A stretch of 48,889 nt of DNA from the NCBI GenBank assembly GCA_029862005.1, contig JAOTYD010000024.1, forward strand, positions 1-48,889. Reading direction: 5' to 3'. A program made the translations under genes and the position numbers. The DNA is from Gammaproteobacteria bacterium (GTDB lineage: Bacteria; Pseudomonadota; Gammaproteobacteria; GCA-001735895). Under the pieces are notes generated by a model that was not told the DNA's origin, did no database searches, and saw only the letters and a list, made by a program, of their open reading frames with translations. Below, piece by piece: positions 1 to 48,889 of the stretch. How positions within the stretch are numbered: the first letter of the stretch is position 1; every line of letters starts with the position of its first letter.

Positions 1-1
1 T

Positions 2-253
2 CTGTCGAAGGAAGAGGGTGGACGTCATACGCCATTCTTTAAAGGCTATCGTCCGCAGTTTTACTTCCGTACCACGGATGTGACGGGTGCCTGTGAATTG
101 CCGTCGGGAGTGGAGATGGTAATGCCGGGCGACAATGTGAAGATGGAAGTGGCGCTGATTGCGCCGATTGCGATGGAAGATGGCCTGCGCTTTGCGATTC
201 GTGAAGGCGGTCGTACCGTGGGTGCCGGTGTCGTATCCAAGATTATCGAGTAA
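2..253 (+). CDS. tuf: Elongation factor Tu, C-terminal 83 residues (5' end outside window)
   Basis: EF-Tu delivers aminoacyl-tRNA to the ribosome as a GTP complex. Only the end of the gene is present. It reads from [20 protein letters not shown] to [11 protein letters not shown], which is the third beta-barrel domain of bacterial EF-Tu and its typical C-terminus. The GTPase domain lies upstream of the window. The stop is 5 bases before rpsJ, so tuf and rpsJ are probably co-transcribed as the tail of the str operon. Identification is very secure. Which tuf copy this is cannot be told. Confidence 0.97.
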
Positions 254-258
254 TTATT

Positions 259-573
259 ATGGCAACTAATCAAAACATTCGTATCCGCCTGAAGGCTTTC
301 GATCACCGGTTGATTGATCGTTCCGCGGCTGAAATTGTTGAAACCGCACGGCGCACGGGTGCGCGCGTCAAGGGTCCGATCCCCTTACCGACCCGCAAAG
401 AGCGTTTCACGATCCTGATTTCACCGCACGTGAACAAGGATGCGCGCGATCAGTACGAAATCAGGACGCATAAGCGCCTGATGGATATCGTAGATCCCAC
501 CGATAAAACCGTTGATGCGCTGATGAAGCTCGACCTGGCGGCCGGCGTCGACGTCCAAATCAAGCTCAACTGA
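259..573 (+). CDS. rpsJ: 30S ribosomal protein S10 (NusE)
   Basis: S10 is a head protein of the small ribosomal subunit and, as NusE, a partner of NusB and NusG in antitermination. The 104-residue product matches the family length (about 103) and has the typical [11 protein letters not shown] start and the loop [21 protein letters not shown] near residues 31-51. The ATG lies only 5 bases after the tuf stop and has no strong Shine-Dalgarno, so translation is probably coupled to tuf. A hairpin begins inside its stop codon. Unlike in E. coli, rplC does not follow closely. A terminator and a new promoter lie between them, which places S10 in the tuf transcript. Confidence 0.97.
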
Positions 574-619
574 CAAATGGCCCCGTTTCTGGCATCCGCC
601 AGATACGGGATCGTTTGTC
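572..619 (+). other. Long imperfect hairpin at the rpsJ stop codon
   Basis: GACAAA (572-577) pairs with TTTGTC (614-619), CCCGT (582-586) with ACGGG (605-609), and CTGGC (589-593) with GCCAG (598-602) around an ATCC loop. The short internal segments are symmetric and partly fill with wobble pairs. The hairpin starts inside the rpsJ TGA. There is no T-run after it, so it is not an intrinsic terminator. It could stabilise the 3' end of the tuf-rpsJ mRNA. That role is inference. Confidence 0.7.
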
Positions 620-668
620 ATCCCGGAAAGTGCGTGAGCACTTACCGATACGTCGGGCCGCCGGGATC
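617..668 (+). repeat. GTCATCC-type palindromic intergenic repeat with branched fold
   Basis: The outer arms are ATCCCGG (620-626) and CCGGGAT (661-667). Inside are two small hairpins: AAGTGC-gtga-GCACTT (628-643), with a GNRA-type loop, and CCGA-tacg-TCGG (645-656), with a UNCG-type loop. The whole can fold as a three-way junction. The ends, GTCATCCCGG and CCGGGATC, match the ends of repeats at 20743-20760 and 22160-22230, so this looks like a member of a dispersed repeat family and not a feature unique to this gene. Confidence 0.65.
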
Positions 669-727
669 TTGTAAATCTGCCCTGTTACCTGGTTGCAACA
701 CTCAGTCGCTGGTAAAGCGAAAAACAG

Positions 728-764
728 CCGGAAAGTCCCAAAAGGGCTTTCCGGTTTGCTTTTT
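728..764 (+). terminator. Intrinsic terminator of the tuf-rpsJ transcript
   Basis: CCGGAAAG (728-735) pairs with CTTTCCGG (747-754), and the stem continues as CCC (737-739) with GGG (744-746) over an AAAA loop. A T-rich tract, TTTGCTTTTT (755-764), follows at once. This is a strong rho-independent terminator shape. It should end transcription from the str/tuf side before rplC. Confidence 0.85.
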
Positions 765-842
765 GGGTTCATTTTGTAATGGATTACGGCTCGAGTCAGC
801 AATGACGGTGCCAAAAAGGATTTAATTAATTAAATTAAAGGG

Positions 843-871
843 TTAACTTCCATAAGTTTATCTGGTATAGT
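843..871 (+). promoter_or_regulatory. Sigma-70 promoter of the rplC operon with GC-rich discriminator
   Basis: The -35 is TTAACT (843-848), followed by a 17-base spacer and the -10 TATAGT (866-871). The bases just after the -10 are GCGCGCCC, the GC-rich discriminator typical of stringently controlled ribosomal promoters. It lies after the terminator at 728-764 and about 235 bases before rplC, so it would drive the ribosomal supercluster. Confidence 0.75.
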
Positions 872-876
872 GCGCG

Positions 877-1110
877 CCCTCGCGGCTCGATACGGATTTC
901 CCGTACCGGGCCGCGCGTATGAAAGTAGGGTAGTAAACGATACGGTGATGCAATGACGTCGGCCGCTGTAAACGGAATTACAGGCGTTTTCCAGGGCAAG
1001 CAAGTCTTTGAAAACGAAAGAAAAATATAGAAGGCTTATATTTTTCGTCATTTGAAAATTCGGGGATGAATTAATCAAATGCGACCGCTTAATTTTTTGA
1101 GGTTTTACTA
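877..1110 (+). promoter_or_regulatory. Structured 5' leader of the rplC operon
   Basis: Three good hairpins lie in the predicted leader. The first pairs CGCGGC (881-886) with GCCGCG (910-915), plus an inner TACGG/CCGTA stem (891-905). The second pairs CTGTAA (966-971) with TTACAG (978-983). The third is a perfect 10-bp stem with a 7-base loop, 1020-1029 with 1037-1046. In E. coli the S10 leader binds L4 for autogenous control of an operon that starts at rpsJ. A similar role here, with the leader placed before rplC, is inference. The GAGG at 1098-1101 is the rplC ribosome binding site. Confidence 0.5.
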
Positions 1111-1746
1111 ATGTCTCTCGGTTTGGTAGGACGAAAAGTCGGTATGACCCGAGTTTTTTCTGGTGATGGTGCTTCGATCCCGGTAACGGTTATCGAAGTC
1201 GAGCCCAATCGGGTATCACAGATAAAAACAGTCGAAACAGATGGCTATGTTGCTGTGCAGGTCGTTACCGGTGAGCGCCGTGCCAGTCGTGTCACGAAGC
1301 CGATGGCGGGGCACTACAAGAAAGCGGGCGTGCAGGCCGGACGTGGCGCCTGGGAATTTCGCGTCGATTCAGTTGACGAAATCGAGCTTGGCTCGGAAAT
1401 CAAGGTGGACCTGTTCGAACAGGGCCAGATTGTTGACGTTAGCGGCGTGTCAAAGGGCAAAGGCTTCCAGGGCGGCGTGAAGCGTCACAATTTCAGCATG
1501 CAGGACGCGACGCACGGCAACTCGATTTCACACCGGGCCAATGGTTCTATTGGGCAAAATCAAACCCCGGGACGTGTTTTCAAGGGCAAAAAGATGTCGG
1601 GTCACATGGGTGCGGAAAATACTACCACCCAGAATCTCGAAGTCGTCAGGGTGGATGCTGAGCGTAACCTGCTGTTGATCAAGGGCGCCGTACCGGGTGC
1701 CAAAAGCGGTGACGTCATCATTCGTCCTGCATCGAAACAACAATAA
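1111..1746 (+). CDS. rplC: 50S ribosomal protein L3
   Basis: L3 binds near the 3' end of 23S rRNA and reaches the peptidyl transferase centre. The product is 211 residues, the normal length, and starts [16 protein letters not shown]. The conserved extension runs through about residues 137-166 and includes [17 protein letters not shown]. In E. coli a glutamine in this loop is methylated by PrmB. A GAGG sits 9 bases before the ATG. This is the first gene after the promoter at 843-871, so it opens the operon in this organism. Confidence 0.97.
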
Positions 1747-1786
1747 CGCAGTTATCCAGAGCCAGGTTTTAAAGAGAATTAAACAA

Positions 1787-2392
1787 ATGGACATCGCGAT
1801 TCATAATTCGAAGAAAAAGGTATCCGTTTCTGATGCTGCCTTTGCGGCCAGCTTTAACGAAAACCTGGTTCACCAACTGGTGGTGTCGTACATGGCGTCC
1901 GCCCGTGCCGGTACCAAGGCACAGAAAACCCGTTCGCAAGTCAGGGGCGGTGGTGCCAAGCCCTGGCGGCAAAAGGGGACGGGTCGCGCGCGCGCGGGAA
2001 CCATCCGCAGCCCGATCTGGCGCTCGGGGGGCGTGACGTTTGCTGCCACCCCACGCGATTACAGTAAGAAACTGAACAAGAAGATGTACCGCGTCGGCAT
2101 GCGCAGCCTCGTGTCCGAGCTGGTACGCCAGGATCGCCTGATCCTGATTGACAAGCTCGGTATCACCGAGCCGAAAACCGGGCAGATGCGGGCGCGCCTG
2201 CAGGAACTGGGTGTTGATGATGCGCTGGTGTTGACCGATGGCCTGGACTCGGCGGTTTATCTTGCCGCACGCAATATTCCCAACGTTCACGTGATGGACA
2301 TCGCGATTGTTGACCCGGTCAGCCTGATCAGACAGGAAAAGGTTGTCATTGACGAAGCCGCGCTGAAGAAACTCGAGGAGCGTTTGTCATGA
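1787..2392 (+). CDS. rplD: 50S ribosomal protein L4
   Basis: L4 is an early assembly protein of the large subunit and lines the peptide exit tunnel. The 201-residue product equals the E. coli length. The long basic loop that enters the tunnel is seen at about residues 45-83, from [14 protein letters not shown] to SPIWRSGG. I chose the ATG at 1787 ([11 protein letters not shown]), preceded by an AAAGAGAA purine run. The frame is open further upstream inside rplC, but those starts give an atypical N-terminus. In E. coli L4 also represses the S10 operon. Confidence 0.96.
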
Positions 2393-2688
2393 ACCAGGAA
2401 CGAATTTTTCAGATACTGAAAACACCGCACATTTCGGAAAAATCAGCCGTGCTGGGTGATAGCGCCAACCAGGCCGTGTTTCAGGTCGCCAGCGATGCAA
2501 AAAAAGCCGAAATCAAGGCTGCCGTCGAGCAACTGTTTGACGTCAAGGTAGCCAACGTGCGCACGGTGAACATGAAAGGTAAAACCAAGCGCCAGGGTCT
2601 GCGACGCGGCAAGCGCTCGGACTGGAAAAAGGCGTATGTTTCACTCGAACAGGGTCACGAGATTGACCTGGCATCCATAGGTGGTTAA
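2389..2688 (+). CDS. rplW: 50S ribosomal protein L23
   Basis: L23 sits at the tunnel exit and is the docking point for trigger factor and SRP. The 99-residue product has the family features: an N-terminal [12 protein letters not shown] helix, the core [25 protein letters not shown], and a basic loop near 65-80 ([21 protein letters not shown]). Its ATG overlaps the rplD stop as ATGA, so the two genes are translationally coupled. Confidence 0.96.
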
Positions 2689-2693
2689 GCATC

Positions 2694-3521
2694 ATGGCGT
2701 TGATTAAAGCAAAACCTACTTCGCCCGGTCGTCGCTTCGTCGTCTCGGTCAAAACACCGGGGCTGCACAAGGGCAAACCGTTTGCCGGATTGATCGAAAA
2801 GAAATCCAAGACTGGCGGTCGCAACAATGCCGGACGGATTACGTCTCGTCACATGGGTGGTGGCCATAAACAACGTTACCGCCTGATCGACTTCAAGCGC
2901 AACAAGGACGGTATCGATGCGATTGTCGAGCGTATCGAATACGATCCCAATCGCAGTGCACACATTGCACTGCTGAAATACACGGATGGCGAACGTCGTT
3001 ACATTATCGCCCCCAGGGGCATTGCCGCGGGCGCAAAGTTGCGCTCTGGCGAAGACGCGGGCATTAAAAACGGGAATTGCCTGCCCCTGCGCAGCATCCC
3101 GGTGGGATCGGTTGTGCACTGCATCGAGCTGAAGCCGGGAAAAGGGGCTCAGCTGGCACGTTCTGCGGGCACTTCAGCGCAGTTTGTCGCACGCGAAGGC
3201 GCTTATGCCACGCTGCGACTACGCTCCGGTGAAATGCGTAAAGTACTGGCCGACTGTCGTGCCGTGATCGGCGAGGTTGGTAATGGTGAACACAGCCTGC
3301 GCTCACTGGGCAAGGCGGGTGCTTCACGCTGGCGCGGTATTCGTCCAACCGTCCGTGGTGTGGCGATGAATCCGGTAGATCATCCGCACGGTGGTGGCGA
3401 GGGACGTACTTCGGGTGGTCGTCACCCGGTATCTCCCTGGGGTACGCCTGCCAAGGGATTCAAGACACGTTCGAACAAGCGCACCGACAACCTGATCCTG
3501 CGTCGTCGGAACAAGAGGTAA
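2694..3521 (+). CDS. rplB: 50S ribosomal protein L2
   Basis: L2 is needed for subunit joining and peptidyl transferase activity. The product is 275 residues, the usual size. It carries the RNA-binding core (about 40-200) and the conserved C-terminal [21 protein letters not shown] segment near residues 227-247, with the histidine implicated in function in E. coli. The C-terminus is the typical basic LILRRRNKR. It starts 5 bases after rplW. Confidence 0.97.
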
Positions 3522-3527
3522 TAGCAA

Positions 3528-3803
3528 ATGCCACGCTCACTGAGAAAAGGCCCGTTTATCGATCAGCACCTGATGAAAAAGGTGACGGAGGCGGTTGCAA
3601 CCAATAACAAGCGTCCGATCAAAACCTGGTCGCGGCGTTCCATGATTGTGCCCGAGATGGTTGGTCTAACCATCGCAATTCATAATGGGCGGCAGCATGT
3701 GCCGGTATTGATAAACGAGAATATGGTCGGTCACAAACTCGGCGAATTTTCGCTGACGCGCACCTACCGCGGCCATATCGTCGATAAGAAAGCAAAGAGA
3801 TAG
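3528..3803 (+). CDS. rpsS: 30S ribosomal protein S19
   Basis: S19 lies in the head of the small subunit and contacts the A-site finger and S13. The 91-residue product begins [19 protein letters not shown] and has the family motifs [13 protein letters not shown] and [18 protein letters not shown]. It follows rplB by 6 bases within the operon. Length and sequence are ordinary for a gammaproteobacterium. Confidence 0.97.
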
Positions 3804-3812
3804 GTAACGGAC

Positions 3813-4145
3813 ATGGAAACCAGTGCTAAACATCGTCACGCCAAAATCTCCCCGCAGAAATGCCGCCTGGTCGCAGACCAGGTGCGCGGACTGCAGGTTG
3901 AAAAAGCGTTGACCCTGCTGACTTTCAGTAACAAGAAAGCCGCGGTTCTGGTGCGCAAGGTGCTTGAGTCGGCCATAGCAAACGCCGAGCATAACGACGG
4001 TGCCGATATCGATGAGCTTAAGGTTGCATCGATTTACGTCGACCAGGGGCCCAGCATGAAGCGCATGCGCGCACGTGCCAAGGGACGTGGCAATCGAATT
4101 TTAAAGCGTACCAGTCACATTACCGTGACGGTTGCGGACAGTTAA
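3813..4145 (+). CDS. rplV: 50S ribosomal protein L22
   Basis: L22 binds all 23S rRNA domains and its long beta hairpin lines the exit tunnel near the macrolide site. The 110-residue product has the conserved [15 protein letters not shown] helix and the hairpin [23 protein letters not shown] near 82-104. The hairpin looks intact, with no insertion of the kind linked to macrolide resistance. The start is 9 bases after rpsS. Confidence 0.97.
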
Positions 4146-4155
4146 AGAGGCCAGC

Positions 4156-4833
4156 ATGGGACAAAAAGTTCATCCAACGGGTTTCCGACTCGGCATTGCG
4201 ACCGACTGGACCTCTAAGTGGTACGCGGACAGCTCGCAGTTTGCCGACTTTCTAGATGAAGATCTGAAGATCCGCGATTTTCTGAAAAAGAAGCTGGCAC
4301 AGGCAGCGATCAGTCGTATTCAGATTTCGCGTCCGGCAAAATCGGTCGCGGTGACGATTCATACCGCACGCCCGGGTATCATCATCGGCAAGAAAGGCGA
4401 AGATATTGAAAGACTGCGTATCGAGGTGGCATCGCTGGTTTCGGCGCACCTCAACAACGTCAAAATCAATATCGAAGAAATCCGCAAGCCCGAGCTGGAT
4501 GCCCAGCTGGTCGCCGAGGGTGTTGCGTCGCAACTGGAGCGTCGCGTAATGTTTCGGCGGGCAATGCGACGCTCGGTGACCAACGCGATGCGTATCGGCG
4601 CTGAAGGCATCAAGATCAATGTAGCGGGCCGTTTAAACGGTGCTGAAATTGCACGTAGCGAATGGTATCGCGAAGGTCGGGTGCCATTGCATACGCTGCG
4701 TGCAGACGTCGATTACGGTTTTGCCGAAGCCCTGACTACTTACGGCATCCTCGGTGTCAAGGTGTGGATATACAAGGGTGAAGTTTTCGATCTTGAAACC
4801 AAGGACGAGGCTGGCAAGCCCACGGCCAAGTAA
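4156..4833 (+). CDS. rpsC: 30S ribosomal protein S3
   Basis: S3 forms part of the mRNA entry channel and the ribosomal helicase. The 225-residue product starts [14 protein letters not shown], the usual N-terminus, and has a KH-type RNA-binding domain with GIIIGKKG at 74-81. I chose the ATG at 4156 with AAAGAGG just upstream. The reading frame is open 24 bases earlier, but that start would lie within rplV and give an unusual leader. Confidence 0.97.
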
Positions 4834-4845
4834 GAGAACCAAGTT

Positions 4846-5259
4846 ATGTTACAGCCTAAAAGAACAAAGTTCCGTAAGCAGTTTAAAGGTCGCAACCGTG
4901 GCCTCGCGACTTCTGGCGGTAAGGTCAGCTTTGGTGAATTTGGCCTCAAGGCCGTTGAGCGCGGCAGAATAACTGCCCGTCAGATCGAGGCGGCTCGTCG
5001 CGCAATGACGCGTCATATCAAGCGTGGCGGCAAAATCTGGATTCGGGTTTTCCCGGATGTACCGGTATCGAAGAAGCCGCTTGAAGTGCGCATGGGTAAA
5101 GGTAAGGGCAACGTCGAGTACTGGGTTTGCAAAGTCCAGCCCGGACGCATGCTCTACGAGATGGAAGGCGTCGATGAAACGATCGCTCGTGAAGCGTTCC
5201 GCCTGGCCGCCGCCAAGCTTCCGTTTAAGACGACATTTGTGTCCAGGACCGTAATGTGA
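4846..5259 (+). CDS. rplP: 50S ribosomal protein L16
   Basis: L16 organises the A-site region of the large subunit. The 137-residue product has the typical [19 protein letters not shown] start and the segment [19 protein letters not shown] around residues 77-95. Arg82 aligns with the arginine that a JmjC-type oxygenase hydroxylates in E. coli. The stop TGA overlaps the ATG of rpmC by one base. Confidence 0.97.
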
Positions 5260-5462
5260 TGAATACTGCAGAATTGCGCGGGAAATCCGAAAAAGAGTTG
5301 CGTGAGGAGTTACTGGCGCTGCGGCGCGAGCAGTTTAATCTGCGCATGCAACAGGGCATCAACCCGGATGGTGTACGCAGCGATCGCATTACCAAGGTGC
5401 GCAAGGATATCGCGCGTGTAAAAACCATAATAAACGAAAACCGTGGTGTTAAAGAGTCATGA
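5259..5462 (+). CDS. rpmC: 50S ribosomal protein L29
   Basis: L29 sits next to L23 at the tunnel exit. The 67-residue product is a two-helix coiled hairpin with the usual [19 protein letters not shown] core. I use the ATG at 5259, which shares its A with the rplP stop (TGATG). A GTG one codon earlier is possible but unnecessary. Its 3' end overlaps rpsQ as ATGA. Confidence 0.95.
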
Positions 5463-5713
5463 ATGAAAAGGTGTTAAGAATTCAAACCGGTTCGGTTGTT
5501 AGCGACAAGATGGACAAATCGGCGGTGGTTATGATCGAGCGTAGGGTAAAGCACCCGATCTACGGCAAGTTCATGAAGAAATCGACCAAGTTCCATATTC
5601 ATGATGAAAACAATGAATGTAGCATCGGCGATACTGTTCAGATTACCGAATGCCGGCCTATTTCCAAGACCAAGTCCTGGAAACTGGTAAAGGTCGTTGA
5701 GAAAGCAAACTAG
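5459..5713 (+). CDS. rpsQ: 30S ribosomal protein S17
   Basis: S17 is an OB-fold protein that binds 16S rRNA early in assembly. The 84-residue product shows the conserved [27 protein letters not shown] and the C-terminal [19 protein letters not shown]. Its start overlaps the rpmC stop as ATGA, so the genes are coupled. It is the last gene of the S10-type block, and rplN follows after 19 bases with no visible terminator. Confidence 0.97.
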
Positions 5714-5732
5714 AGCCCGCAGGTAACCAGCT

Positions 5733-6101
5733 ATGATTCAAATGCAAACAGTTTTAAACGCCGCGGACAACAGCGGTGCGCGCAAGGTACAGTGCATCAA
5801 GGTTCTGGGTGGTTCCAAGCGCCGCTATGCAGCGATTGGCGACATCATCAAGGTCAGTATCAAGGATGCGATTCCGCGCGGCAAGGTCAAGAAAGGCGAG
5901 GTTTACAACGCGGTCGTGGTGCGTACCGCGCAGGGCGTGCGTCGTCGTGACGGTTCCGCGATCAAGTTCGACGGCAACGCGGCGGTCATCCTGAACAATA
6001 ACCTGCAGCCGATCGGTACGCGTATTTTTGGCCCGGTAACCCGCGAGCTGCGCGGCGAAAAGTTCATGAAGATTATTTCGCTGGCACCCGAAGTGCTGTA
6101 G
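5733..6101 (+). CDS. rplN: 50S ribosomal protein L14
   Basis: L14 forms an intersubunit bridge and is the binding site for the silencing factor RsfS. The 122-residue product begins [27 protein letters not shown], the family signature, and ends with [18 protein letters not shown]. In E. coli this gene starts the spc operon. Here I see no separate promoter in the 19-base gap, so it is probably read from the rplC promoter. Confidence 0.97.
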
Positions 6102-6119
6102 TTGGCAGGATTGAGAGTT

Positions 6120-6437
6120 ATGCAAAAGATTAAAAAAGGCGACGAAGTAATCGTGATCGCGGGGCGCAGCAAAGGCCAGCGCGGCAATGTACTGAAGCGT
6201 GTTGATGGGAGTCGTTTGTTGGTTGAAAACGTCAACATGGTGAAGAAGCATGTCAAGGGTAATCCGCGTAGCGGCGAAACCGGGGGCATTATTGACCAGG
6301 AATCGCCGATTCAGATTTCTAACGTGATGCTTTTTAACCCGCATACCCAGAAAGGCGATCGGGTCGGTTTTAAAACCCTGGAAGACGATCGCAAGGTCCG
6401 TTACTTCAAGTCTAACGGCGAAGTCGTGGATATTTAG
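6120..6437 (+). CDS. rplX: 50S ribosomal protein L24
   Basis: L24 initiates large-subunit assembly. The 105-residue product starts MQKIKKGDEVIVIAGRSKGQRGNVLKR, the KOW domain of the family. I chose the ATG at 6120, with GAGAG just upstream. An in-frame TTG at 6102, directly after the rplN stop, would add six residues that the family does not have. The E. coli protein is 104 residues. Confidence 0.95.
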   Translation: MQKIKKGDEVIVIAGRSKGQRGNVLKRVDGSRLLVENVNMVKKHVKGNPRSGETGGIIDQESPIQISNVMLFNPHTQKGDRVGFKTLEDDRKVRYFKSNGEVVDI

Positions 6438-6446
6438 GATTAGATA

Positions 6447-6986
6447 ATGACCAGATTAGAACAATATTATCGCGATAACGTCATGCAGGACCTGCAGGCC
6501 AGGTTTTCCTACAAGTCAGCGATGGAAATCCCGCGCATCAGCAAGATTACCCTTAACATGGGCGTCGGTGAAGCCTCGCAGGATAAGAAGATCATCGACA
6601 ATGCGGTCGAAGACCTGACTTTGATCGCCGGCCAGAAACCGGTAGTTACCCTCGCCAGGAAAGCGATCGCGGGTTTCAAGATTCGCGAAGATATGCCCAT
6701 TGGCTGCAAGGTGACGCTGCGGCGCGACAAGATGTATGAATTCCTCGATCGACTGATTAACTTTTCGATTCCGCGAATTCGTGATTTCCGTGGCCTCAGT
6801 CCAAAGGCGTTTGACGGCCAGGGAAATTATAACCTGGGGATTACCGAGCAAATCGCATTCCCCGAAATCGATTATGACAAAATTGATAAGCTGCGTGGAC
6901 TTAATGTCAGCATTACCACCACCGCGCGAAACGATGATGAGGGACGCGCGCTGTTGGCGGCTTTTCAGTTTCCTTTTAGAGGTTAG
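6447..6986 (+). CDS. rplE: 50S ribosomal protein L5
   Basis: L5 binds 5S rRNA and contacts P-site tRNA. The 179-residue product has the normal length and contains [11 protein letters not shown] (about 32-42), the [20 protein letters not shown] segment, and [10 protein letters not shown] near 140-150. It starts 9 bases after rplX. Nothing unusual is seen. Confidence 0.97.
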
Positions 6987-6999
6987 ACGAGTTTAGATT

Positions 7000-7305
7000 A
7001 TGGCAAAAAATTCCATGGTACAGCGTGAATTGAAGCGCAGCCGCCTGGTGGCGAAATACGCTCAAAAGCGCAGTGAGTTGAAGGCGATTATCGTCAGCAA
7101 TAACTCAACCTATGACGAAAAGATGGCTGCGGTCGAAAAGCTGCAGAAACTGCCGCGTGATTCCTCCGCGGTGCGCAGGCAAAACCGCTGTCGCATTACC
7201 GGAAGGCCCCATGGTGTTTACCGTAAATTTGGTCTGTGCCGTAACAAGATCCGTGAAGCCGCAATGCGCGGTGACATCCCGGGCCTGGTTAAGGCCAGTT
7301 GGTAA
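7000..7305 (+). CDS. rpsN: 30S ribosomal protein S14, zinc-free long form
   Basis: S14 is a late-assembly head protein. The 101-residue product is the long type that lacks the CXXC zinc motif of the short form. It ends with the conserved [39 protein letters not shown]. Zinc-dependent regulation is therefore not expected for this copy. It follows rplE by 13 bases. Confidence 0.97.
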
Positions 7306-7315
7306 GAGGACAGAG

Positions 7316-7708
7316 ATGAGTTTACAAGATCCGATTGCAGATATGCTGACTCGCGTGCGCAATGCGCAAAAAGCGAACAAGGTTAGTGTAAAAATGCCCG
7401 CGTCCAAGCAGAAGTCGAGAATCGCCGAAGTGCTGAAAGACGAGGGTTATATCAGTGATTACAAGGTTTCGGACGACAAACTGAAGCATTTGATTATCGA
7501 ATTGAAATACTACCAGGGTAAGCCGGTAATCGAGCAAATGCGACGCATCAGTCGTCCCGGTCTGCGCATTTTTAAATCGAAGGACGACTTGCCGTCAATT
7601 AACGGTGGACTCGGGATTGCGATCATTTCAACTTCGAAAGGAGTAATGACTGATCGCCAGGCCCGTGCAGCCGGTTATGGCGGAGAAGTCATCTGTTCGG
7701 TGGTTTAG
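7316..7708 (+). CDS. rpsH: 30S ribosomal protein S8
   Basis: S8 is a primary 16S rRNA binder and in E. coli also represses the spc operon at the L5 region. The 130-residue product begins [18 protein letters not shown] and ends with the conserved [24 protein letters not shown]. The ATG at 7316 has AAGAGGACAG upstream. The frame is open well back into rpsN, but only this start gives the family N-terminus. Confidence 0.97.
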
Positions 7709-7717
7709 GTCAAGGAC

Positions 7718-8251
7718 ATGTCCAGAATAGCTAACAAACCAATCGAGTTGCCTAAGGGAGTTGAACTCAGCATCAATGGCAGCGAAGTATCCGCCAAGGG
7801 TCCGAAGGGAAACCTTTCGTTAATCCTGAACGATGCGGTCAATCTGACGCAGGAAGATAACCTGTTGACGTTTGCACCCAAAGACGACCGGCAGTCTTCG
7901 CTTGCGGTAACCGGAACCATGCGCTCATTGGTCAACAATATTGTCGAGGGCGTTACCAGTGGATTCGAAAAGAAACTGCTGCTGGTCGGTGTCGGCTATC
8001 GGGCCCAGGCGCAGGGAAAACAGCTCACCCTGTCGTTGGGCCTGTCGCACCCGGTTAGTTACCAGGTGCCCGAGGGAATCGAAATAGAAACCCCGGCAGC
8101 CACTGAAATTGTTGTGCGCGGTTGTGACAAGCAGCGGGTTGGCCAGGTATGTGCGGAAATTCGCGCATTCAGACCTCCCGAGCCTTACAAGGGCAAGGGT
8201 GTTAAATATGAAGACGAGCAGATCGTCCGCAAAGAAGCGAAGAAGAAGTAG
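7718..8251 (+). CDS. rplF: 50S ribosomal protein L6
   Basis: L6 lies near the sarcin-ricin loop and the factor-binding site. The 177-residue product starts [17 protein letters not shown] and ends with [27 protein letters not shown]. Two tandem repeats of the L6 fold fit in residues 10-80 and 90-170. It starts 9 bases after rpsH. Confidence 0.97.
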
Positions 8252-8259
8252 GCCAGGTA

Positions 8260-8613
8260 ATGGATAAGAAACAGTCCCGAATAAGACGTTCGCGCCGCAC
8301 GCGCGCCAAGATTGCATCGCTGGGTGTAACTCGCCTGTGTGTGCATCGTACCCCGCGTCATACCTATGCACAGGTTATCTCCGGCGAGACCGGAAAAGTG
8401 ATTGTTGCGGCATCGACCCTGTCGGCTGATGTCAGGAAGGCTATTAAGTACCCCGGCAATGTCGAGGCGGCAACCGCCGTAGGCAAAGTTATTGCCGAAA
8501 AAGCGAAAGCAGCCGGCATTGAATCGGTTGCGTTTGATCGTTCGGGTTTCAAGTATCACGGCAGAGTCAAGGCCCTGGCAGACTCCGCACGTGAACATGG
8601 TTTGAAGTTTTAA
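8260..8613 (+). CDS. rplR: 50S ribosomal protein L18
   Basis: L18 binds 5S rRNA with L5 and L25. The 117-residue product has a basic N-terminus ([13 protein letters not shown]), the core [16 protein letters not shown], and the C-terminal [26 protein letters not shown] found throughout the family. Its start is 8 bases after rplF. Confidence 0.97.
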
Positions 8614-8636
8614 GCGCGCCTAATCGGGAGAATCGA

Positions 8637-9143
8637 ATGGCAGAATCCAGAAACACACAGGCTGGCGACGACTTGATGGAAAAACTGGTCGCGGTAAATC
8701 GCGTGGCCAAAGTAGTCAAAGGCGGGCGTCAATTTGGCTTTACCGCACTGACCGTAGTTGGTGATGGCAATGGCAAAGTTGGATTTGGATATGGCAAAGC
8801 GCGTGAAGTACCGCTGGCAATCCAGAAAGCGATGGAGAAGGCGCGTGCAAACCTGACGACGGTTGCGATTACCAACGGCACCTTGCAGTATCCGCTGAAT
8901 GCGCGCCATGGTGCCGCCAAGGTTTACATGCAACCTGCCTCGGAAGGTACCGGTGTAATCGCCGGGGGTGCAATGCGTGCGGTTTTCGAAGCCGTGGGCG
9001 TACACAATGTGCTGGCCAAGTGCAATGGTTCGCGCAACCCGATTAACCTGGTTCGCGCGACGATCAGTGGCTTGAGAAATATGAAGTCACCCGATGATAT
9101 TGCCGCCAAACGCGGTAAAACCGTCGAAGAAATTACAGGTTAA
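8637..9143 (+). CDS. rpsE: 30S ribosomal protein S5
   Basis: S5 contributes to decoding accuracy and the mRNA entry channel. The 168-residue product has the double-stranded RNA-binding-like N domain, with [36 protein letters not shown] at about 20-55, and the C domain [25 protein letters not shown]. It follows rplR by 23 bases, with TCGGGAGAATCG before the ATG. Confidence 0.97.
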
Positions 9144-9147
9144 GGCG

Positions 9148-9522
9148 ATGGCTGACGAAAGCAAAACAGTAAAAAAAGCCGCCAAGAAGACGTCGGTGAA
9201 GAAAGCTGCGACCAAAAAGGCCGCAGTCAAGAAGGTTGCTGCAAAGAAATCCTCGCCGAAGGCTGAAACTGCGGTTGTTGCAAAGAAAGCGGCGTCGAAG
9301 GCAGCGCCCAAAAAAACAGCTGCACCAAAAGCAGATTCCGCTGTCAAAAAACTGAGTGTGACGCTGGTGCGCAGCAAGAATGGCCGGCTGGCTTCGCACA
9401 AGGCCTGCGTGGCGGGCCTGGGATTGCGTCGCATGCACCAGACCGTGCAGGTGATCGATACCCCGGAGAACCGCGGGATGATTAATCGCGTCCAGTATAT
9501 GCTTAACGTCGAGGAAGCGTGA
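9148..9522 (+). CDS. rpmD: 50S ribosomal protein L30 with a 66-residue Lys/Ala-rich N-terminal extension
   Basis: L30 is normally about 59 residues. Here the family core starts near residue 67 ([36 protein letters not shown]...) and is 58 residues long, ending with the usual MLNVEEA-type tail. Before it lies a low-complexity stretch made of KKAA, VKKAA and TKKAA units, like the tails of bacterial histone-H1-like proteins. The ATG at 9148 has TAAGGCG upstream and lies 4 bases after rpsE. No start with a ribosome binding site is seen close to the core, and the frame is continuous, so the extension is probably translated. It could bind rRNA or DNA. The function is unknown. Confidence 0.9.
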
Positions 9523-9956
9523 TGTACCTGAATAGTTTAAAACCTGCCAAGGGATCTACCAAAGTATCCAAGCGTGCCGGCCGGGGAATCGGATCGGGTC
9601 TCGGCAAGACTGCCGGACGCGGTCACAAAGGCCAGAAATCACGTTCCGGCGGCGGTGTGCGAGCAGGATTCGAAGGTGGGCAAATGCCGTTACAAATGCG
9701 TTTGCCGAAGTTTGGATTTACCGCGCGTAAATCCCGCTTCTCGGCCGAGGTACGCCTCGGCGAAATCGAAACCTCGGGTCTCGAGGATATCAGCCTGAAG
9801 GCACTGATCGACGCCAACCTGGTGCCGATACAAACCCGTCAGGCCAAGATTTTCCTGTCGGGAGAACTGAAGCGCAAGGTTAGCGTCGACAACAGCGTTG
9901 CGGTCACCCGTGGCGCGCGTGCAGCGATCGAAGCAGCCGGTGGCAAGGTAGCGTAG
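9522..9956 (+). CDS. rplO: 50S ribosomal protein L15
   Basis: L15 is a late assembly protein of the large subunit. The 144-residue product starts [14 protein letters not shown] and has the glycine- and basic-rich segment [28 protein letters not shown] near 15-45. I use the ATG at 9522, which shares its A with the rpmD stop (TGATG). A GTG one codon earlier is less likely. secY follows after 4 bases. Confidence 0.96.
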
Positions 9957-9960
9957 CATC

Positions 9961-11319
9961 ATGGCCGGCCCTTCCGCACAACAGTTAGCCAGTAGCCTCT
10001 CGGGAGGCTCCCTGAGCGAATTGCGCAAGCGCATCTTTTTTGTGATTGCGGCGCTGATCATATTCCGCATCGGCACTTTCATTCCGGTTCCGGGAATCGA
10101 TATTACCGTCATGCGGGAGATTTTTGAGCAGCAGCGTACCGGTATTCTGGGTATGTTTAACATGTTCTCCGGTGGCGCACTGGAACGCATGTCGATATTC
10201 GCGCTCGGCGTTATGCCGTATATCTCAGCATCGATTATCATGCAACTGTTGACGGTCGCGGTACCGACCCTGGAACAGTTGAAAAAAGAAGGTGAATCCG
10301 GTCGTCGCAAGATTACGCAATATACGCGTTACGGCACGGTCGCACTGGCAACTTTCCAGTCGATCGGGATCTCGATCGCGTTGTCCGGGCAAAGCGGTGG
10401 TGGCGGTGCCGCACTGGTGGTAAACCCCGGCCCGTCCTTCATTTTTACCGCGGCGGTTACGCTGGTCACCGGCACCATGTTCTTAATGTGGCTCGGTGAA
10501 CAGATTACCGAACGCGGTGTCGGTAACGGTATTTCAATCATTATCTTTGCTGGAATCGTCGCTGGATTGCCATCAGCCATCGGCGGCACCTTTGAACTGG
10601 TGCGTACCGGCGAACTGAATTCACTGGTCATCCTGGCGCTGTTTGCCGGTGCCCTGGCAGTAACTTATTTCGTAGTTTTCGTCGAGCGCGGGCAGCGTCG
10701 AATTACGGTTAACTATGCCAAGCGCCAACAAGGGCGCAAGATGTATGCGGCGCAAAGCAGTCACTTGCCGTTGAAGCTGAACATGGCCGGTGTCATACCG
10801 CCAATCTTCGCTTCCAGCATTATTCTCTTCCCGGCTACGCTGGGAAGCTGGTTCGGCCAGGCCGAAGGTATGCGCTGGTTGCAGGATATTTCGGCGACCT
10901 TGTCGCCCGGTCAACCCCTGTACGTGATGTTTTATGCGGCCGCGATCATCTTCTTTTGTTTTTTCTATACCGCGCTGGTGTTCAATTCGAAAGATACCGC
11001 GGAAAATCTGAAGAAGTCCGGTGCTTTTATTCCGGGAATTCGGCCCGGGAACCAGACAGCGAATTATATCGACGGCGTGATGTCGCGCCTGACTCTGGTG
11101 GGCGCGATGTACATTACCGCGGTCTGTTTACTACCGGAATTTTTAATACTGTTCTGGAATGTACCCTTCTACTTTGGGGGTACTTCGTTGTTGATCATCG
11201 TTGTCGTGGTGATGGATTTCATGTCTCAGGTGCAGGCGCACCTGATGAGTCATCAATATGACGGATTGATGAAGAAATCGAATTTTAAAGGGTATGGCGG
11301 CGCCGGCGTAGTGCGCTAG
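9961..11319 (+). CDS. secY: Preprotein translocase subunit SecY
   Basis: SecY is the channel of the Sec translocon in the inner membrane. The 452-residue product has about ten hydrophobic segments, beginning with [24 protein letters not shown] at about 24-47. It has the family sites [28 protein letters not shown] and [19 protein letters not shown]. The cytosolic loop before the last helices has [13 protein letters not shown]-type sequence ([19 protein letters not shown]). Its place between rplO and rpmJ is the usual one. Confidence 0.98.
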
Positions 11320-11341
11320 TTCCCGGGATTAAGGTAAGGCC

Positions 11342-11455
11342 ATGAAGGTAAGAGCTTCTGTTAAGAAAATGTGTAAAAACTGCAAGGTGATTCGACGCAA
11401 CGGTGCGGTGCGGGTAATTTGCACGGACCCGCGTCACAAGCAGCGCCAGGGTTAA
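11342..11455 (+). CDS. rpmJ: 50S ribosomal protein L36, zinc-binding form
   Basis: L36 is a tiny large-subunit protein. The 37 codons read [20 protein letters not shown] and continue to a basic end. Four zinc ligands are present: Cys11, Cys14, Cys27 and His32. This is the C+ form, so synthesis may depend on zinc supply. A TAAGG lies upstream of the ATG. It is 22 bases after secY and ends the spc-type block. Confidence 0.95.
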
Positions 11456-11487
11456 GATTACGCATGGTTGATTTATTCACTGAATTA

Positions 11488-11516
11488 TTGAATTTCGGGC
11501 AACCGGCAGATAGAAT
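11488..11516 (+). promoter_or_regulatory. Internal promoter for rpsM-rpsK-rpsD-rpoA-rplQ
   Basis: TTGAAT (11488-11493), a 17-base spacer and TAGAAT (11511-11516) form a good sigma-70 promoter. It is followed by CTGCGCCC, a GC-rich discriminator like that after the promoter at 843-871. It lies in the 103-base gap between rpmJ and rpsM and can supply extra transcription of the alpha-type block, including rpoA. TAGGAG at 11541-11546 is the rpsM ribosome binding site. Confidence 0.7.
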
Positions 11517-11558
11517 CTGCGCCCATTTTGGCCTAACGGCTTAGGAGATAGTTTTTTT

Positions 11559-11915
11559 ATGGCTCGTATTGCAGGCGTAAATATACCGGATCACAAGCAT
11601 ACCGTGATTGCATTGCAATCAATCTTCGGCATTGGCGCCACGCGCTCTGCCCATATCTGCAGTGCGACCGGTATCGACCCACAAACCAAGGTGCGTGAGT
11701 TGAACGAAGAACAGCTCGAACAGATTCGTACCAGTGTAGAAAGCTACACTACCGAGGGCGATCTGCGGCGCGAGATTTCGATGAACATCAAGCGTCTGAT
11801 GGATCTGGGCACCAATCGCGGTATTCGCCATCGCCGTGGTTTGCCGGTGCGCGGTCAGCGCACCAAGACTAACGCGCGCACCCGTAAGGGACCGCGTCGT
11901 CCACTGAAGCGATAA
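11559..11915 (+). CDS. rpsM: 30S ribosomal protein S13
   Basis: S13 forms head-to-body bridges with the large subunit and contacts P-site tRNA with its tail. The 118-residue product starts [26 protein letters not shown] and ends in the basic tail [29 protein letters not shown]. It is the first gene after the promoter at 11488-11516. Confidence 0.97.
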
Positions 11916-11927
11916 ACAGGTAAGATA

Positions 11928-12314
11928 ATGGTTGAACAATCACGTACAAAGAAGAAAACCAAGCGCGTCGTTTCCGACGGCGTTGCCCATATCCATGCGA
12001 CCTTTAATAACACTATCGTGACCATTAGCGATCGCCAGGGCAATGCGTTGACCTGGGCGACTGCAGGTGGTTCGGGATTTCGTGGTTCGCGCAAGTCGAC
12101 CCCGTTCGCCGCCCAGGTTGCGGCAGAACGTGCAGGCCAGGCGGCACAGGAAATGGGCATGAAAAACCTTGAAGTCATGGTCAAGGGGCCGGGGCCGGGG
12201 CGTGATTCTGCGGTTCGCGCGCTGAACGGAATCGGTTTCAAGATCACACGCATTGATGACGTTACGCCAATTCCGCACAACGGTTGTCGTCCCCCGAAAA
12301 AACGTCGCGTATAG
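11928..12314 (+). CDS. rpsK: 30S ribosomal protein S11
   Basis: S11 lies on the platform near the Shine-Dalgarno helix. The 128-residue product has the signatures [40 protein letters not shown] and the C-terminal [18 protein letters not shown]. It starts 12 bases after rpsM with CAGGTAAGA before the ATG. Length and sequence are ordinary. Confidence 0.97.
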
Positions 12315-12326
12315 GCAGGATTTCTA

Positions 12327-12953
12327 ATGGCAAAATATATTGGACCAAAATGTAAGCTGATGCGCCGTGAAGGTGCGGATCTGAGTTTGAAATCATCGCG
12401 TCGCGCGGTTGATACCAAGTGCAAGATTGACAATCCTCCCGGCATGCATGGCGCGGGTACGCGTAAGCCTAGACAGTCGGATTACGGTCTGCAATTGCGC
12501 GAAAAGCAAAAGCTGCGTCGTATCTATGGCATTCTCGAGCGTCAGTTTCGTAACTACTACAAGGAAGCCTCTCGATTAAAGGGCTCTACCGGTGAAAACC
12601 TGCTGCAGTTGCTGGAGGCACGGCTTGACAACGTGGTCTATCGAATGGGTTTTGGTTCAACCCGTGCGGAGGCCCGACAGCTGGTGAATCACAAGTCGAT
12701 CATGGTCAACGGTAAAATCGTTAATGTGCCATCATATGTTGTTACGGCCTCCGATGTAGTGAGTGTGCGCGAAAAATCACGCAAGCAGGCGCGTATTGCC
12801 GAGGCGCTGGCGCTGGCTGAACAGATTGGTTTTCCGGATTGGGTTGAGGTTAACCAGAACAAGTTTGAAGGGACCTTCAAGGCGCTGCCAGAACGCAGCG
12901 AATTGCCGCCTGATATCAACGAGCAACTCGTCGTCGAACTTTATTCCAAATAA
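12327..12953 (+). CDS. rpsD: 30S ribosomal protein S4
   Basis: S4 initiates 16S rRNA assembly and in E. coli represses the alpha operon. The 208-residue product matches the 206-residue E. coli protein along its length. It has the S4 RNA-binding domain near 95-155 ([35 protein letters not shown]). Two cysteines, at 9 and 32, remain in the N-terminal region, too few for a full zinc site. It follows rpsK by 12 bases. Confidence 0.97.
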
Positions 12954-12967
12954 TTAGCGGGTTATTT

Positions 12968-13966
12968 ATGTCTAAATTGTACTCTGATTTACTGAAGCCG
13001 AAGCATGTTAAAGTCGAACAGCAAGAAACTTACCATGCCAAGGTTTCCATCGAGCCGCTGGAACGCGGTTTTGGTCATACCCTGGGCAATGCGCTGAGGC
13101 GTATCCTGCTGTCATCGGTACGTGGTTGCGCCATCGTTGACTGCCGTATCGAGGGTGTGCTGCACGAATACACAACGATTGATGGCGTACAGGAAGACGT
13201 GATCGATATCCTGCTCAACCTGAAAGGCGTGGGCATCATCATGCATGCCAGGGACGAGGCCACCTTGACCATCTCAAAGAAGGGTCCAGGCGTTGTCACC
13301 GCGGGTGATATCCAGCTGGACCACGATATCGAAATCGTCGATCCGGATTACGTGATTGCGACCCTGACCAAGGGTGTCAAGCTGGAAATGTCGCTGCATG
13401 TCATGAAGGGACGCGGATACCAGCCGGCGAATACGCGCCAGACCTCTGAAGAAGACGTGGCACTGGGCCACCTACAGCTCGACGCGTCTTTCTCACCGGT
13501 CCGCAAGATCGCTTACAGCGTCGAAGCGGCGCGCGTTGAGCAGCGCACCGACCTGGACAAACTGATTATTGACATCGAAACCAATGGCACGATTGATCCC
13601 GAGGAGGCGATTCGTGTTGCCGGTAGTATTCTCAAGGACCAGCTTTCGGTGTTCGTCAATCTCGAGGGGTCGGACGAAGAAGTCGAACTTGAACCGGAAT
13701 CGCATATCGATCCGATTCTGCTTCGCCCGGTAGACGACCTGGAACTGACAGTGCGCTCGGCAAACTGCCTGAAAGCGGAGAATATTTACTACATCGGCGA
13801 TTTGATTCAACGCACCGAGGTCGAACTGCTGAAAACCCCGAACCTGGGTAAAAAGTCGCTGACAGAAATCAAGGACGTGTTGGCGTCGTATAGTCTGTCA
13901 CTGGGTATGCGTCTTGAAAACTGGCCGCCCGCCAGTATCGGAAACGACAACAAGTTGGCAAGTTAA
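12968..13966 (+). CDS. rpoA: RNA polymerase alpha subunit
   Basis: The alpha dimer nucleates RNA polymerase and its C-terminal domain binds UP elements and activators. The 332-residue product has the assembly domain at about 1-235 ([25 protein letters not shown]), a flexible acidic linker, and the C-terminal domain from about 250. The DNA-contact segment [20 protein letters not shown] is intact, including the key arginine, and the end NWPPASI is conserved. It lies between rpsD and rplQ as usual. Confidence 0.98.
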
Positions 13967-13978
13967 GAGGTCTAGACG

Positions 13979-14359
13979 ATGCGTCATCGTAATAGTGGGC
14001 GTCAGCTCAATCGAAACAGTTCTCATCGCAAGGCGATGTTTAAAAATATGGCTGCTTCCCTGTTCGATCACGAAGTGATCCGTACTACCGTGCCCAAGGC
14101 AAAAGAATTGCGCCGTGTTGTCGAGCCCCTGATTACGCTCGCCAAGGAAGACAGCGTCGCCAATCGACGGGTGGCGTTCAGCCGCCTGCGGGACAAGTCT
14201 GCAGTGGGCAAGTTGTTTGCCGATCTCGGTCCTCGCTACAAGGAGCGACCCGGCGGTTACATGCGCATTCTGAAATGTGGTTATCGCCCGGGCGACAAGG
14301 CGCCTATGGCCTATGTCGAGCTCGTGGATCGTCCGAATGCTGATTATGACGACGAGTAA
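13979..14359 (+). CDS. rplQ: 50S ribosomal protein L17
   Basis: L17 lies near the tunnel exit. The 126-residue product starts [25 protein letters not shown], the family N-terminus, and ends with an acidic NADYDDE tail. It is the last gene of the ribosomal cluster and is followed 20 bases later by a strong terminator. Confidence 0.97.
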
Positions 14360-14377
14360 AAGTTCTGCTGATATCAA

Positions 14378-14405
14378 GAAAGCCGGCTTCAAGCCGGCTT
14401 TTTTG
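14378..14405 (+). terminator. Intrinsic terminator of the ribosomal supercluster
   Basis: AAGCCGGC (14380-14387) pairs with GCCGGCTT (14393-14400) over a TTCAA loop, followed by a T-run (14399-14404). On the minus strand the stem is followed by TTTCTT, so it may also weakly stop the convergent gene at 14449-14871. Confidence 0.9.
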
Positions 14406-14448
14406 TTTCCGATGCAGATTTAGGACTGTATAAGAAAGCCGGGGCGGA

Positions 14449-14871
14449 TCAGGCGGCCAGGTCCGTAACCCGACGTCCTGGTATATTGCGCCGGTTCTGT
14501 CCAAGATCGGGCAGGAGTTCGTCCAGTTTTCCCAGGTCTATCCGGCGATCCCTGCCGTTGCGTCGGTCATCGAAGAAAATATAGTGACAACGACAGTTTT
14601 CTTCGGTGCAATTATCGAGCGGCAGGTTCGGTGCTTCCTGCGACAGGTAAATATTGCCCGTCAGGTTCGCGACGCGATCGCAGGCAATCAGTCCGGGACG
14701 AATTTTAACCGCGCGCCATTTGGTTTCTTCGAGCCTCTTCCGGCGCTGGCCTGATTTTCCGATTCCCTGGAACCGCTGCACCGTTTCGCCGTATCTGTAG
14801 GGTTTAAAAATGAGCATAATGATTGCGCCGAGCGTACAGAGTATGACGATTGCTAATATTATTGTGCTCAT
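14449..14871 (-). CDS. Small membrane-anchored protein of unknown function with Cys-rich DRR motif
   Basis: The 140-residue product has one N-terminal membrane segment (about residues 3-22) and a soluble part. The soluble part holds CDRVANLTGNIYLSQEAPNLPLDNCTEENCRCHYIFFDDRR at about 65-105, followed by NGRDRRID. The pattern of a lone Cys, then CX4CXC and DRRXGXDRR is one I have seen in conserved gammaproteobacterial hypothetical proteins, but I know no function. The cysteines could bind metal or form disulphides. It converges on rplQ and is probably transcribed alone, from a weak promoter near 14905-14933. Confidence 0.75.
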   Translation of the reverse strand: MSTIILAIVILCTLGAIIMLIFKPYRYGETVQRFQGIGKSGQRRKRLEETKWRAVKIRPGLIACDRVANLTGNIYLSQEAPNLPLDNCTEENCRCHYIFFDDRRNGRDRRIDLGKLDELLPDLGQNRRNIPGRRVTDLAA

Positions 14872-14904
14872 GTCACAGGCGAAAACGATCCGGGCAACGC
14901 GTTA

Positions 14905-14933
14905 ATTCTACCGATTTAGAGATTTTTAGCGAA
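14905..14933 (-). promoter_or_regulatory. Possible promoter of the small membrane protein gene
   Basis: On the minus strand TTCGCT (14928-14933) and TAGAAT (14905-14910) are separated by 17 bases, and the start codon is 34 bases further. The -10 is good and the -35 weak. Confidence 0.35.
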
Positions 14934-14954
14934 TTCGGGTCGAACCATGGCCAG

Positions 14955-14980
14955 TAAAAAGCCAGCAAATAGCTGGCTTC
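14955..14980 (-). terminator. Intrinsic terminator after the phosphomannomutase gene
   Basis: On the minus strand AAGCCAGC (14979-14972) pairs with GCTGGCTT (14966-14959) over a 5-base loop and runs into TTTTTA. It lies about 20 bases after the stop of the phosphohexomutase gene and ends the uvrA-manB transcript. Confidence 0.85.
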
Positions 14981-14998
14981 TGGTGTTTCCATGGCTTT

Positions 14999-16354
14999 TT
15001 AGAGTCGGATTAATGCCAGGATTTCATCACGGCGCTGTTCCATCAGTGCGTAATCGCCACGCGCCTCGACGTTCATGCGCAGCAGCGGTTCGGTATTGGA
15101 GGCCCTCAGGTTAAAGCGCCAGGCGCCGAAATCCATGCCGATACCGTCAGTCCTGTCAATCTGGTGAGGCAGGTCGGCATAATGCGCCTCGATCCTTTGG
15201 ATGACGGCAGCGGGGTCGGTAACCTCGGAATTGATTTCGCCGCTGGTTGGGAAGCGCTCGATGCGCTCGTCCACCATTGCCGCGAATGACCTGTTCTGGG
15301 TCGAAATCATTTCGCTGAGCAGCAACCACGGGATCATGCCGCTGTCACAATAACCAAAGTTACGGAAGTAGTGATGAGCGCTCATTTCGCCGCCGTAAAT
15401 ACCGTTCACGGTGCGCATCGTTTCCTTCATGAACGAATGTCCGGATTTGCTTTGTATGGCTTCGCCACCGTTTTGCGAAACCAGTTCGATCGTATTCCAG
15501 GTCAAGCGGGGATCGTACACGATCCGTTCCCCCGGATTCTGCTGTAACAGCTGAACGCCGAGCAGGCCAACGATATAATAACCCTCGACAAAACGCCCGT
15601 TGTGGTCGAACAGGAAGCAGCGATCAAAGTCGCCATCCCAGGCGACCCCGAGATCAGCACCGTGCTGCCTGATCGCGTCAATTGTTGCGCCGCGCCCTTC
15701 GGGCAGCAGCGGATTGGGGACGCCATTGGGAAAAGTGCCGTCGGGATCGTGCTGGACTTTAATGAACTCGAAGGGCAGGTGTTGCTCGAGCAGGTCGATG
15801 ACCGGGCCTGCCATTCCATTACCCGGGTTGCAGATAATTTTAAGCGGCTTGAGATTATCGAGATTGCCGATATATCCCAGCAGGTGCTCGATATAGTCGC
15901 TGGACAGGTCGGTTGGGATAATGCTGCCCTGGCGCGTTGTTTCACTGAAGGATTCTTGCTCTGCAATTCGGCGGATATCCGCGAGCCCGCTGTCGGCGCT
16001 TAAGGGTTTGGCCGATTCACGCACGAACTTGAAGCCGTTGTAGTCAACCGGATTGTGGCTCGCGGTGATCATGATGCCACCGTCAAGTTCAAGGTGGAAA
16101 GCAGCAAAGTAAACCTGCTCGGTGCCACAGAGGCCGAGATCGAGGACGTCGACACCACTGTCGGTAAGCCCGCGGGATAGCGCATCGAATAATTCTTCAC
16201 TGGTCAGACGTACGTCCCGTCCAACCGCGACTCGTTGCGGCTGGATGAATTCCGCGTAGGCGCGCCCGACGCGATAAGCGATATCGGTATCCAGCTCGTC
16301 CGGCACCTTGCCGCGAGCATCGTAGGCCTTGAAGCAGCCAATTGTCCGTGTCAT
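14999..16354 (-). CDS. manB: Phosphomannomutase/phosphoglucomutase
   Basis: The enzyme interconverts hexose 6- and 1-phosphates, giving mannose-1-P for GDP-mannose. The 451-residue product is an alpha-D-phosphohexomutase. The phosphoserine motif TASHNP lies at 97-102 (Ser99), the metal loop DGDFDR at 240-245, the sugar loop [10 protein letters not shown] at 321-330, and the phosphate-binding [10 protein letters not shown] near 422. The ATG overlaps the uvrA stop by 4 bases, so both share one transcript, an odd pairing. It could serve gmd/fcl about 9 kb away, and possibly glucose-1-P supply to the CDP-sugar cassette. Mannose versus glucose preference cannot be read, and algC/cpsG are equivalent names. 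Confidence 0.92.
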
Positions 16355-19200
16355 GCCGATTCCTTTTGCGAATCAATGCTGGTCAGGATCGATTTCAGGT
16401 ATTGCCCGGTATAGGAACGATCCACCATCGCGACCTGCTCGGGTGAGCCGGCGGCAATGATTTCACCACCCTTGTCGCCGCCTTCGGGCCCGAGATCGAT
16501 AATCCAGTCCGCGGTCTTGATAACGTGCAGGTTGTGTTCAATCACGACGATGGTATTGCCGTGGTCACGCAGGCGATGCAAAACGCCGAGCAGCTGCTCG
16601 ACATCGTGAAAGTGCAGTCCCGTGGTCGGTTCGTCCAGTATGTAGAGCGTTCTGCCGGTATCGCGCTTGGAAAGCTCGCGCGAAAGCTTGATGCGCTGCG
16701 CTTCACCGCCGGAGAGTGTGGTCGCATTCTGGCCCAGCGTGATATAGCTCAGGCCCACATCCATCAGCGTATCGAGCTTGCGCTTGATTACCGGGATGGC
16801 GCTGAAAAACGTGGTTGCTTCCTCGACCGTCATCTCCAGCACCTGGTGAATCGATTTGCCCTTGTAGTTGATGTCCAGGGTTTCCCGGTTGTAGCGCTTG
16901 CCCTTGCAGATATCGCAGGTGACATAGACGTCAGGCAGGAAATGCATCTCCACCTTGGTGACGCCGTCACCCTGGCAGGCCTCGCAACGTCCACCCTTGA
17001 CGTTAAAGCTGAAGCGGCCGGGTTTATAGCCACGCGAGCGCGCTTCCTGGGTGCCGGCGAAGAGTTCGCGAATCGGGGTAAACAGCCCGGTGTAGGTCGC
17101 CGGGTTGGAGCGCGGAGTACGTCCGATCGGGCTTTGATTGATATCGATGACCTTGTCGAACTGATCAAAACCGCTAAAGCTCTCGTAACTGCCGGCGCTG
17201 AAGTTACTGCCGTAAATCTCGATTGCGGCGAGTTTGTAGAGGGTTTCGTTAATCAGGGTCGACTTGCCGGAGCCCGATACCCCGGTGACACAGGTGAACA
17301 GGCCGATCGGCAGTTCGAGCGAGACTGATTTCAGATTGTTACTGGTGGCCCCGTTGATGTGGATGAACTTGTTCTTTTTGGCGGTGGTTCGCTTGTGCGG
17401 AACTTCGATACTGCGTGCGCCAGAAAGATACTGGCCGGTAATCGAATGCTCGTAGCCGGCGATTTCATTCGCGTTGCCGGTCGCGACAATCTCGCCCCCA
17501 TGCACGCCCGCGCCGGGGCCGATGTCGACAATGAAGTCGGCCGCCTGTATCGCTTCTTCGTCGTGTTCGACCACGATTACCGTGTTACCGAGGTCACGCA
17601 GGAAGGTCAGCGTTTTCAGCAGCCGTTCGTTGTCGCGTTGATGCAAGCCGATCGAGGGCTCGTCGAGGATATACATAACGCCGACCAGGCCGGCGCCAAT
17701 CTGGCTGGCCAGCCGAATGCGCTGCGCCTCTCCGCCGGAAAGGGTTTCCGCACTGCGGCTCAGGGAGAGGTAGTCGAGCCCGACATTTACCAGGAAGCTC
17801 AAACGCTCGCGGATTTCCTTGGTGATCTTGCCCGCAATCTCGCCTTTTTTGCCCGTTAACTCGAGCTTATTGAAAAACCGGAGCGCGTCTTCAATCGGCA
17901 GTTGCGTAATGCTGGCAAGGTTGCGATCGGCAACAAACACGTGGCGCGCGGCCAGGTTAAGCCGTTCGCCAGCGCAGGTCTGGCAAGGCTGGTTTGACAT
18001 GAACTTCGCCAGTTCTTCCCGCACCACGCTCGACTCGGTATCCCGGTAGCGACGCTTGAGGTTGGGTAAAATGCCTTCAAAAGGGTGTTTTTGCACCCGC
18101 TGATCGCCGCGTTCATTGCGATAGCTGAACTTCACGTCTTCGGGCGAACCGTTCAGAATCACGTCCTGTATGCGCGGTTCGAGCTGGCCGAACGGCATTT
18201 CCACGTCGAAGTCAAAATGTGCCGACAGCGATTGCAGCATCTGGAAGTAATAGCCGTTGCGACGATCCCAACCGCGAATCGCACCGCCTGCGAGACTCAG
18301 CTCGGGGGATTTGACCACCAGTTTGGGATCGAAAAACTGCATCGTACCGATACCGTCGCATTCGGGGCAGGCGCCGACCGGGCTGTTAAACGAAAACAGG
18401 CGCGGTTCCAGTTCGCTGATCGAGTAGCCGCACTCGGGACAGGCAAAGTTGGCGGAAAATCGCATTTCCTCGAAATCTGAATCGCGATCGATACTGGCGA
18501 TCTTGACCACGCCATCGGACAGATGCAGCGCCGTTTCCAGTGATTCCGCGAGGCGCAGCTTGAGGTCAGGACGAACCTTGAAGCGGTCCACCACGACATC
18601 GATGTTGTGCTTTTTGCGCAGCTCCAGTTTAGGTGGGTCGTCGAGTTCAACCAGCTCGCCATTGACCCTCGCACGAAGGAATCCCTGCTTCTGCAGGCTG
18701 TCGAACAGCTGTACGTGTTCACCCTTGCGATTGCTGACCACCGGTGCCAACAGCATCATTCGATTATCTTCGGGCAGCGCCAGGATCTGATCGACCATCT
18801 GGCTGACGGTGCTGGCCTCGAGCGGTAAATCATGGGTGGGGCAACGCGGCGTGCCAACGCGGGCATAGAGCAGGCGCAGGTAGTCGTAGATTTCGGTAAT
18901 CGTGCCCACGGTAGAGCGTGGATTGTGCGAGGTTGTCTTTTGTTCGATCGAAATCGCAGGTGACAGGCCCTCGATGTGATCGATATCGGGTTTTTCCATG
19001 ACCGACAGGAACTGGCGCGCGTAGGTCGACAGTGATTCGACGTAGCGTCTTTGTCCCTCGGCGAATATCGTGTCGAAGGCGAGCGAAGACTTTCCCGAGC
19101 CCGACAGACCGGTAATCACGATCAGCTTGTCACGCGGCAACGTGAGGTCGATATTCTTGAGATTATGGGTGCGAGCACCGCGAATTGTGATTGATTCCAT
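16351..19200 (-). CDS. uvrA: UvrABC excinuclease subunit A
   Basis: UvrA is the damage-recognition ATPase of nucleotide excision repair. The 949-residue product has two ABC modules. The first has Walker A GLSGSGKS at 31-38, zinc cysteines [13 protein letters not shown] and a signature near [19 protein letters not shown]. The second has [15 protein letters not shown], a second zinc module CEACQGDG...[10 protein letters not shown], and [18 protein letters not shown] with [16 protein letters not shown] prefer the ATG at 19200 ([16 protein letters not shown]). An in-frame TTG lies two codons earlier. No clear Shine-Dalgarno or LexA-type box is visible upstream. It is divergent from the MFS gene. 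Confidence 0.97.
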
Positions 19201-19285
19201 TGCCAACGATCAGTGGGGCCAAACCCAATATTATAACCACTTGGGATTAATATTTCGCGCGTTACCCAGAATTAGTTTCCCGCGG

Positions 19286-19314
19286 TTCCCATGATGGGGC
19301 CGAATCGTTAGAAT
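19286..19314 (+). promoter_or_regulatory. Likely promoter of the YajR-like transporter gene
   Basis: TTCCCA (19286-19291), a 17-base spacer and TAGAAT (19309-19314), followed by CGCGCC. The -10 plus GC-rich discriminator resembles the promoter at 11511-11516. The -35 is weak. On the opposite strand a perfect TATAAT (19235-19230) points to uvrA, without a clear -35. Confidence 0.5.
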
Positions 19315-19349
19315 CGCGCCTTTCCCCTGCACCAGGCGTAATCGGGCTG

Positions 19350-20696
19350 ATGCTAGAAACTGAAAAAAGAGCCGCCTTTTCTCTTGCGCTGGTATACGCG
19401 TTGCGCATGCTCGGCCTGTTCATGATACTGCCGGTGTTCAGCCTGCATGCCCATGAATACAGCGGTGCTACGCCGGTGCTGATTGGTTTGGCAATCGGTA
19501 TCTATGGGCTCACACAGGGATTATTCCAGCTGCCGTTCGGCTTCCTGTCGGATCGATTCGGTCGTAAGGCTGTCATCGTAACCGGTTTACTGATTTTCTG
19601 CGCCGGCAGCATGCTGGCTGCCGAAGCCGATACCATTACACAGATCATCGCGGGTCGTGCGCTGCAGGGCCTGGGTGCGATCGCCGCCGCGGTGATGGCG
19701 CTCGCGGCCGACCTGACGCGCGAAGAAGTCCGCATCCGGATCATGGCGATTATCGGCATGTCGATCGGGGCAAGTTTCATGATATCGATGGTTATCGGCC
19801 CGGTGATCGCGGCCGAGTTTGGCCTGCGCCTGCTGTTCTGGATGACGGCCGGGCTCGCAATACTGGGTATCCTGGTCGTTGTATTCGTCACCCCGAAGCC
19901 ACCTGCCCAGAGTTTTCACCGTGATGCCCAGTTATCGATTCAGGATGTCGGTCAAATTATCGGCGATACCGAATTGCTTAAACTTGGATTTGGCGTTTTC
20001 GTGTTGCACCTGGTACTGGCGGCCACATTCGTCGTATTTCCACTGGTATTGCAGCAAAGCCTGTTGATCGAGGAAAGTTTGCACTGGCGAACTTATCTGC
20101 CGGTATTTGCGTTGTCGTTGGTTTTACTGCTGCCAATGGTTATTGTTGCCGAGAAATTCAGAAAGTCCCATACCGTGTTCCTGGTCGCGGTGTCGATGCT
20201 GGTGCTGGCCGAAGTGGGGCTGTCTTTGCTCGATGGCTATGCCACGGCATTTGTGATGCTGGTGCTGTTTTTCGGTGCGTTCAATTTTCTCGAGGCGATA
20301 CTGCCGGCGACCGTAACTCGAATCGCGCCGGCCGACATGAAAGGTACGGCAATGGGGCTGTTTTCCAGTGCTCAGTTTCTCGGCGCGTTTGCCGGCGGTT
20401 TACTCGGGGGGATTTTGCTGGCCGCGGGAGACTACGACACCACGTTTGCATGGCTTGCGGCCATTCTGTGCGGCTGGTTTCTGGTGGCCCTGACGATGAA
20501 AACGCCGCAATACCTGCAATCAAAGATCGTCTCGCTGAAGGCGCTCGGCCCGGACGAAATCAGTCGATTTGTCGAACGGGCGTCCAGCATCGAGGGCGTA
20601 CGCGAGGTATCGGTCTACGAGATCGACCGCGTGGCCTACCTCAAGGTCGACAAGGGCTTTGATGACAGCCAGCTACAGGCGCTAGTCACCAATTGA
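19350..20696 (+). CDS. MFS transporter of the YajR type with C-terminal YAM-like domain
   Basis: This is a 12-helix major facilitator protein with an extra C-terminal soluble domain. The 448-residue product has the MFS motif GFLSDRFGRKAV in the loop between helices 2 and 3 (about residues 63-75) and strongly hydrophobic segments up to about residue 385. The last 60 residues (ALGPDEISRFVERASSIEGVREVSVYEIDRVAYLKVDK) look like the ferredoxin-like domain of E. coli YajR (454 residues). The substrate is unknown. It sits between divergent uvrA and ssb, an order I recall from Pseudomonas, where an MFS gene also separates uvrA and ssb. Confidence 0.88.
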   Translation: MLETEKRAAFSLALVYALRMLGLFMILPVFSLHAHEYSGATPVLIGLAIGIYGLTQGLFQLPFGFLSDRFGRKAVIVTGLLIFCAGSMLAAEADTITQIIAGRALQGLGAIAAAVMALAADLTREEVRIRIMAIIGMSIGASFMISMVIGPVIAAEFGLRLLFWMTAGLAILGILVVVFVTPKPPAQSFHRDAQLSIQDVGQIIGDTELLKLGFGVFVLHLVLAATFVVFPLVLQQSLLIEESLHWRTYLPVFALSLVLLLPMVIVAEKFRKSHTVFLVAVSMLVLAEVGLSLLDGYATAFVMLVLFFGAFNFLEAILPATVTRIAPADMKGTAMGLFSSAQFLGAFAGGLLGGILLAAGDYDTTFAWLAAILCGWFLVALTMKTPQYLQSKIVSLKALGPDEISRFVERASSIEGVREVSVYEIDRVAYLKVDKGFDDSQLQALVTN

Positions 20697-20742
20697 AGCC
20701 TTCCTCGTAAAAACGGGCAATCTTTTAATCGGATCTCTTCCC

Positions 20743-20760
20743 GTCATCCCGCGGGATGAC
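20743..20760. repeat. Perfect 18-base palindrome of the GTCATCC family
   Basis: GTCATCCCG is followed directly by CGGGATGAC. It lies in the 207-base gap between the MFS gene and the ComEA-like gene. The GTCATCCCG arm matches the repeats at 617 and 22160-22230, so a minimal member of that repeat family is likelier than an operator. It could also act as a binding site. Confidence 0.6.
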
Positions 20761-20784
20761 ATTTGAAGTTTCATAAAAAAATAG

Positions 20785-20812
20785 TTGCAATTTAAAACTG
20801 AATACGTATTCT
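20785..20812 (+). promoter_or_regulatory. Promoter of the ComEA-like gene
   Basis: TTGCAA (20785-20790), a 16-base spacer and TATTCT (20807-20812). It lies downstream of the palindrome and about 90 bases before the ATG at 20904. The leader that follows contains two hairpins. Confidence 0.5.
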
Positions 20813-20816
20813 GTGT

Positions 20817-20858
20817 CCTACAGACTGACAGTCTGTAGGGGGCCTGGAGGATCCAGGC
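20817..20858 (+). other. Tandem hairpins in the leader of the ComEA-like gene
   Basis: CCTACAGACTG (20817-20827) and CAGTCTGTAGG (20829-20839) form an 11-base inverted repeat around one base. GCCTGG (20842-20847) then pairs with CCAGGC (20853-20858) over AGGAT. There is no T-run. An 8-codon reading frame (20875-20901) with AAGGA before it follows, and AAGGAG within it serves the next gene. Confidence 0.55.
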
Positions 20859-20903
20859 TAAGGAAAACGTTCAAATGGAACTGAATAGTTACAAGGAGTA
20901 ACC

Positions 20904-21164
20904 ATGAAAACCATCACTACACTCGCAGCGCTTGCTGCACTCGTCATCTCATCTGTCACTTCGGCCGCTCCGGTCAATATCAATACTGCCAGTGCCTCGG
21001 AAATTGCCGAAGCCCTGAACGGTGTTGGATTGAGCAAGGCGCAGGCCATCGTCGACTATCGCACGGCCTACGGGATGTTCAACCGTCCCGATGAAATCGT
21101 GTTTGTGCGCGGTATCGGTGAAGCGACTTATGAAGACAACAAGGACGATATTCTCGTCAAGTAA
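20904..21164 (+). CDS. Secreted ComEA-like helix-hairpin-helix protein
   Basis: The 86-residue product has a signal peptide (MKTITTLAALAALVISSVTSAA, cleavage after about residue 22) and then one ComEA-type helix-hairpin-helix DNA-binding domain (VNINTASASEIAEALNGVGLSKAQAIVDYRTAYGMF), ending at VRGIGEATYEDNKDDILVK. In competent bacteria such periplasmic proteins bind incoming DNA and help its uptake. The small stand-alone form is common in gammaproteobacteria. AAGGAG precedes the ATG by 5 bases. Its neighbours, two ssb genes and uvrA, also act on DNA. Whether this strain is competent cannot be told from the window. Confidence 0.88.
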   Translation: MKTITTLAALAALVISSVTSAAPVNINTASASEIAEALNGVGLSKAQAIVDYRTAYGMFNRPDEIVFVRGIGEATYEDNKDDILVK

Positions 21165-21241
21165 CTAGCATGCAGGGATGAATGTTCGGCAGGGACGCCG
21201 ATTCTGAATGCAAAACTCAAATCATTGCAGGGAGCAAAAAC

Positions 21242-21601
21242 ATGGGCAGGGGCATCAACAAGGCCGTCATCGTCGGCACGCTGGGAAAAGACCCGGAAAT
21301 CAGGTACGCGGCGAACGGTAATGCCGTGGTTAATATCAGCGTTGCGACCAACGAGTCCTGGAAGGACCGTGAAACCGGTGAAACGCAGGAGCGTACCGAG
21401 TGGCATCGCATCGTTATCTTCGGCAGACTCGGCGAGATCGCGTCACAGTATTTAAAAAAGGGCTCGCAAGCCTATTTCGAAGGCAGACTCAAAACCAACA
21501 AGTGGCAGGACCAAAGCGGTAACTATCGATACACCACCGAGATCATTGCCAACGAAATGGAAATGCTGGGCCGGCGTGTCGATGCCGGGCAGGGGGTTTA
21601 A
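21242..21601 (+). CDS. Single-stranded DNA-binding protein paralogue without acidic tail
   Basis: The 119-residue product is an OB-fold SSB (residues about 1-106) with the usual [52 protein letters not shown] and [25 protein letters not shown]. It stops after [10 protein letters not shown], so the glycine-rich linker and the acidic C-terminal tip that recruit repair and replication proteins are absent. I use the ATG at 21242, with GCAGGGAGC upstream. The frame is open 60 bases earlier, but those residues do not fit the family. The next gene is a full SSB with long identical DNA stretches, pointing to tandem duplication. It might bind transforming DNA or modulate the main SSB. Confidence 0.88.
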
Positions 21602-21688
21602 GCGAAATTCCAACTCGCATATTACGTGGGGTGCAAGTAAAATACGCGGTTTCGTAGCGGACTCATTACTTTACTATCGGAGCGTGGT

Positions 21689-22135
21689 ATGGCCAGAGGT
21701 GTAAACAAAGCAATTATCGTCGGAACATTGGGTCAGGATCCCGAGATCAGGTATACCGCAAACGGCAGCGCCGTGGCCAATATCAGCGTTGCGACCAACG
21801 AGTCCTGGAAAGACAAGGCTACCGGTGAAGCCCAGGAGCGCACCGAGTGGCACCGTATTGTGATGTTCGGCAAACTCGCCGAAATTGCCCAGCAGTATTT
21901 AAAGAAGGGCTCCCAGGCGTACTTTGAAGGGCGCATCCAGACACGCAAATGGCAGGACCAGAGTGGTAATGACCGCTACAGCACCGAAATTGTCGCCAAC
22001 GAAATGCAGATGCTGGGCGGTCGCGCCGGCGCAGGCGGTGGTGCACCGATGGAATCTGGCGGCCAATCTCAGTCCAGGCCGGCACCAGCGGAAACCGCAC
22101 CGATGGATGACGGTTTCGACGATATCCCTTTCTAG
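21689..22135 (+). CDS. ssb: Single-stranded DNA-binding protein, full length
   Basis: SSB coats single-stranded DNA in replication and repair. The 148-residue product has the OB fold (1-106), a Gly/Gln/Pro-rich linker (about 107-135) and the acidic tip [10 protein letters not shown] that binds partner proteins. TATCGGAGCG precedes the ATG. A possible -10, TAAAAT (21638-21643), has no good -35. It sits downstream of the MFS gene as in Pseudomonas, so this is likely the ancestral housekeeping copy, and the gene at 21242 the extra one. Confidence 0.95.
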
Positions 22136-22159
22136 AGGTTAGGTTTTCCAATGTTACCT

Positions 22160-22230
22160 GTCATCCCTCGACCAGGGAATGCCATCCCACACATCGGGAA
22201 TGTCATCCTGCGGCTTGACCGCGGGATCCA
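22160..22230. repeat. Three tandem degenerate GTCATCC hairpin repeats
   Basis: Unit 1 starts GTCATCCCT at 22160 and pairs TCCCT with AGGGA. Unit 2 starts GCCATCCC at 22181 and pairs TCCC with GGGA. Unit 3 starts GTCATCCTGCGG at 22202 and forms a 9-bp stem, 22205-22213 with 22219-22227. Units end in GGGAAT or GGGATCC. They fill the gap between ssb and the DHH gene and match the repeats at 617 and 20743. Confidence 0.7.
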
Positions 22231-22252
22231 TCATTAGCGAAGTTAATCCCGA

Positions 22253-23218
22253 TTGGCCTGTTACGACGTATTCAACGGCGATGCCGACGGTATCTGCGCA
22301 CTGCAGCAGCTCAGGCTGAAATCCCCGCGCGAAGCAACCCTGGTCAGCGGTCTGAAGCGTGATATCAGCCTGCTGCTGCAGGTCGACGCCGTGTCCGGCG
22401 ATGAAATCACCGTGCTCGATGTGTCGCTCGATAAAAACCGCGATGCACTGGTTGACCTGCTCGCCAGGGGTGTGAAGGTATTCTATGCCGATCACCACTT
22501 TGCGGGCGACATTCCCGACAGCAATTTACTCGATTGTCATATCGACGTTGCCGCGGACACCTGTACCAGCTTGATCATAAATAAACTGCTGGGTAACGCG
22601 CAGGCGAGATGGGCGGTGGTTGGTGCATACGGCGATAATTTCGATCAAGCGGCCCACGAGCTTGGCGCCTCGCTCGGTTTAAGCGAGGACGATCAGGCAG
22701 AATTTCAGCAACTGGGGATCTGCCTTAACTACAACGGCTACGGATTTGAACTTGAGGATCTGCTGTTTCATCCGGTGGATCTTTTTGGGCTTGTGCATCC
22801 GTTCGCCGATCCGGCTGATTTTATCGCCGACGAACCGGCCTATGGCGACCTGTTGGCCCAGTACCAAGATGACATGTCGCGCGCACAGAATGCGTACGCG
22901 GAGTCCGAATCACCTTCAGGGGCCATTTACCTGTTGCCGAACGAGGGCTGGGCGCGGCGCATTGTCGGGGTCATGGGTAACCAGCTGGCAAAACAGTATC
23001 CCGAACGCGCGCATGCGCTGCTGGTCGATATGGGTGACGGACATCACAGAGTTAGCGTGCGAGCTCCCTATAATCGCAAGGATGGCGCCGATGAGCTGTG
23101 TCGGCAGTTTCCATCGGGCGGTGGACGCAAGGCGGCGGCAGGGATCAATGCCCTGGCAGAGGACTTATTGGCACAGTTTATCGACAGGTTTAATTCACAG
23201 TTTGGTGATGCGGCATGA
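22253..23218 (+). CDS. DHH/DHHA1 family phosphoesterase
   Basis: DHH proteins hydrolyse phosphodiesters such as short oligonucleotides, cyclic dinucleotides or single-stranded DNA ends. The 321-residue product has the N-terminal metal motif NGDADG (8-13), DHH at 80-82 and a C-terminal DHHA1 motif [11 protein letters not shown] near 290-300. The substrate is unclear. The only possible start is TTG at 22253. An in-frame stop lies at 22244-22246 and no Shine-Dalgarno is visible. The repeat array ends only 22 bases before it, so the original start may have been altered. The 3' end overlaps cysC as ATGA. Confidence 0.85.
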
Positions 23219-23817
23219 TTGAGCATGAGAAAAGCAGCAACGTGGTCTGGCACAACGCGACCGTAACCCGGGATCGTCGTGAATCCTTGAACGGGCACCG
23301 CGGTGGCCTGTTCTGGTTTACCGGATTGTCGGGAGCGGGCAAGTCCACCCTGGCGCACTCGGTCGAGGAAATGCTCTACCAGAAGGGGTACCGCACTTTT
23401 GTGCTCGACGGCGATAACGTGCGCCACGGACTGTGCGCCGACCTTGCGTTTTCGGATGATGATCGCAAAGAGAATATTCGCCGCATCGGGCACATGTCGA
23501 TGCTGTATGTAGAGGCCGGGATAATCGTGTTGACCGCCTTTATTTCGCCGTTCCGGGCTGACCGGGATAATGTGCGTAAGATTGGTGGCTCCGATTTCCA
23601 CGAAATTTACTGCAAATGCAGTCTCGAAGTGTGCGAGGATCGCGACGTCAAGGGGCTTTACAAACGCGCCCGGGCCGGGGAGATTCCCGATTTTACCGGC
23701 ATCAGTTCACCGTATGAAGAACCCGAGTTTGCGAACCTGACGATCGATACCGAGGCTCATCTCGAGGCATGTACTAACCAGGTTTTTGACTATATTTCGG
23801 AGTCGGTAAAGGTATGA
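23215..23817 (+). CDS. cysC: Adenylylsulfate (APS) kinase
   Basis: CysC phosphorylates APS to PAPS, the sulfate donor for sulfotransferases and for assimilatory reduction. The 200-residue product has the Walker [10 protein letters not shown] at 37-45, the [27 protein letters not shown] segment near 65-92, and [14 protein letters not shown]. It lacks a fused ATP sulfurylase domain. It overlaps the DHH gene at its start and the sugar dehydrogenase at its end (ATGA at both). Its place at the edge of a polysaccharide locus would fit sulfation of a glycan, but no sulfotransferase is visible in the window. Confidence 0.93.
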
Positions 23818-25205
23818 GTTTGTTAGACAGGAAAGTTGCAGTTGTGGGCCTGGGTTACGTCGGTTTGCCGTTAGCCGCGCTTTGCGCAAAAAAAGGCTAC
23901 CCGGTGGTGGGTCTCGATGCTAATCAGGAAACTGTGGCGTCGCTTGAAAAAGGAAAATGTCATATCAGGGATGACGCGGTCGAGACATTGTTGGCAGATG
24001 CGTTAGCCTCAAATAATTTTCAGGCCACCAGTGATACTGAATCAATTGCCGATTGCAGTATTTACCTGATCTGCGTGCCGACACCCGTTGACGCGAACAA
24101 TGAACCGGACTTAAGGCCTCTCGAGAGCGCCTGCCGTACTGTCGCTCCCCATCTTGCCAGGAATGATCTCGTTGTCGTCGAATCAACCGTTTTTCCCGGC
24201 ACTTGTGAACAGGTGGTCGCGCCCTTGCTCGAAGATATCTCGGGTTTGAATACGGAGGATGGCTTATACCTGGCGCATTGCCCGGAGCGGGTGAATCCCG
24301 GTGATGCTTTCTGGACATCAGAAAATATTCCGCGCGTTGTCGGCGCGAGCTCCGCTGCCGGCGTTGATCTGGCAGCGGAGTTTTACGCTTCGATACTGGG
24401 CGGAACGATTCTGGATGTCAGGGAAGTCAAAAAGAGTCTGGGTCCCAAGTTCAGTGAAACCCCCGCCGGACTTCATGTCGCTCAGGTACCCCTGGGGAGC
24501 GTTACCAAGATGCGCTCGATTCGAGATGCCGAAGCAGTCAAGGCGATGGAGAATACGGTACGCGATGTCAACATAGCCTTCGTCAATGAGTTAGCCAAGA
24601 TCAGTGATGTACTCGAGCTCGATGTTGTCGATATTATCGACGGTATGGCCACCAAACCTTTTGGCAAGGGTCCGTTTTATCCGGGCGTCGGTGTCGGTGG
24701 GCATTGTATTGCCGTTGACCCCGAATGGTTGAAGGCGGCATCTAGAAAGGCAGGATATATGCCTGAAATGATCCAGCTGGCACGCATGACCAATAACGGT
24801 ATGCCTGCCTATACAGTGTCGGTACTTCAGGATTTGCTGAATGAGAAAGGTTACCCGATAAAGGGAACCCGAATCGCAGTGCTTGGTGTTGCCTACAAAC
24901 GCAATGTCGACGACCCGCGGGAATCACCTTTTTACAAGTTGCGGGAAATTCTGCAAAAGAAGGGCGCAATACTGAACATTTTTGACAGTTGGGTTACTAG
25001 CGAGAATACCGTGCAGTCGCTCGACGATTGCATCGATCAGGCTAAGGCAATTGTTATTGTTACCGAACATTCGGAAGTAATAGAGAAATTGACCAATTTA
25101 GATTTTTCCAAAGTTAGTGCAGAAATCATTGTTGATGGCAGAAATTGCCTCGATGGTGAGGAGATTAAGAGTCAAAATGTACTTTATCGGGGAATCGGGC
25201 GCTGA
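23814..25205 (+). CDS. UDP-sugar 6-dehydrogenase (UDP-GlcNAc/ManNAc or UDP-glucose type)
   Basis: The enzyme oxidises C6 of a UDP-hexose to the uronic acid with NAD. The 463-residue product has the Rossmann motif GLGYVG (12-17), the glutamate region [11 protein letters not shown] (120-129), and the catalytic cysteine in [13 protein letters not shown] (Cys298). It is closest in pattern to the WecC/WbpA branch. Residues about 201-236 ([26 protein letters not shown]...) look like an insertion before the dimerisation helix. It overlaps cysC by 4 bases. The product would supply a uronic acid for the polysaccharide. UDP-N-acetylhexosamine is the likelier substrate, but not proven. Confidence 0.88.
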
Positions 25206-25219
25206 CGCTTGGCGTTAGC
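25201..25219 (+). other. Hairpin overlapping the sugar dehydrogenase stop codon, with ops-like core
   Basis: GCTGACGC (25201-25208) pairs with GCGTTAGC (25212-25219), with one G-U pair, over a 3-base loop. The TGA stop (25203-25205) lies in the left arm. No T-run follows. The right arm in GGCGTTAGCT resembles the ops element core GGCGGTAGCG with two mismatches. It stands at the entry of the polysaccharide genes, so a pausing or antitermination role is possible but speculative. Confidence 0.4.
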
Positions 25220-25249
25220 TGGTAAAAACGAGTAAGTCGAAGGGTAGTT

Positions 25250-26335
25250 ATGAATAAAAAAGCCTTAATCACCGGGGTGACTGGGCAGGATGGCGCCTAT
25301 CTGGCAGAGCTGTTACTTGACAAGGGTTATGAAGTTCATGGAATGAAAAGACGCAGTTCAATGTTTAATACGGCGCGTATTGATCATTTATTTCATGATA
25401 TTCATGAGAAAGGGAAACCGTTTTATTTGCATCACGGCGATATGACGGACTCTTCAAGTCTTACGCATATCATTCAAAAAGTCAGGCCGGATGAGATTTA
25501 CAATTTGGCGGCACAGAGCCATGTAGCCGTTTCGTTTGAAGAACCCGAATATACTGCTAATTCCGATGCGCTCGGGACTCTTAGGATATTGGAAGCAATT
25601 CGGATATTAGGACTAGAACAAGAAACGAAATTCTACCAGGCGTCTACCTCCGAACTATATGGCCTGGTACAAGAGACCCCTCAGAAAGAAACCACAGCTT
25701 TTTATCCTCGCAGTCCATATGGAGTTGCTAAGCTTTATTCATACTGGATTACGGTTAATTACCGTGAAGCCTATGGTATGTATGCATGCAATGGCATTCT
25801 TTTTAATCATGAGTCCCCAATAAGGGGAGAAACCTTCGTCACCCGAAAAATTACTCGCGCATTGGCACGTATAAAGCTAGGTCTGCAGGAATGTCTTTAC
25901 CTCGGAAACCTTGATGCTAAACGAGACTGGGGGCATGCCAGAGATTACGTAGAAGTGCAGTGGCTTATGCTGCAACAGGATGAGCCGGATGATTTCGTTA
26001 TCGCGACCGGGAAACAGTTCAGCGTTCGTGACTTTGTTAATGCTGCGGCCGAAGAATTGAGTATCAGCATAACTTGGAAAGGCGAGGGTGCGGAAGAACA
26101 GGGTTTCGATGCAGATGGCAAATGTATTGTTGCCGTCGATCCGCGTTACTTTCGGCCAACCGAGGTGGATAGTTTGCTCGGTGACGCCAGTAAGGCCAGG
26201 GAAAAACTGGGGTGGGTACCGAAGACAACCTTCGCGGAGCTTGTTGCCGAAATGGTTCGTGATGACTTCAAAGCTGCCGAGCGTGACGAGCTGGTAAAAG
26301 ATCACGGATATAAAGCACTGAATTGTTTCGAATGA
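25250..26335 (+). CDS. gmd: GDP-mannose 4,6-dehydratase
   Basis: Gmd converts GDP-D-mannose to GDP-4-keto-6-deoxy-D-mannose. The 361-residue product is an extended SDR with [29 protein letters not shown] at the N-terminus, the catalytic segment [16 protein letters not shown], and YxxxK in [25 protein letters not shown] is diagnostic for Gmd. It follows the dehydrogenase by 44 bases and overlaps fcl as ATGA. Its substrate could come from the phosphomannomutase at 14999-16354. A mannose-1-P guanylyltransferase is not in the window. Confidence 0.95.
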
Positions 26336-27315
26336 CCTCGCAGAACTCGAAAATATTCGTAGCTGGTCACAACGGCATGGTGGGTTCAGCAATTGTCCGT
26401 GTACTTCAGGCAGGAGGGAACTCAGAGATTGTTACGCGAACCCGTGAAGACCTTGATTTAACCAATCAGAAAGATGTACGATCATTTTTCGAAGCCGAAC
26501 GCCCGCAACAAGTCTATCTTGCAGCCGCCAAGGTGGGTGGGATTCATGCAAACAATACCTTTCCGGCTGAATTTATTTACAATAATTTGATAATAGAGGC
26601 CATTGTGATCCACGAAGCCTGGCAAGCAGGTGTGCAAAAGTTTCTGTTCCTGGGATCCAGTTGCATCTATCCGAGACTCGCTCCCCAACCGATGCCCGAG
26701 GAAGCCCTGCTTACGGGGCCACTGGAGTCTACTAACGAACCTTATGCTATAGCAAAGATCGCCGGGATCAAACTATGCGAATCCTATAACCGGCAATATG
26801 GCACCGATTACCGCAGTGTGATGCCAACAAACTTGTACGGTCGTGGTGATAATTATCACCCAGAAAATAGCCATGTCATTCCGGCGCTTATCAGGCGTTT
26901 CCATGAAGCGAAGATAACAAATAAGGACAAGGTCATTATCTGGGGTACGGGTTCGCCTAGAAGAGAATTTCTTCATGTGGATGATATGGCAGAGGCTAGT
27001 GTACATGTAATGGAGTTGGAGAAAACGAAATACGACACCCACACCAGCCCGATGCAGAGTCATATCAATGTAGGTTCAGGCGAGGACGTTACTATCAGGG
27101 AATTGGCCGAAATAATCGGCGGGATTATCGGATACACCGGCAGGATCGAGTTTGATTCAAGTCAACCCGACGGAGCACCGCGGAAATTACTGCAAAGCGA
27201 ACGTATTTCTTTGCTAGGGTGGACCCCCCGGATTTCACTGCTAGAAGGGCTTAAGTCGACTTATCTCAGTTTTCTATCCGAAATCAAGCAACCAGAAACG
27301 ACAGGTGAAAACTAA
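26332..27315 (+). CDS. fcl: GDP-L-fucose synthase
   Basis: Fcl epimerises C3 and C5 of GDP-4-keto-6-deoxymannose and reduces C4, giving GDP-L-fucose. The 327-residue product starts [23 protein letters not shown], the SDR nucleotide fold. It has [26 protein letters not shown] and the catalytic YAIAKIAG, then [30 protein letters not shown], all typical of Fcl/WcaG. The ATG at 26332 overlaps the gmd stop as ATGA, and the stop overlaps rfbF as TAATG. L-fucose is therefore an expected component of the glycan. Confidence 0.95.
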
Positions 27316-28085
27316 TGAAGGTAGTTATTCTCGCTGGCGGGCTTGGGACAAGAATTTCTGAGGAATCTCACCTCAAGCCCAAGCCAATGATTGAAGTCGG
27401 GGGAAAGCCGATCTTGTGGCACATAATGAAAAGTTATTCTCACTTTGGGATTAATGAATTTGTAATTTGCCTAGGCTATAAGGGTTATGTGATAAAGGAA
27501 TATTTTGCCAATTACTTTCTACATATGTCGGATGTGACATTCGACATGCAGCATAACAGTATGGAGGTACATCAGAGAAATGTTGAACCCTGGCGAATTA
27601 CACTTGTAGATACCGGTGAAAACACTCTTACAGGAGGTCGCCTAAAGAGAGTGGGAGAATACATAGGTACAGAATCATTCTGTTTTACCTATGGAGATGG
27701 TTTATCAGATATTGATATAGGTGCACTGATCCAGTTTCATAAAAATCATGGAAGCAAAGCGACTGTGACTGCAATCCAACCTCCGGGTCGATATGGTGCT
27801 CTAAATTTGGATGGATCTGTTGTCTCCAGTTTCCAGGAAAAACCCGCTGGTGATGGTGCCTGGATAAACGGTGGTTTTTTTGTGCTCGAACCATCTGTCT
27901 TAAGGTTAATTGAAGGGGACCAGACCAGTTGGGAAGCCACGCCGCTAATGAAGTTGGCTTCCGAGGGGGAGCTTCAAGCTTACCAACATAAGGGATTTTG
28001 GCATGCTATGGATACCTTGCGTGATAAGAATCATCTAGAAGATCTCTGGATTACGAACAATGCCCCTTGGAAGGTTTGGGTTTGA
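27315..28085 (+). CDS. rfbF: Glucose-1-phosphate cytidylyltransferase
   Basis: The enzyme makes CDP-glucose from CTP and glucose-1-P, the entry to CDP-deoxysugars. The 256-residue product has the nucleotidyltransferase signature LAGGLGTRISEESHLKPKPMIEVGGKPILWHIMK, in which the TRxxEE and KPKPM pattern is typical of RfbF/DdhA. It also has FTYGDGLSDIDI and GGFFVLEP. The family length is 257. It shares one base with the fcl stop and overlaps the next gene. It opens the CDP-sugar cassette that runs to 32690. Confidence 0.95.
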   Translation: MKVVILAGGLGTRISEESHLKPKPMIEVGGKPILWHIMKSYSHFGINEFVICLGYKGYVIKEYFANYFLHMSDVTFDMQHNSMEVHQRNVEPWRITLVDTGENTLTGGRLKRVGEYIGTESFCFTYGDGLSDIDIGALIQFHKNHGSKATVTAIQPPGRYGALNLDGSVVSSFQEKPAGDGAWINGGFFVLEPSVLRLIEGDQTSWEATPLMKLASEGELQAYQHKGFWHAMDTLRDKNHLEDLWITNNAPWKVWV

Positions 28086-29161
28086 TCCAATTTGGTAATA
28101 TTTACCGCGATTGTCGCGTACTTATTACGGGCCATACCGGATTCAAGGGGAGCTGGCTCACGCTCTGGTTGAATGAAATTGGAGCAAAGGTTGCCGGTAT
28201 TTCCCTAGATCCTGATACACAGCCTAATCACTGGGACCTGTTGAACCTGAGTATTAATGACCAACGTCTGGATATTCGTGATGCTGAAATAGTAAGAGAT
28301 AGCGTTGCAAAATTCCAACCTGAAATAGTGTTTCACCTAGCTGCTCAGCCGCTGGTCCGGCGAGCTTACCGCGATCCGATAGAAAATTGGTCCACTAATA
28401 TCATGGGTACAGCGCATGTGCTCGATGCCTGTCGGCAGGTCAAAGGTGTAAGAGCAATCGTCGCCATTACTACAGATAAAGTTTACGTTAATCGTGAGTG
28501 GCCATGGGGTTATCGAGAAAATGATCGCTTGGGTGGTCACGATCCCTATAGTGCTTCCAAAGCAGCCTGTGAGCTACTGATCGATAGTTATCGGTGCGCA
28601 TATTTCGATCACGAGAATGCGCCGCTTTTAGCATCGGCGCGTGCTGGAAATGTAATTGGTGGTGGAGATTGGGCGGAAGATCGATTGATCCCCGACTTGG
28701 TCAGAGCTATAGATCAAATGGAATCTTTAGTTATCCGTTCGCTAAGCGCCACCCGGCCATGGCAGCATGTTCTCGAGTGCCTGGCTGGTTATTTGTTACT
28801 GGGCCAACGGCTACTTGAGAAAAGAGAGGAGTTCGCAGAGGCCTGGAATTTCGGCCCTGGCCCTGAGGCCAATTGCACTGTTGCGAAAGTACTCTCGCTA
28901 TTGCAAACACACTGGCCGGATTTAGCCTGGGAACAAACGCAGGAGCTACAACCTCATGAGGCCAACCTTCTATATCTGGATCATGCCAAGGCAAAAGAGA
29001 AACTGAACTGGAATCCTGTTTGGAGCCTTGAAAAGGCGGTTCAGCTAACCGCAGATTGGTATTGTCAATACCGGGATAGGGGTACTATTCTATCGGGTGA
29101 TCATTTGGCAACCTATCTTAGTGATGCCTGCACGTCAGGTGTTTCTTGGATTCAACGATGA
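28082..29161 (+). CDS. rfbG: CDP-glucose 4,6-dehydratase
   Basis: The enzyme forms CDP-4-keto-6-deoxy-D-glucose. The product aligns along its length with Salmonella RfbG: VLITGHTGFKGSWLTLWLNEIGA, FHLAAQPLVRRAYRDPIENWSTNIMGT, ITTDKVYVNREWPWGYRENDRLGGHDPYSASKAACEL, and SARAGNVIGGGDWAEDRLIPDLVRA. I choose the TTG at 28082, overlapping the rfbF stop as TTGA, with GGAAGG upstream. This gives 359 residues, as in the known protein. A TTG at 28067 is the alternative and there is no ATG near. The low-efficiency start may set enzyme ratios. Confidence 0.93.
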   Translation: MIQFGNIYRDCRVLITGHTGFKGSWLTLWLNEIGAKVAGISLDPDTQPNHWDLLNLSINDQRLDIRDAEIVRDSVAKFQPEIVFHLAAQPLVRRAYRDPIENWSTNIMGTAHVLDACRQVKGVRAIVAITTDKVYVNREWPWGYRENDRLGGHDPYSASKAACELLIDSYRCAYFDHENAPLLASARAGNVIGGGDWAEDRLIPDLVRAIDQMESLVIRSLSATRPWQHVLECLAGYLLLGQRLLEKREEFAEAWNFGPGPEANCTVAKVLSLLQTHWPDLAWEQTQELQPHEANLLYLDHAKAKEKLNWNPVWSLEKAVQLTADWYCQYRDRGTILSGDHLATYLSDACTSGVSWIQR

Positions 29162-29709
29162 AGGTAATTAAGACGCCTATTCAGGGATTGATGGTTGTAG
29201 AATCTGAGTTGCATTCGGATCGCCGAGGCGAATTTGCTCGATTCTATTGCAAGGACGAGCTTCAGGAATGGATCGGTTCATACAATATCCTCCAAATTAA
29301 TCACTCGCATACACATGCTGTAGGTGCAATCCGAGGCTTGCATTATCAGAATCCACCCTACACTGAAATTAAGTTTGTGCGTTGTCTTAAAGGTAGAGTG
29401 TGGGATGTCGCTGTGGATCTACGGGCGGGCTCCCCCACCCAGTTGCAATGGCATGCCGAGGAACTATCAGAGGCCAATTTGCGCATGATGGTGATTCCGC
29501 AAGGCTTTGCTCATGGCTTTCAGGTGTTGGAGTCAGACAGTGAGCTTCTCTACCTTCACACAGCATTTTTTACCCCAGATGCTGAAGGGGGCATCGCACA
29601 TGACGATCCACAGTTGGCAATTACCTGGCCTTTGCCGGTTACTGAAATGTCAGATCGAGATCAACAGCTTTCGCCAATTTCACCTAGTTTTCCCGGGATT
29701 GACACATGA
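29158..29709 (+). CDS. RmlC-type NDP-4-keto-6-deoxysugar 3,5(or 3)-epimerase
   Basis: The 183-residue product is a cupin of the dTDP-4-dehydrorhamnose 3,5-epimerase family. It has DRRGEFARFYCKDEL, the active-site segment NHSHTHAVGAIRGLHYQNPP, KFVRCLKGRVWDVAVDLR and IPQGFAHGFQVL. No dTDP-sugar genes are nearby. Its start overlaps rfbG as ATGA and its stop overlaps the methyltransferase, so the substrate is probably CDP-4-keto-6-deoxyglucose. Whether it acts at C3, C5 or both is not readable. The ATG at 29158 is chosen over a TTG at 29146. Confidence 0.88.
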   Translation: MKVIKTPIQGLMVVESELHSDRRGEFARFYCKDELQEWIGSYNILQINHSHTHAVGAIRGLHYQNPPYTEIKFVRCLKGRVWDVAVDLRAGSPTQLQWHAEELSEANLRMMVIPQGFAHGFQVLESDSELLYLHTAFFTPDAEGGIAHDDPQLAITWPLPVTEMSDRDQQLSPISPSFPGIDT

Positions 29710-30929
29710 AATGCCGGCATTGCGATTCGCTATTAGAACACACGTTTCTTGATCTTGGTTTTGCGCCACCATCGAATGCATACTTATGCAATGGAGATCT
29801 CAACAAGCCTGAATTGTACTATCCACTCAGACTTAAAGTATGTACCCAGTGCTGGTTGGTGCAAACAGAAGACTGCGCTCAAGCAGATGAGCTGTTTTCA
29901 CCAGACTACGCATACTTTTCTTCAACCTCAGCAGGATGGCTGGCCCATGCAAGACGTTATACCGATGCTATAACAAAACGTCTTGGCCTCAATGAGGACA
30001 GCTTCGTTGTTGAAGTTGCCTCGAATGACGGCTATTTGCTTAAAAATTTCGTTGCCGCAGGAATTCCTTGTCTAGGTATTGAACCAACCGCTAGTACTGC
30101 CACTGCTGCTGAGGCATTACACATTCCTGTGCTGCGCGAATTTTTTGGCGAATCCCTAAGTAACCAGCTAGCCAAAGAAGAGAAAAAGGCTGATCTGATT
30201 GTGGGCAACAATGTCTACGCCCATGTGCCAGATATCAACGACTTTACTCGTGGGCTGAAAGCTGCGTTGAAATCGAATGGGACTATTACGCTGGAATTTC
30301 CACACCTGATGAGACTAATCGAGTACAACCAGTTTGATACCGTTTATCACGAGCACTTTTCCTATCTCTCGCTACATACGGTCAGCCGCATCTTTGAGCA
30401 AGCAGGCTTGCGGATTTTTGACGTAGAGGAGCTACCTACTCACGGAGGGAGCCTGCGGGTTTTTGGGTGTCATCATAATGACCCACGAGGGCCAACCGAA
30501 TCAGTCAATAGTATTTTTACGGAAGAAACGACTCGTGGCTTGCAGGCGCTTGCCACATATCAGTCTCTCCAGGCTCGTGCCGACCAGGTTAAGGATGAAA
30601 TGCTGACCTTTCTGCTGGCACAAAAGCGTGCAGGGAAATACGTAATGGCCTATGGCGCAGCTGCCAAGGGCAATACACTACTCAATTACGCGGGCGTCAA
30701 GCCTGATCTTCTGCCGATGGTGTGCGATGCTGCACCAGCCAAGCAGGGGAAGTTTATGCCGGGTAGTCATATCCCGATAGTTAACCCAGAGATGCTACAC
30801 GAAGTGAAGCCGGATATTATGCTTGTACTTCCATGGAACATTGCAGAAGAAGTAGCCAACCAGCATTCTTATATTAGAGAATGGGGTGGACAGTTTGTCA
30901 TTTCGGTGCCCAAGATGAAAATTTTTTAG
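29706..30929 (+). CDS. TylC3/TcaB9-type sugar C-methyltransferase
   Basis: This SAM-dependent enzyme adds a methyl to C3 of a 4-ketosugar nucleotide. The 407-residue product has the three expected parts. The first is a zinc-finger-like N-terminus with CRHC (3-6) and CTQC (46-49). The second is a SAM fold with VEVASNDG (102-109). The third is a C-terminal domain with AYGAAAKGNTLLNY near 316-330. The active-site segment YHEHFSY (Tyr214, Glu216, His217) matches the Tyr/Glu/His set of TcaB9. The gene overlaps the epimerase by 4 bases. This implies a branched-chain deoxysugar in the glycan. Confidence 0.93.
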   Translation: MKCRHCDSLLEHTFLDLGFAPPSNAYLCNGDLNKPELYYPLRLKVCTQCWLVQTEDCAQADELFSPDYAYFSSTSAGWLAHARRYTDAITKRLGLNEDSFVVEVASNDGYLLKNFVAAGIPCLGIEPTASTATAAEALHIPVLREFFGESLSNQLAKEEKKADLIVGNNVYAHVPDINDFTRGLKAALKSNGTITLEFPHLMRLIEYNQFDTVYHEHFSYLSLHTVSRIFEQAGLRIFDVEELPTHGGSLRVFGCHHNDPRGPTESVNSIFTEETTRGLQALATYQSLQARADQVKDEMLTFLLAQKRAGKYVMAYGAAAKGNTLLNYAGVKPDLLPMVCDAAPAKQGKFMPGSHIPIVNPEMLHEVKPDIMLVLPWNIAEEVANQHSYIREWGGQFVISVPKMKIF

Positions 30930-30937
30930 GAGGTTTT

Positions 30938-32044
30938 GTGACCCGTATTCATTACACCAAACCTTCCATAACGGAACTTGAAGTAGGGTATGCTACTGAT
31001 GCCGCCCGAAACGGGTGGGGAGAATGCTGCTACGAATATATCAATCGCTTTGAAGAGGCCTTTAAAGAACATTTGGGCGTGAAATACGCAATTGCTACAT
31101 CCAGCTGCACCGGTGCATTGCATATGGGAATGGCCGCACTGGGTATTAAACATGGCGATGAAGTCATTCTTGCCGATACCAATTGGATTGCTACTGCTGC
31201 CCCCATCGTGCATCTGGGCGCTAAACCGATATTCGTTGATATCCTTCCCGATAGCTGGTGTATTGATCCCGATCAGGCCGAAGCGGCTATCACATCCAGA
31301 ACAAAGGCCATTATTGCTGTGCATCTGTATGGCAACTTGTGTGATATGGGACGCCTGTTTGCGATCGGAGAAAAGCACGGGATTCCAGTAATTGAGGATG
31401 CGGCGGAGGCTCTTGGTTCTGTGTACCACGGCCAACGAGCTGGCAGCATGGGTGAGTTCGGAAGTTTTTCATTTCACGGATCTAAGACACTTACTACCGG
31501 TGAGGGTGGCATGTTTGTGACCAACAATACCGATTTATATGAAACCGTTTTAACACTATCCAATCATGGTCGCGCTAGAAAGCAGAGCAAACAATTCTGG
31601 CCTGACATGGTGGGCTTCAAGTATAAAATGTCCAATATTCAGGCAGCGATTGGCTGTGCGCAGATGGAACGTATAGAAGAACTATTTAGTAAGAAAAGAG
31701 AAATACTGAAATACTATAAAAACAAGCTCGAGTTATTATCAGGGATAACAATGAATCCCGAACCGTTGGGTACTGTAAATGGGGCCTGGATGCCTACTGC
31801 CGTGTTTGACACAGAGACTGGCGTTACAATAAAGATACTTCAACAAATGTTTGTTGCCGAGGAGATCGATGCACGGGTGTTTTTTCACCCCCTCTCAAGC
31901 CTACCAATGTTCAAGGAAAGATTTCGAAATACCATTGCGTACGATATCTCTGAGCGCGCTATTAATCTTCCAAGCTACCACGAAATTGCTATCGATCAGC
32001 AAGATCGGGTAATAACCGTAGTTCGTGGGGCTTGTAATGACTGA
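30938..32044 (+). CDS. DegT/DnrJ/EryC1 aminotransferase, perosamine-synthase-like
   Basis: A PLP enzyme that aminates a keto sugar nucleotide, usually at C4. The 368-residue product has the PLP lysine in SFHGSKTLTTGEGG (Lys183), the TSSCTGALHMGMAALG phosphate site and AVHLYGNLCDM...VIEDAAEALGS. The pattern resembles RfbE/Per. I choose the GTG at 30938, which follows a perfect AGGAGG. Longer frames start inside the previous gene. It lies directly after the C-methyltransferase and overlaps an acyltransferase. The substrate may be the methylated CDP-4-ketosugar or the Gmd product (giving perosamine). I favour the first on gene order. Confidence 0.88.
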   Translation: MTRIHYTKPSITELEVGYATDAARNGWGECCYEYINRFEEAFKEHLGVKYAIATSSCTGALHMGMAALGIKHGDEVILADTNWIATAAPIVHLGAKPIFVDILPDSWCIDPDQAEAAITSRTKAIIAVHLYGNLCDMGRLFAIGEKHGIPVIEDAAEALGSVYHGQRAGSMGEFGSFSFHGSKTLTTGEGGMFVTNNTDLYETVLTLSNHGRARKQSKQFWPDMVGFKYKMSNIQAAIGCAQMERIEELFSKKREILKYYKNKLELLSGITMNPEPLGTVNGAWMPTAVFDTETGVTIKILQQMFVAEEIDARVFFHPLSSLPMFKERFRNTIAYDISERAINLPSYHEIAIDQQDRVITVVRGACND

Positions 32045-32690
32045 CACGAATCGTTTCGTCATCTGGGGGAGCGCTGGCCACGCTAAAGTACTCGCCAATC
32101 TCATCTCCCTTAATCATGGGCACGTAATGGAGCTGTTTGACAACAATCCAGCTGCAACATCTGTTTTGATAGATGTACCTCTGCATATTGGCGTCGAAGG
32201 TTTTTCCTTTTGGTGTGAAAATGAATGGGATCATCAAGAGGTTTTTGGACTTGCGGCCATCGGCGGTGCTAGAGGGCTTGATAGGCTCGAGATACATCAA
32301 TTATTTCGTGAGCAAGGTATCCGTGTCGAACCAATAGTGCATCCTTCTGCATCCGTATGCGAAACTGCCGCACTTGGTGCGGGGACACAAGTATTGTCAC
32401 AAGCGCTTGTATCGTCCGATGCCCGTATCGGAGAAGGTTGCATCATTAATCATCGTGCAGCCGCAGATCATGAGTGTCAAATAGGTGACGGTGTTCATCT
32501 TGCACCGGGAGCGACTCTATGCGGTTGTGTACAGGTGGGTAACAACGTATTAATTGGTGCTGGTGCGGTCGTTTTACCTCGAGTTACGATCGGTGATAAT
32601 ACTGTGGTGGGAGCTGGAGCAATAGTAACACGAGATCTTCCTGCAAATGTTGTGGTCGTGGGGAACCCGGCGCGGCTTTTCAGCAAGTAA
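32037..32690 (+). CDS. NeuD/PglD-like sugar N- or O-acyltransferase
   Basis: The 217-residue product has an N-terminal sugar-nucleotide-binding alpha/beta domain (RFVIWGSAGHAKVLANLI, about 6-23). A left-handed beta helix of hexapeptide repeats follows from about residue 105 (IGEGCIINHRAAADHECQIGDGVHLAPGATLCGCVQVGNNVLIGAGAVVLP). The histidine in NHRAAADHEC fits the catalytic base of PglD-type enzymes. It would acylate the amino group made by the preceding aminotransferase, which it overlaps by 8 bases. The acyl donor is unknown. Confidence 0.88.
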   Translation: MTDTNRFVIWGSAGHAKVLANLISLNHGHVMELFDNNPAATSVLIDVPLHIGVEGFSFWCENEWDHQEVFGLAAIGGARGLDRLEIHQLFREQGIRVEPIVHPSASVCETAALGAGTQVLSQALVSSDARIGEGCIINHRAAADHECQIGDGVHLAPGATLCGCVQVGNNVLIGAGAVVLPRVTIGDNTVVGAGAIVTRDLPANVVVVGNPARLFSK

Positions 32691-32740
32691 GATGCAATAC
32701 CGTTAACGATGTACAGTTTAATAAAATGAAGAGGGACAGA

Positions 32741-33520
32741 ATGTCGATTTACGAACAATTTAGACGCGAGTGTATCGAGGAAACGGCTAAACAGGGTAGT
32801 GATGAAGAGCTCGCGCGGTTGTCGCTTGAGTGGACTGAGTCGGCCAACGCAGGTAAGTATTCTTACCATTTTGAGTGGCTCTCCCGCCCAATCATTCAAT
32901 ATCCCCAGGACATGGTTGCGATGCAGGAGCTTATCTGGCGTATCAAGCCGGATCTAATCATCGAGACCGGTATAGCACACGGAGGATCCTTAATATTAAG
33001 TGCTTCCATTTTAGCATTGCAGGACTATGCTGACGCGGTGGAATCAGGACGCCAGCTCGATCCTAGGGCTAGCCGCCGGAGAGTGCTGGGTATTGATATA
33101 GATATACGAACACATAATCGGACGGCCATTGAGACTCATCCTATGGCGCACATGATTGATATGATTCAGGGCTCCAGTATCGAACCTGAAGTTATCGCGC
33201 AAGTTCAAGAATTTGCTAATGGGTATAAAAACATCCTCGTTTGTCTTGATTCCAATCATACTCATGACCATGCACTAGCTGAATTGGAGGCATATGCCCC
33301 CCTTACGAGCAAGGGCAGCTACTGTGTAGTATTCGACACCATCATCGAAGACTTGCCTGCCGAAATTTTTCCAGACCGCCCATGGGGTCCAGGTGATAAT
33401 CCGAAAACAGCAGTATGGGAATACCTGAAAACTCATCCCGAGTTCGAGATCGATAAGCAAATCGATAACAAACTGTTGATCAGTGTTGCTCCGGATGGAT
33501 ATCTAAAGCGAGTAAGATAA
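32741..33520 (+). CDS. CmcI/cephalosporin hydroxylase-family SAM methyltransferase
   Basis: The 259-residue product belongs to the CmcI (cephalosporin hydroxylase) family. Despite the name these are class I methyltransferase folds, and several act as sugar O-methyltransferases. Visible motifs are DLIIETGIAHGGSLILSASIL (SAM site, about 70-90), VLGIDIDIRTHNRTAIETHPM, LVCLDSNHTHDHALAELEAY and VVFDTIIEDLP. I choose the ATG at 32741 with GAGGGA close upstream. An ATG five codons earlier (32726) is possible. It follows the acyltransferase by about 50 bases. O-methylation of the deoxysugar is the best guess. Confidence 0.8.
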   Translation: MSIYEQFRRECIEETAKQGSDEELARLSLEWTESANAGKYSYHFEWLSRPIIQYPQDMVAMQELIWRIKPDLIIETGIAHGGSLILSASILALQDYADAVESGRQLDPRASRRRVLGIDIDIRTHNRTAIETHPMAHMIDMIQGSSIEPEVIAQVQEFANGYKNILVCLDSNHTHDHALAELEAYAPLTSKGSYCVVFDTIIEDLPAEIFPDRPWGPGDNPKTAVWEYLKTHPEFEIDKQIDNKLLISVAPDGYLKRVR

Positions 33521-33542
33521 GCGTAAGTCAAGCGAATCTATA

Positions 33543-35045
33543 ATGTCTTTAAGAAAAAATGTCCTCGCCAACTATCTTGGGCATTGTTGGCGTGCCATTA
33601 TGTCGCTCGCATTCGTACCACTATACATCAAGTATCTTGGCATTGAAGCCTACGGGCTAATCGGTATCTTTGTGATGCTGCAAGCTTGGTTAAGTTTGCT
33701 TGATATGGGTATGAAACCTGCCTTGGGACGTGAAATGGCACGATTTACAGGGGGTGACCACGATGCGCAGTCGATCTGGGACTTATTACGTAGTATTGAG
33801 ATCATCGCTATTGGTATGGCGTTGCTTATTGGGCTTGGTTTCTGGGTTGCGTCTGACTGGTTGGCAGCTGACTGGGTGCAGATAGACAAAATACCGATAG
33901 CTGTGGTGGCTGATTCGTTTGAATTAATGGGGATAGTAATAGCATTCCGATTTATTGAAAATATTTACACTAACAGTATTGCTGGATTACAACGTCAGGT
34001 GTTGCAGAATGTGGTGGTCATTTTTATGGAAGCATTCCGAGGGATAGGGGCCGTAGCAGTCCTGGTTTGGGTTGAGCCCACGATTCGCGCATTTTTTATC
34101 TGGCAGGGGTTAATATCATTGGTAACAGCAACCATTTTTATGATGGTTGTCTATCGCATACTACCCAAGCCGGCAAATTTCGCGCGATTCTCTCTGTCAG
34201 CGTTAGGCGAAATTTGGCGTTTTGCAGCAGGTATGCTTAGTATTACTTTGTTGGCTCTTCTGTTAACGCAGATTGACAAAATATTACTCTCACGCCTGTT
34301 GTCATTAAAAGTTTTTGGGTATTACGCATTTGCGAGTTTAGTAGCAGGTGGTCTGTATATTATGGTAATTCCTATTAGTGCCGCCTTTTACCCACGTTTT
34401 ACGGAGTTATTGACTCGAAAGGATGATCAGGCTTTGGTTAGGACCTACCACCTCGGCGCACAACTGGTGACCGTGCTGATGGGTTCAGCAACAGTGATGC
34501 TAATTGTATTTGCAGACCATTTATTGCTACTTTGGACGGCTGATCCTGTGCTGACAGAACAGGTAGCCCCTATCATGACCATTTTGGCAGTAGGAACCTT
34601 TCTCAACGGTCTTATGTGGATACCCTACCAGTTACAACTCGCCCATGGCTGGACATCGCTATCCATTCGAATAAATTTCGTGGCAGTTGTATTTATTGTT
34701 CCTGCTCTTATCTGGGTAGTACCCATATTTGGAAGTATAGGTGCAGCATGGGTATGGGTGAGTCTAAATACTTTTTATGTATTTATCGGCGTTCATTTTA
34801 TGTATCGGAAAATTTTAACGAACGAAAAAAGGCACTGGTACATACAGGATCTTCTTGTCCCTATTCTCGCTGCACTTGTAGGAGCATTGATCGTTGATTG
34901 GTTAATACCTCTTCCCATAACTCCTCTTGCACAGATAGGCCATTTGATACTAACCGCATTGTTAATACTAATGATTGCTATCACTGCCGCACAACAGAGT
35001 CGTGAAAAGCTAATAGCCTATGTGCGATATTTCTTTACTAAATAA
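33543..35045 (+). CDS. wzx: Wzx-type lipid-linked oligosaccharide flippase
   Basis: Wzx moves undecaprenyl-pyrophosphate-linked repeat units across the inner membrane. The 500-residue product has about 12-14 hydrophobic helices, starting LGHCWRAIMSLAFVPLYIKYLGIEAYGLIGIFVMLQAWLSLLDMGMKPALGREMAR, the usual N-terminal arrangement of the MOP/PST family. No other domain is visible. With the multispanning protein at 36963-38102 it marks the locus as Wzx/Wzy-dependent, not an ABC-transporter system. Confidence 0.9.
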   Translation: MSLRKNVLANYLGHCWRAIMSLAFVPLYIKYLGIEAYGLIGIFVMLQAWLSLLDMGMKPALGREMARFTGGDHDAQSIWDLLRSIEIIAIGMALLIGLGFWVASDWLAADWVQIDKIPIAVVADSFELMGIVIAFRFIENIYTNSIAGLQRQVLQNVVVIFMEAFRGIGAVAVLVWVEPTIRAFFIWQGLISLVTATIFMMVVYRILPKPANFARFSLSALGEIWRFAAGMLSITLLALLLTQIDKILLSRLLSLKVFGYYAFASLVAGGLYIMVIPISAAFYPRFTELLTRKDDQALVRTYHLGAQLVTVLMGSATVMLIVFADHLLLLWTADPVLTEQVAPIMTILAVGTFLNGLMWIPYQLQLAHGWTSLSIRINFVAVVFIVPALIWVVPIFGSIGAAWVWVSLNTFYVFIGVHFMYRKILTNEKRHWYIQDLLVPILAALVGALIVDWLIPLPITPLAQIGHLILTALLILMIAITAAQQSREKLIAYVRYFFTK

Positions 35046-35059
35046 AAGTCGATATTAAT

Positions 35060-35947
35060 ATGAGTCCAGCACCACTCGTTAGCATTGGTATGCCAGTCTA
35101 TAACGGTGAAAAGTTTATTTTTGAAGCTATTGACGCATTATTAGCTCAATCATTTTCCAACTTTGAACTTATTATTTCAGACAATGCCTCCACAGATAGA
35201 ACTGAGGAGATATGTCGAGATTATAGTTCAAAGGATGAAAGAATCCGTTTCATACGACAATCTAATAACATTGGTGGACAAGCTAATTTCAAGTATGTAT
35301 TGGACGAAGCTAAAGCAGATTGTTTTATGTGGGCCGCCGCGGACGATAGCTCAAAACCAGAATTTATTGAACGGCTCTATTGTACTCTCGTATCGAATCC
35401 AGAACTTGTTTTGGTTATGTCAGACGTGATTAACATTTCTGAAGATGGACTTATGCTTGGAGTGAGCGAGCTGGAGAATATAAGAATCGGAGACGTAAAG
35501 GATCATTGGGAAAAATTAAGATGGAGATTTTTTGATAATCCGACAACAAATATCTATTTTTGTATTTACGGATTGTTTAGAACGAATATCTTAAGATCGG
35601 TTCAAATGAATTACAAAGGAATGGTAACTCATCTAGCTGGATCAGAAATTCCGTTCCTTGCACAAATTGCACTAAAAGGAAAAGTAGCTTCAATCCCTGA
35701 ATCTTTGAAGATTTATAGAAAACATGACAATTCAGTTTATCATACTGAGGGGAATAGGATGCTCATTCTTGATAGAGTTAAAAACAATATGAATATATGT
35801 TCATGTTTACTTCATATAACTGCGGAATCAAATCTTGATTTATTTGATAAGGTATATGTGATTACGAAGACTTTCTTATCAACGATCAAATGGGTAATCC
35901 GGCATTTGGTGGGGCAGTTATTGCGTAAGACCATATTAAAATCATGA
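35060..35947 (+). CDS. Family 2 glycosyltransferase
   Basis: The 295-residue product starts VSIGMPVYNGEKFIFEAIDALLAQSFSNFELIISDNASTDRTEEIC, a GT-A fold of the GT2 family. The metal-binding region follows in MWAAADDSSKP (about residues 90-101). A hydrophobic, basic C-terminus (WVIRHLVGQLLRK) probably lies against the inner membrane. It would add one sugar of the repeat unit on the cytoplasmic side. Donor and acceptor are not readable. Base composition becomes clearly AT-rich from this gene onward. It begins 14 bases after wzx. Confidence 0.88.
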   Translation: MSPAPLVSIGMPVYNGEKFIFEAIDALLAQSFSNFELIISDNASTDRTEEICRDYSSKDERIRFIRQSNNIGGQANFKYVLDEAKADCFMWAAADDSSKPEFIERLYCTLVSNPELVLVMSDVINISEDGLMLGVSELENIRIGDVKDHWEKLRWRFFDNPTTNIYFCIYGLFRTNILRSVQMNYKGMVTHLAGSEIPFLAQIALKGKVASIPESLKIYRKHDNSVYHTEGNRMLILDRVKNNMNICSCLLHITAESNLDLFDKVYVITKTFLSTIKWVIRHLVGQLLRKTILKS

Positions 35948-36060
35948 CCCATGCCAGTAAAAAGCACAATCGCAATCGATACCCAACGTATTTGAAGCCA
36001 GCCTGGTGGTAGGCTCTATGTAAATTGTTAATCCCGGAATGTAGCAGCGATTCCTGAACG

Positions 36061-36078
36061 TATTCACTTGCGTGAATA
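36061..36078 (+). other. Small hairpin in the gap before the broken fkbM gene
   Basis: TATTCAC (36061-36067) pairs with GTGAATA (36072-36078) over TTGC. No T-run follows directly. The gap 35948-36126 holds no gene that I can support. Confidence 0.35.
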
Positions 36079-36126
36079 AATATTTCTGGCTAAAAGCACT
36101 AAAGATAATAGGTTTCAGGGGAAGAC

Positions 36127-36872
36127 ATGTGTAAGGTGGCAATAAATCTAGTTCGAAATTGTTTTCACCGGCTGGGTCTCGATGTTCATCGTTTAAGCGT
36201 TAACAGCAATGCTATTCTCCAAACCCTGAAAGGACTCGAGTATTTCAAGATCGATACAGTTCTGGATATCGGGGCGAATATGGGGCAATTTGCCATAGAG
36301 CTTCGATCAATGGGTTATGATGGCAGAATAGCAAGTTTTGAACCCCTGCCGATGCACACCAAAAATTGCTGGCAAGTGCGGCAAAAGACGAGTTATGGCA
36401 AGTGCATCAGCAGGGCGCGACCGGTGAATATGACGGCGAGATCGAAATTAACGTTTCCGCTAATTTGGTTTCCTCGTCAGTCCCTACAATACTCGAAGCC
36501 CACTCAAACGCCGCCAAGAATTCGGCCTACGAGGATAGAACAAAGGTGCCCGTTTGGTGCCTCGATAGTGTGGAAAATCAGTATCAGTATTTGGGCGCAA
36601 GTGAAAATTTCTTCTTAAAGATCGATACACAAGGATATGAATGGCAGGTTCTCGATGGTGCGCCCGAGACTATTGCGTAGGCAAAAGGAGTTCTGTGTGA
36701 ATTGTCATTGGTGTCACTTTACGAAGGACAACGGATGCGGATGGAAATGATTGAGCAATTAAGCCATGATGGATTTACACTATGGTCTATTCAACGGGGC
36801 TTCACCGACTCAGAAAATGGCCAGACACTGCAAATCGACGCAATTTTTTACCAAGATAGCTCATTTAGCTAA
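36127..36872 (+). pseudogene. FkbM-family methyltransferase, disrupted by a frameshift and a nonsense codon
   Basis: Reading across frames gives a complete FkbM protein of about 248 residues. It starts MCKVAINLVRNCFHRLGLDVHRL, then VLDIGANMGQFAIELRSMGYDGRIASFEPLPMHTK. After that the frame shifts at the A-run near 36359-36364, as if one A were lost. KLLASAAKDELW... to NFFLKIDTQGYEWQVLDGAPETIA follow in the new frame. A TAG at 36678-36680 then interrupts the frame, which continues as AKGVLCELSLVSLYEGQRM to a normal TAA at 36870-36872. TAG is one C-to-T change from CAG. With two independent lesions the gene is very likely dead. An intact relative lies at 38271-38993. Confidence 0.88.
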
Positions 36873-36962
36873 ACGAGGGAGACTCCCGGAATGTCATGCA
36901 GGACGCGTAAAATTGATGGTGGGCATCTAAATGCGAAGTAATGGTCTCGTATTAGAAATTAT

Positions 36963-38102
36963 ATGTTAAGAAAAACTTTAGATTTTTTTGGAATTGTCTT
37001 AATTGTATCAATGTTTTCTGGATGGGCAGTCCCTATTAATGCGGCTGGATCGACAATTCGCTTGTATGATTTATTTATTTTAACGTCGGTATTTATTTTC
37101 CCTTTGCTTGCTTACCGTGAAAAATTTTCAAAATTGACGATGTTTTTTTATCTTGCTCTGTTTTTACTTTATATGAAAACATGTTTGATTCTGCTGTACC
37201 AATCAGTTCCTATCATCGTTGTTTTAAGGTACTGCGAAATTTTTTTATGTTTCTTGATTTTGCCAACGTTTATTAATTTTATGCGGCCAGTTAGTATTTC
37301 TCGTGCTATATGGATTGCCGCAGCTCTTAATTCTATTTGGGTTGGTATTCAGGTTTTCTCTGGGGTCAATCTCGGGCTATATGGCTTGAGTTCATTTGGT
37401 CATTATGGGGCGGCGTTCAGTTCAGGCGCAGTTTTTGCCTGTCTATTTGTCTGTTTAGTGAGCTTATTTCCTGTCAACCCAGTCTCTAGAATAGTTTGTG
37501 TTCTTATATTGCTTGGGTTAATAATCGGAGTGCTTGGAGTAGGGAGCAGGACTGCTGTGCTTGCAGTCATGGTTTTTGCTTTTTTCAGTTTCAAAATTGA
37601 CCTTAATTCGCAGAATAGATGGAAAGTAATTTGGGTGGTGTCACTTATTTTTACACCTCTAATTGTATATTTTTTGTATTCTTTTACTGGAACGACGGGT
37701 ACTAACGATATTGTCTCGAGGTTTTCCAATTTTTCTGAGTCAATTTCAGTCAGGTTTTTTGATCGAGAGTATCCGCTTAGTGTTTTGGATGCGCTTTTTG
37801 GTAGCCCTGAAAAAAAACATTTTACGGGCTATATCGGTATTGGCTTTAATATAGACTCTGTTTGGTTCGGGGCGTTGCTAAATTATGGTTTATTATTTTT
37901 TATTTTGGTGCTCGCCCCATTCTCTATTTTAGCCTTTAGGCAAAAAATGGCCTCTTATTATTTTATGCTGGTTGTCATGTCATCCGGAATCGATGTGCTG
38001 TCTACATTGCAAGTCATAGGTGTGTTGATTATTACTTATGTCCTGATGGTCAAGTTTAATGCCGGAACACGATTAACTGTTGATTTGGTAGGTTATAGGT
38101 AG
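36963..38102 (+). CDS. wzy: Wzy-type O-antigen/polysaccharide polymerase (candidate)
   Basis: The 379-residue product is very hydrophobic, with about ten membrane helices and a larger periplasmic loop at about residues 240-300 (YSFTGTTGTNDIVSRFSNFSESISVRFFDREYP...). The segment IGVLGVGSRTAVLAVMVFAFFSF resembles the conserved part of Wzy/WaaL-like proteins. Such proteins are too variable for closer assignment. Wzy joins repeat units in the periplasm. Its place in the cluster next to wzx supports Wzy over a ligase. It is AT-rich and isolated by gaps of 90 bases before and 168 bases after. Confidence 0.75.
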   Translation: MLRKTLDFFGIVLIVSMFSGWAVPINAAGSTIRLYDLFILTSVFIFPLLAYREKFSKLTMFFYLALFLLYMKTCLILLYQSVPIIVVLRYCEIFLCFLILPTFINFMRPVSISRAIWIAAALNSIWVGIQVFSGVNLGLYGLSSFGHYGAAFSSGAVFACLFVCLVSLFPVNPVSRIVCVLILLGLIIGVLGVGSRTAVLAVMVFAFFSFKIDLNSQNRWKVIWVVSLIFTPLIVYFLYSFTGTTGTNDIVSRFSNFSESISVRFFDREYPLSVLDALFGSPEKKHFTGYIGIGFNIDSVWFGALLNYGLLFFILVLAPFSILAFRQKMASYYFMLVVMSSGIDVLSTLQVIGVLIITYVLMVKFNAGTRLTVDLVGYR

Positions 38103-38270
38103 GAATGTTATATGGAGCAACACAATATTTTATTGGCATCGGAGTGACCGTACCCTTTAAAGTGAGCCATATCTGATTTGGGAAATTAATCATATCAGGC
38201 AACTTGCTTTATGAACATCGCAGGTGGAATTCGATCCAGTGAACGATGCTAGAATTGGAAAAGTGTCTTT

Positions 38271-38993
38271 ATGAAAATTGTACAAATATTGAGGATGATG
38301 CTGTGGAAGACAGGATTCGATGTTGTAAAATTCAAGCCCACTTCTCATCCGATAGCAAGAAGAAAAATGTTTTTTAAGTTGTATGACATAGATTTAGTTC
38401 TTGATGTTGGAGCAAACACAGGGCAATTCGCTGAACAGGCCCGGCATTTTCTGGATTATAATAAGAAAATTATTTCTTTCGAACCGATGAGTAATTCCTT
38501 TGATGATCTTCAAGAGAAGGCTACATCTGACCCTCTTTGGGAGCCTTTTCAAATTGCGTTGGGGGACGAAAACGGCTCGCAGGTTATTAATATCGCCGGG
38601 AACTCATACAGTAGTTCCTTGTTAGACATGTTGGAGACCCACTTAAATTCCGCGCCAGAATCAAGGTATATAGGAACGGAAGAAATCGAAGTGAAAACAC
38701 TGGACTCAATATTCTCTGATTTGTGCGTCGATGAAAGTAATATCTTTCTAAAGATTGATACGCAAGGTTTTGAAAGTAAGGTTTTAAAAGGTGCCGAAAA
38801 TAGTCTCAATAAAATCCATACGATTCAGATTGAAATGTCATTAGTGCCGCTATACAAAGATGAAATGGTCTTTGATGATATGTGTCTATTACTTCGAGAA
38901 AAAGGGTATACGTTAGTGGCATTGGAACCAGGTTTCGGAGACGCCGCGTCAGGTCAACTTTTGCAAGTCGATGGCATATTCCACAGATTTTAG
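38271..38993 (+). CDS. FkbM-family SAM-dependent methyltransferase
   Basis: The 240-residue product has the FkbM layout: LVLDVGANTGQFAEQARHF (SAM-binding, about 43-61), IISFEPMSNSFDDL, TLDSIFSDLCVDESNIFLKIDTQGFESKVLKGAE (about 143-177) and a final LLREKGYTLVALEPGFGDAASGQLLQVDGIFHRF. Family members methylate hydroxyls of polyketides and sugars. The substrate here is unknown. It resembles the disrupted copy at 36127-36872 in motif order and length, and may have made that copy redundant. The gap before it (38103-38270) holds nothing I recognise. Confidence 0.88.
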   Translation: MKIVQILRMMLWKTGFDVVKFKPTSHPIARRKMFFKLYDIDLVLDVGANTGQFAEQARHFLDYNKKIISFEPMSNSFDDLQEKATSDPLWEPFQIALGDENGSQVINIAGNSYSSSLLDMLETHLNSAPESRYIGTEEIEVKTLDSIFSDLCVDESNIFLKIDTQGFESKVLKGAENSLNKIHTIQIEMSLVPLYKDEMVFDDMCLLLREKGYTLVALEPGFGDAASGQLLQVDGIFHRF

Positions 38994-39144
38994 TTTCGCT
39001 GAATTTTCAATCAGTACATTTCGAGATGTCTTTATCGGTTTTAAATCTCCTGATTTGAAAGTGAGAAGATATCGCTTATATGCGAAAAGGCAACGGTATT
39101 GCGTTCACCAAATTGATTCTTGATGACTAGATGGTATCGAGGTT

Positions 39145-39936
39145 ATGTCAAAACCTATTTCTATTGTCACCGTTGTTTTTAACGATCAAATTGGGCTTAG
39201 AAAAACTTTAGATAGTATTTCTAACCAAACGAGCGAAGATTATGAGCTTGTGATCATAGACGGAGGGTCGACCGATGGTACCCTAGATGTGGTTAAAGAG
39301 TACGGCGAGTTGGTCTCATGTGTGACTTCAGAGGCCGACGATGGCATCTATGATGCAATGAACAAAGGATTGGATCAAAGTACTGGTGAGTGGGTCATCT
39401 TCATGAATGCGGGTGATGAATTTCATTCTGAAAATACTCTTTCTTTAGCGCTGAAAGAAATGAATGATCCTGACACGACTTATTTTGGGAGGGCCCAAAT
39501 CGTAGCGGATAGTCGAAATTCTTGGTTGTATCCTAGTGCAAATATATCAACTTCCAATATTGATAAGTGGCTCCGACATAAATTACCGAATCACCAAGCC
39601 ATTTTTTTCCCAAGGTCCTTTTATTCGAAAAATCGTTATGATCTTAAATTTATTGTATCTTCAGATTCCGATTATAAGATTAGAGCACTAGGTGGTGACT
39701 ACTGCTACATGGATTTGACGATTTCTAACTTCTATCTTGGAGGGGTATCCTCAGAATACAAGTTTTCAAACCTATATCAACAATTTAAAGATCGGGTGAT
39801 GCGTAAAAGTGGAAAAGGTGGGGTGTGGTATGCCCTAACAGGATTGATAAGCTCTATTGCTAAACTAATTATATATAGAATATATGGTAGTCAAGCCCCA
39901 TTTGTCGTTGAAAAACTAAAAAGGTTAATTCGTTAA
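39145..39936 (+). CDS. Family 2 glycosyltransferase, WcaE/colanic-acid type
   Basis: The 263-residue product has PISIVTVVFNDQIGLRKTLDSISNQTSEDYELVIIDGGSTDGTLDVVKEY and the segment SEADDGIYDAMNKGLDQSTGEWVIFMNAGDEF (about 69-101), a pattern shared by WcaE-like GT2 enzymes. It has no membrane helix of its own apart from a weakly hydrophobic segment near 232-250. The role is sugar addition to the lipid-linked repeat. It starts 151 bases after the FkbM gene. Confidence 0.88.
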   Translation: MSKPISIVTVVFNDQIGLRKTLDSISNQTSEDYELVIIDGGSTDGTLDVVKEYGELVSCVTSEADDGIYDAMNKGLDQSTGEWVIFMNAGDEFHSENTLSLALKEMNDPDTTYFGRAQIVADSRNSWLYPSANISTSNIDKWLRHKLPNHQAIFFPRSFYSKNRYDLKFIVSSDSDYKIRALGGDYCYMDLTISNFYLGGVSSEYKFSNLYQQFKDRVMRKSGKGGVWYALTGLISSIAKLIIYRIYGSQAPFVVEKLKRLIR

Positions 39937-40057
39937 TCTAACCTGCTTGTAGGTGAAATTGTAAAATGAAGACATATAGAAATAACCTTGCTCGCGCTGA
40001 TAACTGTAACATCTCGAAGGATAGCTAACATTATTATTAATGTGATTATCCAATGGT

Positions 40058-40088
40058 GTGCATTGATGTTTATACGCCCTCAATGCAC
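40058..40088. repeat. Perfect 9-base inverted repeat in a 281-base gap
   Basis: GTGCATTGA (40058-40066) and TCAATGCAC (40080-40088) enclose 13 bases. The gap 39937-40217 has no supported gene, only very short frames such as 39966-40028. The repeat could be a hairpin in the mRNA or a trace of a lost insertion. Neither is proven. Confidence 0.4.
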
Positions 40089-40217
40089 GATTAAGGAGCT
40101 TACAAATGAGGTCGCAACAGAAATGGTCAATTGCTGAGTAGTTTATATGGGGCGTTTCCGCATTTGGGTTTACGCAGGATTAGCGAAAAATTTAAAATAA
40201 TATAAGGAAATCTCTAG

Positions 40218-40910
40218 ATGAAAGCACGCTTGTTAAAGTATTTCAAAAAATATCTGACGATAGTTGGAGCGAGAATGCCTGTTTATGGTTTGTTTGCATC
40301 TCAGATGATCGTTAATTATATGAAGCTTGGTCGATGGTATATTGATAATAATTTCGAATTGCCCAGTCGATCAGTAGATCGAGATGCGGTTTTCCAAAGA
40401 GTTGTAGATATTATTGGAGGTGATGAGGTTCTCTACTTGGAGTTTGGTGTTCATAAGGGAGCAAGTATGAAGTTTTGGTCTGCTGCTCTAACTAACAAAA
40501 ATACAAATTTGATTGGCTTCGATAGTTTTGAAGGGCTGCCAGAAGCATGGGGGGATGACGCTAACTATCAAAAAGGCGCATTAGACGTCGGTGGAAAGTT
40601 GCCCGATATTAATGATGTTCGAGTTAAGTTTCAGAAAGGTTGGTTTGAAGAGACGTTACCGGTTTTCGAATTTCCCGAATATGAAACTCTAATCATTATG
40701 CTTGATGCAGACCTTTATTCATCTACAAAATATGTGTTAGTCACACTTAACTCCAGAATTACGACAGGGACCTACATATTTTTTGATGACATGAATCGTC
40801 CGGAACACGAACCAAAGGCTTTTCATGAATATATAATAGAAACCGGCAAGTCATTTGAACTGATCGCCACCGATTACGCCCTTAATAGATCATTCTTTAG
40901 GTGTAAGTGA
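40218..40910 (+). CDS. TylF/MycF-like SAM-dependent methyltransferase
   Basis: The 230-residue product has VLYLEFGVHKGASMKFWSAAL (SAM site, about 71-91), LIGFDSFEGLPEAWGDDANYQKGALDV, TLIIMLDADLYSSTKYVLVTLN and TYIFFDDMNRPEHEPKAFHEY. The paired acidic residues in LDADLY and FFDDM fit the metal site of TylF/MycF-type sugar O-methyltransferases. It is separated from both neighbours by 250-280 non-coding bases. AAGGAAATCTC precedes the ATG. The acceptor sugar is unknown. Confidence 0.83.
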   Translation: MKARLLKYFKKYLTIVGARMPVYGLFASQMIVNYMKLGRWYIDNNFELPSRSVDRDAVFQRVVDIIGGDEVLYLEFGVHKGASMKFWSAALTNKNTNLIGFDSFEGLPEAWGDDANYQKGALDVGGKLPDINDVRVKFQKGWFEETLPVFEFPEYETLIIMLDADLYSSTKYVLVTLNSRITTGTYIFFDDMNRPEHEPKAFHEYIIETGKSFELIATDYALNRSFFRCK

Positions 40911-41083
40911 TTCTGGGTTATATAGTAAGTAAAAAAGTATTTTTGGAGTTTGAGAGAGCGTACATGCGCATTGGATAAATAGATAGCAAATAGATTCGCA
41001 TTTTGCCTCGATATTTCTGATACTAGTGACCTTCTACCCGAAAAGGATACCAACCTGTTAAAAGCAATCTCATTGTAGCAAAT

Positions 41084-41120
41084 ACGGGAATATCGGGCCT
41101 ACTTAATTCCCGTTAACGGG
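41084..41120 (+). other. Mutually exclusive hairpins in the 250-base gap before a glycosyltransferase
   Basis: ACGGGAA (41084-41090) can pair with TTCCCGT (41107-41113). Alternatively CCCG (41109-41112) pairs with CGGG (41117-41120) around TTAA. Both use the same bases. The rest of 40911-41160 holds no gene I can support. Confidence 0.35.
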
Positions 41121-41160
41121 GCAGCAGTGATATTAATCAAATGACATTGGTCTTTTAGCT

Positions 41161-42003
41161 GTGACTATAAGTCTCTTGATGTGTGTGTATAAAAATGACA
41201 TACCCTCATTTTTCAGAGAGGCGTATAAAACCGCACTAAATCAAACCTTAGTGCCTACAGAATTTGTTTTGGTTGTTGATGGGCCCATTGATAGTTGTTT
41301 AGCGGTTGAAATAAAACACCTGCAGGAACTCTGCACCAAAGAAAGTATTACTTTTAATAGAATAGACTTTGAAGTCAATAAGGGGCATGGTGAAGCAAGA
41401 AAGGCTGGTGTTTTGGGTTGTAAATGCAAGTATGTTGCAATATTTGATGCAGATGATATTTATGACAATACAAGGCTGAAACAACAGTATGATTATTTGG
41501 AGGCTAATCCCGAAATCAGCATTGTTGGCTCCCAGATAGTTGAAGTAGATTCAAAGACTCTTGCTCCAATAGGTAGACGAGTTTTGCCTGTTGAGCATGA
41601 TGACATTATGAAAACAATGAAGATTAAATGTCCAATCAATCAAATGACTGTGATGTTTATTAGAGAAGCCGTTTTAAATGTTGGCAATTATCAGACATTT
41701 TTTCACAATGAGGATTATTACTTATGGATAAGATTAGCGATAGGTGGTTACCGATTTCATAATTTAGATAAAGATCTAGTGAGGGCGAGAGTGAATCCTT
41801 TCTTTTATAGACGCCGAGGTGGCTTGGAGTATTTCTTGAGTGAACTAAGGATTCAAAGATTTCTTTTAGAAAATAATTTAATTCCACTGCCATTGTTTAT
41901 ATTTAACGTCTTTATCAGGTTTTTTATTCAAGTGCTTTTACCTGAAAAGTTTAGAAGTACTTTATTTAAATTGTTTTTCAGAAAAAAGGTGGTTTGTGCC
42001 TAA
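41161..42003 (+). CDS. Family 2 glycosyltransferase, AmsE-like
   Basis: The 280-residue product starts MTISLLMCVYKNDIPSFFREAYKTALNQTLVPTEFVLVVDGPID and has EVNKGHGEARKAGVLGCKCKYVAIFDADDIYDNTRL, with the DADD metal site near 97-100. It also has CPINQMTVMFIREAVLNVGNYQTFFHNEDYYLWIRLAIGGY. This pattern is that of AmsE-type GT2 enzymes. The start is GTG at 41161 without a clear Shine-Dalgarno. No ATG fits. The C-terminus is hydrophobic and basic. The next gene overlaps its end by 8 bases. Confidence 0.87.
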   Translation: MTISLLMCVYKNDIPSFFREAYKTALNQTLVPTEFVLVVDGPIDSCLAVEIKHLQELCTKESITFNRIDFEVNKGHGEARKAGVLGCKCKYVAIFDADDIYDNTRLKQQYDYLEANPEISIVGSQIVEVDSKTLAPIGRRVLPVEHDDIMKTMKIKCPINQMTVMFIREAVLNVGNYQTFFHNEDYYLWIRLAIGGYRFHNLDKDLVRARVNPFFYRRRGGLEYFLSELRIQRFLLENNLIPLPLFIFNVFIRFFIQVLLPEKFRSTLFKLFFRKKVVCA

Positions 42004-42439
42004 TAAAATTATTGGTTATACGACGGGTGTGTTTGATATGTTTCATATTGGACACCTGCATTTATTGAAAAAGGCTAAAAATCATTGTGATTATTTGATC
42101 GTAGGTGTCAGTTCTGATGAGTTAGTTGAGAAATATAAGCGTCGAAAACCGATTATACCTTTTGAGCACAGGATTGAAATTGTTTCTGCCTTGTCATGTG
42201 TTGATGAAGTGCTTGTTCAGTCACATAGAGACAAAATCAGAGCATTTCATGATATCGGTTTTGATGTGATGTTTGTGGGTGACGATTGGAAGGGAAGTGA
42301 GCTGTTTAATAGTGTAGAAAAGAGTTTGGAAAAATTTGGGGCATCTGTGGTTTATTTCGAGTATACGAAGGAAGTATCTTCAACTAAATTCACCAAAATC
42401 CTCCAGGACATATACAGTGCAGATAAATTGTTAACTTGA
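41996..42439 (+). CDS. TagD-like cytidylyltransferase (glycerol-3-P or phosphoalcohol type)
   Basis: The 147-residue product has GVFDMFHIGHLHLLKKAKNHCDYLIVGVSSDELV, with the HIGH nucleotidyl-transfer motif at 17-20, and ends with YTKEVSSTKFTKIL, close to the RTxGISTT motif of TagD-like enzymes. These activate glycerol-3-phosphate, ethanolamine phosphate or similar compounds with CTP. The start is GTG at 41996 with AAGGTGG upstream, overlapping the glycosyltransferase. A LicD protein two genes later would be the natural transferase for the CDP-activated group. Confidence 0.85.
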   Translation: MPNKIIGYTTGVFDMFHIGHLHLLKKAKNHCDYLIVGVSSDELVEKYKRRKPIIPFEHRIEIVSALSCVDEVLVQSHRDKIRAFHDIGFDVMFVGDDWKGSELFNSVEKSLEKFGASVVYFEYTKEVSSTKFTKILQDIYSADKLLT

Positions 42440-42448
42440 GTATTATGC

Positions 42449-43270
42449 ATGTTTGTTTTTTCTAAATGGGATGGTTTTTGTAAGTTTATTTTTGATAATA
42501 AGTTGAAGTGTATTCGTGCAGATGAAATCCAAGTACAAATCCCTGACTCTAAATGGATAGCCATCAAGCATGATGTTGAAACAGATGTAAATAAAGCGCT
42601 ACAAATGGCAAAAATTGAATGCAAATATGGTATTAGAGCAACATATTATGTCCAGTCTTATTTGCTAGAAAGCAATTCAAGTGTGTTATCTGATATTCAA
42701 AGCTTGGGGCACGAGGTCTCTTATCATTATGATGTTTTGGATGCAAATAATGGCGATTATGAAAGTGCAATTAAAGAATTTTCCGCGACATTACTGAAGT
42801 TTGAATCACTTGGATTTAAAATTAACACGATTTGTCCTCATGGAAATCCAGTAATGATTAGAAGTGGTTGGAATTCCAATAAAGACTTTTTCAAAAATAT
42901 AAATGTAAGAGACTTATTTCCTGGAATTTTTGATGTTGTTGTTGATTCGAAATCAAATATAACAGAGGGATTTGTATATATTTCAGATGCTGGATATGGT
43001 TGGAAGAAAATTGGAAATGTTTATGACAATGACAAGCGCAATATTGGTGATTCTGATTTACAAAGCATCGAAGGGGTTGTGTCTGAGCTAGAATGCGATG
43101 GGCGTTTTATTATTAGTTGTCATCCCCACAGGTGGGAGAGATCGAAAATTAAGGCCACGTATAATTTATATTTATTTAAGATGATTAAGTGCGTTGTTAA
43201 ACCATTGCTAAGAGTGGGTGTAATTAAAAAATCCCTGTCTAATTTTTATTACTTAGCAAAAAAATTATAG
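42449..43270 (+). CDS. Polysaccharide-deacetylase-like protein (NodB-type fold), function uncertain
   Basis: The 273-residue product shows WIAIKHDVETDVNKALQMAKIECKYGIRATYYVQSYLL (about 36-73) and LSDIQSLGHEVSYHYDVLDA (about 79-98). Together with CPHGNPVMIRS and FIISCHPHRWERS these resemble the HDxE and HxxxH metal motifs of carbohydrate esterase family 4. It could remove an N- or O-acyl group from the glycan. It lies 9 bases after the cytidylyltransferase and 4 bases before licD, so the three act as one unit. There is no signal peptide, so action would be cytoplasmic. Confidence 0.7.
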   Translation: MFVFSKWDGFCKFIFDNKLKCIRADEIQVQIPDSKWIAIKHDVETDVNKALQMAKIECKYGIRATYYVQSYLLESNSSVLSDIQSLGHEVSYHYDVLDANNGDYESAIKEFSATLLKFESLGFKINTICPHGNPVMIRSGWNSNKDFFKNINVRDLFPGIFDVVVDSKSNITEGFVYISDAGYGWKKIGNVYDNDKRNIGDSDLQSIEGVVSELECDGRFIISCHPHRWERSKIKATYNLYLFKMIKCVVKPLLRVGVIKKSLSNFYYLAKKL

Positions 43271-43274
43271 CGAT

Positions 43275-44111
43275 ATGGATAAGTTTGATCTAAAAGCATT
43301 GCAGAAAAAAATCCTTGAGATGGCAGAGTATTTTGATTCATTTTGTAAAAAACATGAAATTGTTTATTACCTTATGGGGGGGACTGCTCTAGGTGCGATA
43401 AGACACGGTGGCTTCATACCATGGGATGACGACTTCGATGTGTTCATGGATTATGAAAACTACCAAAAATTTTTAAAGATTGCCTCTTCAAGGATTAATT
43501 TTACTAATTATTACCTTCAAAAGGAATGTACGGAGGAGTGGCCTCTATTTTTCTCTAAACTTCGTATGAATGGAACTACATTTATAGAGAAGGATGTCGT
43601 TGGTCGAGACATGCATCATGGTATATACATAGATGTAATGTGTCTTAATAACGCCTTTGACAATATATTCCTGCGCTATTGTCAATATCTCTGTGCGAGA
43701 GCATTATCAGCTGGTGCATTAAATCAAAAGGGTTACATTACCAAGTCACTTAAAAAGCGTGTAGCTCTAACATTAGCGTCATGTTTTTTGAGTAGCCCAT
43801 TAAGAAATAATTTATTGAGATTTGTAAGGTGCCTCAACAAAAAAGATACTAAATTAGTTGGCCACTTTTTTGGAAGAGCTCCATTTAAGAGAACCAGTTT
43901 TTTACGTGAATGCTTAGGAGAGCAAAGATATATACCTTTTGAAACCACGTTGTTACCTGTCCCAGAAAGGGTAGAGAATTATCTTTCGGTAAGGTATGGG
44001 GGCGATTATATGAAGATGCCGTCTAATATTGAAAAATCGAAATACCCTAGTCATGCTTATTTAGTAGATACGAATTGCTCCTATGAGAAGTATCTGGGTA
44101 AAAATATCTGA
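43275..44111 (+). CDS. LicD-family phosphotransferase
   Basis: LicD proteins transfer phosphocholine or similar phospho-groups from a CDP donor to glycans. The 278-residue product has the hallmark GGTALGAIRHGGFIPWDDDFDVFMDY at 35-60, with the metal-binding DDDFD, and FFSKLRMNGTTFIEKD plus HHGIYIDVMCLNNAFDN. With the TagD-like enzyme at 41996 it suggests a phosphoalcohol (such as phosphoglycerol, phosphoethanolamine or phosphocholine) on the polysaccharide. No choline uptake or kinase gene is visible, so the group is open. Confidence 0.9.
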   Translation: MDKFDLKALQKKILEMAEYFDSFCKKHEIVYYLMGGTALGAIRHGGFIPWDDDFDVFMDYENYQKFLKIASSRINFTNYYLQKECTEEWPLFFSKLRMNGTTFIEKDVVGRDMHHGIYIDVMCLNNAFDNIFLRYCQYLCARALSAGALNQKGYITKSLKKRVALTLASCFLSSPLRNNLLRFVRCLNKKDTKLVGHFFGRAPFKRTSFLRECLGEQRYIPFETTLLPVPERVENYLSVRYGGDYMKMPSNIEKSKYPSHAYLVDTNCSYEKYLGKNI

Positions 44112-44112
44112 G

Positions 44113-44709
44113 ATGCTTTTTAAGCGTTTATTTGATATTTTTTTTAGTTTTGTAGGATTAATATTGTTACTCCCTATTATAGTTGTTTCATGGCTGGTGG
44201 CATCATTAGACACCGGTTCAAATGGTTTCTTTATTCAAAAAAGAGTTGGGAAGAATGGTCGGCTGTTTAACTTGGTGAAAATAAAAACCATGAATTGTAT
44301 TGAAGGTGTTGAGACTACAGTAACTTCATCAAAGGATGCTCGAATTACACGAAGTGGTTCCTTTTTGAGGCGTAGTAAACTCGATGAACTCCCACAGTTA
44401 TGGAATATTTTAATTGGACAGATGAGCTTCGTCGGACCGCGACCTGATGTACCTAGTTATGCGGATAGGTTGACTGGGAAAGACCTAATTGTGTTGAGTG
44501 TACGTCCTGGTATTACTGGTCCTGCATCGCTGAAATATAAAAATGAAGAAGAGATGCTTTCCCTCCAAGCTGCTCCTGAAAAATATAATGATGAAGTGAT
44601 CTGGCCCGACAAAGTACGGATCAACCGGGACTACATAGAGAATTATTCTTTTTGTAAAGATCTTTACTATATTTGGAAAACCATTTTAGGACGAGATGTT
44701 AAAAACTAA
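44113..44709 (+). CDS. Initiating polyprenyl-phosphate phosphoglycosyl transferase, PglC-like small form
   Basis: The enzyme moves a phospho-sugar from a UDP-sugar to undecaprenyl phosphate, starting repeat-unit synthesis. The 198-residue product has the re-entrant membrane helix KRLFDIFFSFVGLILLLPIIVVSW (4-27), GRLFNLVKIKTM, the Asp-Glu dyad in SKLDELPQLWNIL (91-92), and MSFVGPRPDVPSY. It lacks the N-terminal membrane domain of WbaP/WcaJ. I use the ATG at 44113. An in-frame ATG at 44083 within licD is possible. The gene overlaps the next by 14 bases. Confidence 0.9.
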   Translation: MLFKRLFDIFFSFVGLILLLPIIVVSWLVASLDTGSNGFFIQKRVGKNGRLFNLVKIKTMNCIEGVETTVTSSKDARITRSGSFLRRSKLDELPQLWNILIGQMSFVGPRPDVPSYADRLTGKDLIVLSVRPGITGPASLKYKNEEEMLSLQAAPEKYNDEVIWPDKVRINRDYIENYSFCKDLYYIWKTILGRDVKN

Positions 44710-45871
44710 ATTCTCCCCCTGGCCCTCATTTACGTCTGAGGAAGCTGAAGCTGTGAAAGCTATTTTGTTATCAAATAAGGTAAACTACTGGACAGGTGAC
44801 GAAGGCCACCTATTCGAGAAAGAGTATGCTCATTTTGCCAATTCACGATATGCCATTGCCCTTGCCAATGGAACTGTGGCTCTTGAACTCGCGTTAAAAG
44901 CTCTTGAGATTGGCCCTGGTGATGAAGTTATAGTGACACCTCGAACGTTCCTGGCATCTGTGTCTGCTGTCGTCAATTCAGGCGCAATTCCCATATTCGC
45001 AGACGTCTCATTAGATTCCCAAAATATTACTGCCGAATCTGTTATTAAAGTATTGACAAGCAGAACAAAGGCCATCATATGTGTACATCTGTCAGGGTGG
45101 CCCTGTGAAATGGACAAATTACTTGAGTTGGCAATTGAACTCGATTTGTATTTAATTGAAGATTGTGCGCAAGCTCATGGTGCCAGATACCAGGGTAGGC
45201 CAGTGGGGTCCATTGGCGATATTGGTTGTTGGTCCTTTTGTCAGGATAAAATAATGTCCACAGGTGGGGAAGGCGGAATGGTAACAACAAATAGCCGTGA
45301 GTTGTGGTCTAAAATCTGGTCTTACAAGGATCACGGGAAATCCTGGGAAGCGGTATATGATAGAAAGCACCCTCCTGGCTTTCATTGGCTGCACGAATCG
45401 TTTGGTACAAATGGGCGGATGACTGAAATGCAGGCAGCTATCGGTCGAATACAATTAGGCAAGATGGCAAAGTGGAAGAAACTAAGGCAGGCTAATAGTG
45501 CGAAGATTGATTCGGTGTGTAGTAAATTTGATTCGCTACGAGTTCCCTTTGTACCTGACCATATTGACCATGCCAGATATAAGCACTATGCCTTTGTAAG
45601 ACCAGAGCTACTTAAATCGAATTGGAATAGGGATCGCATTGTTGAGGAAATTAATCGGAAAGGTGTGCCATGTTATCAAGGGAGCTGTTCAGAGGTTTAT
45701 CTGGAGAAGGCATTCGATAATACAGGTTTAAGACCTAAGAAGCGTCTTCCCGTTGCAAAAGAATTGGGTAAAACAAGTTTAATGTTTTTGATTCATCCTA
45801 CCTTGACCAAAGTGGAAATTGAAAATACCTGTGATGCAATCATTAAAGTAATGGATCAAGCGTCAATTTAG
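44696..45871 (+). CDS. DegT-family sugar aminotransferase, PglE-like
   Basis: The 391-residue product has the PLP lysine in SFCQDKIMSTGGEGG (Lys185), LANGTVALELALKALEIGPGDEVIVTPRTFLASVSAVV and VHLSGWPCEMD...LIEDCAQAHGARY. It lies between the phosphoglycosyl transferase and a WbpM/PglF-type dehydratase, so its likely substrate is UDP-4-keto-6-deoxy-GlcNAc, giving a UDP-4-amino sugar as in bacillosamine synthesis. AGGA precedes the ATG at 44696. The 14-base overlap with the transferase gene suggests tight coupling. It is clearly distinct from the aminotransferase at 30938. Confidence 0.88.
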   Translation: MLKTKFSPWPSFTSEEAEAVKAILLSNKVNYWTGDEGHLFEKEYAHFANSRYAIALANGTVALELALKALEIGPGDEVIVTPRTFLASVSAVVNSGAIPIFADVSLDSQNITAESVIKVLTSRTKAIICVHLSGWPCEMDKLLELAIELDLYLIEDCAQAHGARYQGRPVGSIGDIGCWSFCQDKIMSTGGEGGMVTTNSRELWSKIWSYKDHGKSWEAVYDRKHPPGFHWLHESFGTNGRMTEMQAAIGRIQLGKMAKWKKLRQANSAKIDSVCSKFDSLRVPFVPDHIDHARYKHYAFVRPELLKSNWNRDRIVEEINRKGVPCYQGSCSEVYLEKAFDNTGLRPKKRLPVAKELGKTSLMFLIHPTLTKVEIENTCDAIIKVMDQASI

Positions 45872-45937
45872 TTAATATCAAGCCCATATGCGAAAGTTTG
45901 CTGGATTAACTTTCAACAGGTTTAAGAAAACAAACTT

Positions 45938-47908
45938 ATGATAATAAATCGAATTTTAAATTTACCACGTTATATAAAGCGGCTTATCGTTGTGTCCGTC
46001 GATCTATTTTTATTACCTCTCGCGCTGTGGGCATCATTCTCGCTGAGGCTCGGCGAATTTTACATACCTGAAGGTAATATTAAATATATGTTTTTCGCGG
46101 CACCGGCAATTGCTATTCCGATATTTATTCGCCTTGGATTATATCGAGCCATTATCCGATACATCGGTTTCATGGCCATGTGGTCGGTGGCAAAGGCCGT
46201 TAGCTTTTACACATTGGTATGGGGCGTACTTGTATTAATGACGCAAACGTCGGGAGTACCTCGTTCGGTTTTGTTAATTAACTGGTTGATGGCTATCATT
46301 TTGATCGGTGGTACTCGGGCGATCGCTCGTTGGTGGCTTACGGGTAGTTTTAAATTGAGTCACCAAGCTAGGATAAAGAAAAGAGTAGCTATTTATGGTG
46401 CGGGTAGGGCTGGAGTACAGGTAGCAAATGCTTTGTCTAGCAGTTTCAAATTCAAACCCGTTGCGTTTATTGACGATAATCCTGGTTTGCAAGGGAATTA
46501 CATCGGCGGTTTACGGGTATATGCGTTTAAACAGCTCAGCTCACTTATTGAAGATCAAGCTGTGACCGAGGTATTGCTGGCACTGCCTTCAGCTTCCCGT
46601 TCGACAAGGAATAGAATTATTTCGATGCTGGAACCCTTCGCGGTTCATGTAATTACGTTACCCGCTCTCGACGATTATGCCAGTGGCGACATTAAACCCA
46701 ACGACCTTCGAGAGGTAGGCATTCGTGATCTACTAGGTAGGACTCCTGTAGATCCCGACGAAGATTTATTAACAAAAAATATCAGGGATAAAGTAGTCAT
46801 GGTCACGGGAGCGGGTGGTTCGATTGGGTCCGAGCTATGTCGACAGATTCTCAAGATTGGACCATCTGTCCTGATTCTGTTTGAGCGCAGCGAACACGAC
46901 CTGTACAAGATAGAAAGCGAGCTGATCGCTATGGCGGAAAGGATATATCCGCAAATACCCGATACTAGTGAATTTATTATCCCGATACTGGCTTCCGTAA
47001 CCATTCAAAGTCGCCTAGATATGGTATGTCAAGCCTTTGGAGTGCAGACAATTTATCACGCAGCAGCCTATAAACATGTACCGATGGTAGAGAAAAATCC
47101 GTTGGAGGCTATTCAAAACAATATAATTGGTACCTACACGGCAGCGATGGCCGCAATAGACAATAGTGTCGAAACTTTCGTATTAATTTCGACGGATAAG
47201 GCGGTACGTCCGACTAGTACTATGGGTGCAACCAAAAGGTTTGCGGAAATGGTCCTGCAGGGACTCTCGTTACTTGACAAAAATAAAACCCGATTTAGCA
47301 TGGTGCGGTTCGGTAACGTGTTGGAATCTTCCGGGTCCGTTATACCCTTGTTTAGAAACCAGATTAAAAACGGTGGGCCGGTTACCGTCACTGATCCTAA
47401 AATTATTCGCTATTTTATGACTATCCAGGAAGCCTCTCAGCTTGTAATACAGGCCGGCGCTATGGGTAGGGGAGGGGAAGTTTTTGTGCTGGATATGGGA
47501 GAGGCGGTTAATATCCTGGATATGGCAAAAAAACTGATCCATTTAAGCGGATTGGAAATTAAAGATTCAGAAAATCCTGATGGCGATATCGAGATTGTAT
47601 TTACCGGATTAAGACCTGGTGAAAAGCTTTATGAAGAATTGCTAATCGGTGAAAATGTAACGCCGACCCGTCATCCACTGATCATGTCGGCTGATGAAGA
47701 TTATACGAGTTGGGGGCAAGTTTCGGATTATATGGATCGACTAAAATTAGCGATTGAATCCAACAACGTCGACGCGGGCCGAATGCTCTTGGTTGATGCA
47801 ATAAGTGAGTACAGTCCTCAATGTGATGTGGTTGATCTGGTGCAGGAGCAAATGAAGCACAAAGTCGGTAGTGGAAATAAGGGTAACATTCTCAATTATC
47901 CTTCGTGA
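45938..47908 (+). CDS. Membrane-bound UDP-GlcNAc 4,6-dehydratase, WbpM/PglF/CapD family
   Basis: The enzyme forms UDP-4-keto-6-deoxy-HexNAc. The 656-residue product has four N-terminal membrane helices (about 10-120), a CoA-binding-like Rossmann domain (KRVAIYGAGRAGVQVANAL, about 147-165), and a C-terminal SDR domain with VMVTGAGGSIGSELCRQIL near 286-304. The catalytic segment STDKAVRPTSTMGATKR has Met in place of the SDR tyrosine (MxxxK), as is typical of the family. It follows the aminotransferase by 66 bases and would give the first sugar of the repeat. Base composition returns toward the host average in its second half. Confidence 0.93.
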   Translation: MIINRILNLPRYIKRLIVVSVDLFLLPLALWASFSLRLGEFYIPEGNIKYMFFAAPAIAIPIFIRLGLYRAIIRYIGFMAMWSVAKAVSFYTLVWGVLVLMTQTSGVPRSVLLINWLMAIILIGGTRAIARWWLTGSFKLSHQARIKKRVAIYGAGRAGVQVANALSSSFKFKPVAFIDDNPGLQGNYIGGLRVYAFKQLSSLIEDQAVTEVLLALPSASRSTRNRIISMLEPFAVHVITLPALDDYASGDIKPNDLREVGIRDLLGRTPVDPDEDLLTKNIRDKVVMVTGAGGSIGSELCRQILKIGPSVLILFERSEHDLYKIESELIAMAERIYPQIPDTSEFIIPILASVTIQSRLDMVCQAFGVQTIYHAAAYKHVPMVEKNPLEAIQNNIIGTYTAAMAAIDNSVETFVLISTDKAVRPTSTMGATKRFAEMVLQGLSLLDKNKTRFSMVRFGNVLESSGSVIPLFRNQIKNGGPVTVTDPKIIRYFMTIQEASQLVIQAGAMGRGGEVFVLDMGEAVNILDMAKKLIHLSGLEIKDSENPDGDIEIVFTGLRPGEKLYEELLIGENVTPTRHPLIMSADEDYTSWGQVSDYMDRLKLAIESNNVDAGRMLLVDAISEYSPQCDVVDLVQEQMKHKVGSGNKGNILNYPS

Positions 47909-47972
47909 ATCAAATCACTGAAATCTCCAATTAACACGGTGTGTGTTCAGCACTTTTGGTTAAAATAGGCGC

Positions 47973-48889
47973 ATGAGCGGCAAGGTATTTATCAAAACCC
48001 ACGGCTGCCAGATGAACGAGTACGACTCAGCAAAAATGCTTGACGTACTCGCCGCTGGCTGTGACCTGGTGCTGACCGACGAAGAGTCGGAAGCCGATGT
48101 GCTGCTGCTGAATACTTGCTCGATCCGTGAAAAGGCACAGGAAAAGGTATTTTCACAGCTCGGACGCTGGAAAAAGCTCAAGCAGAATAAACCCGAAATG
48201 GTCATCGGCGTCGGCGGCTGTGTCGCCAGCCAGGAAGGGGGTGCGATTCGCAAGCGTGCACCTTTCGTTGACCTGGTTTTTGGTCCGCAGACCCTGCATC
48301 GGTTGCCGAAAATGCTGCGTGAATCGCGCCAAAGCGGTAATGCAGTGGTCGATATCAGCTTCCCGGAGATCGAGAAATTCGACCATTTGCCCGAGCCGAG
48401 GTCCGACGGTGTCAAGGCATTCGTGTCGATCATGGAAGGTTGCAGCAAGTACTGCACTTTTTGCGTGGTTCCTTACACCCGTGGCGAAGAGATCAGTCGT
48501 CCACTCGACGATGTCATCGCCGAGGTGGCGAGTCTTGCCGCGCAAGGTGTGCGCGAAGTCAATTTGCTGGGTCAAAACGTCAACGCTTACCGTGGCGAAA
48601 TGGATGACGTTGACATTGCAGACCTGGCGTTACTGATCCATTATGTCGCTGCGATCGACGGCATCGATCGTATCCGCTATACCACTTCGCATCCGGTCGA
48701 GTTTTCCGACAACCTGATCGACGCTTACACGACCGTGCCCGAGCTGGTGAATCATTTGCATCTGCCCGTGCAAAGCGGCTCGGATCGCATTTTATCAATG
48801 ATGAAACGCGGTCACAGCGTGATCGAATATCGGCACAAAATCAATAAGTTACGCCAGAACAGACCCGATATCAGCCTGTCTTCCGATTT
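47973..48889 (+). CDS. miaB: tRNA-2-methylthio-N6-dimethylallyladenosine synthase MiaB (3' end outside window)
   Basis: MiaB is a radical-SAM methylthiotransferase that modifies A37 of tRNAs reading UNN codons. The visible 305 residues have the N-terminal cluster cysteines Cys12, Cys49 and Cys83 ([25 protein letters not shown]) and the radical-SAM motif CSKYCTFC with Cys157, Cys161 and Cys164. [10 protein letters not shown] and [12 protein letters not shown] follow. The window ends before the TRAM domain. The start ATG has TAAAAT only 6 bases upstream (47961-47966) and no Shine-Dalgarno, so the message may be almost leaderless. Confidence 0.96.

Follow-up and report, generated by a model that had tools for sequence, protein, structure and literature searches.

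Low-complexity stretches on bacterial ribosomal proteins have been surveyed, and 77 of the 822 regions collected contain at least 30% lysine; the carriers include S2, S16, L25, L21 and others, with S2 among the commonest, and the lysine-rich regions were taken to suggest nucleic-acid binding, while the name L30 does not occur in the main text of the survey (PMC6821194). N-terminal extensions of uL30 have been described as well. In Borrelia burgdorferi the extension forms a bent alpha-helix close to the peptidyl transferase centre, where it occupies the bL37 pocket, helical uL30 extensions were reported for other species too, and a shorter form of the Borrelia protein was thought likely (PMC10618245). 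The Coxiella peptide CLaSP overlaps the same cleft as this Borrelia extension (PMC13392368). Among eukaryotes, mosquito RpS6 has a histone H1-like C-terminal extension whose likeness to H1 was ascribed to convergence (PMC548281), and RpL23a is named as a further ribosomal protein with an H1-like tail (PMC11764897). The Pseudomonas protein AlgP carries a C-terminal tail of disordered KPAA repeats; a fragment of this tail and KPAA-repeat peptides bind DNA, the tail is required for granule spacing, and the similar tail of PhaF is thought to act likewise (PMC9239181). No report of a lysine-rich tail on L30 was found among the matches listed in searches of open-licence papers.

Here we describe such a tail, encoded by the rpmD gene in a window of 48,889 nucleotides (the whole stretch of DNA that was analysed) from a gammaproteobacterial genome, with the features collected in Table 1. 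The gene sits at the usual place in the spc operon, in the order rpsE-rpmD-rplO with the neighbours named by eye, and it is the single L30 match in a search of the contigs of the source genome. A tail-less second L30 paralogue was considered and rejected, as no further L30 match was present in the contigs of this genome. The Pfam L30 domain PF00327 begins at residue 70 and scores 57.3 bits against a cut-off of 23, and the NCBIfam model rpmD_bact (TIGR01308) matches residues 70 to 123 with 62.1 bits against a cut-off of 44.65, so that the domain scores, together with the single copy in the spc operon position, place the protein in the L30 family. Likewise, the alignments to 39 uL30 sequences of solved structure begin at residue 64-70 and end at residue 121-124 of the window protein, and no residue before 64 was matched in solved structures (phmmer, E up to 0.01).

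Table 1. Coordinates of rpmD, its two parts and the adjoining genes in the window
Feature	Position	Strand	Basis or remark
rpmD open reading frame	9148..9522	+	124 aa plus stop; ATG 9148-9150, stop 9520-9522
Lys/Ala-rich N-terminal tail of L30, residues 1-66	9148..9345	+	composition, same-genus homologues, predicted coil
L30 (uL30) core, residues 67-124	9346..9519	+	Pfam, NCBIfam, solved uL30 chains, pLDDT
rpsE (S5), directly 5' of rpmD	8637..9143	+	gene named by eye; stop 9141-9143
rplO (L15), directly 3' of rpmD	9519..9956	+	listed ORF from GTG 9519; gene named by eye

The sequence-only reading of this DNA had claimed a 66-codon Lys/Ala tail in front of a normal L30 core, and this description was confirmed: the 66 residues contain 20 lysines, 20 alanines and no arginine, and the L30 domain follows. 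The tail has an acidic start (MADES), then KKAA-type repeats, and a junction ending in DSAV. Of all 66-residue stretches in the window's open frames it is the best, with 41 residues that are K or A in comparison to 23 for the runner-up elsewhere, and the enrichment is thus more than chance. With 20 lysines in 66 residues the tail lies right at the 30% lysine line of the published survey (PMC6821194), a line which was applied here to a plain residue count instead of the region-calling program of that survey. The tail was also claimed to be histone-H1-like, which held for the composition and failed by profile, since Pfam HC2 scored 23.4 bits on the tail, under its cut-off of 40, and the NCBIfam H1-like models remained far under theirs (NF038053, 20.9 against 80; NF038052, 14.9 against 135). 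As membership of an H1-like family is judged by a score above the curated cut-off over the tail, and none of these scores reaches it, the label histone-H1-like, judged from the sequence, describes a likeness in composition only.

AlphaFold2, run on an input alignment of 12 sequences (5 tailed and 7 untailed), predicted the tail as coil with low confidence (block-mean pLDDT of 46 to 54 over residues 1-60) and the core with block-mean pLDDT of 90 to 94 over residues 71-120 and 84 in the last block. A structured domain in the tail was rejected, as the domain matches were sub-cut-off and compositional and the low-confidence model showed coil. At the DNA level, Tandem Repeats Finder returned no tandem array in the window tail (0 rows at score of at least 30), and the repeat of the window copy is thus a repeat at the protein level. 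Period-15 DNA arrays are present in many tailed sister species; a DNA satellite as the primary entity was rejected because of the missing array in the window copy, despite those arrays in many relatives. Two runs of seven A lie within the window tail, at 9171-9177 and 9310-9316, and are possible slippage sites.

As regards the start of translation, the rpmD ATG follows the rpsE stop by 4 nt, and an AGG at 9137-9139, 8 nt 5' of the ATG, was read by eye as a possible Shine-Dalgarno sequence. The frame is also open further 5', where the list of open reading frames starts it from ATG 9094, and the in-frame candidates in the window are ATG 9094 and TTG 9100 (both within rpsE), ATG 9148, GTG 9196, GTG 9358 and GTG 9367. 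GTG 9196, early in the tail, could yield a shortened tail, while GTG 9358 and GTG 9367 lie within the core and starts there would cut its first strand as placed by AlphaFold2. Across the genus, an ATG is found 4 to 5 nt past the rpsE stop in all 22 tailed species, the source species of the window included, and the tail frame is open in every one of them, in comparison to stops in frame +1 in 18, in frame +2 in 20, and in the three antisense frames in 6, 2 and 22 of the 22. From these sequences we infer that translation starts at ATG 9148. For the adjoining rplO, a start at ATG 9522 is likelier than the listed GTG.

A start near the core had been named beforehand as a finding that would speak against the tail. 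For the window it was judged unlikely, as its tail-core junction is free of ATG, GTG and TTG, which is also the case in 13 other tailed species; the remaining 8 of the 22 have such a codon, giving an L30 of 55 to 66 aa, so that those species could make a short form in addition to the long one and the objection keeps some force there. The junction codon is an ATG in 3 of the 8 (G007, G014 and G017; loci L063, L055 and L056), and this in-frame ATG, exactly at the junction, could give a short L30 of 57 aa alongside the long one.

The search for L30 homologues with the same extension, which had been proposed as a check, bore the tail out in 22 of the 24 complete same-genus genes, with whole proteins of 115 to 157 aa, and the other two, in G015 and G024, have a 10-residue leader only and no tail. 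The genus was represented by 31 genomes, one per species; the 24 are the L30 genes that were complete and read, six genomes (G001, G010, G019, G020, G022 and G026) were left out for having no L30 match and G025 for a gene cut by a contig end, and four loci (L031 to L034), which encode the same proteins, on contigs of equal length, as L067, L066, L065 and L028, were treated as copies and counted once. The family has two other genera, and their L30s are untailed (0 of 9, 62 to 64 aa, from 9 of 10 genomes with a match). A FastTree tree was built from S5, the L30 core, L15, L18 and the S2 core, with S2 missing for many taxa. The clade at the base of the genus has a support of 0.977, G015 groups with the tailed G008 and G017 (support 0.977), G024 groups with the tailed G027, G011 and G012 (support 0.945), and the split uniting the two groups has a support of 0.70. 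Since G015 and G024 are each nested beside tailed species, two losses are indicated, and parsimony by eye on these sequences suggests a single gain at the base of the genus followed by the two losses; separate gains within the genus could stand in place of this history. The tail is dispensable, as these two species do without it.

The results showed that the length of the tail varies within the genus while its net charge stays positive. Measured to the first core strand, the tails of the 22 species are 59 to 101 residues long and shift by whole codons (G016 and G028, for example, are five codons apart). The net charge is positive in all 22, ranging from +7 (in G005) to +25, and lysine to arginine is 481 to 16 in the tails in comparison to 68 to 124 in the cores of the same genes. 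The KKAA periodicity is no longer regular in G008 and G017, and the ten residues adjoining the core are partly conserved (e.g., APKSDSGVKK). For 65 pairs with core identity of at least 0.9, the median pN/pS was 0.27 for the tail, probably an underestimate because repeats aligned to match lower pN artificially, in comparison to 0.07 for the core, and this roughly fourfold ratio indicates weak constraint on the tail. In four pairs that align without gaps, the differences by codon position were 12, 28 and 45 in 294 tail codons and 7, 1 and 33 in 224 core codons; judging from these four pairs, amino acids change far more in the tail than in the core.

Lys/Ala tails on L30 were also found outside the genus. 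A second family of gammaproteobacteria, f110, has an L30 match in 59 genomes; 29 of the 30 loci read there have such a tail, made up of 24 complete tailed genes, two of them short-tailed (78 and 83 aa in all), and 5 genes that were cut, masked or startless but contain a Lys/Ala stretch; G459 is the sole locus read without a tail. In this family the tail often starts at an ATG that shares bases with the rpsE stop, and GGAG or GGGG then lies immediately 5' of it. The family is set apart from the genus of the window by untailed lineages in the FastTree tree, in which G414 stands as tailed, as its locus confirmed.

Isolated tailed L30s came from an alphaproteobacterium and a Clostridia genome, and from two genomes of the phylum sample (G798 and G514). 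In the class survey, which covered 369 genomes, at least 329 of them with an L30 match, 25 newly met L30s had a listed frame of at least 100 aa, of which 24 start near the core and one (L082) is tailed; short tails are undercounted here because shorter frames were mostly left unread. The phylum survey, with the window protein as query, covered 398 genomes, at least 367 with a match, and 6 loci were read, picked because their match extended 5' of the core or their open frame was long, giving tails in the two genomes just named and none in 4; several further matches beginning 5' of the core have an internal stop. Among the loci read from the listed matches, L30 tails thus appear, from their sequences, uncommon yet recurrent. 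The isolated cases (L045, L054, L254 and L255) have Lys/Ala or Lys/Thr N-terminal tails and are 88, 104, 117 and 101 aa long in all, and a Cloacimonadota L30 of 164 aa (L053:3001-3477) has a KKAA-type tail at its C-terminus.

The source genome contains further Lys/Ala tails. With the L30 tail as query and E up to 10, only two matches were returned, one to the query protein itself and one to the C-terminal end of ribosomal protein S2, while the S2 tail as query (E up to 1) returned five matches in four proteins, namely S2, L30, a putative topoisomerase I and an H1-like protein about 180 residues long. The S2 gene is located outside the window (G000 contig C7:57000-60500, L098), upstream of tsf and pyrH (both read by eye), and its C-terminal extension consists of an acidic Ala/Glu part followed by about 60 residues of KKAAT-type repeats. 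The putative topoisomerase I (L159, G000:C5) was named by eye and ends in a KKAA C-terminal tail. The H1-like protein (L160, G000:C3), rich in Lys, Arg, Ala and Pro, matched HC2 with E=1.6e-8 and 35.3 bits, under the cut-off of 40. Two AlgP/phasin-like proteins of the same genus, named by eye (L172 in G023 and L176 in G003), have long KKAAV or KKATT tails.

Every S2 gene read from the genus is tailed (26 of 26, with 2 truncated at contig ends), including those of the 18 L30-tailed species, out of 22, whose S2 was read, and so are both S2 genes of genus g2; in genus g3 two genes have shorter or weaker tails and the third is cut before the tail. Among nine S2 proteins from other families, KK repeats are absent in 7, and some occur in G040 and G049. 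The S2 tail probably arose before the L30 tail, since it extends beyond the genus into g2 and g3. S2 C-termini in f110 are lysine-rich in the 15 read, weakly in G462. They often end in a small conserved stretch after the lysine-rich linker (L209 to L223), which is replaced by KKPAA repeats in G406 and G416; compared with Rho_N, three such ends gave two weak sub-cut-off matches (E 0.0044 and 0.016) and one no match. The S2 companion tail and the separate L30 tails in other lineages go beyond what the sequence-only reading covered. The joint presence of S2 and L30 tails is no strong evidence of joint function, because low-complexity regions on S2 are common in bacteria according to the published survey (PMC6821194).

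The reading that we favour, and to which we would give about an even chance, is that the tail genuinely extends uL30 at its N-terminus and, as a disordered polycation, raises the affinity of the ribosome for RNA or other polyanions. It would work like the KKAA or KPAA tails of AlgP, PhaF and H1-like proteins, in which dense lysines on a flexible chain may bind polyanions with no sequence specificity. The L30 core would anchor the tail on the 50S subunit, the KKAAT tail of S2 would accompany it on the 30S subunit, and the ribosome might thus gain affinity for its own rRNA in assembly, for mRNA and for neighbouring ribosomes, with DNA or polyphosphate as possible further partners. This reading of a flexible ribosomal polycation is drawn from the precedents of AlgP (PMC9239181), mosquito RpS6 (PMC548281) and the lysine-rich ribosomal proteins of the survey (PMC6821194), and from such likenesses we infer both that the tail would stay on the ribosome and what it may bind. 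The extra rRNA contacts or second role that had been suggested for the tailed L30 are not supported as stated.

Two explanations concern the ribosome-bound protein as well. One is a near-neutral expansion, in which five-codon KKAxx repeats would be gained and lost by replication slippage at a tolerant exposed end; the period-15 arrays of many tailed species, the length changes by whole units, the relaxed pN/pS of the tail and the two inferred losses within the genus are all in its favour, but against it stand the strong bias of lysine over arginine with a positive charge in 22 of 22, the persistence of the protein repeat in the window though the array is gone from its DNA, and the spread of the tail through the genus with separate cases in other lineages, and we regard it as somewhat unlikely. 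Rather unlikely, in our judgment, is a specific structural role, in which the tail would be docked in the cleft of 23S rRNA H39-H42 and H89 and 5S rRNA, which is the site of the Borrelia uL30 N-terminal helix and of mycobacterial bL37, and would stabilise the large subunit. That pocket is filled by the uL30 extension of Borrelia burgdorferi, with helical extensions in other species (PMC10618245), it is overlapped by CLaSP in Coxiella (PMC13392368), and the partial conservation of the ten core-proximal residues would agree with docking; however, a repetitive tail of 59 to 101 residues, modelled at low confidence as coil with no helix, dispensed with by two same-genus species, and lying beyond the solved-structure matches, which never reach before residue 64 (phmmer, E up to 0.01), argues against it.

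The other explanations would take the tail off the ribosome or out of the protein. A moonlighting L30, acting away from the ribosome as an H1-like nucleoid protein, would agree with the resemblance of the tail to HC2 and NF038053 in composition and with the H1-like and AlgP-like proteins with Lys/Ala tails in the genus, but we consider it very improbable in a genome that has no second L30 copy in the contigs searched, keeps rpmD at the usual position, flanked by rpsE and rplO, already encodes a separate H1-like protein, and gives an HC2 score under the cut-off. Hardly credible to us is the alternative that translation also or only starts near the core, or that the tail is cleaved, leaving the tailed form minor or unmade: the junction ATG, GTG or TTG codons of 8 tailed relatives (ATG in G007, G014 and G017) and the shorter Borrelia uL30 that was thought likely (PMC10618245) speak for it, and they are countered by the lack of a junction codon in the window and 13 other tailed species, by the ATG at a fixed spot past the rpsE stop and the open tail frame in 22 of 22, and by the f110 genes, in which the ATG often overlaps that stop and is closely preceded by GGAG or GGGG.

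Returning to the disordered polycation, a bolder version, which we hold to be unlikely, is that some bacterial lineages made the whole ribosome a multivalent polycation, with lysine arms of the AlgP and H1-like kind on uL30 of the 50S and uS2 of the 30S subunit. The charged arms would let ribosomes bind the nucleoid, mRNA, polyphosphate or each other, and such arms on two subunits, repeatedly gained and lost, might amount to a bacterial counterpart of histone tails. Should the tails be active, bacteria would have evolved in them a simple handle for tuning the stickiness of ribosomes; should the repeats just be tolerated, they illustrate the freedom with which an exposed end of a ribosomal protein can expand. 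The question can be tested on natural sets with and without the tail (G015 in comparison to G008 and G017; G024 in comparison to G027, G011 and G012). Either way, L30 annotation and mass-spectrometric typing by size must allow for tails.

In comparison to the described systems, the window L30 shares with the ribosomal proteins of the low-complexity survey a lysine-rich low-complexity stretch, and differs from the cases in that source in being extended at the N-terminus, on uL30, through most of a genus, and together with an S2 tail (PMC6821194). The uL30 of Borrelia burgdorferi is the same protein extended at the same end, but its extension is a bent helix, while the window tail consists of Lys/Ala repeats, is predicted at low confidence as coil and varies in length (PMC10618245). 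The same end of the same protein is also extended in mammalian cytosolic uL30, where, likened by description, the extension is helical, unbent and runs in another direction than that of Borrelia (PMC10618245). Mosquito RpS6 and the window L30 both have an H1-like tail on a ribosomal protein (PMC548281), whereas the mosquito cases are eukaryotic and concern other proteins, with the RpS6 tail at the opposite end (PMC548281; PMC11764897). AlgP and PhaF resemble the window L30 in a disordered lysine tail joined to another domain, but they are granule-associated with the tail at the C-terminus, while the window protein is ribosomal with the tail at the N-terminus (PMC9239181). What is known already is thus lysine-rich stretches on ribosomal proteins and an N-terminal extension of uL30 of other structure.
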